Source: Enterococcus mundtii (GTDB lineage: Bacteria > Bacillota > Bacilli > Lactobacillales > Enterococcaceae). From it: a DNA stretch of 64,000 nucleotides. A model generated the notes under the pieces. That model was given only the letters and a program-made list of their open reading frames with translations. It was not told the DNA's origin and ran no database searches. Below, in pieces: positions 1 through 64,000 of this stretch. The position numbers were made by a program, and so were the translations under genes. Numbering within the stretch: the stretch's first letter is position 1; every line of letters begins with the position of its first letter. The stretch lies in the NCBI RefSeq assembly GCF_003957375.1, contig NZ_CP025473.1, positions 470,001 to 534,000 of the forward strand, in the 5' to 3' direction.

Positions 1-434
1 TCTCGTTTTGCTAAAAATTCACGCGCTAAAGCTTGTGCGCCTTCTAGCGTATGGTTTGCAGCCCATCCACATTGGATTTCGTTGCTTGCTGGAACTTCTG
101 TCGCTTGTAGCACATCTTCCATCGTTTTTTCTAAAACATCTAAAATATCGTCATAATTTTCATGGTTGATGACAGTAAGATAAAAGCCTGTTTGGCATCC
201 CATTGGTGACCAGTCTACAATATAATCTGCATGATTACGAATGTTTTCGGCAGTTAAATGTTCTAAAGAATGCAAACCTGCCATATCCATGTGTTCTTTG
301 TTTGGCTGTTTGAAACGGACATCATATTTGATGATCAAATCGCCATGTTCGCCTTTTTTACGATCAGCTACACGAACATAAGGGGCTTTTACTTTACGGT
401 GGTCTAAATTAAAACTTTCGACATTCATTTTCAT
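1..434 (-). CDS. luxS: S-ribosylhomocysteine lyase LuxS (3' end cut by window edge)
   Basis: LuxS cleaves S-ribosylhomocysteine to homocysteine and DPD, the precursor of autoinducer-2; it is a cytosolic enzyme of the activated methyl cycle. The first 144 residues are visible. The HxxEH metal motif is present (HSLEHL, His55, Glu58, His59), as are the catalytic Cys80 in PMGCQTG and the third metal ligand Cys122 in QCGWAANH. The ATG at 434 follows a GGAGTAATTCAAT ribosome site. It lies downstream of the transsulfuration pair on the same strand, so its product homocysteine is their substrate. Only about 10 to 15 C-terminal residues should be missing. Confidence 0.96.
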
Positions 435-463
435 ATTGAATTACTCCTAACTATCTGATGATT

Positions 464-494
464 CTTTTTAGAGAAATAAAAATCCTCTAAAAAG
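464..494. terminator. Perfect 10-bp inverted repeat upstream of luxS
   Basis: Arms CTTTTTAGAG (464-473) and CTCTAAAAAG (485-494) match perfectly around an 11-nt loop. It may end the transsulfuration transcript before luxS, or shape the luxS 5' untranslated region. The T-run after the stem on the minus strand is short, so termination is uncertain. Confidence 0.4.
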
Positions 495-585
495 ATTGGG
501 TCGATTTATTTAAATTCTAACACTTATTGCAGGCCAGGTGTAGAAAACTGATTGATTTTCTTCAATTCTTTAAAGATAAAATGGA

Positions 586-1782
<1,197 letters not shown>

Positions 1783-2700
1783 TCACAGATAAATATTTTT
1801 TGATAAGTAACGATCGGATGTATCTGGAAATATGGTCAGGATAGACTGTCCGTTAGGTAAACGTTGCGCTTCTTTTAATGCTGCGGCAAAAGCGGCCCCG
1901 CTCGAACTGCCTACTAATAATCCGTGTTCTCTTGCTAGTTGACGTGTGTAAGCAAATCCTTCGGCATCAGAAATAGTTTCAAATTGATCAATTGTCAACT
2001 CACTAAGAAAAGGGGGGACAAATTCAACACCGATGCCTTCAATTTCATGCCCATGTGAAGGACCACCATTCAAAATCGATCCTTCTGGCTCAACACCAAT
2101 CAAGCGAATTTCAGGTAAACGATCTTTTAGAAATTTTGCGGTTCCAGCAAACGTACCACCACTTCCAATACCGGCAACAAAGCTATTGATTGATCCTTTC
2201 AATTCTTGAAACAATTCGGGCCCTAATGTTTGGTAATAAGTAGCTGGATTGTGTGGGTTTTCAAACTGCAAGGGAACATAACTATTTGGAATCTCAGAAG
2301 CTAATTGTTTACTTTTTTCGATCGCACCAACGATTCCTTCTTCTGTAGGGGTGTGTACGATTTTTGCGCCTAGTGCCTGCATGATTTTTTGTTTTTCGAT
2401 ACTAAATTTTTCTGGTACGACAAAAATTGTTTTTAAATTGAATTTCAAAGCTGCCAGACCTAAACCAATGCCGGTATTTCCGGCAGTCGGCTCAATGATC
2501 GTTGTTTCTTGATCGATTTTTCCGCTTCCAAGCCCAGAGGACAGTAAGTACAAACCTAAACGATCTTTGATACTGCCACCGGGATTCAAGTATTCCAGTT
2601 TTGCATAGATCACAGAATCTTTGGGCATAGGAAAATCTTTTGCAGTAAATTGATAGATGGGCGTATGCCCGACTGCTTCAGTAATTGATGAGATGATCAC
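1783..2700 (-). CDS. Cystathionine beta-synthase / cysteine synthase family PLP enzyme (MccA/CysK-like)
   Basis: A fold-type II PLP enzyme of 305 residues. Lys45 in GSIKDR is the expected PLP lysine, followed by the TAGNTG substrate loop and the GSGGT and GSSSGA phosphate-binding motifs. In Bacillus, the paired yrhA-yrhB (mccA-mccB) genes make cysteine from homocysteine and O-acetylserine. The same pair here, 48 nt apart and near luxS, suggests that role rather than sulfide-dependent CysK. Start ATG at 2700 follows TTTGGAGGTATGGATTC. An intrinsic terminator and a cysteine-rich leader peptide lie directly upstream on the same strand. Confidence 0.88.
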
Positions 2701-2720
2701 GAATCCATACCTCCAAAAAG

Positions 2721-2758
2721 TAAAATAAAAAAGGAGCTGACTAATTAATCAGCTCCTT
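2721..2758 (-). terminator. Intrinsic terminator between the cysteine leader peptide and the transsulfuration genes
   Basis: A perfect 10-bp stem AAGGAGCTGA/TCAGCTCCTT (2731-2740 with 2749-2758) has an 8-nt loop. Read on the minus strand it is followed by a T-rich tail (TTTTTTATTTTA). It sits after the leader peptide and before the first structural gene, the classical position of an attenuator. The stem begins with AAGGAG, so it could also mask an SD-like sequence. Confidence 0.8.
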
Positions 2759-2826
2759 GTAAGATCGTAAATTGAAAAGACTAAGAAAGAAAACACTTTC
2801 ACTACAGAAAGAAATCTTTCATTCAA

Positions 2827-2922
2827 CTATGAAGGGCAATTAATAGACATGGCAAACAGTATGCTGTTTTTACACACCATATAACAACAATACTTCAATT
2901 GTTTTGAGTAATTGATTGCCAT
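2827..2922 (-). CDS. Cysteine-rich leader peptide (31 aa), putative attenuation peptide
   Basis: ATG at 2922 preceded by TATTGGAGGGATAAGC (strong ribosome site, 7-8 nt spacing) opens a 31-codon frame ending in TAG. The peptide contains four cysteines, three of them in the short run KYCCYMVC and a fourth near the end (INCPS). It precedes an intrinsic terminator and two cysteine-synthesis genes. By analogy with His, Trp and Leu leader peptides, ribosome stalling at Cys codons when Cys-tRNA is scarce would prevent termination. The start region CATGGCAA can pair with TTGCCATG inside the frame, suggesting a switchable RNA fold. The function is inference; I know of no named family. Confidence 0.72.
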   Translation of the reverse strand: MAINYSKQLKYCCYMVCKNSILFAMSINCPS

Positions 2923-2950
2923 GCTTATCCCTCCAATAATGATTTAACTA

Positions 2951-2979
2951 AAAATAGCATGAATAAACAAGAAAGTCAA
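2951..2979 (-). promoter_or_regulatory. SigA-type promoter for the cysteine leader transcript
   Basis: On the minus strand, TTGACT (2974-2979) and TATTTT (2951-2956) are separated by exactly 17 nt, about 29 nt upstream of the leader peptide start. The transcript would include the whole leader frame and terminator. Confidence 0.6.
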
Positions 2980-3076
2980 AGAGTAAAATTTCAAAATCAA
3001 TAATTTTCTAGTCTTATCAGCGTTTGTCTGATACAATAAGGATGATTATGATTAAGAGAAAAAGGAGCAAAAAATA

Positions 3077-3637
3077 ATGATCTCAGCAAGCGATTTAAAA
3101 GCCGGAATGACATTTGTCCAAGACGGAAAATTGATCAAAGTAATTGATGCAAGTCATCACAAACCTGGTAAAGGAAATACTGTGATGCGTATGAAGCTAA
3201 AAGATGTTCGTACTGGTGCTACTTACGATACGACACTAAGACCAGATGAAAAATTTGAAAAAGCACACATCGATACAAAACCAGTTCAATACTTATACAC
3301 AATGGATGATACAGCATTCTTTATGGATCTAGAAACATACGAACAATATGAGATCCCTGTAGAAACTGTATCTGAAGAAATGAAATTTATCTTAGAAAAC
3401 ATGGAAGTTAAAATCCAATTCTTCGGTAGCGAAGTGATTGGTGTCCAATTACCAACAACAGTTGTCTTACGTGTCGTTGAAACACAACCATCGATCAAAG
3501 GTGCGACAGTGACTGGTTCTGGTAAACCTGCCACAATGGAAACAGGCTTAGTAGTCAACGTACCTGATTTCATCGAAACAGATGAATTATTAGAAATCAA
3601 TACAGCAGAAGGTTCATACGTAAAACGTGCGAAATAA
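3077..3637 (+). CDS. efp: Translation elongation factor P
   Basis: EF-P rescues ribosomes stalled at proline runs. The 186-residue protein has the full three-domain length: KOW-like domain I with the loop SHHKPGKGN, whose tip Lys32 is the usual modification site, then the two OB domains, ending in the conserved [20 protein letters not shown] region. ATG at 3077 follows AAAGGAGCAAAAAATA. It is monocistronic, with a strong terminator just downstream that also serves the convergent regulator gene. Confidence 0.97.
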
Positions 3638-3648
3638 TCGAGTGCAGT

Positions 3649-3687
3649 AAAAAAGCTTTTAAGCAGGATGCTTAAAAGCTTTTTTTT
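3649..3687. terminator. Bidirectional terminator between efp and the Mga-type regulator
   Basis: A stem of AAAAAAGCTTTTAAGC with its complement (3649-3664 with 3670-3685) closes on a 5-nt loop. T-runs follow on both strands. It separates two convergent genes. Confidence 0.88.
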
Positions 3688-3690
3688 ACA

Positions 3691-5187
3691 TTAATCAGCA
3701 AATAATGTTTGTAGCTTTAAATGATGAACTTCTAACAGTCGTTGATACAGATTTGTTTCAAAGTCTCTATAATGACAAAAATCAAGGACTGTATACTTAG
3801 AAGGATCAAGTCCAATAGGGATTAGTAGTGGGGAACCAAAGATAAAAAAATCATACTCTTCAATGATGGGAAGTGTGAGTCGCTCAATATCTACAAAGGG
3901 GATCTTCTTACCTAAATTTAAGATTTCTGCGGAGATCAGATGTTCAGAGACGTTGACAAACCCAACTTTCAATTTATAGTTTTCGTCGATTTCTGAATAA
4001 TAAGGATAAAGTAAACTGGCTTGTAGATAGGCTAATTCACTTACGCAAGATTTCAACCATTTATAGTTTTTTCGTTGTGCGATTTTTTTCCAAAATCCTT
4101 CAATTTTGATTGTCAAGATACGTAAGAGTGGGTATTTATCTTGAATATAGGAAGAGATAAATAATGTGGTCAAAGGAATTTTTTGTTTAAACATGCTAAA
4201 GTTACCAATAGATAGATAGAGATTCAAAAGCAAAGCTGGCTCTTTCTCAAAATGAAATGTACCAATAAATGTATGGCAATGCTCCTGAAATTCATCTAAA
4301 ATAGCTTTGATCTCATTACTCGGTTGTTGATAGGAATGTTGCACGATCGGCACACGAATATCTTGATTAGAGGTAAGAAACGGCCAATAATAGAACAAAT
4401 AAAATAAAGAGTTTACCTCTAAGATATCTAAACGAAGATTTGCAATTTTGAAGAAGTCATAAAAAAAGTCAATGTTTGTTTCACTTGGAATAAAAGAATC
4501 TTTCGATAAACTGTAAATATCTGTAAAATGATTATTTTCGATCCTAAGCAAACAAATCAGACAATGGAGACTAGCTTGTTTTTTTCCTAAATCAAACTTA
4601 TTCTTGTGTTGCGAACCTTCGTGTTTATAAATCAATGCGCGAATTTCTTGGCTGTAAGGATTGCTGTCCAGACTTTCTCCTAGTGAAACAAACCAAAAGA
4701 AATTGAAAAAAATGATACGAATCAGTGTTTCAGAACCAGATAAGGTAAGATTCGATAAATTCAAGTTGATATTGTATTCCTTCAAATATTCAGCCAATTT
4801 TTTTGTTTGTCTAAAACACGTTGAGCGACTGATAAAGTGACGATTGCAAAAAGCTGCAAGATCTTCATCTTGTTCAGTCAGAAGACTGATCAATAATTTA
4901 TAAGAAACACTTTCTGTTGATAGGTAATGTTGATATTGGGTATATTGAACAAGTTGTTCAGGAATGGATAACTTGTTTTTAGTATGTAACAGTTTAATAT
5001 CAGTAAATTGTTCTAAATCATCTTGTATAGCATATAGGATTTTTTTGAAACGAGTCGCACTAAAATAGAAATCTAAGTTTTCTCGTACATGATCTAAACT
5101 ATATTCCCCTGGCCATAAGGTCATCACCTTTCCATACACACTTAATTTCATTCGTGCATGGTCATCTAATAAAATTTTTTCAATCAA
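3691..5187 (-). CDS. Mga/AtxA-family transcriptional regulator, EbpR-like
   Basis: A 498-residue protein with N-terminal helix-turn-helix domains (for example FCNRHFISRSTCFRQTKKL near residue 110), a PRD-like middle and a C-terminal EIIB-like region. This is the architecture of Mga, AtxA and enterococcal EbpR. It lies next to, and diverges from, the pilus operon that starts at 5540, so it is the obvious candidate activator of it. EbpR activates ebpABC in E. faecalis; whether this one does is inferred from position and length. It is intact, unlike the second Mga-type gene near 43 kb. Confidence 0.82.
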   Translation of the reverse strand: MIEKILLDDHARMKLSVYGKVMTLWPGEYSLDHVRENLDFYFSATRFKKILYAIQDDLEQFTDIKLLHTKNKLSIPEQLVQYTQYQHYLSTESVSYKLLISLLTEQDEDLAAFCNRHFISRSTCFRQTKKLAEYLKEYNINLNLSNLTLSGSETLIRIIFFNFFWFVSLGESLDSNPYSQEIRALIYKHEGSQHKNKFDLGKKQASLHCLICLLRIENNHFTDIYSLSKDSFIPSETNIDFFYDFFKIANLRLDILEVNSLFYLFYYWPFLTSNQDIRVPIVQHSYQQPSNEIKAILDEFQEHCHTFIGTFHFEKEPALLLNLYLSIGNFSMFKQKIPLTTLFISSYIQDKYPLLRILTIKIEGFWKKIAQRKNYKWLKSCVSELAYLQASLLYPYYSEIDENYKLKVGFVNVSEHLISAEILNLGKKIPFVDIERLTLPIIEEYDFFIFGSPLLIPIGLDPSKYTVLDFCHYRDFETNLYQRLLEVHHLKLQTLFAD

Positions 5188-5539
5188 TTCTTCACCTTCT
5201 TTTATATTTTCATTATTAATACCCTATTTATTTTGCCTTGTAAATACTTGTCTCAATTTTCTAAAAAAACTATACAGGATTTAGAAACATTTTTTTTAAA
5301 TTTGTCTCAAAACTATCCTCCAATATGTTTATTTTGTGAGAGAAAAGAATAATAAATTGATTTTAAATAACGAATTATTAATTTATATTATTTGTTGTAT
5401 AAAAAATCAAACCATTTAAAATAACTTTAATTTAATAGTTAGAAACAAAAGAGAGAAGAACTAGAAAGATTAGTGAATTTTTTCTTTTTTTTATATTATC
5501 TAATTGAATTTTAAAGTTTTTTTAAGGAGGTATCCATAA
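5188..5539. promoter_or_regulatory. Divergent AT-rich intergenic region between the EbpR-like gene and the pilus operon
   Basis: About 350 nt of very AT-rich DNA with poly-T and poly-A tracts. It must hold the promoters of both the regulator and the pilus operon. AAGGAGG at 5524-5530 is a full anti-SD match for ebpA. I cannot place -35/-10 boxes with confidence, and there is no coding frame. The AT-richness and likely curvature fit targets of Mga/AtxA regulators. Confidence 0.5.
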
Positions 5540-8500
5540 ATGAAGAAGCGAAATTATTTCATCGTTTTCTGTCTATTTTCTCTATTTTTCGTCACCTATT
5601 TCTATTTCCAAAAAGGAAAGACTGTGGCAGCTAATGAAGAAGCAACCATTGAAGTATTAAATAATGAATATGGCAAAGTAAGTATTAGGAAAATAGATCA
5701 TCAGCTAACGGTCGTGTATCGATTAAAAGAGCAAACACAAGAAAACCGATTTTTATTCCAGTTACATCCAAAAGATGCACCTGAAACGAATCTGCTTTCC
5801 TCTTATGTTTCTCAAGAATATCAAGAATACACAGATGAACAACAACGAAAATGGCTAGCAGGTGATTTTTCTCAAGCCGTTGAAGAAAAAGAATTGTCCA
5901 TTGAATTACCGAGTACGAGCAAAGAATTTCAACTCAATATTCAGATAGAAGAAAAAACGGGTCAGTTACTTTTATCTGAACCAGCTTCCTTTTCATTTTC
6001 TATAGATAACGAGAATCAGGAAACTGCACAAACGAGTGAACCAACGTCTGAAACCACGACTTCTTCTGAAAACAGTGAGGTGTCGGATGATTCAGCGGTA
6101 GCTAAAAACGAATATCGTCCGTTTGAACAACCACAATTATTCAATGAACAGTTGAAACCTAAAGGGTTAGCTACGATTGAACCGGAATATACCACAGATG
6201 AGCAAGGAACCTATCCGCAAGCGATGTGGCAACCGGAAAATGACGAGAATGTACGAAATCATCAAGGGAATCGTCATGGTCAATCACAATGGGATGGATT
6301 GACGAATTGGGATGGTGACCCAACCAATCAAAACAATTCTTATATTGAATATGGTGGGGAAAAAGAAGAAGCCGATTACGCAATCCGTAAATTTGCCAAA
6401 GAGACAGCGAATCCTGGATTGTTTGACTTGTATCTGAATGTTCGAGGAAATACCCAAAAAAATATCACTCCTTTAGATGTCGTTCTGGTTGTTGACTGGT
6501 CTGGCAGTATGAATGAGGACAATCGTATTATTGAAGTGAAGAATGGGATTGATCGATTTGTCGATACCTTATCAGAAAGTGGTGTAACGGAAAAAATCAA
6601 TTTAGGTTATGTTGGTTTTTCTAGTGAAGGCTACGACAATCGAATGATACCGATTGCTGGATTTGATTCTGTAAAGGAAGAAATCCAAGCAGCCACACCT
6701 GATTCAACAAGTGGTGGTACGTTTACTCAAAATGGTTTACGTCAGGCAGGCGAGATGTTGTCTGAACAAAATGGTCACAAAAAGGTGATCGTTCTTTTGA
6801 CTGATGGTGTTCCGACATGCTCCTATCACGTATCAAGTGTGGTGACTGAAGAGGACGGTAGTTATTATGGCGCGACTTTTAGCAATCAAGTCGATCATCC
6901 CGAATATACTTCAAAAATTTCCCCGCCTTATCTTGTACCTGTTAGAGACCAAGATTCACAAGGGCATTGGATCAATTCAACATTCACAGCAACAATCGGT
7001 GAAGCAATGGCATTGAAAGAACGAGGTATCGAAATCCATGGCTTGGGTATACAGTTGCAAGGAGATGAAACAGAAGGAATCACGAAGGAAGAAGTGGAAC
7101 GGCGAATGCGTAAGATGGTTACCACTGGCGAAGACGGTACGGCATATTATGAATCTGCAAATGAGTCTGCGGATATCGCCGATTATCTAGCCAAAAAAGC
7201 TGTGCAGCTTTCTGGAACAGTTGTTGACGGAAAAATAACGGATCCAATCATTGATCCATTTGTTTATCAACCAGACAGCGCTTCTGTTACAAGTGTAGGG
7301 ACAACCCCTCTATCGATTGAGCCACTTCTTTCTATTGATGGGCAAACGATCAATGTCGATAAAATCTATTTAAAAAAAGGTCAGGAAATCCAACTACACT
7401 ATCAAGTGAGACTCCAAACAGAAAGCGAAAAGTTCGAGACTGATACTTGGTATCAAATGAATGGGCAAACAATCTTCCAACCAACGAGCAATCCAGATGT
7501 TCTTGCTAAATTCGGTGTGCCGTCAGCCAAAGCACCAGGTGTATCTCTTGATTTTTTCAAGGAATGGGAAGAATTTGATCAAGATACGACGACTCGACCA
7601 GAGAAAGTGATTTATGAAATCAAGCGAACAGGAATCATTGAAACATCTAGTTGGGAAAGTGGCTATGTAGAATTAAGTAAACCGGAAGAGGAGAACACCA
7701 ATGTTTGGGAGCGAACCAATATCACCAAACTTTTAGCGTCCAGTGAAGCGTCTCGTGAAACCCTCAACTTGCCAAAATACAACAATCAAGGGCAAGAATT
7801 TCACTATGAAGCGGTGAATGAGTTGGATGTACCAGGATATCAATCAGAAAAAATCAACGCAACGACTTGGAAAAATAAAAAACAATTTGTTCCTTTAGAT
7901 TTAAAAATAACCAAGAAAACTTCGTCAGCTGACCATCTCTTAAAAGGAGCAGTGTTTCAACTAACGATTGGAGGTCAGGAGATTCAGCTGATCGACCATG
8001 AGGATGGTACCTATTCATTGCCAGAAGGCACACGCCTTGAAAAAGGGAAATCTTATACATTGACAGAAATCAGTGCACCTGCTGGACATGAAAAATCGGA
8101 AAAGCAGACGTGGGAAATTGCCATTTCTGACAATGGGGAAGTAACAGTGGACAAACAACAAGCTACAGTCACTGATCAAGTGATCCAATTGACGATTGAG
8201 AATCCATTTGCAGATCTTCCGATAGCCATAAGAAAATATACCGAAAAGGACAAACAAAAAATCAATCTGGCAGGAGCAACTTTTGCTTTACAAATAAAAG
8301 GCGAAACAGGAATCTATCATACACTGAAGGAGGAAGTCACCGCATCATCAGGATTGGCAGAATTCGTGATACAAAAAGCGGGGGAATATCGTTTAGTAGA
8401 AACAGTAGGACCGCTTGGCTACGATACGATTCCAGGAAACTATGAATTTAAAGTTGACCCTTACGGTACGATTCTATATGACGGAGAAAATGTAGAGGAA

Positions 8501-8986
8501 GATACCGTTTGGACATTGACGCATATGAATCAAATCAAACCTTTTGATTTAACAGTTCTAAAGCAAACGGATACAGGACAGGCGCTAAAAGGGGCAGTCT
8601 TCCGACTATCCGGTCCAGATGGACAGATTGAATTACCAAACGACGAAAAAGTAACTGATACATTTGTTTTTGAGAACCTAAAACCGGGTGAGTATACGTT
8701 GGAGGAGATCAAAACACCGGAAGGTTATCTGGGATTAGAGCAACCCGTACAGATCGTTATCCAAACGGATAGAAAAGTAACTGTAGATGGTGAACCAACA
8801 GAAGTCCAGTTACAAAATGATCATACGAACAACCAAATCCATTTGGTCATCACCAATCAGGCATTGATCCCACTGCCTGAAACCGGAGGATCTGGCCGAC
8901 TTGGCTTCTTATTATTAAGTATCCTTGCGATTGTTTCATTTGTCGTTTATTCAAGGGGGATGAAACGAGGAGGCATTTCAAGTTGA
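5540..8986 (+). CDS. ebpA: Pilus tip/adhesin pilin with VWA domain (EbpA-like)
   Basis: An 1148-residue surface protein: signal peptide (about residues 1-30), an acidic Ser/Thr/Glu-rich linker near 165-185, and a von Willebrand factor A domain with the MIDAS motif DWSGSMN near 319. Several Cna-B/SpaA-type pilin domains with E-boxes follow (YTLTEISAP, YRLVETVGP, YTLEEIKTP). The sorting signal LPETG is at 1112-1116, then a hydrophobic stretch and RGMKRGG tail. First gene of a four-gene operon; its stop overlaps the next start. Length and layout match EbpA/EmpA tip pilins that bind host ligands. AAGGAGG lies 9 nt before the ATG. Confidence 0.92.
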   Translation: MKKRNYFIVFCLFSLFFVTYFYFQKGKTVAANEEATIEVLNNEYGKVSIRKIDHQLTVVYRLKEQTQENRFLFQLHPKDAPETNLLSSYVSQEYQEYTDEQQRKWLAGDFSQAVEEKELSIELPSTSKEFQLNIQIEEKTGQLLLSEPASFSFSIDNENQETAQTSEPTSETTTSSENSEVSDDSAVAKNEYRPFEQPQLFNEQLKPKGLATIEPEYTTDEQGTYPQAMWQPENDENVRNHQGNRHGQSQWDGLTNWDGDPTNQNNSYIEYGGEKEEADYAIRKFAKETANPGLFDLYLNVRGNTQKNITPLDVVLVVDWSGSMNEDNRIIEVKNGIDRFVDTLSESGVTEKINLGYVGFSSEGYDNRMIPIAGFDSVKEEIQAATPDSTSGGTFTQNGLRQAGEMLSEQNGHKKVIVLLTDGVPTCSYHVSSVVTEEDGSYYGATFSNQVDHPEYTSKISPPYLVPVRDQDSQGHWINSTFTATIGEAMALKERGIEIHGLGIQLQGDETEGITKEEVERRMRKMVTTGEDGTAYYESANESADIADYLAKKAVQLSGTVVDGKITDPIIDPFVYQPDSASVTSVGTTPLSIEPLLSIDGQTINVDKIYLKKGQEIQLHYQVRLQTESEKFETDTWYQMNGQTIFQPTSNPDVLAKFGVPSAKAPGVSLDFFKEWEEFDQDTTTRPEKVIYEIKRTGIIETSSWESGYVELSKPEEENTNVWERTNITKLLASSEASRETLNLPKYNNQGQEFHYEAVNELDVPGYQSEKINATTWKNKKQFVPLDLKITKKTSSADHLLKGAVFQLTIGGQEIQLIDHEDGTYSLPEGTRLEKGKSYTLTEISAPAGHEKSEKQTWEIAISDNGEVTVDKQQATVTDQVIQLTIENPFADLPIAIRKYTEKDKQKINLAGATFALQIKGETGIYHTLKEEVTASSGLAEFVIQKAGEYRLVETVGPLGYDTIPGNYEFKVDPYGTILYDGENVEEDTVWTLTHMNQIKPFDLTVLKQTDTGQALKGAVFRLSGPDGQIELPNDEKVTDTFVFENLKPGEYTLEEIKTPEGYLGLEQPVQIVIQTDRKVTVDGEPTEVQLQNDHTNNQIHLVITNQALIPLPETGGSGRLGFLLLSILAIVSFVVYSRGMKRGGISS

Positions 8987-10335
8987 CCAAGTATTATTGG
9001 TTCTTGCTGTTGTTGCCTTTTCTGTTAGTTGGTGGTGCCAAAACGTGTATCGCCCAAACACAAGAGATGGTCCAGTTGATTGTCCATACTACGCAGCCCT
9101 CATCAGATAAACAAACGGAATCCCATCAAGCAAGTTTTGCGGTTTACGATGTGACAAAATTATTTTATCAATTACGTAAAAAAGGATTTACTGTCGAAGA
9201 AACACAACAAATCATTGCGCAACAAGGTACTTCAGCAGGTTCTTTTCTAATGGAAAAACTGGTGAAGTCGAACAATGATGGAGAAGATGTAGCAATCTTT
9301 GATCTACGTGAGTCAACGAATCAAATAGGTAACGTTTATTTAGTGAATGAAACCACTCACATAGCAGATGCGTTTGCAGGATCACAAAATGTAGTCGTGG
9401 TTTTGCCTCTTTATGATTCATATGATCACCCACAAAAGGCAATCCATCTCTATCCTAAAATGAACCAAGAGCCATCTGCGATCGTCTTTGAAAAAAAGCT
9501 TGTAGAGGAAAAAAACACTTATTCGATTGGTGAAAAGATCTACTATCAATTGGATATCCAGTTTCCAAATGGGATAGCAACTGAAGAAACATGTGTAGTC
9601 ACTGACAGTGCGACGAAAGAGTTGGAATTGCTAACTGAATCACTCAAAGTCCACAGCGAAGAAAAACGCTTGGAAAATCTGACGTTTCATAGCCATAGTC
9701 AAGGATTCAGCATTGCGTTTAACGGTCAAGACTTGCAAGATCTGGCAGGTAAAACAGTGAGGATCAACTATCAGATGCGTTTACTACAAGATGCAATTGC
9801 TGATCAATCGATCATTAATCAAGCGACATTAAACATCGGAACAGCATCATTGTCACGAAGTACACGCATTCGAACAGGGGGGAAGTGGTTTCAAAAAGTT
9901 ACAACAGATAAGGAACAACAGGTGCTAGAAGATGCAATGTTTATGATCAAAAACCAACAGGAAGAATACCTGCATTTGAAAGATGGAAAATATTGCTGGA
10001 AAAAACGAGCAAGAGATGCAATAACGCTGACTTCTGATCGAAATGGCTTCTTTTCCATCAATGGCTTAGCAGACGGAGAATATTTACTTGAAGAAATCAA
10101 AGCACCAAAAGGGTATAAAAGAAACCCTTATGCTGTCTCGTTTGTCGTAAAAAGTATGTCATATGCCATCAATGGACAACCTAGTGAACCTTTGAAAATC
10201 ACTAATCAGAAACAAGAAACGAGTTTTCTTTTTCCAAAAACAACTGACGAAAAAATAAGTGTTGGTATGATTGGTGGCATATCGATCATAGGTAGTTTCA
10301 TTATTTATCAAAAGAACAGGAGTAAAGAAGAATGA
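8983..10335 (+). CDS. ebpB: Minor (basal) pilin, EbpB-like
   Basis: A 450-residue pilin with signal peptide (TKYYWFLLLLPFLL...), the pilin-type motif IHLYPK near 155, a middle domain, and an E-box YLLEEIKAPKGY near 366-377. The start is TTG at 8983, overlapping the ebpA stop. The C-terminus has a membrane span and a KNRSKEE tail, but the expected LPxTG reads as FPKTT. It is therefore a degenerate or non-standard sorting signal. Second gene of the pilus operon; by position it is the base pilin that links the shaft to the wall. Confidence 0.88.
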   Translation: MTKYYWFLLLLPFLLVGGAKTCIAQTQEMVQLIVHTTQPSSDKQTESHQASFAVYDVTKLFYQLRKKGFTVEETQQIIAQQGTSAGSFLMEKLVKSNNDGEDVAIFDLRESTNQIGNVYLVNETTHIADAFAGSQNVVVVLPLYDSYDHPQKAIHLYPKMNQEPSAIVFEKKLVEEKNTYSIGEKIYYQLDIQFPNGIATEETCVVTDSATKELELLTESLKVHSEEKRLENLTFHSHSQGFSIAFNGQDLQDLAGKTVRINYQMRLLQDAIADQSIINQATLNIGTASLSRSTRIRTGGKWFQKVTTDKEQQVLEDAMFMIKNQQEEYLHLKDGKYCWKKRARDAITLTSDRNGFFSINGLADGEYLLEEIKAPKGYKRNPYAVSFVVKSMSYAINGQPSEPLKITNQKQETSFLFPKTTDEKISVGMIGGISIIGSFIIYQKNRSKEE

Positions 10336-12200
10336 AGAATAGAAAAAATTTCAAAAAAGTATTACTATGTCTTATTTCATCACTACTTACATTGGTGGCA
10401 TTACTTCCTAATCCACAAGTGTTTGCTGAAGGAACGGATGCACAATTGGTGATTCACAAAAAGAAAATGTTAGATTTCCCACAACAAGAGATCCAAAATA
10501 CAGGGAAAGAAATGACTGAATTCAACAACTATCAAGGGTTGGCAGATGTGACATTCCATGTGTATGATGTCACCGAATCCTTTGCTGAAGAAAGAAAAAA
10601 TGGCGCGACGATTGAAGAAGCAAAAGCGATCGTCCAATCACAGACTTCTGGCACAGCTCTTCTTTCTGGTACAACAGACGCTCAGGGGGATCTTTCTTTA
10701 GCGTTGCCAAAAAAACAAGCTGGAAAAGATGCAGTCTATGTGATTGAAGAAGAAACAAAATCAGGAGTAACAGCTGCTGCAAATATGGTTGTGGCATTTC
10801 CAGTATATGAACTGATCAAACAATCCGACGGTTCATATCAATATGGGACAGAAGAACTAGACGTAGTTCATTTATATCCTAAAAATGTCGTGGAAAATGA
10901 AGGAACGCTGAAGGTCAAAAAAGTAGGTTCAGCAGAAGGTGAAGCACTAAACGGTGCGGAATTTGTCATTGTGAAAGAAGATGCAGGTGTTGCCAAATAT
11001 TTGCATGGTGTAGCACAAGGAATGTATACATGGACAACTGATAAATCTAAAGCAAAACACTTTGGGACTGGCAAAAGCTATGAAATCGGTGAAGAGGACG
11101 TTGCTGAAAAAGAAGCAGAGAAAGGCCACATGCTTATTACTGGGTTAGAAGTTGGCGAATATGTGTTAGAAGAAGTAAAAGCACCTGAAAATGTAGCGAT
11201 GATCACTGAGCAAACGAAGACCCCATTCACAATTGTTGCTGGTAGTCAAACGCCAGTTGAACTTACGGTGAAAAATGATACGACGAAAGTAGAAAAAGAA
11301 ACTCCGCAATTAGATGGGCAAGACGTAGCAATCGGGGAACCAGTCAATTATGAGATCAGCGTCAATATTCCTCTTGGTATTGCGGATAAAGAAGGATCCA
11401 ATAATAAATATACCACCTTCAAATTGATTGATACACATGATCCAGCTTTAACGTTCATGAACCAATCAACGGGAGAAACAGGATATGCACTTTACGATGG
11501 TGAAACGATCATTGATTCAACGAATTACCACGTAACTGAACAAACAAACGGCTTCACAGTAACGATTGAACCAACTTATATTCCTTCATTGACTCCAGGT
11601 GGTACGTTGCGTTTTGTTTATTATATGCATTTGAATCAGTTAGCAGAGCCAACCCAAGGTTATAACAACGAAGCAAATGTTGATACTGGACATACGACCG
11701 ATCAAACACCACCAACTGTGGAGGTACTGACAGGTGGGAAACGTTTCATTAAAGTAGATGGAGCAGTAGCTGATATCAAACCATTAGCAGACGCTTCGTT
11801 TGTGGTACGTGATCAAGATGAAGCAACAGCGAAATATTTGATCATTGATCCAGTAACAAAAGCAGTGACGTGGACTACATCACAGGAAGAAGCAACGATT
11901 TTCACGACAACAAGTGATGGATTAGTGGATATCACAGGCTTGTCTTATGGAACGTATTATTTAGAAGAAACAAAAGCACCAAACAATTATGTGAAACTAA
12001 CTGAACGAATGGCGTTCAAGGTCGATCAACAATCTTATGCTGTTGTAGGTGAATTGGTTGCACCAGAGAAAGTACCAAACAAACACAAAGGGACATTACC
12101 AGCAACTGGTGGCAAAGGCATTTCATTGTACATTTTCTTAGGTGTGGTTTTACTGACAATCGTGGGTGCGTACTGGCTAAAACGACCAGAAGTTAAATAG
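10332..12200 (+). CDS. ebpC: Major pilus shaft pilin, EbpC-like
   Basis: A 622-residue backbone pilin. It has a signal peptide ending near VFAEG, and an N-terminal pilin motif VVHLYPKN whose Lys is the expected isopeptide donor for polymerisation. Two Cna-B-like regions carry E-boxes YVLEEVKAPEN and YYLEETKAPNN. The sorting signal LPATG is at residues 589-593, then a hydrophobic span and KRPEVK tail. The stop of ebpB overlaps its start. The sortase gene follows 40 nt downstream. Matches the enterococcal EbpC/EmpC/PilB major subunit. Confidence 0.93.
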   Translation: MKNRKNFKKVLLCLISSLLTLVALLPNPQVFAEGTDAQLVIHKKKMLDFPQQEIQNTGKEMTEFNNYQGLADVTFHVYDVTESFAEERKNGATIEEAKAIVQSQTSGTALLSGTTDAQGDLSLALPKKQAGKDAVYVIEEETKSGVTAAANMVVAFPVYELIKQSDGSYQYGTEELDVVHLYPKNVVENEGTLKVKKVGSAEGEALNGAEFVIVKEDAGVAKYLHGVAQGMYTWTTDKSKAKHFGTGKSYEIGEEDVAEKEAEKGHMLITGLEVGEYVLEEVKAPENVAMITEQTKTPFTIVAGSQTPVELTVKNDTTKVEKETPQLDGQDVAIGEPVNYEISVNIPLGIADKEGSNNKYTTFKLIDTHDPALTFMNQSTGETGYALYDGETIIDSTNYHVTEQTNGFTVTIEPTYIPSLTPGGTLRFVYYMHLNQLAEPTQGYNNEANVDTGHTTDQTPPTVEVLTGGKRFIKVDGAVADIKPLADASFVVRDQDEATAKYLIIDPVTKAVTWTTSQEEATIFTTTSDGLVDITGLSYGTYYLEETKAPNNYVKLTERMAFKVDQQSYAVVGELVAPEKVPNKHKGTLPATGGKGISLYIFLGVVLLTIVGAYWLKRPEVK

Positions 12201-12240
12201 TCTCAAAATGAAGAACGAGTGACTCGCTGAGGAGAATAAA

Positions 12241-13086
12241 ATGAAACAAAAAAAATGGCGTCTGTTAGATCTAATCATGTTCTCGGTATTTTTTATCGGT
12301 GTCCTCAGCTTGGCGTATCCTTTTGTCAGTGATACGTTGAATGATTATCTCGACCAGCAGATCATCAAAAATTATCAAAAAAAGGCAAAGTCTGAACATG
12401 CGACAGAACTTGCTGAATTACAAAAGCAGATGATCAAAAAAAATGAACAACTGGCATCAAACGTAGCGATGCCAGAAGCAGACCCATTTTCCAAGAAAAA
12501 AAAGAATGATCAAAAATCTCAGAAATCGTATATCGAATCACATACCGTTGGTGTTTTGACGATCCCCAAAATCAATGTCAGTTTACCGATTTTTGATCAA
12601 ACAACGACGAAACTATTGGAAAAAGGCGCTTGTCTGCTCGAGGGCACCTCATACCCGATCGGAGGCAAATCGACACATGCGGTACTTTCCAGTCACCGAG
12701 GCTTGCCGCAAGCAAAATTGTTTACAGATTTACCTCAATTAAAAATAGAAGATCACTTTTATATTGAAATCAATGGACAGTATCTTGCGTATCAAGTCGA
12801 TCAGATCAAAACCGTAGCACCGACAGAAACAGAAGCGCTGCAAATTCAAGAAAATCAAGATTTAGTCACACTGGTTACCTGTACTCCGTATATGGTTAAT
12901 AGTCACCGTTTATTAGTACGCGGACACAGGGTCGCTGTTGAACCAGAAGAAATAAAAGAATCGTTAGAAAAAGTGAAACAGGCGAAGCGTGCTGCATTTT
13001 TACTCGTAAATGGCTTGATCAGTGTGTTTTTGTTGCTATTTCTTATCATGATGATAAAATATTTTACAAAAGTTATTAAAAAATAA
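12241..13086 (+). CDS. srtC: Class C sortase (pilin polymerase)
   Basis: A membrane transpeptidase of 281 residues that joins pilin subunits. Features in order: N-terminal membrane span (about 12-32), lid motif DPF at residues 81-83 (the Asp-Pro-aromatic lid typical of class C sortases), catalytic His152 in SSHRG, Cys214 in VTCTPY, and Arg in NSHRLLVRG. A C-terminal membrane span near 250-275 is also typical of class C. It is the last gene of the pilus operon. Equivalent to E. faecalis Bps/SrtC. Confidence 0.94.
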   Translation: MKQKKWRLLDLIMFSVFFIGVLSLAYPFVSDTLNDYLDQQIIKNYQKKAKSEHATELAELQKQMIKKNEQLASNVAMPEADPFSKKKKNDQKSQKSYIESHTVGVLTIPKINVSLPIFDQTTTKLLEKGACLLEGTSYPIGGKSTHAVLSSHRGLPQAKLFTDLPQLKIEDHFYIEINGQYLAYQVDQIKTVAPTETEALQIQENQDLVTLVTCTPYMVNSHRLLVRGHRVAVEPEEIKESLEKVKQAKRAAFLLVNGLISVFLLLFLIMMIKYFTKVIKK

Positions 13087-13177
13087 TATAGTTTTGGAAA
13101 CTAGATGATAAAGTTTTTGTAAACAGAACATCCTTCATGTATAATGAAATTGAACAAACGAAATGGAGTGGATCAAG

Positions 13178-13819
13178 ATGGAGATAGAATTTAGCCGAAA
13201 GTACCAAATCGTCAATGAAGTATTAAATGCGGTGACCCATGGGATTGCAGCTTTATTAAGTCTGCTTTGCTTCAATTTGCTGATGGATCGCGCCCATACG
13301 ACCTTAGATTATGTCGCTTTTGCGATTTATGGCTGTTCTCTTTTTCTGCTTTTCTTTTCTTCCACGTTATTTCACAGTTTGATTTTTACGAAAGCAAAAA
13401 AAGTATTCCAGGTATTTGATCATTGTTCGATTTACCTTTTGATTGCTGGAACTTACACGCCATTTTGTCTGTTAGTCGTACAAGGAACGACAGGACTAGT
13501 ATTGCTAAGTGTCATTTGGGCCACAGCAGTGATTGGCATTATCTATAAATGTTTGACTTTAACAAAGACAAACAAGGTATCAAAAGTTTCAACGATCATT
13601 TACAATGTGATGGGGTGGGCAATCATCGTTGTGCTACCTAAGCTCTATCAGAATATCGATTTGACTGGCTTACTATTACTAGTGGGCGGAGGAATCGCTT
13701 ATTCTGTGGGATCACTATTTTATAGCATGAAAAGCAGACGATTCACCCATGTGATCTGGCATCTATTTGTCATGTTAGGTGCAGCGTTGATGTTTTTAGC
13801 AATCTATGTAAGTAATTGA
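13178..13819 (+). CDS. Hemolysin III / TrhA family (PAQR-type) membrane protein
   Basis: A 213-residue, seven-span membrane protein of the hemolysin III family. It has the N-terminal NEVLNAVTHGIAALLS motif, STLFHSL near 66, FDHCSIYLLIAGTYTPF, and a late HVIWHLFVMLGA. These conserved His, Asp and Ser residues resemble the metal site of PAQR receptors. In B. subtilis and E. coli such proteins are implicated in membrane lipid homeostasis; haemolytic activity is doubtful. I chose ATG 13178 (GGAG 9 nt upstream) over ATG 13163. It is followed by a strong terminator. Confidence 0.85.
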   Translation: MEIEFSRKYQIVNEVLNAVTHGIAALLSLLCFNLLMDRAHTTLDYVAFAIYGCSLFLLFFSSTLFHSLIFTKAKKVFQVFDHCSIYLLIAGTYTPFCLLVVQGTTGLVLLSVIWATAVIGIIYKCLTLTKTNKVSKVSTIIYNVMGWAIIVVLPKLYQNIDLTGLLLLVGGGIAYSVGSLFYSMKSRRFTHVIWHLFVMLGAALMFLAIYVSN

Positions 13820-13838
13820 TTTAAGAAAAATACGATTC

Positions 13839-13872
13839 AAAAAACTGACCAATTTATTGGTCAGTTTTTTTT
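13839..13872 (+). terminator. Intrinsic terminator after the hemolysin III gene
   Basis: The stem AAAACTGACCAAT/ATTGGTCAGTTTT (13841-13853 with 13856-13868) is a perfect 13-bp hairpin with a 2-nt loop as drawn, followed by T8. Confidence 0.9.
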
Positions 13873-14093
13873 GTCTGTTTCTAAGAGGATTATGTGAAAA
13901 TAAATAGTGGTTTTTTATTTTTTATTTTATGTATGCAATAAAATTGAAAAATTAAACATTTTTGCTGAAAATAACGATTTAAACTAGACAATTCAAACAA
14001 TTTTGTTTAATATTATTCAAATAAAATTCAAATTATAATCTAAGGATATTTCAATTTGATGAGAAAACAATTTTTGAAAAGAGGGAAAAGAGA
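13873..14093 (+). promoter_or_regulatory. Promoter region of the lysine operon
   Basis: About 220 nt of AT-rich DNA. A clear -10 TATAAT is at 14034-14039, but only a weak -35 lies at the right distance. I see none of the conserved blocks of a lysine (L-box) riboswitch and no terminator hairpin, so regulation is probably not by the L-box. GAGGG before the lysA ATG is the ribosome site. Confidence 0.45.
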
Positions 14094-15350
14094 ATGACAG
14101 AATTAATGATCGGCGAAATTCCAGTGAGTCAATTAGCAAAAGAATTTCAAACACCCCTATATGTGTATGATGAAAAAAAGATGGAAGAAACGATAAAGTC
14201 GTTTAAGCTGAACTTTGATTCTGATTCTTTTCAAACAAAGATCTTGTATGCGTCTAAAGCCTTTCAAACGGTAGAATTACTCCAGCTAATTGCTGAACAA
14301 GGGTTAGGTCTAGATGTCGTAAGTGGTGGGGAGATTTATACCGCGTTACAAGCTGGATTTCCTTTAGAAGATGTTTATTTCCATGGCAACAACAAAACGA
14401 TTGATGAATTAAGATATGCCATTGAAAATGATATACGCCATTTTGTTGCAGATAATGGGATGGAAGTCGAAGTCTTGGAAGAGTTAAGCCGAGAATATCA
14501 GAAAAAGCTACAGATCATGTTGCGATTGAACGTAGGGATCGAAGCACATACCCATGAATACATCGTCACCGCACATATCGATTCAAAATTCGGCATGCTT
14601 TACGATAGCGATGTTTGCCAACAAGCGATTGCACGTATCCAACAAAGTGAATTTCTTAGATTGGAAGGCTTTCATGCCCACATCGGCTCACAAATCTTTG
14701 ATATGACTGCTTGGCTGGCTGAGATCGACCAGCTGGTTACCTACCTTGAAGATTTTCAACAACCGCTTTCTTTAAATCTGGGAGGGGGCTTTGGTATCCG
14801 TTATACCGAAGCGGACACACCTTTACCAATTGCAGAATCAGTCAAACATCTGGTTACACACACAGAGCAGACGCTAGCTGACAGAAACTTAACGATCGAT
14901 CGCTTATTGATTGAACCTGGGAGAAGTATCGTTGGTGAAGCCGGAACAACACTTTATACAGTCGGCTATATCAAAGAAACACCTCACAAGAAATATTATT
15001 TTGTGGATGGTGGGATGACAGATAATATTCGACCGGCACTTTATCAAGCAGAATATACCTGTGATTTGGCAAATAAACTAGACATTGAAAAAACAGAAAA
15101 AGTGACGGTTGCCGGAAAAATGTGTGAATCAGGAGACGTGGTGATCCAAGAAACACAGTTGCCTCCTGCAGAGCCAGGTGATCTTCTGGCAGTGTATGCC
15201 ACAGGAGCCTACGGATATTCGATGAGTAGCAATTACAATCGTGCACTTCGACCAGCAGTTGTTTTTGTCAAAGATGGCGTGTCGAGAGAAGTCGTGCGTC
15301 GGCAAACTTATGCGGATCTATTGAGAGGAGAAGTCTATGCAGATTTATAA
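14094..15350 (+). CDS. lysA: Diaminopimelate decarboxylase
   Basis: Converts meso-diaminopimelate to L-lysine, the last step of the pathway. The 418-residue, alanine-racemase-fold PLP enzyme has PLP Lys55 in YASKAF, HIGSQ near 200, a glycine-rich phosphate loop GGGFG, and CESGD that contributes the active-site Cys from the partner subunit. It is first in a nine-gene operon and overlaps dapF by 14 nt. Putting the last enzyme first is common in Lactobacillales lysine operons. Confidence 0.96.
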   Translation: MTELMIGEIPVSQLAKEFQTPLYVYDEKKMEETIKSFKLNFDSDSFQTKILYASKAFQTVELLQLIAEQGLGLDVVSGGEIYTALQAGFPLEDVYFHGNNKTIDELRYAIENDIRHFVADNGMEVEVLEELSREYQKKLQIMLRLNVGIEAHTHEYIVTAHIDSKFGMLYDSDVCQQAIARIQQSEFLRLEGFHAHIGSQIFDMTAWLAEIDQLVTYLEDFQQPLSLNLGGGFGIRYTEADTPLPIAESVKHLVTHTEQTLADRNLTIDRLLIEPGRSIVGEAGTTLYTVGYIKETPHKKYYFVDGGMTDNIRPALYQAEYTCDLANKLDIEKTEKVTVAGKMCESGDVVIQETQLPPAEPGDLLAVYATGAYGYSMSSNYNRALRPAVVFVKDGVSREVVRRQTYADLLRGEVYADL

Positions 15351-16143
15351 ATATAATGGTTGTGGCAATGACTTTATTTTCTTAGATTACGATGAAACGA
15401 TCGACTATAGTCATTTGGCTCAAAGCTTGTGTGCATCCACGGCTTACGATACGGATGGATTGATTGCTGTTAAAACCGAACCTTTAGAAATGATCTACTA
15501 CAATAAAGACGGTAGCCGTGCGCCGATGTGTGGCAACGGTATCCGTTGTTTTGCCAATTATGTCAGCGATCAACAATTACTTAAAGCGCCACAATTTGCG
15601 GTCAAAACGCTTGCTGGGATGATCCATGTGACAATCCATTCACGAGAGCCTTTTTATTGCACAGTTGACATGGGAGCGCCGGACTACCAACCAGAGAAAG
15701 TAGGCGTAGCACAATCAACACCTATCATCAAACAAGCACTGATGATTGATGAGCGAAAGGTAGAGCTGACTAGTTTATTCATGGGGACGATCCATACAGT
15801 TGTTTTTGTTGAAGATGCGTTGGCTGAATTAACCAAAGAGACGGGAGAAAAACTCTGCCATCATCCCTTATTCAAAGAGAAAACAAACGTCAATTTTGTC
15901 CAATCTGTCAATGAAGAAGAATTGATCGTCCGCACGTATGAACGTGGGGTCGGTTGGACACTAGCTTGTGGTACAGGTTGTTGTGCAGCGTATGTCGTCG
16001 CAAGAGATCAAGGATACCTTTCCGGCTTACAAGCGACGATCCATTTAGAGCAAGGCGATTTACTGATTTCTGGCGATAAAACGATCACGATGGCGGGACC
16101 AGCCACATATGAATGGCATAAAAATTTGGAGGTAGAGGCATGA
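15337..16143 (+). CDS. dapF: Diaminopimelate epimerase
   Basis: Interconverts LL- and meso-DAP, supplying both lysine and peptidoglycan. The 268-residue protein carries the two catalytic cysteines: Cys65 in MCGNGIRCF and a second in ACGTGCCA. The N-terminus YNGCGNDFIFLD is also typical. It overlaps lysA by 14 nt and dapA by 4 nt, so translation is probably coupled. Confidence 0.96.
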   Translation: MQIYKYNGCGNDFIFLDYDETIDYSHLAQSLCASTAYDTDGLIAVKTEPLEMIYYNKDGSRAPMCGNGIRCFANYVSDQQLLKAPQFAVKTLAGMIHVTIHSREPFYCTVDMGAPDYQPEKVGVAQSTPIIKQALMIDERKVELTSLFMGTIHTVVFVEDALAELTKETGEKLCHHPLFKEKTNVNFVQSVNEEELIVRTYERGVGWTLACGTGCCAAYVVARDQGYLSGLQATIHLEQGDLLISGDKTITMAGPATYEWHKNLEVEA

Positions 16144-17021
16144 TCAAAGGTTCGATTGTCGCGTTAGTGACACCAATGACGGAAACAGGTGCAGTGGATT
16201 ATCTAGGCTTGGAGCAGCTGATTGCGTTTCATCTGAAAGAACAAACAGACGGCTTACTGGTCCTTGGAACAACTGGGGAATCACCCACACTATCTGAGGA
16301 GGAAGAGGAAGAGATCGTACGATTCACCGTTGAAAAAGTCAATGGACGTATCCCAGTGATTGCTGGTGCAGGATCAAATGCAACGGCGAAAACGGTCAAG
16401 AAAGTCCAACGCTTTGCTGAACTTGGGGCAGACCAATTATTAGTGATCACCCCTTACTATAATAAAACGAGTGATGTAGGGTTACTGGCTCATTTTAAAG
16501 CGATCGCAGACGCTTCCTCGCTACCAATCATCTTATATAACGTACCGTCACGAACAGGGATGACGATTTCGTTACCTGTATTAACGGAACTAGCGAAGCA
16601 TCCACGAATCATCGGCATCAAGGAAGCCTCTGGTGATATGTCCTATACAATGGAAGTGGCGCAACTGATTGATGAATCATTTGCACTATACAGTGGCAAT
16701 GATGATTTGATTTTACCTATTCTAAGTATTGGTGGTATCGGTGTGATCAGTGTTTGGGCAAATATCCAGCCAAAAGTAGTCCATGAATTAGTTCATGATT
16801 ACTTAAACAGAAACAGTCCTTCAGCAAAAGAAAAACAATTGACTCATTTAGCGTTGATCAATGCCTTATTCAGTGAAACCAATCCAATTCCAGTGAAAGC
16901 AGCAATGAATCATTTAGGCTTACCTGCTGGACCATTAAGACTACCACTGATTGAATTAGGCGAGGAGAAAAAGCAACAACTTATCGCACTGTTAACAGAA
17001 AACGGAGGGGCAAGCACATGA
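16140..17021 (+). CDS. dapA: 4-hydroxy-tetrahydrodipicolinate synthase
   Basis: Condenses pyruvate with aspartate semialdehyde. The 293-residue TIM barrel has Schiff-base Lys161 in GIKEASGD, Tyr133 in YNVPSRTG, and the GTTGESPTL loop that holds pyruvate. ATG 16140 overlaps the dapF stop by 4 nt, and its own stop overlaps dapB. Confidence 0.96.
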   Translation: MIKGSIVALVTPMTETGAVDYLGLEQLIAFHLKEQTDGLLVLGTTGESPTLSEEEEEEIVRFTVEKVNGRIPVIAGAGSNATAKTVKKVQRFAELGADQLLVITPYYNKTSDVGLLAHFKAIADASSLPIILYNVPSRTGMTISLPVLTELAKHPRIIGIKEASGDMSYTMEVAQLIDESFALYSGNDDLILPILSIGGIGVISVWANIQPKVVHELVHDYLNRNSPSAKEKQLTHLALINALFSETNPIPVKAAMNHLGLPAGPLRLPLIELGEEKKQQLIALLTENGGAST

Positions 17022-17737
17022 ATATAGGGATCATCGGAAGTGGAAAAATGGGTAAGCGAATTGCAGAAGTTACCGAAGAATATCAACATCAGCCATTGAG
17101 TTCGACCGAATCCTTACAAGCAACGGAGGAATTATCGTTTGCTCAGACACCAGCAGTCATGATCGATTTTTCTCATCCAGCTGGTTTGGATAAAATCTTG
17201 CGATACAGCAAAGCTCACCAAGTCCCACTGGTGATTGGCACAACAGGCTATACCGAAGAGCAATTTGCTGAAATCGCCCAAGCAGCTCAAACGATCCCTG
17301 TACTCTACAGTGCTAATTTTTCATTAGGGATCATGGTGATGAATCGCTTGATCAAACAAGCAGCTAAAGACTTAGCCAGCTGGCAGATCGAATTAATCGA
17401 AAAACACCACAGCCAAAAAAAAGACGCACCTTCTGGCACAGCCAAGCGCTTAGTAGAAACACTACAATCCGTTCGAGAGCTGACACCTGTCTATCAATGG
17501 ACAGACGAACCTCGAAAAGACCAACAAATCGGTGTTCATAGCCTACGTGCAGGCTCTTTTCCTGGAGAACATGAGGTCCTTTTTGCGACCAAAGATGAAG
17601 TCCTTTCAGTGAAACACGAAGCCTTTTCAAATCGAATTTTTGCAGAAGGGGCAGTTCAAGCAAGTATCTGGTTGGCCGAGCAGTCAGCCGGTTCATATCA
17701 ATTAGAAGATTTATTTGAACCTAGAGGAGGAGCCTAA
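17018..17737 (+). CDS. dapB: 4-hydroxy-tetrahydrodipicolinate reductase
   Basis: NAD(P)H-dependent reductase making tetrahydrodipicolinate. The 239-residue protein has the Rossmann motif [11 protein letters not shown] at the N-terminus, the GTTGYTEEQ loop, and the substrate motif [15 protein letters not shown]. Four-nt overlap with dapA; the next gene begins just after its stop. Confidence 0.95.
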
Positions 17738-17738
17738 G

Positions 17739-18434
17739 TTGAACGCACAAGAAATCATTCGTTTTATTCAAATAGCAGAAAAAAAGACCCCAGTCAAAGT
17801 TTATTTAAATGTATCAGAACCTGTCGAGTTTCCGAATGCGAAAGTATTTGGTGAAGTGCATAGTCCAATCGTTTTTGGAGATTACAAAGACATCGCGCCG
17901 GTACTAGAAAAAGAAGCGGAAAAAATCTTAGCGATCGAACTAGAACAAACTGCTAGAAACAGTGCAGTTCCTTTACTGGATGTCAAAGACATCAACGCTC
18001 GCATCGAACCAGGCGCTGTCATTCGTGATCAAGTGACCATCGGCGATCAAGCAGTGATCATGATGGGCGCTGTGATCAATATCGGTGCTGAGATCGGGGA
18101 TCATAGCATGATCGATATGGGAGCAATACTAGGCGGACGTGCGACTGTCGGCAAGAATTGTCATATCGGTGCCGGCGCTGTGCTAGCAGGGGTCATTGAA
18201 CCAGCTTCCGCCCAACCAGTAGTGATCGAAGACGGTGTATTAGTTGGTGCGAATGCAGTGATTGTCGAAGGTGTTCGTGTTGGAAAGAATGCAGTCATCG
18301 CAGCAGGAGCAGTCGTTTTAGAAGACGTTGCACCTGAGACGGTCGTTGGTGGTACACCGGCACGTGTATTAAAAATAAAAGATGATCAAACCAAAGAAAA
18401 TACCGCATTGATTGCAGCACTAAGAGAATTGTAG
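17739..18434 (+). CDS. dapH: Tetrahydrodipicolinate N-acetyltransferase
   Basis: Commits the pathway to the acetylase branch. The 231-residue protein has an N-terminal DapH domain ([21 protein letters not shown]) and a left-handed beta-helix of hexapeptide repeats (residues about 90-205) ending in the usual VVGGTPARV cap. The start is TTG 17739, with GAGGAGG 9-15 nt upstream; an in-frame TTG at 17715 would lie before that ribosome site. The gene is also named dapD in some annotations, but the sequence is the acetyl, not succinyl, type. Confidence 0.93.
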
Positions 18435-18454
18435 ACAAAGAAAGGATGAAAAAT

Positions 18455-19450
18455 ATGCGCGAAATAGATACCTGTATTGTCGGAGCGACGGGATTAGTCG
18501 GTCAAACTATGTTAAGAGTCTTAGAGGAGTACGATTTTCCAGTAGGAAAACTCAAGCTTTTAGCATCCAAACGCTCTGCGGGGAGTCTGTCTGTGTTTAA
18601 GGGAAAAGAGTACGTCATCGAAGAACTGACTGAGACTTCTTTTTCTGGGTATGATTTAGCGCTTTTTTCAGCTGGAGCATCCGTGTCTCAAACATTTGGC
18701 CCAATTGCACGTCAAGCTGGCTTAGTGGTCATCGACAATTCTTCAGCGTGGCGAGAAGATCCGATGATCCCGTTGATCGTCCCTGAAGTAAATCTAGAAG
18801 ATCATACGTTAGATCCATTGATTGCCAATCCAAATTGTTCGACGATCCAGTCCGTCTTACCACTGAAAGCACTACAGAACACCTTTGGCTTGGTTCGGGT
18901 CAATTACACGACCTATCAAGCTGTTTCGGGTTCAGGGCAACAAGGGATCGCTGATCTACAGGCGACTAAAAATGGCGCACCAGCAACTTTTTATCTGCAT
19001 GATATCAGTCAAACGGTCATTCCAGAAATCGATCGCCCGATGGAAAATGGGTATACCAAAGAAGAACAAAAAATGATCAATGAAACGAAAAAAATCTTGC
19101 ATCAACCAGATTTGCCTGTTTCTGCGACTTGTGTACGTGTACCGATTGAAAATGGTCATGGTGTCTCGATTGCTGTCGAGTTAGAAAAGCAATTTTCCCT
19201 AGAACAAGTCCGTGCTTGCTTCAGTCAGTTTCCAGGGATTTTGGTCGTCGATCACTTAGCAGAACACCAATATCCCACAAGTACATTAGCAAGAGGCACA
19301 GACCAAGTATACGTAGGACGTATTCGTCGCGACCTCTCTGTTGAAAATGGTTTGCTCTTTTATACCGTAGCTGACAATATCCGCAAAGGCGCTGCAGCTA
19401 ACGCTGTTCAAATTGCTTTGTCACTTCTTCAAGAGGAGGTCCTTTCATGA
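18455..19450 (+). CDS. asd: Aspartate-semialdehyde dehydrogenase
   Basis: Reduces aspartyl phosphate to aspartate semialdehyde. The 331-residue enzyme has the NADP motif GATGLVGQT, catalytic Cys128 in NPNCSTIQ, and a GHGVSIAVE region with the active-site His. Start chosen at ATG 18455 because AAAGGA ends about 9 nt upstream; an in-frame ATG at 18446 abuts that ribosome site. Its stop overlaps lysC by 4 nt. Confidence 0.95.
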   Translation: MREIDTCIVGATGLVGQTMLRVLEEYDFPVGKLKLLASKRSAGSLSVFKGKEYVIEELTETSFSGYDLALFSAGASVSQTFGPIARQAGLVVIDNSSAWREDPMIPLIVPEVNLEDHTLDPLIANPNCSTIQSVLPLKALQNTFGLVRVNYTTYQAVSGSGQQGIADLQATKNGAPATFYLHDISQTVIPEIDRPMENGYTKEEQKMINETKKILHQPDLPVSATCVRVPIENGHGVSIAVELEKQFSLEQVRACFSQFPGILVVDHLAEHQYPTSTLARGTDQVYVGRIRRDLSVENGLLFYTVADNIRKGAAANAVQIALSLLQEEVLS

Positions 19451-20796
19451 AAGTCGCAAAATTTGGTGGAAGCTCGATGTCTCATGAAGAACAGTTCCGT
19501 AAAGTCCGTGGGATCGTGCTAGCTGATCCTCGTCGAGAAGTCATTGTCGTTTCCGCTTTAGGAAAAAGAACTAATGAAGACGATAAAGTGACCGATTTAC
19601 TCTATTTGATCCATGCGTATCTTCAACATAAGGTTGATTGGACGTCTCTATGGGAACGGATCACGCAACGTTTTATTCAAGTAAGAGATCTTCTGTCACT
19701 TGACTTTCCGATTGAAAAAGAATTAACCATGATCGAAACACAACTAAAACAGGAAAAAGTGACGATCGATTATTTAGTCAGTCGTGGGGAGTATCTGACC
19801 GCGCAATTAATGGCGGAATATTTAGGGTATACCTTTGCCGATGCGAGTGAGCTGATCCACTTTGATTATGAAGGAGGCATCGACTTTCCTCGTACAGAGC
19901 AAGCAGTACGTGAGATGTACCAGAAACACCAAAAGTTGATCGTCCCAGGATTTTATGGCGCGAACCCAGCAGGAAAAGAAAAATTACTTGGTCGTGGGGG
20001 CAGTGATATTACCGGCTCCGTTTTAGCCAGTGCCTTACAGGCAGATCTTTATGAAAATTGGACGGATGTTTCAGGCATCATGATGGCAGATCCGAGAATC
20101 ATCGACTCGCCGAAAGTCATTGAAGAAATCTCTTTCCGTGAATTACGAGAAATGGCGTATATGGGTGCAAACGTCTTACACGAATCAGCGGTTTTTCCTG
20201 TCCAAGAAGCTGATATCCCGATCCAAATCAAAAATACGAATCGACCGAATGATCATGGCACAAAAATCTCAAATCATGAAGTCGAAAAAGAAAATGGGTT
20301 GACGGGGATCGCCGGGCGAAAAGACTTTCTTTCAATCACCTTGTTCAAACAACATATGTCAGACGAAATCGGTTTTATTTGGAAAGCCATGAGTATTTTT
20401 GCAAAACATGGGATTTCGATTGAGCATATCCCCTCGGGCATCGATAATATCGGCGTCGTCGTTTCAGCGGAATTGATCATGGATAAATTGTTTTTGATCA
20501 CCAAAGAATTACGTGAGGAATTAGGCGTAGAGGAAATCGAGATCATCGAAGACCTTGCCTTGATTTCGGTTGTAGGCGGCCCACACAAGGAACCAATTGG
20601 ACTTTCGGGGAAAGTGCTGTCGATTCTGAATGAGTTAGAAATCAGGACCTCGATTCTATCACAAGGGGCACAAGAGTTGAACTTGATCATCGGTGTACCC
20701 AATGTACAGTACGAAACCGTAGTAAAAGGCATCTATGAAGGGATGGTGAAGCGACATGTTGGCAGCACATCGAATGGCGTTACATCAAATTCCTGA
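19447..20796 (+). CDS. lysC: Aspartate kinase
   Basis: Phosphorylates aspartate, the entry step. The 449-residue protein starts with the amino-acid kinase motif VAKFGGSSMS, has the GRGGSDITGS loop near residue 182, and ends with two ACT regulatory domains (FGKH... then EDLALISVVGG...). It is probably feedback-controlled by lysine, as expected for a copy inside the lysine operon. The last 41 nt overlap the start of the deacetylase gene. Confidence 0.94.
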   Translation: MKVAKFGGSSMSHEEQFRKVRGIVLADPRREVIVVSALGKRTNEDDKVTDLLYLIHAYLQHKVDWTSLWERITQRFIQVRDLLSLDFPIEKELTMIETQLKQEKVTIDYLVSRGEYLTAQLMAEYLGYTFADASELIHFDYEGGIDFPRTEQAVREMYQKHQKLIVPGFYGANPAGKEKLLGRGGSDITGSVLASALQADLYENWTDVSGIMMADPRIIDSPKVIEEISFRELREMAYMGANVLHESAVFPVQEADIPIQIKNTNRPNDHGTKISNHEVEKENGLTGIAGRKDFLSITLFKQHMSDEIGFIWKAMSIFAKHGISIEHIPSGIDNIGVVVSAELIMDKLFLITKELREELGVEEIEIIEDLALISVVGGPHKEPIGLSGKVLSILNELEIRTSILSQGAQELNLIIGVPNVQYETVVKGIYEGMVKRHVGSTSNGVTSNS

Positions 20797-21850
20797 ACTT
20801 GGCTTTCATGAATTTAAAACGAAGGAATATCTTTACGAACAAATCAAAAACTGCGGTGGTGTGATCCATGAAATCGATGCAACAGGCTTGTTGGTTTATT
20901 TTGATCAGCACCAAGACACAACGATTGCTTTTCGGACAGATATCGACGCGTTACCGATCACTGAAGCCACAGGGTTACCTTTTGCGTCTACACACCCAGG
21001 ATTCATGCACGCCTGCGGACATGATGGTCATATGGCAATGCTCTTAGGATTGACCGATTATATTGCCACGCACCGTCAAGAGATGCAGCACAATATCGTC
21101 TTGATTTTTCAACCCTCAGAAGAAATCGCTGGCGGGGCAGAAAGTGTGATCCGTTCTGGGTGGTTGGAACATTACAAGGTACAGGCAATCTTTGGTTTTC
21201 ATTTATGGCCAGGCTTGCCAGAAGGAAAAGTATTTTCACGACCAGGTGCGTTGATGGCCCAAAGTAGCGAAACAGATATCATCGTCAAAGGCAGATCTGC
21301 GCATATCGCCTCAAGTGGTAAAGGCATCGACAGTTTAGAAGCAGCCGTCCGTTTTATGAAGTTAGTCTACGACTTTGACGAATCCTTGCCAGAAAATCTT
21401 GAACACCTCTTGAAATTCGGCCAGATCACAGGCGGCACGATCCGCAATGTCTTAGCCAATGAAGTCGTTATCTCAGGCAGCATTCGTTCATACAGTCGTC
21501 AGACACAAACAGACTTAAAAACACAATTAGCTCGATTAGCAGAAGAATTCCAACAAACTTCTCAAGCGAAAATCTCATTTCGTTATAACGATGGATATCC
21601 TGCTGTGCGAAATGATGAAAAATTGTACGCGTCACTTGCTCATTCAGAATTATTACATGAATTAACTGAGCCTGTCTTACAAGCAGAAGATTTCGGCGTA
21701 TATACGGAACACTATCCTTGTGTCTTTTTCTTTCTAGGTGTAGGCGAAACACCTGCCCTGCATGATGCGACATTTGATTTTGATATGTCCGTTTTAGAAA
21801 AAGGCTTGGAATGGTACCAAACAATCCTTTACACCAAGGAACTTTTCTGA
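20756..21850 (+). CDS. dapL: N-acetyldiaminopimelate deacetylase (M20 peptidase family)
   Basis: Removes the acetyl group from N-acetyl-LL-DAP. The 364-residue M20-family enzyme has the metal motif HACGHDGHM (His85, Cys87, His89), the catalytic SEEIAGGAES segment, and a dimerisation domain near 175-285. The family resembles aminoacyl hydrolases and N-acetyl-amino-acid deacetylases; the specific call comes from the operon, where this is the only deacetylase. ATG 20756 is preceded by GAAGGGATGG, and the N-terminus HQIPELGFHEFKT fits the family. Some annotations use dapL for a different aminotransferase. Confidence 0.87.
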   Translation: MLAAHRMALHQIPELGFHEFKTKEYLYEQIKNCGGVIHEIDATGLLVYFDQHQDTTIAFRTDIDALPITEATGLPFASTHPGFMHACGHDGHMAMLLGLTDYIATHRQEMQHNIVLIFQPSEEIAGGAESVIRSGWLEHYKVQAIFGFHLWPGLPEGKVFSRPGALMAQSSETDIIVKGRSAHIASSGKGIDSLEAAVRFMKLVYDFDESLPENLEHLLKFGQITGGTIRNVLANEVVISGSIRSYSRQTQTDLKTQLARLAEEFQQTSQAKISFRYNDGYPAVRNDEKLYASLAHSELLHELTEPVLQAEDFGVYTEHYPCVFFFLGVGETPALHDATFDFDMSVLEKGLEWYQTILYTKELF

Positions 21851-21885
21851 AAAAATAAGGATAGTAACCAAAAGGGGAGAAGTCT

Positions 21886-23058
21886 ATGAATTTACACCAT
21901 CGTTTTAATCCAAGGCTGGCTAAAGTCGAAGTCTCACAGATCCGCATGTTCGATCAGCAAATCTCAAGTATTCCGGGCATCATCAAATTGACATTAGGTG
22001 AGCCAGACTTTTCAACACCTGAAGCAGTGAAAGAAGCTGGTATCACAGCCATCAAAGAAAACTATTCTCATTATACCGGGATGAGAGGTTTACCAGAATT
22101 ATGTGAGGCAGCTTGTTTCTTCCAAAAAGAACGTTATGGTCTTTCCTATGATCCGCAAACGGAAGTACTGACAACGATCGGTGCCACAGAAGCAATCGCG
22201 ACAGCTTTACTAGCGGTCTTAGAAGAAGGAGATAAGGTATTGATCCCGGCACCTGCGTATCCCGGCTATCAACCAATCGTTGATCTAGCAGGCGCCGAAT
22301 TGATCACGATCGATACATCAGACACTGGCTTTATTTGTCAGCCAGAACAACTAGAAGAGGCATTTGCCACATACGGAGACGAAATTAAAGCAGTGATTTT
22401 GAATTATCCAAGTAATCCAACTGGAACATTATTATCTGCGGAGCAAATGAGCAAGCTTGCAGAAGTTTTAAGCCAACATCCAGTCTTTGTCATCAGTGAC
22501 GAAGTTTACGCGGAGTTGAATTACGTGGGGGATCATGTATCGATGGCTACGTACTTACCTGAACAAACGATCGTCGTGAATGGACTCTCTAAATCCCATG
22601 CTATGACTGGTTGGCGCATTGGATTTCTCTTTGCTCAAAAACCAGTGATCGATGAATTGATCAAAGTCCATCAATATTTAGTGACTTCTGCCACAACGAT
22701 TTCGCAAAAAGCGGCGGTCGAAGCACTGACAAAAAGCATGGATGAAGGAGAAAAAATGAAAGCCCGCTACATTGAACGCCGAGATTATCTATTGCCGCAC
22801 CTGACGGAATTAGGCTTTCAAATCTCTCAACCGGATGGTGCATTTTATTTGTTCTGTCGTTTACCAGAAGCGATCCAGATGAATTCGTGGGATTTTTGTT
22901 TAGCACTCGCAGAACAAGGTAAGGTTGCCTGTATCCCTGGCTCCGCTTTTGGACCAGAAGGCGAAGGATTTATCCGAATCTCTTATGCAAGTGGGATGGA
23001 CGATCTAAAAGAAGCGTGTAAACGTATCGGCACATTTTTAGCACAATTAAAGCAATAA
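21886..23058 (+). CDS. patA: N-acetyl-LL-diaminopimelate aminotransferase (PatA/DapX, class I aminotransferase)
   Basis: Transaminates N-acetyl-2-amino-6-oxopimelate. The 390-residue fold-type I PLP enzyme has LTLGEPDFSTP at the N-terminus, NYPSNPTG, SDEVYAE, the PLP lysine in NGLSKSHAMTGWRIG, and RISYA near the C-terminus. It is the last gene of the lysine operon and completes the acetylase route. Start ATG with GGGGAGAAG upstream. Confidence 0.9.
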   Translation: MNLHHRFNPRLAKVEVSQIRMFDQQISSIPGIIKLTLGEPDFSTPEAVKEAGITAIKENYSHYTGMRGLPELCEAACFFQKERYGLSYDPQTEVLTTIGATEAIATALLAVLEEGDKVLIPAPAYPGYQPIVDLAGAELITIDTSDTGFICQPEQLEEAFATYGDEIKAVILNYPSNPTGTLLSAEQMSKLAEVLSQHPVFVISDEVYAELNYVGDHVSMATYLPEQTIVVNGLSKSHAMTGWRIGFLFAQKPVIDELIKVHQYLVTSATTISQKAAVEALTKSMDEGEKMKARYIERRDYLLPHLTELGFQISQPDGAFYLFCRLPEAIQMNSWDFCLALAEQGKVACIPGSAFGPEGEGFIRISYASGMDDLKEACKRIGTFLAQLKQ

Positions 23059-23130
23059 GATTAAAATAACGAATAAAATTTTTAGGCAAACCTTTTCATT
23101 TGCATTATTATTCGTAGAATGATATCGTGA

Positions 23131-23157
23131 AATTGTTTAGAATGATTCTAAACAATT
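23131..23157. promoter_or_regulatory. 27-bp perfect palindrome containing a PerR/Fur-type box
   Basis: Perfect inverted repeat of 13-1-13: arm AATTGTTTAGAAT, central G, then its exact complement. The core TTAGAAT-G-ATTCTAA is a 7-1-7 box, one change per half from the PerR consensus TTATAATnATTATAA. It lies 22 nt before the start of the NADH oxidase/peroxidase gene, where it would cover the promoter or initial transcript. Peroxide-sensing PerR control of a peroxide-handling enzyme is plausible but not shown. Confidence 0.65.
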
Positions 23158-23178
23158 GTTATGAGGAGGGTTTTGTCA

Positions 23179-24558
23179 ATGGAAAAAACGAAAGTCATTA
23201 TTGTCGGTGCATCACATGGAGGGCATCAATCCATTTTAGAATTACTATCTAGATACGGAGAAAATGTGGATATCACCTTGTTTGAAGCAGGCGACTATGT
23301 TTCATTTATGTCATGTGGCATGGAATTATATTTAGAGGATCAAGTCACTAGTGTGAATGATGTCCGTAATTTCAGACCGGAAAACTTTCCACAACCAAAT
23401 GTGGCGATATTAAATAACCACGAAGTCAACACAATCAATGCCGATAAAAAAACAGTGACAGTTACACGTAAAGAAGATGGACATACAGAAGAGTATGCTT
23501 ATGATAAATTGATTTTGAGTTCAGGTGTGAAACCAAACTCATTACCTATTCCAGGAACAGACTTAGAAAATGTATATTTGATGCGTGGCTATAATTGGGC
23601 AACGAAAATCAAAGAACGCATGACAGACCCAGCAGTGAAAAAAGTAGCCGTTATCGGTTCAGGTTACATCGGAATCGAAGCAGCAGAAGTTTTCTTGAAT
23701 GCAGGAAAAGAAGTAACGTTATTAGATATGATCGATCGTCCTTTAGGTACTTACTTAGATAAGGAAATGACAGATATCTTAGAAGCGCACTTAAAAGAAA
23801 AAGGCATGAAGATCGAAACTGGCGTGACTATCAAAGCCTTCACAGGTGAGGGGAAAGTCGCAGCCATCGAAACAGAGAGTGGTACAATCGAAACGGATTT
23901 GATCATCCAAGCAGCCGGTGTCAAACCGAATACCGAATGGTTGAAAGGCATCGTTGATTTAGATGAACGTGGCTGGATCATGACAGATGAATATCTACAA
24001 ACCAACTTACCTGATGTATACGCAGTAGGAGATGCAACCCTTGCTTACTCGATCCCAGCAGGCAAAAAAGTGCCAATCGCATTAGCAACAGTTGCCCGTC
24101 GAGAAGCACGCTATGTGGTCCAACATTTATTTGAACAAACACCAAGCAAACCATTTGGTGGCTTAATCGGCTCATCTGCGTTACGTGTGTTTGACTATCA
24201 TTTTGCTGCAAGCGGCTTGAACAGTTTCACAGCTGATCGTGCTGGCGTAGCCATCAAAACAGCCTTCTACGAAGATACGATCCGTCCCAAATTCGTCCCA
24301 GAAGAATTTGGTAATGCGAAAGCAGCTGTGCAATTAGCGTACGATCCATTTACCCATCAATTGCTAGGCGGTGCGGTATTATCAACGAAGGACATCACTG
24401 CACAAGGCAATGTCTTGGCATTAGCGATCCAACAAAAATTAACGATCGAAGACTTGGCAGAAGCAGACTTCTTCTTCCAACCAGAACACGACCGTCAATG
24501 GAGCCTACTAAACTTAGCCGCACAACAAGCACTAGGTGAAGAGCCATTTGTGGAATAA
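23179..24558 (+). CDS. FAD-dependent NADH oxidase/NADH peroxidase
   Basis: A flavoprotein disulfide-reductase-like enzyme of 459 residues that oxidises NADH with O2 or H2O2. It has the FAD motif IIVGASHGG (His13), redox Cys46 in FMSCGMELYL, the NAD motif VIGSGYIGIEAAE, and the second FAD motif YAVGDATL. The C-terminal ADFFFQPEHDRQW completes the active site. His13 and Cys46 match His10 and Cys42 of E. faecalis NADH peroxidase, so peroxidase is as likely as water-forming oxidase. ATG 23179 follows GAGGAGGG; an upstream ATG at 23161 would include the ribosome site. Palindrome upstream, terminator downstream. Confidence 0.9.
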   Translation: MEKTKVIIVGASHGGHQSILELLSRYGENVDITLFEAGDYVSFMSCGMELYLEDQVTSVNDVRNFRPENFPQPNVAILNNHEVNTINADKKTVTVTRKEDGHTEEYAYDKLILSSGVKPNSLPIPGTDLENVYLMRGYNWATKIKERMTDPAVKKVAVIGSGYIGIEAAEVFLNAGKEVTLLDMIDRPLGTYLDKEMTDILEAHLKEKGMKIETGVTIKAFTGEGKVAAIETESGTIETDLIIQAAGVKPNTEWLKGIVDLDERGWIMTDEYLQTNLPDVYAVGDATLAYSIPAGKKVPIALATVARREARYVVQHLFEQTPSKPFGGLIGSSALRVFDYHFAASGLNSFTADRAGVAIKTAFYEDTIRPKFVPEEFGNAKAAVQLAYDPFTHQLLGGAVLSTKDITAQGNVLALAIQQKLTIEDLAEADFFFQPEHDRQWSLLNLAAQQALGEEPFVE

Positions 24559-24590
24559 AAACTAAATTTAAGTAATAGTAAATACGGAAT

Positions 24591-24632
24591 AACAGGTAGA
24601 TGGAAACATTCAGCCTGTTGTTTCGTTTTTTT
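24591..24632 (+). terminator. Intrinsic terminator after the NADH oxidase/peroxidase gene
   Basis: AACAGG (24591-24596) pairs with CCTGTT, with an inner ATG/CAT extension, followed by a T-rich tail (GTTTCGTTTTTTT). Confidence 0.7.
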
Positions 24633-24847
24633 ATTTGTTTAACGATTTTTTTAAATGGCAAATAAAATAAGGGCAATTATGATGTAAAAACAGCTTTTTA
24701 GGAATGAAATAAATTTTTTTGATATTTTTTGATATGATTAAAGTGGAAGTTATTTTAATTTGTTAAAGTAATATTTTAGCGCTTTACGTATATATATTTG
24801 TAGAGAGGGATCGGTTACTATTTATACATAGAATGGAGAGTTGAAAG

Positions 24848-25129
24848 ATGACCTACGTTCGAATATTCAAAATAATCCAACTGGGTTTATTAGCACTAAG
24901 CATCTATTTTGCGGCAATGAAAAATACGATCTATACCACACTGATTATGCTATCACTATTTATTGAATATGTTCAATACGACCAACCTAAAACTCCTTAC
25001 AAATCGGGAAAAAAGGCAATCTATCTACCGAATCAAATATCTAAAACGGAAGTGATGTTTGCGCTGATTCCCACGATTTTAGTTCTTATGATTTGCTCCA
25101 TTTTAGAATTAGAATTGTATCATTTTTAG
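24848..25129 (+). CDS. Small two-span membrane protein, paralogue 1
   Basis: A 93-residue protein with a hydrophobic N-terminal hairpin region (LGLLALSIYFAAMKNTIYTTLIMLSLFIEY), a basic middle with KKAIYLPNQ, and a C-terminal membrane span. GGAGAG lies about 8 nt before the ATG. It is clearly paralogous to the protein at 25366 (shared SIYFAA, NTIY, KAIYLPNQ) and more distantly to the one at 38317. No function recognised. The tandem arrangement suggests local duplication. Confidence 0.7.
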   Translation: MTYVRIFKIIQLGLLALSIYFAAMKNTIYTTLIMLSLFIEYVQYDQPKTPYKSGKKAIYLPNQISKTEVMFALIPTILVLMICSILELELYHF

Positions 25130-25224
25130 TAACAGGAATCATTTGAACCACGTCTATTTATTAGTAATAAAAATGAATACATAAAAGTACCGATCGTTTG
25201 AGAATTTTAGAGAAGGTGAAAAGA

Positions 25225-25311
25225 GTGAACCAAATAATTGTTCTCACCTCCTATCTAGTGATGACGATTCTATTGATTGTCATGTGGAGGTATAAAAATA
25301 ATAGAAAATAG
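25225..25311 (+). CDS. Very small membrane peptide (28 aa), between two paralogues
   Basis: A GTG start preceded by AGAAGGTGAAAA opens a 28-residue frame: a short polar start, one hydrophobic span (VLTSYLVMTILLIVMW), then a basic tail RYKNNRK. The composition and topology are those of a small single-span membrane peptide. It lies between two related small membrane protein genes on the same strand. The evidence is the ribosome site and topology only. Confidence 0.4.
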   Translation: MNQIIVLTSYLVMTILLIVMWRYKNNRK

Positions 25312-25365
25312 TTAGAAAACAGGACAGAAAATCTACAAATAGAAGAATAGAACGGAGAGATAAAA

Positions 25366-25632
25366 ATGCCCTACGCTAGGATACTAAAAGGGACTAGTTT
25401 GATTTTATTAGCTTCAAGCATCTATTTTGCGGCACAGCAAAATACTATTTACTTCACACTGATTTTGTTATCGATACTCATTGAGTCTGCCCAACCTAAT
25501 CGACCAAAAATCCCCTATCAATCGAAACGAAAAGCAATCTATCTACCGAATCAAACGTATGGAACGGAAGTGAAGGTTGAATTTGTTTTGACGGTTGTAG
25601 TTTCTATTATTTGTTTTGTTTTGGCGTTATGA
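25366..25632 (+). CDS. Small two-span membrane protein, paralogue 2
   Basis: An 88-residue paralogue of the protein at 24848, with SIYFAAQQNTIYFTLILLS in the first hydrophobic half, the basic motif KAIYLPNQTYGTEVK, and a C-terminal span. The AACGGAGAG ribosome site lies 9 nt before the ATG. No known domain recognised. Confidence 0.68.
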   Translation: MPYARILKGTSLILLASSIYFAAQQNTIYFTLILLSILIESAQPNRPKIPYQSKRKAIYLPNQTYGTEVKVEFVLTVVVSIICFVLAL

Positions 25633-25659
25633 CAAGACATGAATGTAGATGAACGTCAT

Positions 25660-25703
25660 AAATCAAATGTAAATCAAATGTAAATCAAACGTAAATAAAA
25701 CTG
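25660..25703. repeat. Short tandem repeat, 11-bp period, four copies
   Basis: AAATCAAATGT occurs twice exactly (25660-25681), then as AAATCAAACGT and AAATAAAACTG. It lies in the spacer between convergent genes, just before a long hairpin. No function apparent. Confidence 0.7.
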
Positions 25704-25717
25704 AATAAACTCTTTCG

Positions 25718-25775
25718 TAAAGAAGCATCAATCACCGAAAAAACTTCACATTTTCGGTGATTGATGCTTCTTACA
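25718..25775. terminator. Long hairpin between convergent genes
   Basis: A 23-24 bp stem (GAAGCATCAATCACCGAAAA with its complement, one bulge) closes on a short loop between the small membrane protein and the convergent rpiR-type gene. T-runs are weak on both sides, but the stem is very strong; probably a bidirectional terminator. Confidence 0.65.
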
Positions 25776-25783
25776 CTTATTTC

Positions 25784-26536
25784 TCAATCCCCCTTCTTCA
25801 CCCGTATCGCATACGAATCTAGCAAGATCCGCGCAATCACAGAAAGTGGCAGGCGAGAGCGGACTTCATATTCAGGGAAGAAGGAGATTTCGGATTTGAA
25901 GCCGATCAAGGATAATTCTGCTAAGCGGTTCAAGCGACTTTCCCGTGAGGCGGTGATCAGGATCGAACTGATTTCTTCGCGGTAGCAATTCTCCGCTGCT
26001 GCTACGAGTTCGTCTGTTTCACCGTTTAAGGAAATAAAGAGAACGACATCTTTTTTGTGCAGTTTGCGACTAACGGTTTTGATGATATTTGGATCGGTAT
26101 GAAGGACACAATATTTATCGAGTAGTTGGAATTTTGTTTGTATTTCTTCCCCAATCATTTCTGAAAATCCTCTGGCAAAGATAATGATTCTTTGTGAGCT
26201 CCAGATTTTTTGAATCGCATCTTCGATTACTCCTGTATCCAATAGATTGATGGTACGTACGACTTCTTGCTCGTTTTTTAGAATGGAGGTTTTTATTTCT
26301 TCATCTACTTTATCGACCATAGCAAAATTGATGGTGGTATTCTTCTTTTCTTTTAAATGATGCTTAAAAGAAGTATAGCCTTCGTACCCTTTTTTCTTCA
26401 TGGTACGAACAATGGTCGTGGTGGATACGTTGGCTCGTTCGCTTAGTTTGATAATTGATAGATTTGGGATTTCTTGGATGTGATTCATCATATACGCCCA
26501 TAAAAAATATTCTGCCTCGCTTAATTTAGGTTCCAT
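25784..26536 (-). CDS. RpiR/MurR-family transcriptional regulator with SIS domain
   Basis: A 250-residue regulator: N-terminal helix-turn-helix of the RpiR family (SIIKLSERANVSTTTIVRTMKKKGYEGY), then a C-terminal SIS sugar-phosphate-binding domain (IIIFARGFSEMIGEEI, FISLNGETDELV). It diverges from the PfkB-PTS-LacD operon at 26702 and is the likely local regulator, responding to a sugar phosphate of that pathway. Confidence 0.86.
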   Translation of the reverse strand: MEPKLSEAEYFLWAYMMNHIQEIPNLSIIKLSERANVSTTTIVRTMKKKGYEGYTSFKHHLKEKKNTTINFAMVDKVDEEIKTSILKNEQEVVRTINLLDTGVIEDAIQKIWSSQRIIIFARGFSEMIGEEIQTKFQLLDKYCVLHTDPNIIKTVSRKLHKKDVVLFISLNGETDELVAAAENCYREEISSILITASRESRLNRLAELSLIGFKSEISFFPEYEVRSRLPLSVIARILLDSYAIRVKKGD

Positions 26537-26613
26537 TTACTCCTCCCCTTTTCTTTGTAGCTTCTTTTTATTCTACCACGGATGTAAACCCTTACTCGGA
26601 TGAGTTTTATTTT

Positions 26614-26625
26614 GTAAATATTTAC
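26614..26625. promoter_or_regulatory. 12-bp palindrome in the rpiR-pfkB divergent spacer
   Basis: GTAAATATTTAC is a perfect palindrome between the divergent regulator and sugar operon. TGTAAACCCTTACT, a weak cre-like sequence with two mismatches, is at 26583. Either could be an operator for the RpiR-type regulator or CcpA. Position is the main argument. Confidence 0.35.
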
Positions 26626-26701
26626 CTAAAATTTCGCTTATTTAGAAAACATGTACATCCAAAAACAGGTCATACTGTAGATAAAGTGAGGAGGGATACA
26701 G

Positions 26702-27634
26702 GTGGCTAACGTATATACATGTACGATGAATCTAGCGATTGATCTGTTTATTGAAGTGGCACAACTCAAACCGAATATCGTGAACCGCTCAATCGATGAG
26801 GACATCCAAGCAAATGGGAAAGGGGTCAATGTTTCATTGATTTTAAATAAACTCGGGATACCAAATACTGCGTTGGGCTTTAGCGGAGGATTTACTGGGG
26901 CTTATATTGAGGAATGTTTGGCGAAGGAAGGAATCGATGCTCATTTTGTTTCTATACCCGGAATGACGCGCATCAACGTATTTACACAAGTGAATGAGGA
27001 ATCAAGTGAATACAAGTTGGTCAATCGTGGACCAGAAATCGACCAGTTAGCGATGGAAGAATTGCTTGCGAAAATCGAGCAATTGTCAGCGGGGGATTAT
27101 CTTTGTGTTTCGGGGAGCTTGCCCAGAGGGGTACCAGAAGAAATCTTAGTAATGATCAGTAAAATTTGTCATGAGAATCACGTGCGTTTGATTTTAGATA
27201 CGAGCGCTAAGATTGTCACCCAATGTTTAAAGTATCAGCCATTTTTGCTAAAACCAAATGAGCAGGAATTGGCAGAATGGTTTGAGGAAGAAATCGCAGA
27301 AACGCAATACGTGAACTATTGTCAGAAGTTGTTAGTCGCAGGCGCTCAAAATGTGTTGTTGTCATTAGGTGAAGCTGGTGGCATCTATGTAAACAAGAAT
27401 TATTGTTTGACAGGAAATGCCCCACAAGGAAAAGTCGTCAATACTGCCTGTGCCGGCGATACATTATTAGGGACTTTTCTGGCAGGTATGATCAAAGGAG
27501 AAGACCCTACCGATTGTTTAAAGGATAGTTTAGCTGCGGGCAGCTCGACTGCGTTTCAAAAAGGATTGACTGATTTTACAGATGTCGCAGCGTTGAAAAA
27601 AGCAATCACCATTTATAAGGAGGAATTCAAATAA
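26702..27634 (+). CDS. PfkB-family sugar-phosphate kinase (1-phosphofructokinase / tagatose-phosphate kinase type)
   Basis: A 310-residue ribokinase-fold kinase of the FruK/LacC subgroup: NGKGVNVSLILNKLG near residue 38, SGSLPRG near 138, and the catalytic-base motif as CAGDTLLGTF (usual GAGD). The GTG start at 26702 follows GAGGAGGG. In an operon with a fructose-type PTS and LacD, it should make a ketose 1,6-bisphosphate from the 1-phosphate delivered by the PTS. Because LacD is tagatose-bisphosphate aldolase, D-tagatose is the best substrate guess; fructose and sorbose are alternatives. Confidence 0.85.
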   Translation: MANVYTCTMNLAIDLFIEVAQLKPNIVNRSIDEDIQANGKGVNVSLILNKLGIPNTALGFSGGFTGAYIEECLAKEGIDAHFVSIPGMTRINVFTQVNEESSEYKLVNRGPEIDQLAMEELLAKIEQLSAGDYLCVSGSLPRGVPEEILVMISKICHENHVRLILDTSAKIVTQCLKYQPFLLKPNEQELAEWFEEEIAETQYVNYCQKLLVAGAQNVLLSLGEAGGIYVNKNYCLTGNAPQGKVVNTACAGDTLLGTFLAGMIKGEDPTDCLKDSLAAGSSTAFQKGLTDFTDVAALKKAITIYKEEFK

Positions 27635-29025
27635 TGGCTAAGTATCGATTAATTGCAGCAACCGGTTGTCCGACAGGTATCGCCCACACGTATATGGCAC
27701 AAGAAGCACTGGAACAGGCAGCAAAGAAAAAAGGCATTTCAATCAAGGTGGAGACCCATGGTCAAGTAGGGGTAGAAAATCAACTGACGGAACAAGAAAT
27801 CATTGAAGCAGAAGCAGTGATTATTGCGGCGGATAAAGATGTCCAATCGGAAAGATTTGCTGGGAAAAGGATCATTGATGTTTCTGTTTCGAAAGGGATC
27901 AAAGAAGCCGATCAATTGATTGCTGCGGTTTTGAACGGTGAAGGTGTGATTTCTGAAAAAATCGAAAGGGCCGAAGGAGACAAGGAAAAACAACATGTAC
28001 AACAAAGCGTGGGGCATGAAATCTATAAGAACTTAATGAATGGGGTTTCCCACATGTTGCCTTTTGTTGTCAGTGGTGGGGTCTTGATTGCGATTTCTTT
28101 TTTATGGGGCATCTATTCTGCTGATCCAACGAATGCACAATACAATGAATTTGCTGCGAGTTTGAATCGAATCGGTGGTTTTGCGATGAGTATGATGGTG
28201 CCAATCCTTTCCGCGTTTATTGCTGAAGGAATTGCAAAACGTCCTGGACTCGTTGTTGGTTTTGTCGGTGGATTGATTGCCTCAGATGGTGGCACAGGTT
28301 TTTTAGGTGGGATTATCTCAGGTTTCTTGGCAGGTTATGTGGTGTTGGGGCTAATGAGAGTATTGAAAATTTTACCTAAAACACTGGATGGTTTAAAAGC
28401 GATATTCTTGTATCCTGTCCTAGGAGTGTTAACTACTGGTTTGATCATGACGGTCATTTCAGAACCGATGGCTAGTATCAATGAGGGAATGATGGATTTT
28501 CTAGCAGGTTTTGAAAACTCAAGTCCCTTAGTGTTAGGGGTGATCGTCGGTTGTATGTGTGCATTCGATATGGGTGGTCCGATCAATAAAGCAGCCTATG
28601 TTACTGGGACTGCTCTGTTAGCACAAGGAAATACTAGCTTTATGGCGGGCGTTTCTGCAGCCTGTATTGCTCCGCCGTTGATTACAGGCTTTGCTGTCTT
28701 GCTTTTTGGGAAATACTTCGAGCCAAACGAAAAGAATGCTGGTCTAGTGAATTTCATTTTAGGTTCAACACATATTACGGAAGGGGCGATTCCTTTTGCA
28801 GCAAAAGATCCGCTTCGTGTCTTGCCGATCATGATGCTTGGTTCGTCGATCGCCGCTGTATTGACCTATTTCTTTCGCGTACAAGTACCGGCACCCCATG
28901 GCGGATTTCTCGTTTTACCAGTAGTGACGCATGGCTTACTGTGGGTGCTTGCGATTCTTGCTGGTTCTGTTGTCGGCGGAGTATTACTAGGCTTGGTTCA
29001 AAAAAGAAAGTCACTGAGTGTGTGA
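27634..29025 (+). CDS. PTS fructose-family EIIBC component
   Basis: A 463-residue permease. N-terminal EIIB of the fructose type has the phosphocysteine Cys12 in ATGCPTGIAHT. A linker leads to a multi-span EIIC beginning at LMNGVSHMLPFVVSGGVL (near 135), with the signature GSTHITEGAIPFA. Start overlaps the kinase stop by one base. The EIIA is encoded separately just downstream. Transports and phosphorylates a ketose at C1. Confidence 0.93.
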   Translation: MAKYRLIAATGCPTGIAHTYMAQEALEQAAKKKGISIKVETHGQVGVENQLTEQEIIEAEAVIIAADKDVQSERFAGKRIIDVSVSKGIKEADQLIAAVLNGEGVISEKIERAEGDKEKQHVQQSVGHEIYKNLMNGVSHMLPFVVSGGVLIAISFLWGIYSADPTNAQYNEFAASLNRIGGFAMSMMVPILSAFIAEGIAKRPGLVVGFVGGLIASDGGTGFLGGIISGFLAGYVVLGLMRVLKILPKTLDGLKAIFLYPVLGVLTTGLIMTVISEPMASINEGMMDFLAGFENSSPLVLGVIVGCMCAFDMGGPINKAAYVTGTALLAQGNTSFMAGVSAACIAPPLITGFAVLLFGKYFEPNEKNAGLVNFILGSTHITEGAIPFAAKDPLRVLPIMMLGSSIAAVLTYFFRVQVPAPHGGFLVLPVVTHGLLWVLAILAGSVVGGVLLGLVQKRKSLSV

Positions 29026-29044
29026 AAGGGAGAGGATTCATTTG

Positions 29045-29500
29045 ATGGGAAATTTATTTGTTTATACCAATGTGACGGCGAATACTCGTGAAGCGGTATT
29101 TGAGTTTCTTTCAACAAAAATCGTCGAGGTAGGAAAAGCGACCAATGAACAGGCGGTCAAAATCGGCTTGAAACAACGAGAGGCAGAAGGCACGACTGGT
29201 ATGATGGATGGCTTTGCGATCCCTCATGCGAAAAGTGAAAGTATAGAAGAACCAACGATCATGATCTTGAAATTAACGAATACAGTGGCCTGGGATAGTT
29301 TAGACGGTCAACCGATCAAGTATGTGATTGCGTTGTTTATTCCAGCCAAAGAAGCAGGAACCAGTCATTTGGCGCTTCTTTCGCAAATGGCACGAATGTT
29401 GCTGGATGATAGTTTTAAACAGGCATTTATTGCGGCTCCCAACCAAGAAGAAATTGTTGGTTTGATTGAGTCTAAGTTAGAAGGGATGTTAAGAATATGA
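29045..29500 (+). CDS. PTS fructose-family EIIA component
   Basis: A 151-residue EIIA of the PTS nitrogen/fructose fold, with the phosphorylated His61 in [12 protein letters not shown] 29045 is chosen over an earlier GTG at 29018, since GGGAGAGG sits between the two. Passes phosphate from HPr to the EIIB domain of the preceding gene. Four-nt overlap with the aldolase gene. Confidence 0.9.
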
Positions 29501-30480
29501 GGAAAGTATCTGCGGAAAAATATCAGGCATTGGTAAACATGAGTAATCCAGACGGAATCATTGGGGCTCTAGCAATTGATCAAAGAGGGGCATTGAAAAA
29601 AATGATAGCGAGACATCAAGAGGAGGTCAAAGTGGATGATTTGATCCATTTCAAAGAACTCGTGTCCGAAGAATTGACACCTTTTGCTTCTTCGATTCTT
29701 TTAGATCCAGAATATGGGTTGCCCGCTGCCGAAAAACGCGTCAAGACAGCTGGACTATTGTTGGCTTATGAGAAAACAGGATATGATACAACGCTACCTG
29801 GACGTTTGCCAGATACTTTAGCTTTTTGGTCAGTCAAAAGGCTAAAAGAAGCTGGAGCAGATGGCTGCAAATTCTTGCTTTACTATGATGTCGACGAAAG
29901 CGAAGAAGTCAATGAACGGAAACAGGCATATGTAGAAAGAATCGGTTCAGAATGTCTGGCGGAAGATCTTCCTTTCTTTTTAGAATTGCTATCTTATGAT
30001 GCAACGATCCCAGATACGACCTCCAAAGAATATGCCAAGATCAAACCAAAAAAAGTCATTGAAATGATGGAAATATTCTCAGAGCCGAGGTTCAATGTGG
30101 ATGTCCTGAAGGTAGAAGTACCTGTCAATATGACTTATGTTGAGGGTTTTGGAGAAGAAATCATTTATTCCAAGCAAGAGGCGTCCGCTTTCTTCATCAA
30201 GCAAAGCCAAGCCACTGACTTACCGTTTATTTTTCTGAGTGCAGGTGTCAGTGCCAAAGGATTCCAAGAAACGTTACACTTTGCCAAAAACGCTGGGTCT
30301 TCGTTCAATGGTGTTTTATGTGGGCGAGCTACATGGGCAGGTGGCGTGGTACCTTTTGCAGATCAAGGGGGAAAGGCGGCAAAAAAATGGCTAGCTGAAC
30401 AAGGAAGAAACAACATTGAGGAATTAAATGGCGTCTTGATGAAGACAGCTTCGCCTTGGCAAAATAAGATTTGTCGCTAG
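29497..30480 (+). CDS. lacD1: Tagatose 1,6-bisphosphate aldolase (LacD family), copy 1
   Basis: A 327-residue class I aldolase with [24 protein letters not shown], the KVEVPVNM strand with the Schiff-base lysine, and FLSAGVS. It splits the bisphosphate into dihydroxyacetone phosphate and glyceraldehyde 3-phosphate. Last gene of the PTS-kinase operon; a terminator follows. A close paralogue lies at 32799. Confidence 0.92.
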
Positions 30481-30509
30481 TTGGTTAGTCATCTTGAAAT
30501 AGTAAATAG

Positions 30510-30556
30510 AAACACTTTGAGCGCCTAGACATGGCAAATGAAGTGTTTTTTTTTTT
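30510..30556 (+). terminator. Terminator after the ketose PTS operon
   Basis: AAACACTT (30510-30517) pairs with AAGTGTTT (30541-30548), followed by a long T-run. Confidence 0.8.
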
Positions 30557-30747
30557 TGTTATTTTTCATTGGAATTTAGCGGAATGGAAGAAAAAGAATC
30601 GTTGGATTTGTTCATTATTTTATAAATTTTCTAGTATAACAAGCTTTTTTTAGGCTAAGCTTTATGTTTCTTTTTATGAGGGTTATGCTGTTTTTTTATT
30701 TTAAGTGGTATTTTCGAGGTATTTAAAATTTTTTTATATATAGTTAA

Positions 30748-30761
30748 TGTAAACGTTGTTA
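30748..30761 (+). promoter_or_regulatory. Candidate cre site (CcpA) before the GntR-PTS operon
   Basis: TGTAAACGTTGTTA matches the cre consensus TGWAANCGNTNWCA at 13 of 14 positions, upstream of the operon promoter. Suggests catabolite repression. Confidence 0.55.
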
Positions 30762-30788
30762 TGTAGAGGTTTTTAAACGATTTTTATG

Positions 30789-30817
30789 TTGACAGCTAGT
30801 TATTATTACTTTACGAT
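30789..30817 (+). promoter_or_regulatory. SigA-type promoter of the GntR-AgaS-LacD-PTS operon
   Basis: TTGACA (30789-30794), a 17-nt spacer and TACGAT (30812-30817), 38 nt before the gntR-type start. Confidence 0.7.
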
Positions 30818-30824
30818 TGTCTTG

Positions 30825-30836
30825 TGGTTATAACCA
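30825..30836. promoter_or_regulatory. Palindromic operator candidate for the GntR-type regulator
   Basis: TGGTTATAACCA is a perfect 12-bp palindrome just downstream of the -10 box, between promoter and regulator gene. The position fits autorepression by a GntR/HutC-family repressor. Confidence 0.55.
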
Positions 30837-30854
30837 GTTGGAAGGGGTAAAGAA

Positions 30855-31598
30855 ATGGAAAATTCTCGTAAAGGGAAACCGTTATATTATCAACTAGTTG
30901 ATGTGCTAAAGAAACGAATTGAGACAGAAATGATCCCCCATGATAAATTGCTGTCTGAGAGGGAATTATGTCTCTACTATGGTGTGAGTCGGACGACGGT
31001 TCGATTGGCATTACGGGAATTAGAAACACTTGGCTATATTTATAAAAAACATGGAAAAGGGACGTTTGTCAGTGACTTATCGCATCAAGCAGCGAGTTTA
31101 GCAGGTGCTTACAGCTTCACAGAAGAAATGTTGGCATTGGGGCGTACACCGAAAACGGTTATTTTAGCTTTTGAAAAACAAGCTGCGACTAAGCAGTTGG
31201 CTGAATGTTTGAATCTCAATTTAGGCGAAGCGATTTTCAAGATCAAACGATTACGTTTGGCGAACGATGTACCTTTAATGGTTGAGCGATCTTATTTACC
31301 AGCAAAACTATTTCTTGGTCTTGATTTATCGTTATTGGAAAGTAAGCCTTTATATGATGTCTTTCTGCAGGATTTTGATCAACATGTCCAAGTGGCAGAA
31401 GAAGAATTCTATGCGAGTATTGTGTACGCAACAGATGCGGAGTTACTGCACATCTGTGATGGTGCGCCGATCCTACATTTGAAACGGACGACATTCAATA
31501 TTAAAAACGAGATCATCGAATACACCGATAGTATCGCAAGAGCAGACCAATTCCATTATAAGATCCGTCATGTTCGGAGTAATCTAGGAGGAAAATAA
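30855..31598 (+). CDS. GntR/HutC-family transcriptional regulator with UTRA domain
   Basis: A 247-residue regulator: N-terminal winged helix (LCLYYGVSRTTVRLALRE... GKGTFV) and a C-terminal UTRA ligand-binding domain (LMVERSYLPA near 142). It leads an operon of AgaS-like isomerase, LacD and mannose-type PTS. UTRA regulators of this kind sense sugar phosphates. Separated from the next gene by 1 nt. Start ATG follows TTGGAAGGGG. Confidence 0.9.
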   Translation: MENSRKGKPLYYQLVDVLKKRIETEMIPHDKLLSERELCLYYGVSRTTVRLALRELETLGYIYKKHGKGTFVSDLSHQAASLAGAYSFTEEMLALGRTPKTVILAFEKQAATKQLAECLNLNLGEAIFKIKRLRLANDVPLMVERSYLPAKLFLGLDLSLLESKPLYDVFLQDFDQHVQVAEEEFYASIVYATDAELLHICDGAPILHLKRTTFNIKNEIIEYTDSIARADQFHYKIRHVRSNLGGK

Positions 31599-31599
31599 C

Positions 31600-32793
31600 A
31601 TGTTTGAACTGTCGAAGGATGAATTAGAAAAAATAGGGGCAAGGATCACTACAGAAGAAATCAAACAACAACCAAATCTGTGGGAAGTGGTTGTGGACAT
31701 CTTAGAAGAGAAGAAAAATGAATTAACTCTTTTCTTTGATGAACTTGAAAAACAAGCAAACAAGCAACAAATCCAAGTCATCTTTACCGGTGCAGGCTCT
31801 TCTCAATATGTAGGCGATACGCTTGTTCCTTACTTGAATGAGCATGGAGACACCAAACGATTTGCTTTTCATAGTTTTGGTACGACTGATATTGTTGCTT
31901 CGCCAAGAGAGTATTTGTTTCCGGATCAACCCACGTTATTGATTTCGTTTGCTAGAAGTGGCAATAGTCCGGAAAGTCTGGCAGCGGTCAAAATCGCCGA
32001 TCAAGTGGTGGATACGTTGTTTCATTTAGCGATTACGTGTGCAGAAGATGGACAATTAGCACAAGTTGCACGTGAACAATCGCAACATTTCTTGTTGTTG
32101 ATGCCACAAAAAGCAAATGATGCTGGCTTTGCCATGACAGGTAGTTTTACATGTATGTTATTGAGTGCCCTTTGGCTGTTTGATCAAACGAACCAAGAAA
32201 CAAAACAAAAGTATGTTAATTCCTTGATCCGTATCGGCAAAGATGTTCTAAAAAGAGAGCAAGAACTGAGCCAATTTTTAGCAGTACCGTTCAATCGGGT
32301 CGCATATCTTGGTTCAGGTAGCTTGGCTGGCGCCACAAGAGAAGCACAGCTGAAAATCTTAGAGTTGACTGCTGGGAAAATCGCGACGATCTTTGATTCT
32401 TCGATGGGCTTTCGTCATGGACCAAAATCCTTTGTCAATGAGCAAACCTTAGTGATTGGGTTTGTGACGAACCAAGAGTACACACGCAACTATGATTTAG
32501 ATATTTTAGAGGAAATCAATGGCAATGCTATTGCTGCAAAGGTGTTAGCCATTGCTCAATCGACGCAAAGAGACTTTTCTGGAGCAAACTTTTTCCTAGA
32601 ACCAGTCGCGCTAGAATTACCCGATGCCTATCTATCTGTTGTGATGATCCTGACCGCACAAATCATTGCTTTGCAGATGTCGATCCAAGTCGGAAATACG
32701 CCTGACACACCTTCACCGACAGGAACGGTGAATCGAGTAGTCAAAGGTGTGACGATCCATGCGTACCAAAATGAATCACAAGGAGGTCAATAA
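31600..32793 (+). CDS. agaS: SIS-domain aldose-ketose isomerase/deaminase (AgaS-like)
   Basis: A 397-residue double SIS-domain protein: [13 protein letters not shown] near 60, [11 protein letters not shown] near 113, then a second SIS with [24 protein letters not shown] and GFRHGPKSF. AgaS family members act as galactosamine-6-phosphate deaminase/isomerase, giving tagatose 6-phosphate. The LacD gene next door supports a galactosamine-type substrate. No deacetylase (AgaA/NagA) is in the operon. Confidence 0.87.
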
Positions 32794-32798
32794 AAACG

Positions 32799-33776
32799 AT
32801 GACACCAAATAAGAAAAAAGCGATGGAACGATTAGCAACAAAAGACGGCATCATCAGTGCATTAGCAATCGATCAGCGGGGGGCATTGAAGAAAATGCTG
32901 TCGGCTTTAGGAGAAACACCCACAGATGAACAATTGATTGAGTTCAAAGCGTTGGTTTCTCGTGAGTTGACGCCCTATGCTTCAGCTATTTTATTAGATC
33001 CTGAATATGGTTTGCCTGCGGCCAAAGTACGTGATCAATCCGCTGGTTTGCTCTTGGCATATGAAAAAACGGGTTATGACGTATCGACTCCTGGACGTTT
33101 ACCAGATCTATTAGGAGACTGGTCTTCCTTGAGATTAAAAGAAGAACAAGCAGATGCAGTGAAATTTTTACTTTATTATGACGTTGATGAAGATCCAAAA
33201 ATCAATCATTTGAAACATGTCTTTATTGAACGTCTAGGAAGTGAATGTGCAGGAGAGGATCGCCCGTTTTATTTAGAACTGCTTTCTTATGATGCAAACA
33301 TAAATGATAACGCTTCATCGGAGTATGCAAAGGTCAAACCGCATAAAGTGATTGAAATGATGAGAGAATTTTCAAAGCCTCGCTACCAAGTAGATGTTTT
33401 GAAAGTCGAAGTACCAGTCAATATGAACTTTGTCGAAGGTTTTGGTGACAAGGAAATCGTCTATAGTCAAAAAGAAGCAGCTGACTTTTTCAAGGCACAA
33501 AGCGAGGCGACTCACTTGCCATTCATTTTCTTGAGTGCGGGTGTATCTTCTGAATTATTCCAACAAACACTAGTCTTTGCTCATGAGTCAGGTTCCACCT
33601 TCAATGGTGTCTTGTGCGGAAGAGCGACTTGGAAAGATGGCGTCAAAGCTTATGTAGATGCTGGGAAAGAAGGAGCCATCAAATGGCTACGGACACAAGG
33701 TAGAAAGAATATTGAGAACTTGAATCAAGTAATCAACCAGACAGCAACACCTTGGTATCAAAAAACAGGTGAATAA
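32799..33776 (+). CDS. lacD2: Tagatose 1,6-bisphosphate aldolase (LacD family), copy 2
   Basis: A 325-residue paralogue of the aldolase at 29497, with the same [32 protein letters not shown] and FLSAGVS motifs. It lies 5 nt after agaS. No tagatose-6-phosphate kinase is encoded in this operon, so it may depend on the kinase at 26702 or one elsewhere. Confidence 0.92.
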
Positions 33777-33790
33777 TGTAAGCGCTACCT
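33777..33790 (+). promoter_or_regulatory. Weak cre-like site between lacD2 and the PTS genes
   Basis: TGTAAGCGCTACCT matches the cre consensus at 12 of 14 positions, directly after the lacD2 stop. It may be a roadblock-type CcpA site or chance. Confidence 0.35.
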
Positions 33791-33833
33791 TTGGTTTAAG
33801 AATGATAAATTTAGTGGTAAAGGAGAATGAACA

Positions 33834-34313
33834 ATGGCAATTATTGGTGTAAGAATCGATGGACGTTTGATACATGGACAAGTCGCGAATCTTTGGGTAA
33901 CGAAGTTGTCGATTACTCGGATACTAGTTGTAGATGATGAGGTTGCAATGAATACAGTAGAAAAAAGTGGCTTGAAATTAGCCACACCAGCAGGAGTAAA
34001 GTTAAGTGTCTTACCGATTGAAAAAGCTGCAGAGAATATTCTCGCTGGGAAATATGACTCCCAACGCTTACTGATCGTCGCCAAAAAACCTGATCGATTA
34101 TTGAAACTTGTTGAACGAGGCGTGCCGATCAAGGAAGTCAATGTAGGGAATATGTCTCAGACAAATGAAACCAGATCAATCACCAAATCGATCAATGTGG
34201 TGGAAAAGGATATGGAGGATTTCAAACAGTTACATGCGCGTGGGGTCCATTTGACCGCACAAATGGTACCAAGTGATAAATCAGAAGATTTTATGAGTCT
34301 TTTGAATAAATAA
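33834..34313 (+). CDS. PTS mannose-family EIIB component
   Basis: A 159-residue EIIB of the mannose/sorbose class, phosphorylated on His14 in VRIDGRLIHGQVANLW. The remaining EMTNE-type motif appears as NVGNMSQTNETRSI near residue 104. Start ATG with AAAGGAG upstream. Part of the IIB-IIC-IID-IIA set, for amino sugar or related hexose uptake by context. Confidence 0.93.
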   Translation: MAIIGVRIDGRLIHGQVANLWVTKLSITRILVVDDEVAMNTVEKSGLKLATPAGVKLSVLPIEKAAENILAGKYDSQRLLIVAKKPDRLLKLVERGVPIKEVNVGNMSQTNETRSITKSINVVEKDMEDFKQLHARGVHLTAQMVPSDKSEDFMSLLNK

Positions 34314-34326
34314 GGGGGTTAAGTAG

Positions 34327-35217
34327 ATGTCCATTCAATGGTGGCAAATCTTATTATTATCTTTATATGCAGGTTATCAGATTTTAGATGAACTACAAAT
34401 TTATTCCTCAATGAGTGCCCCCGTTTTTGCCGGTTTGTTCACCGGATTAGTCATGGGGGATTTACAAGCTGGATTGATCATCGGTGGTAGTATGCAATTG
34501 ACCGTTCTAGGTGTTGGAACATTTGGCGGTGCTTCAAGGATCGATGCAAACTCCGGAACGATACTAGCAACTGCTTTTTCCATCTCATTAGGGATGAATC
34601 CAGAACAGGCAATTGCGGCTATTGCAGTTCCTGTCGCTAGTTTAATGATCCAATTGGATATTTTAGCTCGATTTGCGAATACGTACTTCGCTCATCGTAT
34701 CGACCAACATGTCGAAACAATGAATTATCAAGCAATTGAACGCAATTATTTATTAGGTGCTCTTCCTTGGTCCTTGTCACGTTTGATCCCTGTCTTTTTA
34801 GCCTTAGCATTTGGTGGCGGATTAGTCGAAAACGTCGTCGCTGTACTAAATGGCGAGTTGAAATGGTTAGGCGATGGCTTATCTGTCGCAGGAGCCGTTT
34901 TACCAGCTGTTGGTTTTGCTATTTTACTACGCTATTTACCGGTCAAGAAACATTTTCCCTATCTGATTTTAGGTTTTACGATCACTGCCTTATTAGCAAC
35001 GTTGTTCTCAAATGTCCAGTTGCTTGGCACGAGTGTCGCAAGTGTCGTCAAAGATTTGCCGGCAACCTTCAATTCATTACCGATGTTGGCAGTAGCAATG
35101 ATCGGTTTCTCTTTAGCAGCGATCAGCTATAAAAACAATCAACGAACAGAAAACCAGCAAGTAGCAAGTCCCCATACAACCTCTGAGGAAGGAGAAATCG
35201 AAGATGACGAAATCTAA
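34327..35217 (+). CDS. PTS mannose-family EIIC component
   Basis: A 296-residue integral membrane EIIC (ManY/AgaW type) with many spans. Signature LGVGTFGGASRIDANSGT sits near residue 60, and the acidic tail EEGEIEDDEI is cytoplasmic. Its end overlaps the EIID start by 14 nt. Confidence 0.92.
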   Translation: MSIQWWQILLLSLYAGYQILDELQIYSSMSAPVFAGLFTGLVMGDLQAGLIIGGSMQLTVLGVGTFGGASRIDANSGTILATAFSISLGMNPEQAIAAIAVPVASLMIQLDILARFANTYFAHRIDQHVETMNYQAIERNYLLGALPWSLSRLIPVFLALAFGGGLVENVVAVLNGELKWLGDGLSVAGAVLPAVGFAILLRYLPVKKHFPYLILGFTITALLATLFSNVQLLGTSVASVVKDLPATFNSLPMLAVAMIGFSLAAISYKNNQRTENQQVASPHTTSEEGEIEDDEI

Positions 35218-36012
35218 TTACAAGTTAACGAAAGAAGACTTTACACAAATCAACCGCCGAAGCTTGTTGACCTTCCAATTAGGCTGGAATTATGAGCGGA
35301 TGCAAGGTTCAGGTTATCTCTATACGATCCTGCCACAATTGCGAAAAATCTACGGAGATGATACGCCGGAATTAAAAGAAATAATGAAGACTCATACACA
35401 ATTTTTTAATACCTCTAACTTTTTCAACACGATCATTACTGGGATCGATTTAGCAATTGAAGAAAAAGAGGGCATTGCTGCAAAAGAAACCATTTCCGGG
35501 ATGAAAGCTGGATTGATGGGGCCTTTCGCCGCGATTGGCGATTCCATTTTCGCCGCATTGATCCCGACCATTTTTGGGGCATTAGCCGCAAATATGGCAA
35601 TTAATGGGAACCCGCGGGGATTTTTATCTGGATAGTAGCACAAATCGCAGTCATGGTCTTTCGTTGGAAACAATTGCAATTTGCTTATAAGGAAGGAATT
35701 TCTTTAGTGACCACGATGCAATCACGGTTAACAGCCCTCACAGATGCCGCCACTTTGTTAGGGGTGTTTATGGTCGGGGCATTAGTTGCTACAATGGTGA
35801 ATGTACAAGTTTCCTGGGCGCCGAGCATTGGTGATGTGACGATGAACATGCAAAATAATATTGATATGATCCTGCCTAAATTATTACCAGCCGCGATCGT
35901 TGGTGGTGTCTATTGGTTATTAGGCAAAAAGAATATGACATCCACAAGAGCAATTTTTATCGTCTTGATCATCTGTGTCGTTTTATCCGCTTTAGGTGTG
36001 ATTTCAAAATAG
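35204..36012 (+). pseudogene. PTS mannose-family EIID component, split by a one-base frameshift
   Basis: The first 143 residues (LTKEDFTQINRRSL... AIGDSIFAALIPT) read as EIID up to NGNPRG at about 35620, then hit a stop at 35633. The remaining protein (IVAQIAVMVFRWKQLQF... then 35653-36012) continues in another frame. Adding one G to the GGGG run at 35616-35619 restores NPRGIFIWIVAQ and a full protein of about 270 residues. Either a sequence error or a true inactivating or phase-variable mutation. If real, the transporter lacks a working IID. Confidence 0.88.
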
Positions 36013-36025
36013 GAGAGTGGTGAAA

Positions 36026-36427
36026 ATGAGCAAACAGTTAGTTCTTGTCAGTCACGGAGGACTTTGTGAAGGACTAAAGGCAAGTACCGAAATGATCATG
36101 GGACCGCAAGCTCATATTCATACTGTGGCTTTATTGCCAGAAGAAGGAACAGAGGACTTCAAAGAAAAATTTCTTGCGGTCGTTTCTTCGTTGGAAGACT
36201 ATGTCGTTTTTTGTGATTTGATGGGTGGGACACCTGCAAATAGTATTGCTCAATTGATCATGGAAGGCGAAGCAATCGAATTATATGCAGGCATGAATAT
36301 GCCAATGGTCATCGAATTTATCAATAGTCAAATGGTTGGATCGGCGCCGGAATATGTTCGCTCTGGTGCAGAAAATATTCTGAATGTGAACCAAGTGATT
36401 GCTGCATTGGCTGAAGATGACGAATAA
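36026..36427 (+). CDS. PTS mannose-family EIIA component
   Basis: A 133-residue EIIA domain with phosphohistidine His10 in LVLVSHGGLCEG and the DLMGGTPAN loop. ATG 36026 is chosen over GTG 36017 because AGGAG lies about 10 nt upstream. Last gene of the operon. Confidence 0.9.
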   Translation: MSKQLVLVSHGGLCEGLKASTEMIMGPQAHIHTVALLPEEGTEDFKEKFLAVVSSLEDYVVFCDLMGGTPANSIAQLIMEGEAIELYAGMNMPMVIEFINSQMVGSAPEYVRSGAENILNVNQVIAALAEDDE

Positions 36428-36435
36428 ATCAATAT

Positions 36436-36464
36436 TTGACAACGTTTACAAAAAATAGTATCTT
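36436..36464 (+). promoter_or_regulatory. Promoter with overlapping cre site before the GH1 gene
   Basis: TTGACA (36436-36441), 17-nt spacer, TATCTT (36459-36464). A cre match TGACAACGTTTACA (36437-36450, 13 of 14) covers the -35 box, so CcpA would block initiation. Confidence 0.65.
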
Positions 36465-36472
36465 TTTAGTTA

Positions 36473-36543
36473 GGATAGTGATTATTCAGTTAAGCTAGAC
36501 CTGATCAACGGCCTTTTTAGGTGGTAGATTGGGTCTTTTTTTA
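36473..36543 (+). terminator. Leader terminator with RAT-like sequence (antitermination) before the GH1 gene
   Basis: AGACCTGATC (36497-36506) pairs with GATTGGGTCT, followed by T7: an intrinsic terminator in the 5' leader, 60 nt before the gene. The 29 nt just before and overlapping its 5' arm (36473-36501, GGATAGTG...GCTAGACC) resemble the RAT target of BglG/SacY/LicT antiterminators in length and end sequences. The inner stem fits poorly, so RAT is tentative. Alternatively it simply ends the PTS operon. Confidence 0.55.
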
Positions 36544-36602
36544 TACCCAACGGCAGAATAACTGCGGTAAGGCTATCATATCAAACTGAAAAGGGGCAAT
36601 GA

Positions 36603-38036
<1,434 letters not shown>

Positions 38037-38045
38037 TTCGGTAGA

Positions 38046-38083
38046 AAATAGCCCACCTCCAATCGACTGGATGTGGGCTATTT
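38046..38083 (+). terminator. Terminator after the GH1 gene
   Basis: AAATAGCCCAC (38046-38056) pairs with GTGGGCTATTT (38073-38083); TCCA/TGGA extend the stem. Confidence 0.75.
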
Positions 38084-38316
38084 AGTGAGTGATTTTGCAG
38101 GTTATGAGTCTAAAACCAACGATTATGATCGATTTGATCTAGACGAAGTCAACTCATGCTATAGTAAAAAAGTTGCTTCTGACAGATAGTGGGGGTTGGG
38201 GAGCAGAGGTAACGGAATAGGACGCTCTTTTAACCAAATAATTAAAAAATATCCTAAGAAAAAGAGAAAGGGTGTTATTGTTAGACGATAACCGCTAGGA
38301 TAGAAGGAGAGAAATA

Positions 38317-38601
38317 GTGAGAAAAATCAAAAATATCCAAATCATTCGATTGATCAAAATCATCCAGTTCGGTCTTTATTTTATGTCATTGTTTTTGTTT
38401 GCAAAATCCAGATATAAAGTGGCACTGTTGCCTTTATCAGGTGGGATGATATTAGAAGTACAACTCCCTAGAAATTTTGGTTGGGGATTTGTAAAAAATA
38501 AGAAAAATGTCTTTCTTTCTTCGAAAAAAACATGGGTCGAACCAATGATTGCTTTGATTGTTTTAATATTTTTGGTTGGTTTCGCATGTTATTTCCTGTA
38601 A
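38317..38601 (+). CDS. Small two-span membrane protein, paralogue 3
   Basis: A 94-residue protein starting at GTG (AAGGAGAG upstream). Its topology is the same as the proteins at 24848 and 25366: a first hydrophobic region (IIQFGLYFMSLFLFA), a basic middle (KNKKNVFLSSKKTW), and a C-terminal span (IALIVLIFLVGFACYFL). Only distant identity. It sits just upstream of the guanidino-enzyme gene, possibly one transcript. Confidence 0.62.
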   Translation: MRKIKNIQIIRLIKIIQFGLYFMSLFLFAKSRYKVALLPLSGGMILEVQLPRNFGWGFVKNKKNVFLSSKKTWVEPMIALIVLIFLVGFACYFL

Positions 38602-38633
38602 AGATTCGAACAAATCGAGGAGGAGCAGAAACG

Positions 38634-39602
38634 ATGGATCATATTTTTGTGAAAAGCGAGTTTGCACCGCTAAAACGGGTCGTTTTAGCACAGTCTGAAT
38701 TTGGCTTTCCTACGAAAGAATTAACCGGTGTCGATTTCTTGACAGAAGAAAACCATGAATTATTTAGTGGGCCTGAAGTGATAGGCAAAGACTTTAGTGA
38801 AGCTTTCCCAGAACAACAAAAAGCTTGGGAAGTCGAACGAAAGAATTTACAAAAAGTACTAGAAAAACATGAGGTAGAAGTCCTTTTACCAAGAAAATTG
38901 ACCTCTTTTGAAAAAGAACTAGGACTAGAGTATGGCTACAGTAACTTTTTCACCCGAGATCCCTTTTTTACGATCGGGGATCTATTGATTGAAGGCTCAT
39001 TGAAGCTCCCACACCGCAGAAATGAGATTCTACCGATTCGTGAGCTACTAATGAATGAATCGAATGAGAATGACTGCTTGTATTTTTCTATTCCTAAGCC
39101 GGATATTTCGCAAGGTATCGATTCAGAACAAGGGCCTTTCTTAGAAGGTGGAGATGTTTTAGTATTAGGAAAAACGATTTTTGCAGGTAACTCAGGGTTA
39201 GCATCCAATACTCGTGGTATTGAATGGTTAAGAAATCTAGTCAAGCGATTTGGCTACAAAGTGATCGAAGTGCCACTTCATCCGACGATCCTACATTTAG
39301 ACTGCGCATTAAGCCTTGTCAAAGATGGATTGATGATCGTGTGTGAAGAAGCGTTCCTAAGTGGTATCCCAGAACAATTAAGCCATTGGGATCGGGTAGA
39401 TGTGTCTTTAGCACAAGCCTCTCGCTTGGCAACGAATGGCTTGCCGATCAATGAAACAACGTACATCACAGATCCAGAATTTATGTTTATTGGAGAAGAA
39501 TTAGAGAAACGAGGAATCACCGTCGAGTATGTTGACTATCAACTGACAAGGATCTTTGGTGGTTCTTTCAGATGCAGTACGCAACCGCTTCTGAGGAACT
39601 AA
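38634..39602 (+). CDS. Guanidino-modifying enzyme (amidinotransferase / arginine deiminase superfamily)
   Basis: A 322-residue protein of the pentein fold. Motifs in order: FTRDP (substrate guanidinium contact), EGGDV, the catalytic His region ILHLDCAL, and the nucleophile Cys near the C-terminus in FRCSTQPL. It is not a standard ArcA arginine deiminase (about 410 residues), and no arc genes are near; amidinotransferase, dihydrolase or agmatine-like deiminase activity are all possible. ATG 38634 follows GAGGAGGAGC. A tyrosine phosphatase gene follows immediately. Confidence 0.78.
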   Translation: MDHIFVKSEFAPLKRVVLAQSEFGFPTKELTGVDFLTEENHELFSGPEVIGKDFSEAFPEQQKAWEVERKNLQKVLEKHEVEVLLPRKLTSFEKELGLEYGYSNFFTRDPFFTIGDLLIEGSLKLPHRRNEILPIRELLMNESNENDCLYFSIPKPDISQGIDSEQGPFLEGGDVLVLGKTIFAGNSGLASNTRGIEWLRNLVKRFGYKVIEVPLHPTILHLDCALSLVKDGLMIVCEEAFLSGIPEQLSHWDRVDVSLAQASRLATNGLPINETTYITDPEFMFIGEELEKRGITVEYVDYQLTRIFGGSFRCSTQPLLRN

Positions 39603-39647
39603 GTGGAAAAAATCCTAAAATATGGAAAAAGGAAGGTCATTGCAGAA

Positions 39648-40409
39648 ATGGTAAAAATCACAAATTTTCGCGATATCGGTGGCATCAAAAATAGAAATGG
39701 CAAAGAAGTTTTAACAAATGTTTTCTTGCGTTCAGGTGAATTATCTAGTTTGACAGAAGAAGATGCTAAACATTTAGAAACCTCCTATCGTTTAAGTAAA
39801 ATCGTTGATTTACGTGGCGAAGATGAAATCCAAGCTCGACCAGATAAACCTGTTCCACAAACGAAGTATATTCATATCGACATCATGAAAGATGTGGCAG
39901 AAGAAGGCGCTGGGCTGGAAGATTTTGTGAAAATCGGCTCACCTGAAAAAGCCACGAACTATATGACAAAAATATATGAAGATATTGCCTTGAATCCCAC
40001 TTCACAGAAAGGATATGCTCGTTTCTTCCAAGAAGTACTTACTTTGGATCAAGAGGAAAGTCTGTTATTTCACTGTTTTGCTGGGAAAGATCGAACGGGA
40101 ATCGCAGCTTTGCTAATATTAGAGTCATTAGACGTTCCTCGTAAGGCAATCTATGTCGATTATTTACGCACGAATGAACTACGTAAAAAAGAAAATGCAT
40201 TGATTTTGGCGCAAGCTAAAAAAGTCCACTTGAACGAGGGGAATCTAGCTGCTTTAAATGTTGCATTGAATGTGGACAGTAGTTACTTGGACCGTTTTTA
40301 TCAAGTGATAGAAAAGGAATACGGGTCGATCCAAACTTATTTGAAACAAGCATTGGCTATCGATCAACTAAGTTTACAGGCAATGAATCATCAATTTCTT
40401 AAAGGGTGA
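39648..40409 (+). CDS. Tyrosine-protein phosphatase (Y_phosphatase3 / LipA-like family)
   Basis: About 253 residues, with N-terminal NFRDIGGIKNRNGKEV, IVDLRGEDEI, and the P-loop HCFAGKDRTGIAAL with catalytic Cys and Arg. Family members hydrolyse phosphotyrosine or phosphoinositides. ATG 39648 starts at the usual domain edge with GGAAGG upstream. A GTG at 39603, right after the previous stop and with its own GAGGA site, is a real alternative and would suggest coupling. Confidence 0.8.
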   Translation: MVKITNFRDIGGIKNRNGKEVLTNVFLRSGELSSLTEEDAKHLETSYRLSKIVDLRGEDEIQARPDKPVPQTKYIHIDIMKDVAEEGAGLEDFVKIGSPEKATNYMTKIYEDIALNPTSQKGYARFFQEVLTLDQEESLLFHCFAGKDRTGIAALLILESLDVPRKAIYVDYLRTNELRKKENALILAQAKKVHLNEGNLAALNVALNVDSSYLDRFYQVIEKEYGSIQTYLKQALAIDQLSLQAMNHQFLKG

Positions 40410-40752
40410 GTTTTACTCTTTCTCATTCCTGTAAAAGTGAATATATTGCTTTTTCTATGAAAATTTGTAAGTGGCTATTCATATTTAATCAACTCTATAG
40501 AGATATTTACTGATCTAAGAAATTAGGTCAGTTTTTTTAATAATCAATAAAAGAATAGGAAAATAATTCGATTGATTAATGAATACAATACATAAGGGTA
40601 AAATTTTTTTGTTGTGGGGTAGCCCCTCTCATTTTTTTAATAATCAAAGTAACTATCAGATTGGATCTATATTGTAGCAACGAGGGTAAAACTTCCTTTT
40701 TTTTGCCAAATCATATTGCTTGAAAATGAGGTTGAGACAGGAGTGTTTAGAC
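40410..40752. terminator. Intergenic region with two terminator-like hairpins
   Basis: About 340 nt without a convincing long gene. CTGATCTAA/TTAGGTCAG followed by T7 (40510-40537) is a good terminator for the phosphatase transcript. A second hairpin GGGG-TAG-CCCC (40616-40626) with a T-run near 40632 looks like another, weaker one. Confidence 0.65.
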
Positions 40753-40857
40753 TTGAGAAATAAGGCGACAACCACAAAAATTGGCAGAGCAATTTTCATG
40801 GTGGTCACCTTATTTTCAATGATTGTACTTCTGTTTTTGCTGTTAATTCAGTTTTAG
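40753..40857 (+). CDS. Small single-span membrane protein (34 aa)
   Basis: A TTG start with AGGAG 9-10 nt upstream opens a 34-residue frame: basic N-terminus RNKATTTKIGR, then a strongly hydrophobic span IFMVVTLFSMIVLLFLLLIQF to the end. Shape resembles short DUF4044-type peptides of Lactobacillales, but I cannot confirm it. Convergent with the aldehyde dehydrogenase gene. Confidence 0.45.
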   Translation: MRNKATTTKIGRAIFMVVTLFSMIVLLFLLLIQF

Positions 40858-40905
40858 GAGATACGGGAGAGGCATCATTCTATTTATTCTAAAATGACTG
40901 GATAT

Positions 40906-42276
40906 CTATTTCAATATTTGCTTCAGTAATTTTAAAGTTCGCTCATTATATGGCGGAAATAAGCCGGGGACATTGAATTTCGATCGATTTTCATATACTC
41001 CTTTTTGATGAGAGAAAGTCAAAAAACTATACTTGCCATGATAACCGCCTATACCAGATTCTCCAACTCCGCCGAAAGGCAAATGGTGGTTCGCGACATG
41101 TTTGAGTACATCATTGACGGTGACATTCCCTGATGAAATGGCCGACATGATTTTCTCTTTATTCCTAGTAGAGGTTGTAAAAAGATACAATGCTAATGGT
41201 TTTTCATAGTATTTGATTTGAGTGATTGCATCAGTGATCGTATCGAACGACAAGATTGGTAAAATCGGACCAAAAATCTCTTCTTGCATACTTGCCGCTT
41301 CATGGGAAGGAAGGTCTAGTAAAGTCGGTTCAATGAACAAGTCTGCCCGATTGGTTTCACCACCCGCGGCGATGAATGATTGATCTACTTTCAACAAATT
41401 GTGTAGTCGCATAAAATGCCGGTCATTGATGATCCTGCCGTAATCTGTATTTTTTCTGACATCAGAACCATAAAATTCTTTCATGGCAATCATCATTTCT
41501 TTGATTAATGCCTCTTTTCGTTTACGAGACACTAAAACATAATCTGGTGCAATACATGTTTGTCCGTTGTTCTGCAATTTTCCCCAAATGATCCGCTTGG
41601 CTGCTAATTTTAGATTCGCAGTATCATCGACGACCACGGGACTTTTGCCACCTAATTCTAAAGTGACGGGTGTTAAATTCTTTGCGGCAGCTTGCATTAC
41701 GATTTTTCCGACAGGTACGCTGCCAGTAAAGAAGATATAATCGAATCTTTGTGCGAGTAATTCAGTCGTTACGTCCACACCACCTTCGACCGAGGCAATG
41801 TACTCTTTGGGAAAAATTGAACGGATCAGCTTTGCCAGAACGTTGGATACATTGGGTGCTAATTCACTTGGTTTCAAAATTACCGTATTCCCCGCAGCAA
41901 TCGCCCCAATCAGTGGTTCGATAGCTAAATGAAAAGGATAATTGAAAGGTGCGATGATCAAGACTTGTCCATAAGGTTCATAATCAAGATAACTTTTTCC
42001 CCACATATAGATCGGTGTATGAACGGTTTGACGTTTCGCGTATTTTTTTAATTTTTTGATCATCATAGAAATGCTTTGATAGACGACCCCGATTTCAGTT
42101 ACGTATGCTTCATGTGCTGGTTTTCGCAAATCTTTGAACAAGGCTTGTGTCAATTCAATCTCGCTCTCTTTCATTTCTTGTTTCAGTTTTGCTAATTGTG
42201 CCAAGCGAAAATCAATTGATTTTGTTTGTCCTGTTTCAAAAAATTGTTGTTGCTCTTGTAAAAGTTGGTTGATCAT
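40906..42276 (-). CDS. Aldehyde dehydrogenase (class 3 / AldH-YwdH type)
   Basis: A 456-residue NAD(P)-dependent aldehyde dehydrogenase with the catalytic Glu in TLELGGKSPVVV, the catalytic Cys in NNGQTCIAPDYVL, and EEIFGPILPI. The short length and C-terminal GGYHGKYSFLTFSH belong to the fatty-aldehyde/coniferyl-type class 3 group. It lies downstream of an ArsR-type gene. AldH, an enzyme needed to finish staphyloxanthin in Staphylococcus, is in the same broad group, so a role with the crt genes at 54.6 kb is possible but unproven. Confidence 0.9.
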   Translation of the reverse strand: MINQLLQEQQQFFETGQTKSIDFRLAQLAKLKQEMKESEIELTQALFKDLRKPAHEAYVTEIGVVYQSISMMIKKLKKYAKRQTVHTPIYMWGKSYLDYEPYGQVLIIAPFNYPFHLAIEPLIGAIAAGNTVILKPSELAPNVSNVLAKLIRSIFPKEYIASVEGGVDVTTELLAQRFDYIFFTGSVPVGKIVMQAAAKNLTPVTLELGGKSPVVVDDTANLKLAAKRIIWGKLQNNGQTCIAPDYVLVSRKRKEALIKEMMIAMKEFYGSDVRKNTDYGRIINDRHFMRLHNLLKVDQSFIAAGGETNRADLFIEPTLLDLPSHEAASMQEEIFGPILPILSFDTITDAITQIKYYEKPLALYLFTTSTRNKEKIMSAISSGNVTVNDVLKHVANHHLPFGGVGESGIGGYHGKYSFLTFSHQKGVYENRSKFNVPGLFPPYNERTLKLLKQILK

Positions 42277-42352
42277 CCGTTTTCTCCTTTTAATCGATTT
42301 ATATGTTCGAACTTATGAACCTGTTTATTTAAAAAGAAAAGCCGTAGCCTGG

Positions 42353-42649
42353 TTATATTTTTTCCAATAGTTGCATAAATCCTTTGAAGTTACGTTGGAT
42401 GTAGGCAACATCCAAAGAATAGATCCACTCTTTGCCACGTTTTTCGACAGACACAATCCCTGCTTGTAAATGTAACTTTAAATGATGAGAAATAGCTGGG
42501 CGAGAAATCGACATTTCTTCTGTGATTTCTGTCACGCTTAAGCCGCCTTTTTCTACTAGTAAACTGACGATTTCTTGACGATTTTCTTCTTGTAATGTTG
42601 CAAACAGCGGCGTGGAATCCCGTAATAACGCTAAAAATGTTTCTCGCAT
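42353..42649 (-). CDS. ArsR-family winged-helix regulator
   Basis: A 98-residue ArsR/SmtB-type repressor with the recognition helix region VTEITEEMSISRPAISHHLKLH and wing VEKRGKEWIYSL. No Cys-rich metal motif (CxC) is visible, so it may sense something other than a soft metal. It precedes the aldehyde dehydrogenase gene by 76 nt on the same strand and is its likely regulator. Confidence 0.85.
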   Translation of the reverse strand: MRETFLALLRDSTPLFATLQEENRQEIVSLLVEKGGLSVTEITEEMSISRPAISHHLKLHLQAGIVSVEKRGKEWIYSLDVAYIQRNFKGFMQLLEKI

Positions 42650-42851
42650 AATGACCTCAATTGTTAAAGTGAGAGTAACATCATAAGTTGAAACCTGTCA
42701 ACCGGTGTTTCTGTCATAAAAAGGTACCATAAGTGTGTTATTTTTAGTTTATTTACTTATTTATTATTAGTATTTTTTCACTTTTTTTGTTATACATGTT
42801 TACAATCTATTTTTTTTAAGAATAGATATAAAAAACAAATGAGGTGCTTAG

Positions 42852-44335
42852 ATGCGAGAATTACAATTAAAGTTTATCACGAACACGATTACGGAAAGGT
42901 GGATGCGTATCCTAAATGTCATCGAACAACAAAATATGTTTACAATTGTTGGTCTTTCGCAGCAACTTGTGATATCTAAACGGACGATCCTAAAAGACGT
43001 TAGCGAATTGAAAAAATACTTTGAAGATACTGCAATTTTTGAGTCAAATACATCTGGTTATTTTTTTAAAGAAACAAATCGCCAACTGTATCACGAAAAG
43101 AAAGAAGCTTTATTAGAATCTGAAATTTGGTTTGAGATCGTTAGCGATATATTTTTCGGAGAACTAGTATCGATTGAAGAATTAGCGGATCGTTATAGCT
43201 ATTCAGAAAGTACAATGCTACGTGCAGTATCTCAAATCAATGAGGCGTTAGAAGAATATCAGCTTTCACTTAGTTTGAAACCAGTAGATCTTGTTGGAGA
43301 AGAAGGAAATATCCGCAAGTTCTTTTTTGATTTCTTTTACGAAGGGGAGCCTACTCCTTATACGGTCTATCCCCAGAAAGTATCCACCAGATGTTTTTAG
43401 ATAATCTAGGTGAACGTCTTGGTAAGTATGAATTTGGGACAGGGATCATGGTCAATGCTTTTTATTATTGTGTATACATTTCAATGGTCAGAAATCAGCA
43501 AGGACACATCATTATACTTCCACAAAGCATCAAGGGTATAAAAATTTCAGATACAGAAGATTTTGTCTTGCTTTCTGAAATTGTTCCTCTTATCGAAGAA
43601 AACTATGGAATTACTCTACACCCTGACGAATTGATCTGGCTTTTCTTTGTTACCGTAAGTCAACGAACCATTGATAGCGTGTCACATGAGGTAACTTTTT
43701 TCGAGCAGTATAATCAATGGCCTGAAATTACTGCAGTTGTCGAGTCCTATTTTGAAGTATTTCATATCGATGTGGCAAATGACTCTGTCTTACCAATTTT
43801 CCTAAAAGCATTTTTTCTAGGTAGAAAAATCAATAATGAAATCTGTCCTATTTTGAATAAGCTACTAAGTGAGGAAAATAGAACCATCCAAGAACTATAC
43901 GCCATACCCTATGAAAAAAACAAGCAATTTATCCTTAGAAATCAAAAATCACTGGCTTTTTCAGAAGCCTATTTGGATGATGTCGTAGCGAGTTTAACAA
44001 TGTACACAGAGATTCTATTTTCTTATTATGGTCCGAAAAAAACAGTATTGTTTCTTTTAGAAGGGAATCACTTGATGGTTCAACTGATCAAAGTCCAAGC
44101 AATCCAACTTCTTTCAAAGCAACACAACGTTCTATTTATTCGGTTACAAGAACTCACAGAGGAACGTTTGAATGTTGAACATGTTGACTTGATCGTGACC
44201 AATTATCGACCATACTTATTAGACTATCAATTAAAAAAAGATTACCTGTTGATTAATCGCGTACCGGATAAAAACGATTGGCTTAATATTTTAACAAGCA
44301 TGAACCCTCTAATTGATAAAATGCTTTTAGCATGA
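42852..44335 (+). pseudogene. Mga-family regulator split by a one-base frameshift
   Basis: The first frame (182 residues to 43400) has the HTH regions ISKRTILKDVSEL and YSYSESTMLRAVSQI. The second (43391-44335, 314 residues) holds the PRD/EIIB-like remainder. Together they give about 495 residues, the length of the intact Mga/EbpR-type protein at 3691. One extra C in the CCCC run at 43371-43374 joins them as VYPPESIHQMF. The gene lies just upstream of, and points toward, the WxL locus, its likely target. Confidence 0.87.
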
Positions 44336-44448
44336 CATAGCGAATAAATAGCACTCAATTGAGGAAGGACTTAAGGAAAGCAGTTTCTATTGGTTCTTTC
44401 TCGATTGTTTGTTTTGTAATAAGAAAGATAAAGAGAATATAACTACAA

Positions 44449-44467
44449 GATTGTAATGATTACAATC
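44449..44467. promoter_or_regulatory. Fur-family (Zur/PerR-like) palindrome before the WxL locus
   Basis: GATTGTAATGATTACAATC is a perfect 9-1-9 palindrome. Its core TTGTAAT-G-ATTACAA differs by one base per half from the B. subtilis Zur box (TCGTAATnATTACGA) and from the PerR box. It lies 127 nt before the first WxL-locus gene. A second small palindrome CACTAGTTAGTG is at 44473. Confidence 0.5.
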
Positions 44468-44593
44468 AGGTTCACTAGTTAGTGCAAATCCTGAATTTCT
44501 TCTTTGTTTGTATTACGTTAACCTTGTATGTACAGGCAGAGGAAACAACAAAATATTCTCTTACTGGTCAGAAACAAGTGTAGGGGGAGGGAT

Positions 44594-44956
44594 ATGAAAT
44601 TCAAAAAAAGATACATACTAAGTGTAAGTATGTTACTGATTCAAATGTATACACCACTAGTTGTTCATGGGACAGAAGTACGTTCGGTGGAAACTGAAGG
44701 GACGATTGGTTTTACTGGCGTCTATGAAACACCGGGAACGCCAGAGCCAGCACCCGAAGTTGAAGTAAAACCAACCTTTCCCAAAGAAATCGCTCAAGCA
44801 CCATCAGAAGTGACAAAGAGCGAGCATAAAAGATTACCGCAAACGAACGAGAGTCAGATGAATACTTGGAAAATATTGGGTATTCTGATCATCGTCGTTA
44901 CTCTTAGTTTTTGGAAACACAAAATGAAAAAAACAATAAAAGAAAGTAGGATTTAA
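44594..44956 (+). CDS. Small LPxTG-type wall-anchored protein of the WxL locus
   Basis: A 120-residue protein: signal peptide (KFKKRYILSVSMLLIQMYTPLVVHG), a short segment rich in Pro and Glu, the sorting motif LPQTN, a hydrophobic span and a basic tail KMKKTIKES. Small LPxTG proteins are standard members of WxL clusters. The fifth motif residue is Asn rather than Gly. ATG 44594 follows AGGGGGAGGGAT; it lies 4 nt before the WxL gene. Confidence 0.82.
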   Translation: MKFKKRYILSVSMLLIQMYTPLVVHGTEVRSVETEGTIGFTGVYETPGTPEPAPEVEVKPTFPKEIAQAPSEVTKSEHKRLPQTNESQMNTWKILGILIIVVTLSFWKHKMKKTIKESRI

Positions 44957-44960
44957 ATAC

Positions 44961-45794
44961 ATGAAATTCGTTAGATTAGCTACCATTGCAGCGTTAACAT
45001 CCACCATTTTTGCCGGAGGCATCACAGCTTTCGCAGACGACACAACTGAAGAAACATCAAAAGAAGTACGTAACGTCACAACTGATGGAACGATTGAATT
45101 TACACCAAATGAAGAGGAAGAGCTAGTTGTTATTCCACCAGAAGGTGGACCAGATGTAGACATCGAGCCTGAAGTGCCAGGAACAACAGGTCCGTTATCG
45201 ATCATGAAAGCTGTCACGATGAACTTTGGCTCACAAGTGATCTCGAATCAAGATCAAACCTACAATATGATCGCAGAAAAGCAACAAAAAGCGGGTACAA
45301 CAGGTGAAGAAAACAAAGTTCCTTATGTCAGTTTTGCACAAGTACAAGATGTTCGTGGAACGAATGCTGGTTGGGATTTGCAAGTACGCCTGACCGACTT
45401 TAAAGCAACGAGTACAACGGTGAATGATACATTGATCGGTGCAGAGATTTCATTGTTGGATCCAAGAATCCAGTATGAAGGAAACACGGCTGGAAATGCA
45501 CCAGGAGTGCATACAAGTGGATTGAAATTGATGCCAAATGCTTCTGCGGTATCCGTGATGACAGCTGAAAAAGATAAAGGTGCAGGGGTATCTTCCGTTG
45601 TTTGGGGGAACCAAGCAAATCTAGATGCGCAAGAGGCGGATCCAGAGACGGATGTAGTGACCAATGAGGCAATCCAATTATTCGTTCCTGGTAAGACAGC
45701 GAAAGATGCGACACAATATAAATCAACATTAACTTGGGAATTATCTAATACACCTGGTAGTAGCGGTGTAGAAGAAGAAAATGGCGAATTATAA
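44961..45794 (+). CDS. WxL domain-containing surface protein
   Basis: A 277-residue secreted protein. It has a signal peptide ending near ITAFADD, an acidic N-terminal part, and a C-terminal WxL domain with both motifs: GWDLQVRL near 133 and LTWELSN near the end. WxL domains bind peptidoglycan non-covalently. Co-transcribed with the LPxTG protein and the DUF916 protein, which in other enterococci assemble together at the surface. Confidence 0.92.
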   Translation: MKFVRLATIAALTSTIFAGGITAFADDTTEETSKEVRNVTTDGTIEFTPNEEEELVVIPPEGGPDVDIEPEVPGTTGPLSIMKAVTMNFGSQVISNQDQTYNMIAEKQQKAGTTGEENKVPYVSFAQVQDVRGTNAGWDLQVRLTDFKATSTTVNDTLIGAEISLLDPRIQYEGNTAGNAPGVHTSGLKLMPNASAVSVMTAEKDKGAGVSSVVWGNQANLDAQEADPETDVVTNEAIQLFVPGKTAKDATQYKSTLTWELSNTPGSSGVEEENGEL

Positions 45795-45900
45795 TCCAGA
45801 TTTAGGATCGGTGGAAGGCAAGCTATTTTAGATTATAGAAACAAATGACGTAGCGTTACAATTTTGTAGCGCTACTCTCTTTAAAGGAAGGGGTAAACGA

Positions 45901-46971
45901 ATGAAACAAGCAAGTACATATCGAAAAAAGAAAATCCAACAAGCGGGGATGGTACTGCTTCTATTATTGGTTAGTTTATTGGTACCGATGCGCGTGGGGG
46001 CAGAAGAAGGAACGTTGAATTTCTATGTAACACCGGAGTTCTCAGACAATCAAAAGTCAGGAAATGATCGTTATTTTCAATTAAATCTTGCGCCAGATGC
46101 GACAGAAAAGTTGACATTGAAACTACAAAACGCCAATGCCGAAGCAAAGAAAATCAAAATTACGCCACATACTGCGTATACGAACGTGATGGGGGTCGTC
46201 GAATACGGACAAGACGCAGAAAAAGCAGATCCCACACTCCAGCATTCACTAGGTGAGTTGATCGAGCAACCCGAAATCATCGAGCTTGGTGGTAACGAAA
46301 CGAAAACGGTGACGCTAGATCTGAAGATGCCTAAAGAAGCATTCGACGGCTTCTTAGCTGGTGGCTTACGGATAGAAGAAGTCAAAGAAAATACAACTGA
46401 CGAAACAACTGATGAAGAAGGGGTCGCCATCCAGAATGAGTTTGCGTATATCATCGGTGTAGTTGTGAGCAACAAACAAGATGCTGTACAACCTGATTTA
46501 GAGTTGTTAGATGTTTTTGCCGATCAACTCAACTATCGCAATGTCATCAGTGCGAATCTACAAAACTTCACCCCAACATTTGTGAATCGCTTAGAAGTTG
46601 AAGCTACGGTTCAAAAAGTGGGGGAAGAAGAAATTTTATACCAAGCCAGTCAAGAACAGATGCAAATGGCGCCAAACTCCAATTTCAATTTTCCGATTTC
46701 TTTAGAAGGCGATCGTTTTCGCAGTGGTGAATATTTGTTAAAAATGACGGCACGCTCTGGAGAAGAGGAATGGCAATGGGAACGGAAGTTTACCATTGAT
46801 GTGGATGAAGCGAGAGCATTGAATCGTGCAGATGTCACAATTGATACAGGTATTAATTGGTGGATCGTTGCAGCGATTAGTCTGATCATCCTATTGTTGT
46901 TGATCATTGTTTGGTTATTGTTGAAAAAGAAAAAAAATGAAAGGGATGATTCGGTTAATGACAACGAGTAG
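45901..46971 (+). CDS. WxL-associated DUF916/DUF3324 surface protein
   Basis: A 356-residue membrane-anchored protein. Signal peptide (to about 32), then DUF916 (NFYVTPEFSDNQKSGNDRYFQLNL... ETKTVTLDLKMP), DUF3324 (QPDLELLDVFADQLNYRNVISANLQN), and a C-terminal membrane span WWIVAAISLIILLLLIIVWLL with KKKK tail. Such WxL-interacting proteins bind WxL partners and wall. Its end overlaps the start of the giant WxL gene by up to 35 nt. Confidence 0.92.
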   Translation: MKQASTYRKKKIQQAGMVLLLLLVSLLVPMRVGAEEGTLNFYVTPEFSDNQKSGNDRYFQLNLAPDATEKLTLKLQNANAEAKKIKITPHTAYTNVMGVVEYGQDAEKADPTLQHSLGELIEQPEIIELGGNETKTVTLDLKMPKEAFDGFLAGGLRIEEVKENTTDETTDEEGVAIQNEFAYIIGVVVSNKQDAVQPDLELLDVFADQLNYRNVISANLQNFTPTFVNRLEVEATVQKVGEEEILYQASQEQMQMAPNSNFNFPISLEGDRFRSGEYLLKMTARSGEEEWQWERKFTIDVDEARALNRADVTIDTGINWWIVAAISLIILLLLIIVWLLLKKKKNERDDSVNDNE

Positions 46972-49900
46972 ATATCATAAATTAGTTGTTTTATGTACAA
47001 GTATTTTTTGTGTCCAAACCGTTGCACTCCCTACATCTGTGCTATTTTCAACTTCTGTAGAAGCAGTAGATGTGCAAGAAGTTACAACAGACAGCAGTAT
47101 GCTTGCGAATGACTATTTAGATGGGTTGAGGGAAGTGACGGAGGTCCCTTTACGTTTTTCTCCCAGCAACCTGCGAGTTACAGGTGAGGTAACAGAACCT
47201 GTATCCGTATCTTTTTATGCGAATAAACCAACACAAGAAGCCAAGATTCGTTTACCTAAAGAAGCAGTTGTGGATAAAGAGAGATTACCCGCTGGATTGA
47301 CTATTACAGAAACAGTGGAAGAGAATCATTGGCTACTCCACTCAGAGGCTCCAAGGGAAACATTTACGTTACCACTTATTTTTCAAGAAGTAGGAACTTA
47401 TGAAGCGTCTGTTGAAGAGGCGAAAACGACCATTTCTATCGATTCACCGACTACTTCTCTTGAACAAACAGAAGAAGAGCAAAAAAGTTTTGAACAAAAA
47501 GTTGATAATAGAACAGATGATGCTACAGAAGAGAGTCAACATGAACTATCAGAACCAGAAAATAATGATCCGTTTGTGGCGGAAACTGATGAACACGCAG
47601 ATGATGAAGCTGAGTCGTCAATAGAAAAGAAAGAAGCAACAGTAAACGAGTTTTCCGGTCAGATAGCGGAAGTTTCGACAATGGTAGAATTTCGCGAAGC
47701 CATTGCTGATCCGGATGTTTCAACGATTTCTGTTCAAGCGAATTTGACTGAAAGTACAGCCAATATCATGACGATCGACCGACCAATCAAGATACAAGGA
47801 AACGGTCATACACTGACTTTTGGGAACAATGGTTTTTATTTTCAATTCGCAGAAGTGAGTGAACCTACGACCTTTCGGATAGAGGACGCAACCGTGACAA
47901 AAACCGGTGCTACTCCTTTAGTCAACGCAACAACAGAAGTTAGTCGCAATTGGACATTAGAAATAGAAGATGTGGCAGAAGTCAATGCCAATACGATGCG
48001 ACTAGCATCAATTCCAGAAGGAACGGTTCAATTTACAGGTGGGACGAGTAACTTCACACGTACAAGTTCTGCACAAACTTTCATTGAAGCAAAAGAAGTC
48101 AAGGCAATCAATCAAGCGCAGGTGACGATCAGTCGTGGAAATGCCACGATTTTTCTAGCAGCTGCGACGGTTTCCGAACCTAAACTAACAATCGAAACCG
48201 GCGCAACTGTAACAATTACTACGACTTCGGGTGTAGCCAACGCGATTGATTTCAGAGGAGAAAATGCGGAAATCACACTCCAATCTGCTGGAAATTTAAC
48301 GATCAATACAGTAGGAACGACTGCTACTCCTACTAACACAAGTAATAATACGATTGCTATGACTGGATCAGGACCGAAAGTCACCGTTCGTGATAAAAGT
48401 AATTTGACGACGACAAGTACTGCAGCCAAAAGAGGGTTACATCTATCCGGGAATAATCCCCAGGTAATTGTGAATGATTCGAAATTATCTGTGACCTCAG
48501 CCACACAGTCAGCCATGAATCTATCAGGGAATACTCCTCAAGTGATCGTGGATAGCTCAGAACTATCAGTTACCTCTACTACCCAATCAGCAGTAAATCT
48601 ATCAGGGGAGGAGCCAACATTTTCTGTAACGAATAGTCATACTGATATTCGTTCTGAAACAGGAGCCACACTTGCCTTGACAGGTGTATCACCTAAAGTC
48701 AACTATGTGGGATCTACAGGGAGTTTAACAAGTACCACCGGACAACGATTGAATTTGATCGGCGATAATCCCCAGTTATCATTGGATCAGACCCAATTAT
48801 CAATGGGAGCTACTAGTGGTCGAGGGATTTATTTACAAGGAACGACGCCACAAGTGTTACTAAAACAAAGTACGATTGAAATAACAGATAGCCAACCTTC
48901 ACAAGGAATGATTTTACAAGGAGCAGACGCGCTGTTGGATTTAACAGAACACAGCGAACTGACAATTAATGGTGCCGGAACGGGAACATTTGAAAACATC
49001 CAAATTGGCGCCAATAACCCTCGTCCAGAACTCTCACTGACCGGTGCGTCTAAAGTGACGGTTGCTACTACGAGTGGTACAGGTGGTGCTTCGGATACGG
49101 CGAATAATGGGTTACATTTACGTGGTGAGCAACCAAAAATGACGCTATCAGAAGAATCAGAACTAAATGTTTCAGTTATTTCCAATGCGCGCCGAGGGGT
49201 CTATTTAAATGGTGCAGAGGCTGATCTGACAATCAAAGATAGCCAGCTTAATATAAATACACAAAGTGGGCAAGGGATTAATATAAATGGAAGCGATGCA
49301 CGATTTCATGCGATAAACAGCAAAACATCCATCGAAACAGTGGCTGGTCAACGCATGAATTTGATTGGAGCTTCACCTGTCTTAAATTTGGATAACAGTC
49401 ATCTGACGATGAAAACAATGACTGGTCGAGGAGTTTATTTGCAAGGAGCAACGCCACAAGTATTGTTAAATGAGAGTACGATTGAAATGACAGATACAGG
49501 TGCTTCTCAAGGAATGATTTTGGAAGGGACCGATGCTTTACTTTCTTTGAAAAAGAATAGTACCTTCACAGTTTCTGGTGGTGGAACAGGTACTACCGAA
49601 AATATTCAAGTTGGGAACAATAATGCGAGACCTAAGATAGACTTAGAAGGTGGTTCAAAATTAGGTGTAACCACTACCAGTGGAACAGGTGCAGGATCTG
49701 CTACAGCCAATAATGCCGTTCATCTCAGAGGAAATGAACCAGAACTAAATATAACAGATGGAGCGAGCATTTCAATTGATATTACTTCTGGCAATCGACG
49801 TGGAATAGTATTAACTGGAAATAATTCAACGACACTTGTTGATTCTAGTGATGTAAATTTAAAGCTAGAGGGTAGTGGCGTCGGTTATGCTGCAACAGGA

Positions 49901-52494
49901 ACTACCAATAAATTAGCCATCTCAAAGAGCCAGTGGGAGGCGAACGGAGCCGCCGGACACAATATTCATATGGTCGGCAACAATAGTACAGTCTTACTTG
50001 ATCACTCTGATGCTGTTTTTGAAGCAGCCAGCTCTGGTGGAAATATTTGGTTAGCAGGAGCAGATTCAGTACTTGCTATAGAAAATGGTGCCCGAGTAAA
50101 TGCAACATCAGATAATGCGAACAGTATAGCCATACATGGCGCACGTGCATTATTACAAATGAGTGGGTCTGAATCAAAGATGGAGATTATTAGTAATGTT
50201 GCAGCAGCCGAATTAAACGCAGCCGTTTTTTTAGGTGCTCCGAGTACGGGTGGGGGTGCTACAAACTCTAATGCTGAAGTTAGATTGACAGAAGGCGCAA
50301 AATTGAACATCCATGCAAATCGTGCCTCGGCATTAAGTTTGCTCAGTGCCAATGGTCAATTTAACTTATTAGAGAAGTCAGAATTAAATTTAACAGCAGG
50401 CAATACTGATTCATCAGCTAATGGTGCAGTTGCTGTACTGCGATTTATACGTGTTGGAGGATATCAGTTTACGATAGATAATGCAAAAATGAATATAAGT
50501 AAATCTGGAGGCAGAACACCAGGTATTCGAATGAATGGTGGAAATAACCATATTGAAATCAAGAATAAAGGTCAATTTTTTATTTATAATCCTGGGAATG
50601 GTACACCTATAAATCAAGATACTTCATCTGGGTTAGCCAATCAAGGGGTACATTATCCTAATGGTGGAAATAATTCTTTTGTAGTCGATGGTTTAGGCTC
50701 AAATGTACAAATTATTGCCGATAACGGTGCAGCGATCGATATGGAAAGTCAGGTAGGAGCAATTGAAGCGCGTGATGGAGCCACTTTCATTGCTCAAGGA
50801 AGAACAGCTACAGACGCGGCAGGAATATTCAATGCTGGAAATTTAACTGTTGATTTTGATAATCCATTATTTATGGACTTTAGAAATACTCGCGTTGGTG
50901 GGGGAACATATTTAACGTTAGTGGTGCATCGACACTAACTGCAACAAATAGTGATTTATCTGTTTGGCGAAAAGGCGCTGATTTGAATGGTGACCCCAAT
51001 TTAGACTTCCGAAGCATGGATTATTCGTTTACTGGAACAAATTTTAATACGTTAAGAGAGACAAGCGACCCCACACAGCTAAATACGGAAGTGTTTGGAA
51101 CTCTAGGTTTAACAGCATACAGTCGATTGAGTAGTAATAATGGTCGTTGGGCGATAGCAGATGAACTCAGAGTCCCAACCAATGCCGATACGAAAATTCA
51201 TGGGCGAGTGAGCCTTCCAGTGGGATTAGATGATAGTCGACCAGCTTGGGATGATGAAGCCGTGGTTACCATAGAAGTAGAATCACCTGCAAGAGAGAAA
51301 AAAGAGTATAAGGCAAAAACGGTAGGACACTCAGATGAATCACCAGGGATTAGTATCTACAATGAAGAACCTCGTGGTGGACTGTTTGAAGTACAGCTGG
51401 ATGAACCATTAGAAGCAGGTTCAAAAGTTCGAATCAGCAAGGTTGAGTTGAGTAGTGGGGAATTGACGACTGGATTTGACCATCAAATCTTGACAGAAAC
51501 AGTAGAAGTCTTTCCAATTGTTCCACCGAAACCAGCAACATTTGCTTCTTCGATCATTTCAAGAAATAGTCAAAAGATTGAAGGAGTTTCCGAGAATCCT
51601 GATGTATCGGTGACAGCTACTCATAATGGACAAAAAATCGACACAGAAAATGTCGAGGTGGATGAAAATGGGAAATTTAGCATTGACCTTAGTACCATTC
51701 AGTTAGCAGAAGACGATGAAATCCAAGTGTTTTTAAGAGACAAGAACGGTTCCGCAAAAGCAGCTGGAATTGTAAATCCGCCACTGACAAATGATGAACA
51801 AGGGAATATCAATCCAGCACAACCATTAGATTTCCATGATGTGACTTTTGCTGAGGCAACTATTTTAACTGTTGGAAATTTTGATCCTGTTGCGCCAGTC
51901 GACCCATTAGACCCTGAAAATGAAGTTCTTCCGGAAAATCAACCAGAACTTCCAGAAGAACAAGGAGCATTAAGTATCGATTTTATTTCTCGCTTCAATT
52001 TTGGGAAACAGAATATCTCAGTGAAGGATAAAACCTACTATGCCCAACCCCAACGTTTACTGAACGAAGATGGCACGGTCAATGAAATACAAGAACGACC
52101 AAACTTTATCCAAATCAGTGATCGTCGACCGGACAATGAGCGAAGTGGTTGGCAATTATCGGTTACCCAGAATGGACAATTCAGTAATCAAAATGGTCAT
52201 GAATTGATTGGTTCTGAGATCCAGTTACTCAATCAAGAACTAGTGACAGCTCAAGGCGGAACAGCGCCTGCGCTAAAAGAAGAAACTGGCCAAAAAATCA
52301 TACCAAATACTAAAAGAATCTTATTACAAGCAGATGAAAAATCTGGAACAGGAACCTGGATCTATCGTTTTGGGAATGCAGAGACAGCAGATAAAAGTGT
52401 TGGTTTGTATGTACCGAAAGGAACGAATCCAGAAGCCAAAGAATATTCAACGACACTTACTTGGGAATTGAGTAGTGTTCCAGAAAATCAATAA
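46937..52494 (+). pseudogene. Giant beta-helix repeat surface protein with C-terminal WxL domain, split by a one-base frameshift
   Basis: Frame 1 (46937-50938, up to 1333 residues) has a signal peptide, an acidic Glu-rich linker near 160-230, then many parallel beta-helix turns of about 26 residues (SGNTPQVIVDSSELSVTS type) including a 202-residue tandem duplication. It then stops at VHRH. The second frame (through 50983-52494) adds Ig-like domains and a WxL domain (SGWQLSVT, LTWELSS). One extra G in the GGGGG run near 50900 joins them as GGGNIFNVSGAST, giving about 1850 residues. The start may be ATG 46937, 46946 or 46958. A likely adhesin or glycan-binding protein; no catalytic motif seen. 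Confidence 0.88.
48740..49951 (+). repeat. Two tandem 606-bp coding repeats in the giant WxL gene
   Basis: Unit 1 (48740-49345) and unit 2 (49346-49951) each encode about 202 residues and begin GQRLNLIG and GQRMNLIG. They share RGIYLQG/RGVYLQG, TPQVLL, SQGMIL, GTGT.ENIQ and TTSGTG in the same order; similarity is weaker toward the end. Confidence 0.8.
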
Positions 52495-52530
52495 AAAAAG
52501 AGTTGTGATAGCCAGATACAGCTCCAAAAA

Positions 52531-52576
52531 ATAAGTCAGAAACCCCCAAGATTTTCGGGATTTCTGGCTTATTTTT
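52531..52576 (+). terminator. Terminator after the WxL locus
   Basis: AAGTCAGAAA pairs with TTTCTGGCTT around a CCC/GGG inner stem, followed by ATTTTT. Confidence 0.75.
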
Positions 52577-52734
52577 GCTAACATTCTTTTTTTAAATACA
52601 TTTACTCAGTTTTAGAGAGTATGAAATGACGAATAGTATTTCACTTCTTTCATCTTCTTAACACTGAGGGAAAAAAGTATTTTTCTATAGTAGAAAACTT
52701 TCTGTAAAAAAGTGCGAAGAAAACGAGAGATTTC

Positions 52735-52765
52735 TTTACACTAGAGTAACTATAACGTATATAAT
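52735..52765 (+). promoter_or_regulatory. Probable promoter of the cardiolipin synthase gene
   Basis: TTTACA (52735-52740) and TATAAT (52760-52765) are 19 nt apart, slightly long, 90 nt before the gene. Confidence 0.4.
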
Positions 52766-52855
52766 CTATATAAGGTGTGTTGTCACCATTAACGTTGATT
52801 GGCACAGAAAAAAGAAGCAACAAAAAAAACGAAGCGAGCGAATATGGAGATAAAT

Positions 52856-54385
52856 ATGATAAAGAATAAATTGCAACAATACAAAATATTATTGATATTA
52901 TTGATTCTTGTAGCTGTTTCGCTGATTATTTTTTTGAATCAAATCATTTATGCGTGGCTGATCGTGGAAATTTTTGCCTTTCTTCTTTGTGGCTATTTAG
53001 TGATTTTTGATCAAAGAGAAGCAACCTCTAAAATTGCTTGGATCTTAGCGTTATTATTTTTACCGGTCGTCGGGATCATGCTGTACTATCTGATTGGTCG
53101 TGAGCCACGATTACGCAAGTTATCGAAACAGCAACTAGACAATGAACGAAACATACAAGAGACGGTGTCCAAAATTCTTCAGGAACATTCAGAAATCATC
53201 CATGCCAAGCACGATCTTTCCAATGAGATTTTCCATCTTTCCGCAAAGTATCCAACAAAAGATAATCAATTGTCATTGTTAAAAGAAGGAGCGGATGCTT
53301 TTGCTTCATTGTTGCACGATATCAAACAGGCAATACATCATGTCCATGTTTTCTTCTATATTATAAAAGGGGATGAAACTGGCGAAGAACTAGTTGCTGC
53401 TTTGATCGAAAAAGCACAACAGGGAATCAAAGTACGTTTTATGTATGACAGTGTCGGATCAATTGCTTTCCCGAATCGATTATTAGATACGATGCGAGAA
53501 AATGGTGTAGAAGTACGAACCTATGATCTCTTGAACTCACCGTGGCTGAGTAACAAAGCCAATTGGCGTAATCATCGGAAAATCGTGGTGATCGATGGGG
53601 AAATTGCGCACACTGGTGGTATGAACATCGGGAATGAGTATAGTGGGCGCGGAAAAAAGTTTTCTTATTGGCGAGATACGAATGTTCGAATCGAAGGGCC
53701 TTCTGTACTCGAGTTGCAGGAATGTTTCATTTATGATTGGTTATTTCTCGATGAAGGGACAGAAACGATTACTTATTTTATCAATCAGCAAGATCTGTAT
53801 TTTCCATTACAAACGGAACAACCAAAAGGTTCAGAAATCGTACAGGTTGTTTACGGAGGGCCGTATGATCAAGAGAGGATCATCAAAGACTCTTTCAATG
53901 ACTTGATTGGTAAAGCAGTTGATTCGATCAAGATTGCTATGCCTTATTTTATTCCAGATGAAGAAACACTTGGGGCGCTTAGACGAGCAGCTCGATGTGG
54001 GATCAAAGTGCAATTGATCATACCAGGAAAAGGCGATCGCGGGATTTCATTTCATGGGACGAACTCGTTTATTGATGGGTTGTTATCGGCAGGAGTTGAA
54101 GTGTCGATCTACGATACAACTGCATTTATCCATTGTAAATATATGATCGTTGATGATGTGGTCGCAACGATTGGATCGACTAATTTTGATATTCGTAGTT
54201 TTTATCTCAATCATGAACTATCAATGTTCATTTATGGTCCATCAAAAACGATCGATGAATTGAACGTCCATTTTACAGAAGATTTAGCCCACGCCGAAAA
54301 GGTCAAAAAAGACGAATGGCAACGGCGAAGTGCATGGACGAAAATCAAAGAGAAAATCAGTGGCTTGTTTGTGCCGATACTTTAA
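52856..54385 (+). CDS. cls: Cardiolipin synthase (phospholipase D family)
   Basis: A 509-residue membrane enzyme joining two phosphatidylglycerols. Two N-terminal spans (about 8-50) precede a PLDc_N region with FLPVVGIMLYYLIGREPR, then two HKD motifs: HRKIVVIDGEIAHTGGMN and HCKYMIVDDVVATIGSTNFD. ATG 52856 is chosen since GGAG is 6 nt upstream; earlier in-frame starts (TTG 52799, ATG 52844) have weak sites. Confidence 0.93.
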   Translation: MIKNKLQQYKILLILLILVAVSLIIFLNQIIYAWLIVEIFAFLLCGYLVIFDQREATSKIAWILALLFLPVVGIMLYYLIGREPRLRKLSKQQLDNERNIQETVSKILQEHSEIIHAKHDLSNEIFHLSAKYPTKDNQLSLLKEGADAFASLLHDIKQAIHHVHVFFYIIKGDETGEELVAALIEKAQQGIKVRFMYDSVGSIAFPNRLLDTMRENGVEVRTYDLLNSPWLSNKANWRNHRKIVVIDGEIAHTGGMNIGNEYSGRGKKFSYWRDTNVRIEGPSVLELQECFIYDWLFLDEGTETITYFINQQDLYFPLQTEQPKGSEIVQVVYGGPYDQERIIKDSFNDLIGKAVDSIKIAMPYFIPDEETLGALRRAARCGIKVQLIIPGKGDRGISFHGTNSFIDGLLSAGVEVSIYDTTAFIHCKYMIVDDVVATIGSTNFDIRSFYLNHELSMFIYGPSKTIDELNVHFTEDLAHAEKVKKDEWQRRSAWTKIKEKISGLFVPIL

Positions 54386-54645
54386 TAGAAGCAACGGAAT
54401 CAGCGCCTAAGAACGTGCCATTAATTTAAGACAGAATAGACAAAGCGTTTCTTACGTGTTTGTTTCTTCTGTTTTTTCTTTTATCCTTTCTTAGTGTTTT
54501 ATAACAATACAATGCGCAATGAAATAAGTTTTTTTAGAGATATGCTACTATAGAGATAGATGTAAAGTGTTTTTTTACAGTTGGATCATACGAATTTACA
54601 TCTGTGGAAATGAGCTTTAAGACTTAGAAAGTAAGAGGTGATTTT

Positions 54646-56141
54646 GTGAAAAACAAACAGAAATCAGTCATTGTTCTGGGAGGTGGACTTGGTGGTTTGT
54701 CTGCTGCAGTTTCCTTAGCCCAAGAAGGATTCGACGTATCGCTATATGAAAAGAACGATCATTTAGGGGGAAATTGAACCGTTTAGAAGCAAATGGATTT
54801 GGCTTTGATCTAGGTCCATCGATTTTAACGATGCCCCAAATTTTTGAAAAACTGTTTCTCACGAGTGGCAAACAGATGGCAGATTACATTCCGATCGAAC
54901 GATTAGATTTGCAGTGGCGTTCTTTTTTTCCTGATCACACAACGATTGATCTATACAGTGATTTAACGAAAATGGCTCAAGAAAATCCTTTGCTGACTGT
55001 AAAAGACATGAGGGAGTATCAAGATTTTTTAGACTATGCGAAGGAAATCTATGCGGCCACAGAAGTCGGTTATTTTGACAAAGGGCTTGATTCGACCATG
55101 GAGATTTTAAAAGAACATGGTGTGATCAAAGCGTTGAAAGGATTTGATTATTTTTCTTCGATGCATGATGGGATCGCTAAACGTGTGAGTCATCCTAAAA
55201 TGCAGGAGATGCTCGGTTATTTTAGTAAGTATGTTGGTTCGTCTCCTTATGATGCACCTGCTGTTTTGAATATGATGATCTATATGCAACATGCGCAAGG
55301 GGTTTGGTATGTACCAGGTGGGATGCACAAGATTGCGGAAGGAATCGTGAAACTTGGGAAAGAGATTGGCGTGACATTCCATACCGGCATTTATGTTGAA
55401 AAATTAAATGTAGAGGATGATCAGATCCGTTCGGCACGACTAGCAGATGGGACGGTGATCGAAGCAGATTATTTTGTTTCGAATATGGAAGTCATCCCGG
55501 CTTATGAACAGTTATTAGATGAAAAACCAGCGTTTACTGAGAAGTTAGAAAAGAAATTTGAACCAGCAAGTTCAGGGTTTGTCTTGCATTTAGGTGTTAA
55601 TAAAGAATATCCGCAATTAGCCCATCATAATTTTTTCTTTTCAAATGCAGAGAAAGAAAATTTTGATCAAAACTTCCATCAGCACCAGTTGCCAGAAGAC
55701 CCAACGATCTATTTGGTGAATGTGAATAAGACTGATCCTTCCCAAACGATCGAAGGGCATGAGAATATCAAGATTTTACCTCATATCCCTTATCTACAAG
55801 ATCAACCATTTACAGAAGCAGAATATGATGCTTTTCGTGAACGTATTTTGATCAAATTGGAAACGATGGGGCTAACGGATTTGAGAAAACATATTGTCTA
55901 TGAAAATCGTTGGACCCCGGAAGATATCCAAAAAAATTATTTATCACATCGTGGAGCAATCTATGGGACTGTATCTGATCGCAAGAAAAATCATGGATTC
56001 AAACATGCAAAACATAGTGAGTGCTATGACAACTTATACTTTGTAGGTGGGACAGTCAATCCAGGTGCAGGTATGCCCATGGTCACTTTGAGTGGGCAAC
56101 AAGTGAGTGACAAGATTGCCCAAAGAGAAGCAGATGTATAG
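54646..56141 (+). pseudogene. Carotenoid desaturase/oxygenase (CrtN/CrtP family), split by a one-base frameshift
   Basis: GTG 54646 (AAGAGGTGATTTT upstream) starts a FAD-binding N-terminus [20 protein letters not shown] ending at HLGGN and a TGA at 54774. The rest (54774-56141, [17 protein letters not shown]... VNPGAGMPMV) continues in another frame. One extra G in the GGGGG run at about 54765 joins them as [14 protein letters not shown], giving 498 residues, normal for CrtN/CrtP. Followed by CrtQ- and CrtO-like genes, as in staphyloxanthin synthesis, where CrtP oxidises diaponeurosporene; CrtP is thus the better guess. Confidence 0.85.
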
Positions 56142-56156
56142 GAAGGAAGGCTTATT

Positions 56157-57236
56157 TTGGTACTAATAATGATCGTCCTTTTTGTCGCTTGGCTTTCAGG
56201 TTGGTGTATCTTTTATCGACTGCCATTCATCACAAACCTAACCTCTGCAAAACGTTTTGATACAAATGTTTCAATCATTATTCCTGTACGTAACGAAGCA
56301 AATACGCTCCCAAAATTACTACAATCGATCCAAAGGCAAACGATCCAACCACGAGAAATCATCGTCGTGGACGATGCTTCCACTGACGATACAGCAAAAA
56401 TCGCCAAGAACTTAGATGCAATAGTTTACTCAAATGATCGTGAGCAGCATGGCAAGGCGGCTGCCTGTTGGTTAGGTGCAACAAAGGCCCAAAGTGAGCA
56501 TTTCATATTTTTAGACGCAGATACCTTTTTTCAGACAGACAATAGTTTGGAAAGACTATTGAAGGAATACGAAAAAAGAGGGAATAGTGGCTTGCTGTCG
56601 CTTCAACCGTTTCATCAAACTGTTCGCTTTTATGAACAGTTCTCGTTTGTTTTCAATGTGGTCATTCTAGTAGGGTTGAATACTTTTTCTGTGCTGGGTG
56701 AAAAATTAAAAGCAGCGGGGGCGTTTGGGCCGTGTATCTTATGCTCGAAAACCGATTATTTCCAAGTCGATGGGCATAAAGATATGCCTCGTGGGATCTT
56801 AGATGATATGGCTTTAGCCAAACGTTTTCAAAAGGCAGGATTTCCCATCCATTTATATGGTGGGAAAGAGTTGATTGCTTTTCGCATGTATCCTGAAGGT
56901 TTCAAGCAATTGATCCAAGGGTGGACAAAGGATTTTGCCACAGCTTCTAGAGCAACCAATCCCTTTATTTTGTTAGGAGTCATCCTCTGGATAAGTGGTG
57001 GAGTTGGCTCAGTGTTGGCTTTTGGTATGGAACAATGGCCGCTCGCACTGGTCATTTATTGCCTGTATGTGCTCCAATGTATTGTATTTGCCAAACGTGT
57101 AGGAAATTTCAAGCCGCTTTTCTTGTTCGTTTTTCCGTTCTTTTTTATCTTCTTTCTTTTCTTGTTTTTGTGGTCGTTGATCCAAACCTATCTTTTGAAA
57201 TCAGTGACTTGGAAAGGAAGAAAAATCAAACTTTAG
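56157..57236 (+). CDS. crtQ: Family 2 glycosyltransferase, CrtQ-like (diaponeurosporenoate glucosyltransferase)
   Basis: A 359-residue membrane glycosyltransferase. N-terminal span, GT-A domain with SIIIPVRNEANTLPKLLQS, VDDASTDDT, the DAD motif in FLDADTFF, and the late acidic DDMALAKRFQ. Then three C-terminal spans. The start is TTG 56157 with GGAAGGAAGG 6 nt upstream. In the staphyloxanthin pathway CrtQ adds glucose to the carotenoid acid. The neighbours support this. Confidence 0.82.
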   Translation: MVLIMIVLFVAWLSGWCIFYRLPFITNLTSAKRFDTNVSIIIPVRNEANTLPKLLQSIQRQTIQPREIIVVDDASTDDTAKIAKNLDAIVYSNDREQHGKAAACWLGATKAQSEHFIFLDADTFFQTDNSLERLLKEYEKRGNSGLLSLQPFHQTVRFYEQFSFVFNVVILVGLNTFSVLGEKLKAAGAFGPCILCSKTDYFQVDGHKDMPRGILDDMALAKRFQKAGFPIHLYGGKELIAFRMYPEGFKQLIQGWTKDFATASRATNPFILLGVILWISGGVGSVLAFGMEQWPLALVIYCLYVLQCIVFAKRVGNFKPLFLFVFPFFFIFFLFLFLWSLIQTYLLKSVTWKGRKIKL

Positions 57237-57480
57237 GAGGTTTTTATGCCACTGATCCATTTGACCACTGGAGTATTAGTGATGCTCGACATTCTTGCCT
57301 GGTTTATTTTTCATTTGGGTATATCCTTTGGTGTACGTCAAATTTCTGACTCTTTTTTTGAAAGAAAGCGTCGTTGGTTTCGTTCTTTTTCTTTTGAAAA
57401 GCAAGGAGTTATTTGGGAGAAAAAATTTCAGATCAAAAAATGGAAAGACAAGCTGCCAGATGGTACTGTGATTGCCAAGA
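57215..57480 (+). repeat. Direct imperfect repeat, copy A (crtQ end plus crtO start)
   Basis: About 265 nt from the last codons of crtQ through the first third of crtO recur, diverged, at 58471-58731. Confidence 0.85.
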
Positions 57481-57737
57481 GTGGATTCGATAAATCAAGA
57501 CTTGGTAAGACTGATTCTGCCGCACTGAAAAAATTCATCATTGAAACACAAAGAGCAGAGCTGACACATTGGCTATTGATCGCGCCAGCGTTCCTTTTCT
57601 TTTTGTGGAATCCCAAATGGGCGGGGTGGGTCATGGTTTTTTATGCGCTTTTTGTCAATATCCCATTTATTATGATCCAACGCTATAATCGGCCACGATT
57701 GGAACGAGCGTTCATTAGAAAAATGAGGAATAAGTAG
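57246..57737 (+). CDS. crtO: CrtO-like acyltransferase (glycosyl-diaponeurosporenoate acyltransferase)
   Basis: A 163-residue membrane protein with two hydrophobic hairpins: LTTGVLVMLDILAWFIFHLGISFGV near the start and WLLIAPAFLFFLWNPKWAGWVMVFYALFVNIPFI near the end. A conserved middle KKWKDKLPDG and C-terminal NIPFIMIQRYNRPRLER complete it. Length and motifs fit CrtO of staphyloxanthin synthesis, which adds the fatty acid. AGGAGG lies 5-6 nt before the ATG and 9 nt after the crtQ stop. Confidence 0.82.
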   Translation: MPLIHLTTGVLVMLDILAWFIFHLGISFGVRQISDSFFERKRRWFRSFSFEKQGVIWEKKFQIKKWKDKLPDGTVIAKSGFDKSRLGKTDSAALKKFIIETQRAELTHWLLIAPAFLFFLWNPKWAGWVMVFYALFVNIPFIMIQRYNRPRLERAFIRKMRNK

Positions 57738-57825
57738 CTTCTTAAAACGGATTTATGTTTCTTTTATGTTGTTTATATGTTGTCTTGGTGTTAATTATAA
57801 GTTGAAAAACAGCAGAGGTGATGAC

Positions 57826-58341
57826 ATGGAAACGACAAAAAAGAAACCAATCCATATCTCAATTGATGAGGATTTGAAAAAGGATGCTGAGCAATTATTT
57901 GCTGAGTTGGGTATGAATATGACAACCGCAATTACAGTTTTTTTAAAACAGTCTGTAACTAAACTGGCACTTCCTTTTAAAATTGAAAGGGGAAATCCGG
58001 CTACTTTGCAAGCGAGAAAAGATGCTGGAGATGGTAATATTCATGGTGGATTCAGCTCTGCTGATGGTTGCTGGAGGACTTTTTATACTTCACAATTCAA
58101 GCGAGACTATAAAAAAGCGAAAAAGCAGGGAAAAGATTTAGCAAAACTAAGAAAGATGCTATCTCTTTTGCAAAGGCAACATAAATGACCCGAACTGTAT
58201 CGTGATCATTATTTGACCGATAGTTATGTGGGATTTAGAGAATGGTATATCAGTCCTGATTAGCTATTAGTATATAAGCTTGATAATGATCAATTAATCT
58301 TGATACTTGCTAGGCTGGGATCTCACAGTGAATTTTTTTAA
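57826..58341 (+). pseudogene. Decayed DinJ/YafQ-type toxin-antitoxin module, antitoxin fused to broken toxin
   Basis: ATG 57826 (AGAGGTGATGAC upstream) begins a RelB/DinJ antitoxin (IHISIDEDLKKDAEQLFAELGMNMTTAI...). Without an antitoxin stop it runs into a YafQ-like toxin N-terminus (FYTSQFKRDYKKAKKQGKD). A TGA at 58186-58188 and a TAG at 58261-58263 (where YafQ has Trp of PDW) interrupt the toxin; the same frame then continues LLVYKLDNDQLIL to TAA at 58341. The toxin is surely inactive; the antitoxin part may still be made. It lies between two copies of the crtO start. Confidence 0.85.
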
Positions 58342-58372
58342 AGAAGTTGTGAAATAAATGGACAACTCAGAA

Positions 58373-58434
58373 AAATAAACGAGAAAACCCAAAACTTGTT
58401 TTTAAAGTGTTTGGATTCTCTCGTTTATTTTTTT
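58373..58434 (+). terminator. Terminator after the decayed toxin-antitoxin module
   Basis: AAATAAACGAGAAA pairs with TCTCTCGTTTATTT across an imperfect middle, followed by T-run at 58428-58434. Confidence 0.75.
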
Positions 58435-58470
58435 CTAGAAGCTATTAGAGAAATGGTGTAATCGTTTTTT

Positions 58471-58731
58471 AGGAAGAACAATCAAACTTTAGGAGCATTT
58501 TATGCCACTAATCCATTTGACCACTGGAGTATTAGTGATGCTTGACATTCTTGCCTGGTTTATTTTCCACTGGGGTATATCCCTTGGTGTACGCCAAATC
58601 GCTGACTTTTTTTTTTGAACGATATTATCGTTCGTTTCGTTCCTTTTGAAAAGTGAAGAGTTATTTGGGGAAAAATTTCGGATAAAAAAATGGAAAGATA
58701 AGCTGCCAGTTGGTACTGTGATTACTAAAAA
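58471..58731 (+). repeat. Direct imperfect repeat, copy B (decayed second crtO start)
   Basis: Matches 57215-57480 in order and orientation, with many substitutions and small deletions. Confidence 0.85.
58502..58731 (+). pseudogene. Remnant of a second crtO-like gene
   Basis: ATG 58502 reads PLIHLTTGVLVMLDILAW... like crtO but ends at TGA 58616-58618 after a long T-run (frameshift). Beyond it, KKWKDKLPVGTV is still recognisable before the homology ends. Only the first half of crtO is present, so it is a dead duplicate. Confidence 0.82.
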
Positions 58732-58769
58732 CGAATAAATGGCTTTCTAGAAGTGAACACTACATAAAT

Positions 58770-58818
58770 AAGCACCAAAATCCATTGATGAATAATTGTG
58801 GGGTTTTGGTGCTTTTTA
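58770..58818 (+). terminator. Terminator upstream of the sigV operon
   Basis: AAGCACCAAAATCC (58770-58783) pairs with GGGGTTTTGGTGCTT (58800-58814), followed by TTTTTA. It isolates the sigV operon from the crt region. Confidence 0.85.
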
Positions 58819-58916
58819 TCGGAGCTTAATACTTTTATCAGAATTTCACAAACCTGTCTTTTGTGCAAAGTTAGTGATTCAAAATGTAGGAATGCTCAAA
58901 ATAAAGTGGATCTTTT

Positions 58917-58945
58917 TGAAACTTTTCTTAGAAAACGATCGTCTA
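58917..58945 (+). promoter_or_regulatory. ECF-type promoter of the sigV operon (probable autoregulation)
   Basis: TGAAAC (58917-58922), a 17-nt spacer, and CGTCTA (58940-58945) match the ECF sigma promoters TGAAAC/CGTC recognised by B. subtilis SigV/SigW/SigX. It lies 33 nt before the first gene of the operon, so SigV probably drives its own transcription. Confidence 0.75.
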
Positions 58946-58978
58946 ATTAAGTATAAAAAAAGAAAGTGGAGTGAGCGT

Positions 58979-59215
58979 ATGAAACATGAAAAAAACTATT
59001 CATTTTTAACGATAGAACTAATTTTCCTAGTCTTATTGTTCCTGTTTACCAGCCTTTTTTTATGGATGTATTCAATGGATACATTTTCGATCCGAGAAGA
59101 AAAGCCACAGGAGATAGGGACAAGCGAGTCGACTAGAACGAAAGATACACAACTACGTAAGGAAGCAAACAAGGATTTTATGCGAGAACTGGGTGAAATT
59201 TATTATTTGAGATAG
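58979..59215 (+). CDS. Small single-span membrane protein in the sigV operon
   Basis: A 78-residue protein: short polar start KHEKNYS, one span FLTIELIFLVLLFLFTSLFLWMY, then an acidic and polar outer or inner tail of about 40 residues ending RELGEIYYLR. ATG 58979 follows AGTGGAGTGAGCGT. It is first in the SigV transcript, and the sigV ribosome site overlaps its stop. Function unknown; possibly involved in SigV signalling. Confidence 0.68.
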   Translation: MKHEKNYSFLTIELIFLVLLFLFTSLFLWMYSMDTFSIREEKPQEIGTSESTRTKDTQLRKEANKDFMRELGEIYYLR

Positions 59216-59228
59216 GGAGGGATCTAAT

Positions 59229-59741
59229 ATTTTTAATCGGATAGCAAAAAAGCAGCGAGTCAGACATTATGAATCTCAGTTAGAACAGCTGATTGAGACA
59301 CAATATCAAAAAATGTATCGAATCGCTTATAGTTATACACACTGTTCGGAAGATGCACTAGATGTTATCCAAGATAGCTTTCAAAAAGCGCTGATGGATT
59401 TCTCAAAGGTAAAGAAGATCGATCATTTTCAAGCTTGGTTTTATAAAATCCTAGTCCGCACAGCAATTGATTATTGGCGCAAGAATAAACGAATGCCTTT
59501 GAATTTTGAATTGGAAGACTGTCCAGGACTTGAATTCATCGATTTTCAAAATGATGTTTCTTACATGGAATTACGAGAATTATTGAGCCAAACACCTAGC
59601 CCAGAACGCGAGATCATTATCTTGAAATTTTTTGAAGGATTTACATTGAAAGAAATTGCTCAGATTTTAAATTTAAATGAGAATACAGTGAAAACAAAAA
59701 TGTATCGCTCACTAGATAATTACAAAGAAATTTTAAAATAA
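59229..59741 (+). CDS. sigV: ECF sigma factor SigV, probable ATT start
   Basis: An ECF sigma factor of 170 residues: region 2 (LIETQYQKMYRIAYSYTHCSEDALDVIQDSFQKAL... FQAWFYKILVRTAIDYWRK) and region 4 (PEREIIILKFFEGFTLKEIAQILNLNENTVKTKMYR). The only usual in-frame start (ATG 59313) would cut into region 2. The frame stays open upstream to an ATT at 59229, with GGAGG (59215-59219) at ideal spacing. ATT is a rare start, known from infC. Followed by rsiV; in E. faecalis SigV responds to lysozyme. Confidence 0.85.
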   Translation: MFNRIAKKQRVRHYESQLEQLIETQYQKMYRIAYSYTHCSEDALDVIQDSFQKALMDFSKVKKIDHFQAWFYKILVRTAIDYWRKNKRMPLNFELEDCPGLEFIDFQNDVSYMELRELLSQTPSPEREIIILKFFEGFTLKEIAQILNLNENTVKTKMYRSLDNYKEILK

Positions 59742-59759
59742 AGGAGAGTGGATAGCGAA

Positions 59760-60626
59760 ATGGGAGGAACAAAGAAAAAAATAAGTATGATGAATCAGGC
59801 GTATCAAGCGGGGGAAATTCCTGAACAGCTAGAAGATGAGCTATTCAAGCGTTTTACGATTGCCAAGAAAAAAGTGAAGGTGAAACGACAAGTAAAACAT
59901 GCTGGCCATATCGGTTTGGGGATCGTCTGCTCTGTAGTTATTTTGTTCGCAGGTGTTCAAAATAGAGACTTTCGCGTATGGGCGACAGAAATCCCTGTTC
60001 TAGGAGAATTGGTTTCGATCATTACTGGGAAAACCTATTCATTCCAAGAAGAGGAATCGGGTATCAGGATTGCTGTTCCAAAAATAATTGGAAAAGAAGA
60101 AATCCATGACCAGTTGAATCGAAAATATCTCGCAGAGGGACAACGAGCTTATGAGGAAGGAGTGAAAGAAATCAAGAAAAATGGGCAACAGATTGATACA
60201 ACAGGTGGATATCGCATATTGGTCAATGATGAGCGATTTTTAGTGATTGATCGTTCAATCGAACAGACAATTGCGAGTACGCAAACGAACAATCAATTTG
60301 ACACGTTAGATAAACAAAATGAGGTACTTGTGTCTTTGCCTTTATTATTTAAAAATGATGATTATCTCATTGCTCTTTCAAAGGAAATTGAAGAACAGAT
60401 GAAAAATCGTATGGAAAAAGATCCAGAATCAACTTATTTTGCTCTAGAGGATAATGGCTCATTTTTATTAAAAAAAGATCCTAGTTTTTATATCAATAAA
60501 GAACACCAGCTGGTTATCTTCTTTGATAAATACGAGGTAGCACCTGGTGCTATGGGGACACAAGAATTCGTTATTGATAAAAATAAAATCCAATCTTTAT
60601 TGGCTGACCCAAACTATTTGAATTAA
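59760..60626 (+). CDS. rsiV: Anti-sigma factor RsiV
   Basis: A 288-residue membrane anti-sigma factor. A cytoplasmic N-terminus of about 45 residues binds SigV; then one span (HIGLGIVCSVVILFAGV), and an extracellular DUF3298-type domain ending SFYINKEHQLVIFFDKYEVAPGAMGTQEF, the lysozyme-binding RsiV signature. Lysozyme binding triggers cleavage and SigV release in the known systems. ATG 59760 is preferred over GTG 59748, which abuts the ribosome site AAGGAGA. Confidence 0.9.
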   Translation: MGGTKKKISMMNQAYQAGEIPEQLEDELFKRFTIAKKKVKVKRQVKHAGHIGLGIVCSVVILFAGVQNRDFRVWATEIPVLGELVSIITGKTYSFQEEESGIRIAVPKIIGKEEIHDQLNRKYLAEGQRAYEEGVKEIKKNGQQIDTTGGYRILVNDERFLVIDRSIEQTIASTQTNNQFDTLDKQNEVLVSLPLLFKNDDYLIALSKEIEEQMKNRMEKDPESTYFALEDNGSFLLKKDPSFYINKEHQLVIFFDKYEVAPGAMGTQEFVIDKNKIQSLLADPNYLN

Positions 60627-60671
60627 AGCTTTCAAACTTTACAAATAGAATCGTTCTTTGCTGAGAATAAT

Positions 60672-60722
60672 AGCATCAACCGGTAGAATCTTTTGTACAT
60701 GTTTACCGGTTGACGCTTTTTA
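60672..60722 (+). terminator. Terminator after rsiV
   Basis: AGCATCAACCGGTA (60672-60685) pairs with TACCGGTTGACGCT (60704-60717), followed by TTTTTA. Confidence 0.85.
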
Positions 60723-60775
60723 GGTTGAGAGAAATAGCATTCAATAATGGCCGAAAAATCCAATGCTTATCTGAA

Positions 60776-61015
60776 TTATTCAACCGCTTGCTTGACGATT
60801 TCTTGCCAAAAATGAAAATATTCCTCTTCTAAATCGATCGAATCAAGTTCATCCCAAGCAATAAAGCCCTCGTTTACATAAAAGCCATCTTCTGTCATCT
60901 TTTTTTGAATCGTTCCTCTATAGTTTTCTCCCTTTTTTGTTTGGATCGTAATTTCTTGTTTGGCAATATAGGCAGTGATTATGACAGTTTCGAAATGATT
61001 CTTTATCATTGTCAT
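60776..61015 (-). CDS. Small YolD-related protein
   Basis: A 79-residue protein resembling the C-terminal half of the YolD protein just upstream: both have a TIQ...G...Y. RG/EG.....E..Y....I.W..I..I pattern. ATG 61015 has GGGAGG 8 nt upstream and follows the yolD stop by 16 nt. Third gene of the LexA-type operon. Function unknown; YolD proteins accompany Y-family polymerases. Confidence 0.7.
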   Translation of the reverse strand: MTMIKNHFETVIITAYIAKQEITIQTKKGENYRGTIQKKMTEDGFYVNEGFIAWDELDSIDLEEEYFHFWQEIVKQAVE

Positions 61016-61031
61016 CGGTAGCGCCTCCCTT

Positions 61032-61541
61032 TTAGTCATTTTCCTCTTCAAAATATTGATAAAATTCATCTTTGATCAATTGCAGTTCAGCTTGTTGCTT
61101 TGGCTTGTTCCAATCGATTGATCGTGAAATTTGTTCGTCATATGTCTTGTTGGTACTAAACTCAAACCATTTTATTTCTTGTTTCAAACCAACGTGACGA
61201 ATGTTCTCCCAGAGAATCTGGTGCTGGTCAATCGTCAGATATTCTTCATCACATTCGCCTAAGAAAACACCCTCGATATTTTCTCTATATCGACCAAATT
61301 CATCTTTTGTGTTTAATTGGATGGTCACTTTTTGTCGGTAGAGAAAAGACTGTAATAGTACTTGGTCGATTTCCTCTCTCGTCATTTGCGATTGGGGAGG
61401 GAGGTCTTTTAAGGCGGCTGCTGCATTTTCTTCGATCCCTTTAACTAGCTCATCCATGGCAAAAGCGGTTCCCCACTTCAAGCCAAAGGGGCGATCGCGG
61501 TATTCATTGTAATCGAGAAATTCTTTTTTCGTGCGTCGCAT
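61032..61541 (-). CDS. YolD-like domain protein
   Basis: A 169-residue protein with the YolD-like core DRPFGLKWGTAFAMDELVKGIEEN and KVTIQLNTKDEFGRYRENIEG... In Bacillus, YolD/YqjX proteins are encoded beside UmuC-type polymerases and may act with them. ATG 61541 with AGGTGAAGG upstream; the first 38 nt overlap the polymerase gene. Confidence 0.83.
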   Translation of the reverse strand: MRRTKKEFLDYNEYRDRPFGLKWGTAFAMDELVKGIEENAAAALKDLPPQSQMTREEIDQVLLQSFLYRQKVTIQLNTKDEFGRYRENIEGVFLGECDEEYLTIDQHQILWENIRHVGLKQEIKWFEFSTNKTYDEQISRSIDWNKPKQQAELQLIKDEFYQYFEEEND

Positions 61542-62895
61542 GTCCTTCACCTTCAATACCAGCCATTCCGCCAGCATGACCGCCTACAAGCGAACTGCGG
61601 GCGATTGCTCGACCACCTTCCAGTAAACTATGTGCATGGACGATTGCTTTGAATCCATACTTTTGTCGAATCTTATCCACGACAAAGTCAATCTTTGCCG
61701 CATTGACTTGCTCGTTAGGATCATCGAATAGATTCAATTGCAAGCCAGTCGCATAAACTAAGCGAGAACAGTTGACGCCGATACTTCGGATATCTTGCCG
61801 TTGATAATGTCGATCAAAAATCATCAATAGTGCTTCTGCTAAGACATGACTGGCATTGGCCGGTTCGATTTTCATCTGTTGGTGAAACCCAGTTTTTCCT
61901 GAAATATCTGTGTAGCCCAAAGAAAAACCGACCCACAGACTAACTACTTGTGCTTTTGCTTCTTCTCGACGTAAGCGTGTGCCTACTTGATCCGCCATTT
62001 CCTTGATCACGATTTCAATCTCTTCTCGACGGGTATAGTCCTTATTGAGGATTTGACTATTTCCGATGCTTTTTGATTTAGGGGTGTAGACTTCACCAAG
62101 AAAGCTTCGATCGATTCCCCAGGCATGGGCATAAAGTTGTGTACCAATTACCCCCATTGCACTTTTTAAACGATAGTAATCCGCATGTGCAAGCTCATAG
62201 ATGCTATGGATGTTCATTTTATTTAAACGAATCGCTGTTTTTCGACCGATCCCCCAAAAATCTGTCAGCTGAGGAATCCGCCAAAGTTTTTCAGGGACGT
62301 CTTCATAACGCCATTCGGCGATCATGTCTCGGGTATCCTTCGCTTCATTATCCAGAGCTAATTTTGCCAATAGTGGATTATCACCGATACCGATCGTGGC
62401 ATAGATCCCTGTCTGATCATAAACGTCTTGACGAATCTTTTTTGCAAGTGTCCGCGCATCAGGAGCATCGAACAAATTCAAACTATTTGTGATATCCAAA
62501 AAACTTTCGTCGACCGAATAGACATGATGATTACTCTCGTCTGCATAGGTTTTATAAATCGCATTGATTTCTTTGTTCTTCTCCATATAATAAGCCATTC
62601 GTGGTGGGGCAATATATAAATCACTGGGATAAGGAAAGGGCAAATCACGCGCACGACTGATATTCGTGATCCCGTAGGCTTTTTTTGCAGCTGGACTAGA
62701 GGCAAGGATCAGCCCGCTACCACGTTCTTCCCATGAATTTCCGGGGTACGACATAACAACTAGTTTGGTTGTTAAAGGGTCTAATCTAAGTGAGACACAT
62801 TCAACAGAAGCATAAAATGACTTACAATCAATACATAAAATATCTCTAGAAGGTTCTTTATGATAGTCAAATACAGGATTTTGATTTTTAAACAT
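61504..62895 (-). CDS. Y-family DNA polymerase (UmuC/UvrX type)
   Basis: A 463-residue translesion polymerase: DILCIDCKSFYASVECV (first catalytic Asp), YSVDESFLDIT (catalytic Asp-Glu), helix-hairpin-helix FWGIGRKTAIRLNKM, little-finger domain, and C-terminal RARS/region KYGFKAIVHAHSLLEGGRAIAR. Similar in layout to B. subtilis UvrX/YqjW. ATG 62895 has AGAGGTGA upstream; an in-frame ATG at 62979 lies upstream of the promoter. Controlled by a LexA box. Confidence 0.92.
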   Translation of the reverse strand: MFKNQNPVFDYHKEPSRDILCIDCKSFYASVECVSLRLDPLTTKLVVMSYPGNSWEERGSGLILASSPAAKKAYGITNISRARDLPFPYPSDLYIAPPRMAYYMEKNKEINAIYKTYADESNHHVYSVDESFLDITNSLNLFDAPDARTLAKKIRQDVYDQTGIYATIGIGDNPLLAKLALDNEAKDTRDMIAEWRYEDVPEKLWRIPQLTDFWGIGRKTAIRLNKMNIHSIYELAHADYYRLKSAMGVIGTQLYAHAWGIDRSFLGEVYTPKSKSIGNSQILNKDYTRREEIEIVIKEMADQVGTRLRREEAKAQVVSLWVGFSLGYTDISGKTGFHQQMKIEPANASHVLAEALLMIFDRHYQRQDIRSIGVNCSRLVYATGLQLNLFDDPNEQVNAAKIDFVVDKIRQKYGFKAIVHAHSLLEGGRAIARSSLVGGHAGGMAGIEGEGHATHEKRISRLQ

Positions 62896-62916
62896 AACAG
62901 TCACCTCTTCTACATG

Positions 62917-62946
62917 ATTAGAACACATGTTCGTATTTTTTGTCAA
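62917..62946 (-). promoter_or_regulatory. LexA-type box inside the polymerase operon promoter
   Basis: GAACACATGTTC (62921-62932) is a perfect palindrome matching the Gram-positive LexA core GAAC-N4-GTTC. On the minus strand TTGACA (62941-62946) and TCTAAT frame it with an 18-nt spacer, so LexA would block RNA polymerase. DNA damage induction is expected. Confidence 0.82.
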
Positions 62947-63030
62947 CGAAAAAATCAATAGGAACTTTAAAAAAAACATCGCTCTTCTAAAGGATCATTA
63001 GCATAAAAAGAAAAAGATTTGAAAAAGTAG

Positions 63031-63059
63031 TTGACTTATTTCAGAAAGAAATCTATACT
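63031..63059 (+). promoter_or_regulatory. Promoter of the aromatic leader and DAHP synthase gene
   Basis: TTGACT (63031-63036), a 17-nt spacer, TATACT (63054-63059), 36 nt before the leader peptide ATG. Confidence 0.78.
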
Positions 63060-63094
63060 TAAACCAATCTTAAATCAGTTTGGAGCGATTTCTT

Positions 63095-63151
63095 ATGAAA
63101 ATCACATTGAATTCACAACTGAATACGTATTACTTTAGCTATTTTAGATAG
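63095..63151 (+). CDS. Aromatic-rich leader peptide (18 aa)
   Basis: The frame encodes MKITLNSQLNTYYFSYFR. Five of six residues at 12-17 are aromatic (YYFSYF), and GGAG is 9 nt before the ATG. It precedes a hairpin series and a DAHP synthase, the first enzyme of aromatic amino acid synthesis. This is the expected design of Tyr/Phe leader-peptide attenuation: ribosome stalling at these codons changes RNA folding. No Trp codon is present. Confidence 0.78.
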   Translation: MKITLNSQLNTYYFSYFR

Positions 63152-63317
63152 GTTTGTATTCATGACATTCATGGGTGCAAACACAACGTTTGTATCTATG
63201 ATGGCTAAGGATGTTTGAGATGACTTGTCCGCCACATAGATGAAAATCTATAGTGGCTTTTTTGTTAGAATTGGTGAAGGCCCACTGTAGATTTGTCTAC
63301 GGCGGGCTTTTTTTATA
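63152..63317 (+). promoter_or_regulatory. Attenuator with competing hairpins before DAHP synthase
   Basis: Directly after the leader stop, 63152-63164 pairs with 63170-63182. Next, GCCACATAGAT (63231-63241) pairs with ATCTATAGTGGC (63246-63257), followed by T6. Then GCCCACTGTAGA (63280-63291) pairs with TCTACGGCGGGC, followed by T7: a clear terminator. CTATAGTGG of the second hairpin can instead pair with CCACTGTAG of the terminator, forming an antiterminator. Confidence 0.72.
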
Positions 63318-63448
63318 CCTAACGAAAGGAGAACCACAGTAGTTCATTTTCCAACGAGTTATTTTAAGTAAACAACGAACGATTTCCCATTGTCGATCAA
63401 GTGTTCAAACAGAGATAAAAAAATAAAAATAAAAAAGGATGTTATCTT

Positions 63449-64000
63449 ATGATTTTGATTATTAAACCAGGAATTGAAGTAAACCAACTAGAACCAGTAC
63501 TTTCACGTATCAAGGAAGAGGGCTTGGATGTCCAGATCAACTACGGCAAAGATCGTCTTGTTTTAGGATTGATCGGTGATCCAAAAATTATCCAAGGTGT
63601 ACCATTTGAAAGATACGACACGGTGGAGCGTGCAGTAAAAATCTCTAATACGTACAAACTGACTTCTCGAGAATTTCATCCGCAAGATACAGTCGTTGAT
63701 GTGGATGGCCTGAAAATCGGTGATGGTAGTTTTGTGACGATGGCTGGTCCTTGTTCAGTAGAAGGCGAAGAACAAATCATGGAAACTGCTCGTATGGCAA
63801 AAGCTGGTGGAGCAACGGTCCTACGTGGAGGAGCCTACAAACCTAGAACATCACCATACGCTTTCCAAGGATTAGGAGAAGAAGGACTGAAAATGATGCG
63901 TAAAGCAGCGGATCATTACGGCTTAAAAGTCATTACCGAAGTCATGGATGAAGCCCATATCGATGTCGTTTGCGAATACACAGATATCATTCAGATCGGC
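63449..64000 (+). CDS. aroF: DAHP synthase (3-deoxy-7-phosphoheptulonate synthase), 3' end cut by window edge
   Basis: The first 184 residues of a type I-beta DAHP synthase, which joins phosphoenolpyruvate and erythrose 4-phosphate at the start of the shikimate pathway. It has an N-terminal ferredoxin-like (ACT-like) regulatory domain of about 90 residues (MILIIKPGIEVNQLEPVLSR), typical of the AroA(Q)/AroF form. Then the barrel begins with TMAGPCSVE and RGGAYKPRTSPYAFQGLG. The ATG at 63449 has AAAAAGGATGTTATCTT upstream. Preceded by the aromatic attenuator. Confidence 0.95.
   Translation, partial: MILIIKPGIEVNQLEPVLSRIKEEGLDVQINYGKDRLVLGLIGDPKIIQGVPFERYDTVERAVKISNTYKLTSREFHPQDTVVDVDGLKIGDGSFVTMAGPCSVEGEEQIMETARMAKAGGATVLRGGAYKPRTSPYAFQGLGEEGLKMMRKAADHYGLKVITEVMDEAHIDVVCEYTDIIQIG

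What the first reader, a model, noticed from the sequence alone, without database searches (positions are those of the whole stretch)
2721..2979. Cysteine-rich leader peptide and attenuator controlling reverse transsulfuration
Seen: a 17-nt-spaced promoter, a 31-codon frame with a strong ribosome site and four Cys codons (KYCCYMVC, INCPS), then a perfect 10-bp terminator, then the two cysteine-synthesis genes. Firmicutes usually control such genes by T-boxes, S-boxes or CymR. A Cys leader peptide in this place would be an undescribed or little-described control. The start region CATGGCAA can also pair with TTGCCATG inside the frame, giving a possible switch.
Basis: partly seen in the sequence, partly recalled or inferred. 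Interest (0 to 1): 0.78.

Follow-up and report, generated by a model that had tools for sequence, protein, structure and literature searches.

The report
Cysteine leader-peptide switch in enterococci
Ahead of the genes that make cysteine from methionine-derived sulphur, enterococci carry a short decoy reading frame with a run of cysteine codons and a folding RNA switch that most likely turns those genes on only when cysteine runs short, a kind of control apparently not described before in this bacterial group.

Summary
On the minus strand (2979-2722) lie an extended -10 promoter, a 31-codon leader frame (MAINYSKQLKYCCYMVCKNSILFAMSINCPS), a 12-bp terminator, then mccA/mccB-like genes. A homologous leader precedes all 41 MccA orthologs listed in Enterococcaceae outside one genus (40 with adjacent Cys codons, one degenerate), and also cystathionine lyase/synthase and cystine-type transporter genes. 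In 58 aligned leaders the start-to-MetVal distance takes seven values, all multiples of three; 57 of 58 have two or more adjacent Cys codons; beyond them the RNA is conserved while the frame is not. A hairpin after the Cys codons and the terminator covary; a helix of region 2 with the leader's own start codon and SD is conserved; antiterminator evidence is positive but mixed. A covariance model without the Cys run (bar two bases) found two loci outside its training set, both with Cys codons in frame. Best reading: ribosome-mediated transcription attenuation responding to cysteinyl-tRNA. The mechanism is classical; a Cys-specific element in Bacilli, its spread over cysteine operons and its gating of its own ribosome site look new. 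No expression data were available.

The parts
2951..2979 (-). promoter: -35 TTGACT (2979-2974), 17-nt spacer, extended -10 TGcTATTTT (2959-2951)
   Evidence: 9 of 12, TG present; TTGACT and TGnTA in 12 of 12 filled rows
2929..2934 (-). Shine-Dalgarno GGAGGG of the leader frame, also part of region 1
2916..2924 (-). region 1: start-codon segment GCAUGGCAA, pairs with region 2
2827..2922 (-). leader peptide frame, 31 codons plus stop; Cys codons 12, 13 (2889-2884), 17 (2874-2872) and 29 (2838-2836)
2859..2882 (-). hairpin A directly after the tandem Cys codons: AUAUGgUGU / ACAgCAUAC in this copy
   Evidence: five pairs with changes on both sides; model hit spans 2882-2833
2831..2856 (-). region 2: UUUGCCAUG (2856-2848, pairs with the start codon), CUAUUAA (2846-2840, pairs with the terminator loop), UUGCCCUUC (2839-2831, pairs with the SD or with the terminator 5' arm)
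2731..2758 (-). intrinsic terminator, 12-bp stem (regions 3 and 4); carries UUAAUUAG, a one-base-longer variant of the conserved UUAAUAG; U-tract follows
1783..2700 (-). mccA-like gene (cystathionine beta-synthase/cysteine synthase family), GTG start
586..1758 (-). mccB-like gene (cystathionine gamma-lyase/synthase family); the best family models start at residue 9, so the true start may be 1734

Best explanation
A cysteine-specific ribosome-mediated transcription attenuator. RNA polymerase starts at about 2944 and a ribosome loads on the leader frame (inferred). With enough charged tRNA-Cys the ribosome passes the Cys codons and covers region 2 at the end of the frame, so the terminator forms and mccA-mccB are not transcribed. 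[quoted passage not shown] region 2 then pairs with the 5' arm and loop of the terminator (CUAUUAA with UUAAUAG and bases beside them) and transcription goes on. If no ribosome loads, region 2 folds back on the leader's own SD and start codon (region 1), which blocks leader translation and competes with the antiterminator, so the default is off. Hairpin A between the Cys codons and region 2 may pause RNA polymerase so that the ribosome can keep up (speculative). Supported by comparison: frame, Cys codons, hairpin A, region 1:2 helix, terminator. Supported more weakly: the antiterminator. Inferred: stalling, pausing, direction of response.
For: Leader with at least two adjacent Cys codons ahead of 40 of 41 MccA orthologs outside genus g17, the 41st with a degenerate homologous leader. 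Start-to-MetVal distance has seven lengths, all multiples of three, 58 of 58; 57 of 58 have two or more adjacent Cys codons; CUAUUAA is read in all three frames (30, 27, 1). Hairpin A: 5 of 9 pairs with changes on both sides, 0 of 500 shuffles as high. Region 1:2: 91.8% paired; its SD part pairs better with its own partner than with other classes in 50 of 58. Terminator: 7 of 11 pairs with changes on both sides, 2 of 500 shuffles as high. Antiterminator: 88.0% paired, 28 double-sided cells, 0 of 500 shuffles as high on both. Model hits outside the training set, G066 (E 1.6e-13) and G437 (E 2.7e-11), have CC and CCC in an SD-led frame, a terminator, and a cystine-type binding protein or mccAB downstream. 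Genes read behind the leaders all fit cysteine supply.
Against: Antiterminator evidence is mixed: region 2 pairs better with its own terminator arm than with other classes in only 39 of 58, and the window's class pairs better with two other classes' arms; two measures are at chance level (pairs with double changes 147 of 500 shuffles, pair types 389 of 500). Region 1:2 has few double changes (4 cells, 28 of 500 shuffles; pairs 131 of 500), and two classes pair no better with their own class than with others. In snapshot folds with stalled plus queued ribosomes the 7-bp pairing exceeds 0.5 in 36 of 58 but is 0.18 in the window copy; with a stalled ribosome alone region 1:2 exceeds 0.5 in 46 of 58, so region 1 must be occupied or blocked. 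The window copy has Tyr at the third position of the run. No expression, ribosome-profiling or RNA-end data.
Confidence: 0.87

Rival explanations
1. A T-box, SAM or other ligand-binding riboswitch controls the genes, and the short frame is a bystander.
For: Such elements commonly control these genes in Firmicutes (general knowledge; T-box survey PMC2494555, passages).
Against: No Rfam T-box or SAM match at gathering score in the window or in 20 related loci; the permissive search of the leader gave only chance-level matches to unrelated families. Frame lengths differ only by multiples of three.
Confidence: 0.04
2. The Cys-rich peptide itself acts, in trans (metal or thiol binding) or as a nascent-chain arrest peptide that senses free cysteine.
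For: CCC(C)MV is strongly conserved as peptide. Amino-acid-sensing arrest peptides such as TnaC are known (PMC3902921, start of abstract in the listing).
Against: Beyond MV-K the same nucleotides are read in different frames, so the rest of the peptide is not conserved; N-terminal parts differ freely. Every true leader whose downstream gene I read is linked in cis to a cysteine-type gene.
Confidence: 0.06
3. Translational rather than transcriptional attenuation, with the terminator of minor weight.
For: Cysteine genes of M. smegmatis are reported to be under translation attenuation (statement in PMC13236596, passages). The avium-group lyase loci carry a second M-C-C frame next to the gene's ribosome site.
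Against: A terminator was found behind each of the 56 leaders kept and covaries; region 2 pairs with the leader's SD, not the gene's.
Confidence: 0.07

Closest known systems
Classical leader-peptide attenuators (trp, his, ilv type; in Firmicutes ilv leaders of Listeria and Staphylococcus and a predicted his leader in bacilli)
   Same: Short frame with a run of codons for the product amino acid, mutually exclusive antiterminator and terminator, cis control of the operon.
   Different: Cysteine-specific; the leader's own SD and start codon form region 1. The Firmicute leaders I met sense His (PMC2965389, passages) or branched-chain amino acids (PMC5794164 in the listing, PMC5864092 in that; Listeria details recalled).
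uORFC-8-2 motif upstream of cysS, Rhodobacterales (PMC8632094, passages)
   Same: Two tandem Cys codons around codons 14-15, run of U at the 3' end fitting an intrinsic terminator, ribosome-mediated attenuation proposed.
   Different: Alphaproteobacteria, cysS rather than cysteine synthesis or uptake; sequence kinship was not tested.
Polycysteine leaderless short ORFs of mycobacteria (Canestrari 2020; only its title and a citing sentence seen) and Cys leaders predicted in Actinobacteria (PMC1262725, passages)
   Same: Cys-run frames ahead of cysteine genes.
   Different: Leaderless and translational in mycobacteria, no conserved terminator in the 2005 prediction; here SD-led, with terminator and covarying helices.
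T-box riboswitches for amino-acid genes in Firmicutes
   Same: Senses tRNA charging and decides at a terminator (general knowledge).
   Different: A T-box binds tRNA directly; none was found here.

Membership tests
Ribosome-mediated transcription attenuator | short frame with tandem codons for the end product | tested here: met
   57 of 58 with two or more adjacent Cys codons, lengths all multiples of three; translation itself not measured
Ribosome-mediated transcription attenuator | intrinsic terminator between leader frame and structural gene | tested here: met
Ribosome-mediated transcription attenuator | mutually exclusive antiterminator overlapping the terminator 5' arm and the end of the leader frame | tested here: inconclusive
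   mostly supports (88.0% paired); mixed
Ribosome-mediated transcription attenuator | read-through rises when the cognate aminoacyl-tRNA is scarce | not testable with these tools
   no expression data
T-box riboswitch | match to the T-box covariance model | tested here: not met
SAM (S-box) riboswitch | match to SAM riboswitch covariance models | tested here: not met
Mycobacterial polycysteine leaderless ORF attenuators | leaderless start of the short frame | tested here: not met
   SD GGAGGG 2934-2929 and a promoter about 30 nt upstream of the start codon; transcript start not measured
Rhodobacterales uORFC-8-2 | homologous sequence and structure upstream of cysS | not tested
   compared by described features only
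CymR regulon | CymR-binding operator at the promoter | not tested
   -

The most novel reading that the evidence does not exclude
The switch reads ribosome traffic, not one ribosome: region 1 is the leader's own SD and start codon, so the antiterminator wins only if one ribosome stalls at the Cys codons while the next one (or the stalled one itself) keeps region 1 from refolding. In the avium group a second M-C-C frame just before the cystathionine lyase gene adds a translational cysteine check to the transcriptional one, giving a two-stage cysteine sensor on one mRNA.
Probability: 0.35. Interest if true: 0.75.

Novelty: new variant of a known kind. Interest (0 to 1): 0.62.

Why it matters
If true, Enterococcaceae and some relatives have a dedicated cysteine sensor that ties cysteinyl-tRNA supply to reverse transsulfuration and cystine uptake, in a group where T-boxes and CymR were the expected controls. 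The element has moved between operons and so predicts which transporters and enzymes serve cysteine. The split between protein-coding constraint before, and RNA constraint after, the Cys codons makes the attenuation logic testable with a handful of codon and helix mutants.

Tried and rejected
Whether Rfam already holds the element: no match (the window's only gathering hit is sRNA_2410 elsewhere). Whether NCBIfam or Pfam hold the leader peptide: none for the four typed peptides given to NCBIfam or the two given to Pfam. Whether weaker RNA-model hits are members: the order search has 83 of 395 genomes at E 0.01 or better, most of them weak. Of seven loci fetched and read, only G066 is real; the other six (E 7.8e-7 to 3.1e-4) show by eye no SD-led short frame with a Cys run ahead of a terminator, though two of them have two adjacent Cys codons by chance. 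The weak peptide hit G425 has no leader-like context. Coevolution of the antiterminator by swapping partners: mixed. Literature: ten answered searches showed no Cys leader in Bacilli; the library holds only open-licence papers, so this is not proof that none is in print. Canestrari 2020 is not held.

Rows dropped before counts: one search gave 61 distinct frames; one search left out four second-start readings of the same leaders and one false pattern hit, leaving 56; frames with identical DNA in several loci count once. L054 and L155 were added by hand, giving the 58 rows of A3. Seven of the 56 lacked the strict region-2 pattern and have no duplex energies there; all 58 enter. G066 and G437 are not in A3. 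Genus g17 (8 MccA orthologs) was set aside from the count of 41 because its leader is of another type: of the seven with readable upstream DNA six show it, one (L075) did not match the pattern, and the eighth (L078) is cut by the contig end. The listing is capped; orthologs were taken from its top, where identities fall from 57% to 45% without a case between, one partial hit (G048, 63% over 182 residues) added.

Full report
WHAT IS THERE. Minus strand, window 2979-2722. A promoter (TTGACT, 17 nt, TATTTT with TG one base upstream) is followed by a frame of 31 codons at 2922-2827 with SD GGAGGG, 68 nt further by a terminator at 2758-2731, then by a PALP-family gene at 2700-1783 and a Cys/Met-metabolism PLP enzyme at 1758-586. 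The closest solved sequences to the first are named cysteine synthase (6ahi) and cystathionine beta-synthase (5b1h), to the second cystathionine gamma-synthase (4l0o) and bifunctional cystathionine gamma-lyase/homocysteine desulfhydrase (7d7o). NCBIfam names the second cystathionine gamma-synthase above its cut-off (731.7 against 642 bits); the lyase model falls just short (591.8 against 594). The MccA/MccB reading rests on the pairing of the two genes and is recalled from Bacillus, not from a call. The 226-nt leader folds at -61.4 kcal/mol, better than all 200 shuffles.

CONSERVATION. The leader DNA is found in 13 of 15 genomes of the genus. The other two, G003 and G009, show only a 43-44% identical paralog, so the leader is present in 13 of 13 that have the ortholog. 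In 105 family genomes the MccA search lists 49 proteins at 57% identity or more (one partial), the next being 45% (listing capped). Outside genus g17 there are 41. A Cys-run leader frame was found ahead of 40; the 41st, G016, has a recognisable leader with one Cys codon followed by Trp, while its second leader, before a lyase gene, is intact. Named species with the leader: E. hermanniensis, hulanensis, raffinosus (two strains), crotali, moraviensis, casseliflavus, avium, innesii, two unnamed Enterococcus, two Floricoccus, and E. mundtii, whose contig was read through G008 (L003) and not as L017. Not found in Bacillus atrophaeus (L029) or Alkaliphilus (L031).

CODING BEFORE, RNA AFTER. In the 58-row alignment A3 the distance from the start codon to the ATG-GTG after the Cys run takes the values 39, 42, 45, 48, 51, 57 and 60 nt: multiples of three in 58 of 58. 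All rows but L054 were picked with a frame filter, so this alone is partly built in; but the 41 orthologs were chosen by the downstream protein and every one yielded an in-frame leader, and so did the two loci found without any frame filter (below). The longest Cys run is 4 in 22, 3 in 33, 2 in 2 and 1 in 1; codons are TGT 213, TGC 35. After the Cys codons the nucleotides stay alike but indels change the frame: the CTATTAA column lies in frame 2, 1 or 0 in 30, 27 and 1 sequences. Thus CCCMVQKAAYRFVMPIN and CCCMVQKSSIRICHVY-stop are nearly the same RNA in different frames. In 28 sequences the stop codon lies inside CTATTAA or its variant CTGTTAA; in 29 it begins 17-50 nt after the first base of the motif, in one 21 nt before it.

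STRUCTURE. Hairpin A (GUAUGgUGC...GCAgCAUAC) begins in the last codon of the Cys run: 5 of 9 pairs have changes on both sides, 13 such cells, 0 of 500 shuffles as high; one position is not a standard pair in 57 of 58. The terminator: 92.7% paired, 7 of 11 pairs with changes on both sides, 2 of 500 shuffles as high. Region 1:2, start codon CAUGACAAA with UUUGUCAUG: 91.8% paired against at most 53.4% when slid, but only 4 double-sided cells (28 of 500 shuffles as high; pairs 131 of 500). Extended to the SD, its SD part pairs with its own downstream segment at -12.1 kcal/mol on average and better than with other classes in 50 of 58; the whole in 46 of 58; yet two terminator classes (GGTAC, GGTGC) pair on class average no better with their own class than with another. 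The antiterminator, CUAUUAA:UUAAUAG plus five pairs: 88.0% paired against at most 50.4% slid, 28 double-sided cells, 0 of 500 shuffles as high on either, but pairs with double changes (147 of 500) and pair types (389 of 500) are at chance. The 7-mer is nearly invariant, and the swap test is mixed: own better than other classes in 39 of 58; mean z -1.59 against shuffles. Relatedness inflates all shuffle counts.

STATES. Folding the RNA up to the terminator loop, number of 58 with mean pair probability over 0.5: no ribosome, region 1:2 in 48, antiterminator in 13; 5' side blocked through the Cys codons, antiterminator in 36; stalled ribosome alone, region 1:2 in 46, antiterminator in 15; region 2 covered, neither in any. 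The window copy reaches 0.18 in the second state; its terminator has one extra U in the loop segment, which may be why. The model therefore needs region 1 to be occupied or sterically blocked during stalling; this is inference.

INDEPENDENT TEST. A covariance model was built from the segment after the Cys run (8 pairs; it holds the last two bases of the final Cys codon and nothing before). Family (60 of 105 genomes at E 0.01 or better, weak ones included) and class searches (4 of 398 genomes at E 1e-6 or better) gave two strong hits outside the training set. G066 (E 1.6e-13) reads MTSSAKKNVNQLACCMMEKSIILICHAY, with hairpin A built of partly different bases, a terminator with an unrelated stem but the loop segment UUUAAUAG, then a cystine-type ABC binding protein and a permease-like frame. 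G437 (E 2.7e-11, labelled same class only) reads MANSKNYVLIKDYCCCMLPISSIQIRHAY, then a terminator and mccA-mccB-like frames. In the order search with the peptide profile 34 of 395 genomes match: 31 Enterococcaceae and 3 others, one of them false.

SEVERAL TARGETS. The element stands before mccA-mccB; before a cystathionine lyase/synthase gene in genus g3 (14 loci L112-L125, and L155), in L155 followed by a binding protein and permease-like frame; and directly before such transporter genes in L152 and G066. The best NCBIfam match of the three binding proteins tested is the cystine ABC transporter binding protein, well below its cut-off (169-185 against 312 bits), so 'cystine-type' is a family-level name.

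COMPARISON. It works like a classical attenuator and meets most of the sequence features tested; the response itself is untested. Cys leaders are known or predicted from Actinobacteria (PMC1262725, passages), mycobacteria (Canestrari 2020, title and citing sentence in PMC13236596, passages) and Rhodobacterales cysS (PMC8632094, passages). PMC2965389 (passages) reported a histidine leader in bacilli in 2010 as new outside Proteobacteria and Actinobacteria, ermC aside; S. aureus and Listeria branched-chain leaders appear in the listings. Ten answered paper searches showed no Cys leader in Bacilli, within an open-licence library only.

Noticed in passing
L112-L124 and L155, just upstream of the cystathionine lyase/synthase start: A second tiny frame beginning M-C-C-(C/R/H), with its own SD-like sequence, ends 1-60 nt before the gene start in 14 of 15 loci read (two distances were measured to an internal Met); L125 lacks it. 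Possible second, translational cysteine check.
   Followed up: partly
L073, L074, L076, L077, L079, L080 (genus g17): A different Cys leader...SYSCCQ(T/M)SR(C/F)GD..., precedes mccA, with a strong hairpin starting right after the two Cys codons and, in the three loci whose DNA I read through (L073, L077, L080), a terminator-like hairpin of unrelated sequence. An independent or very diverged solution.
   Followed up: partly
L054 (G016), upstream of mccA: Degenerate copy of the leader: Cys run reduced to TGT TGG while hairpin A is kept with compensating changes. Possibly a natural loss of Cys sensing.
   Followed up: no
window 63135-63323 (+): Rfam match to Enterococcus sRNA_2410, E 1.2e-8.
   Followed up: no
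window 5540-10335 (+) and 3691-5187 (-): Two large frames ending in sortase-type motifs (LPETGG; FPKTT) behind a divergent 498-aa frame that may be their regulator; looks like a pilus-type locus (motifs recalled).
   Followed up: no
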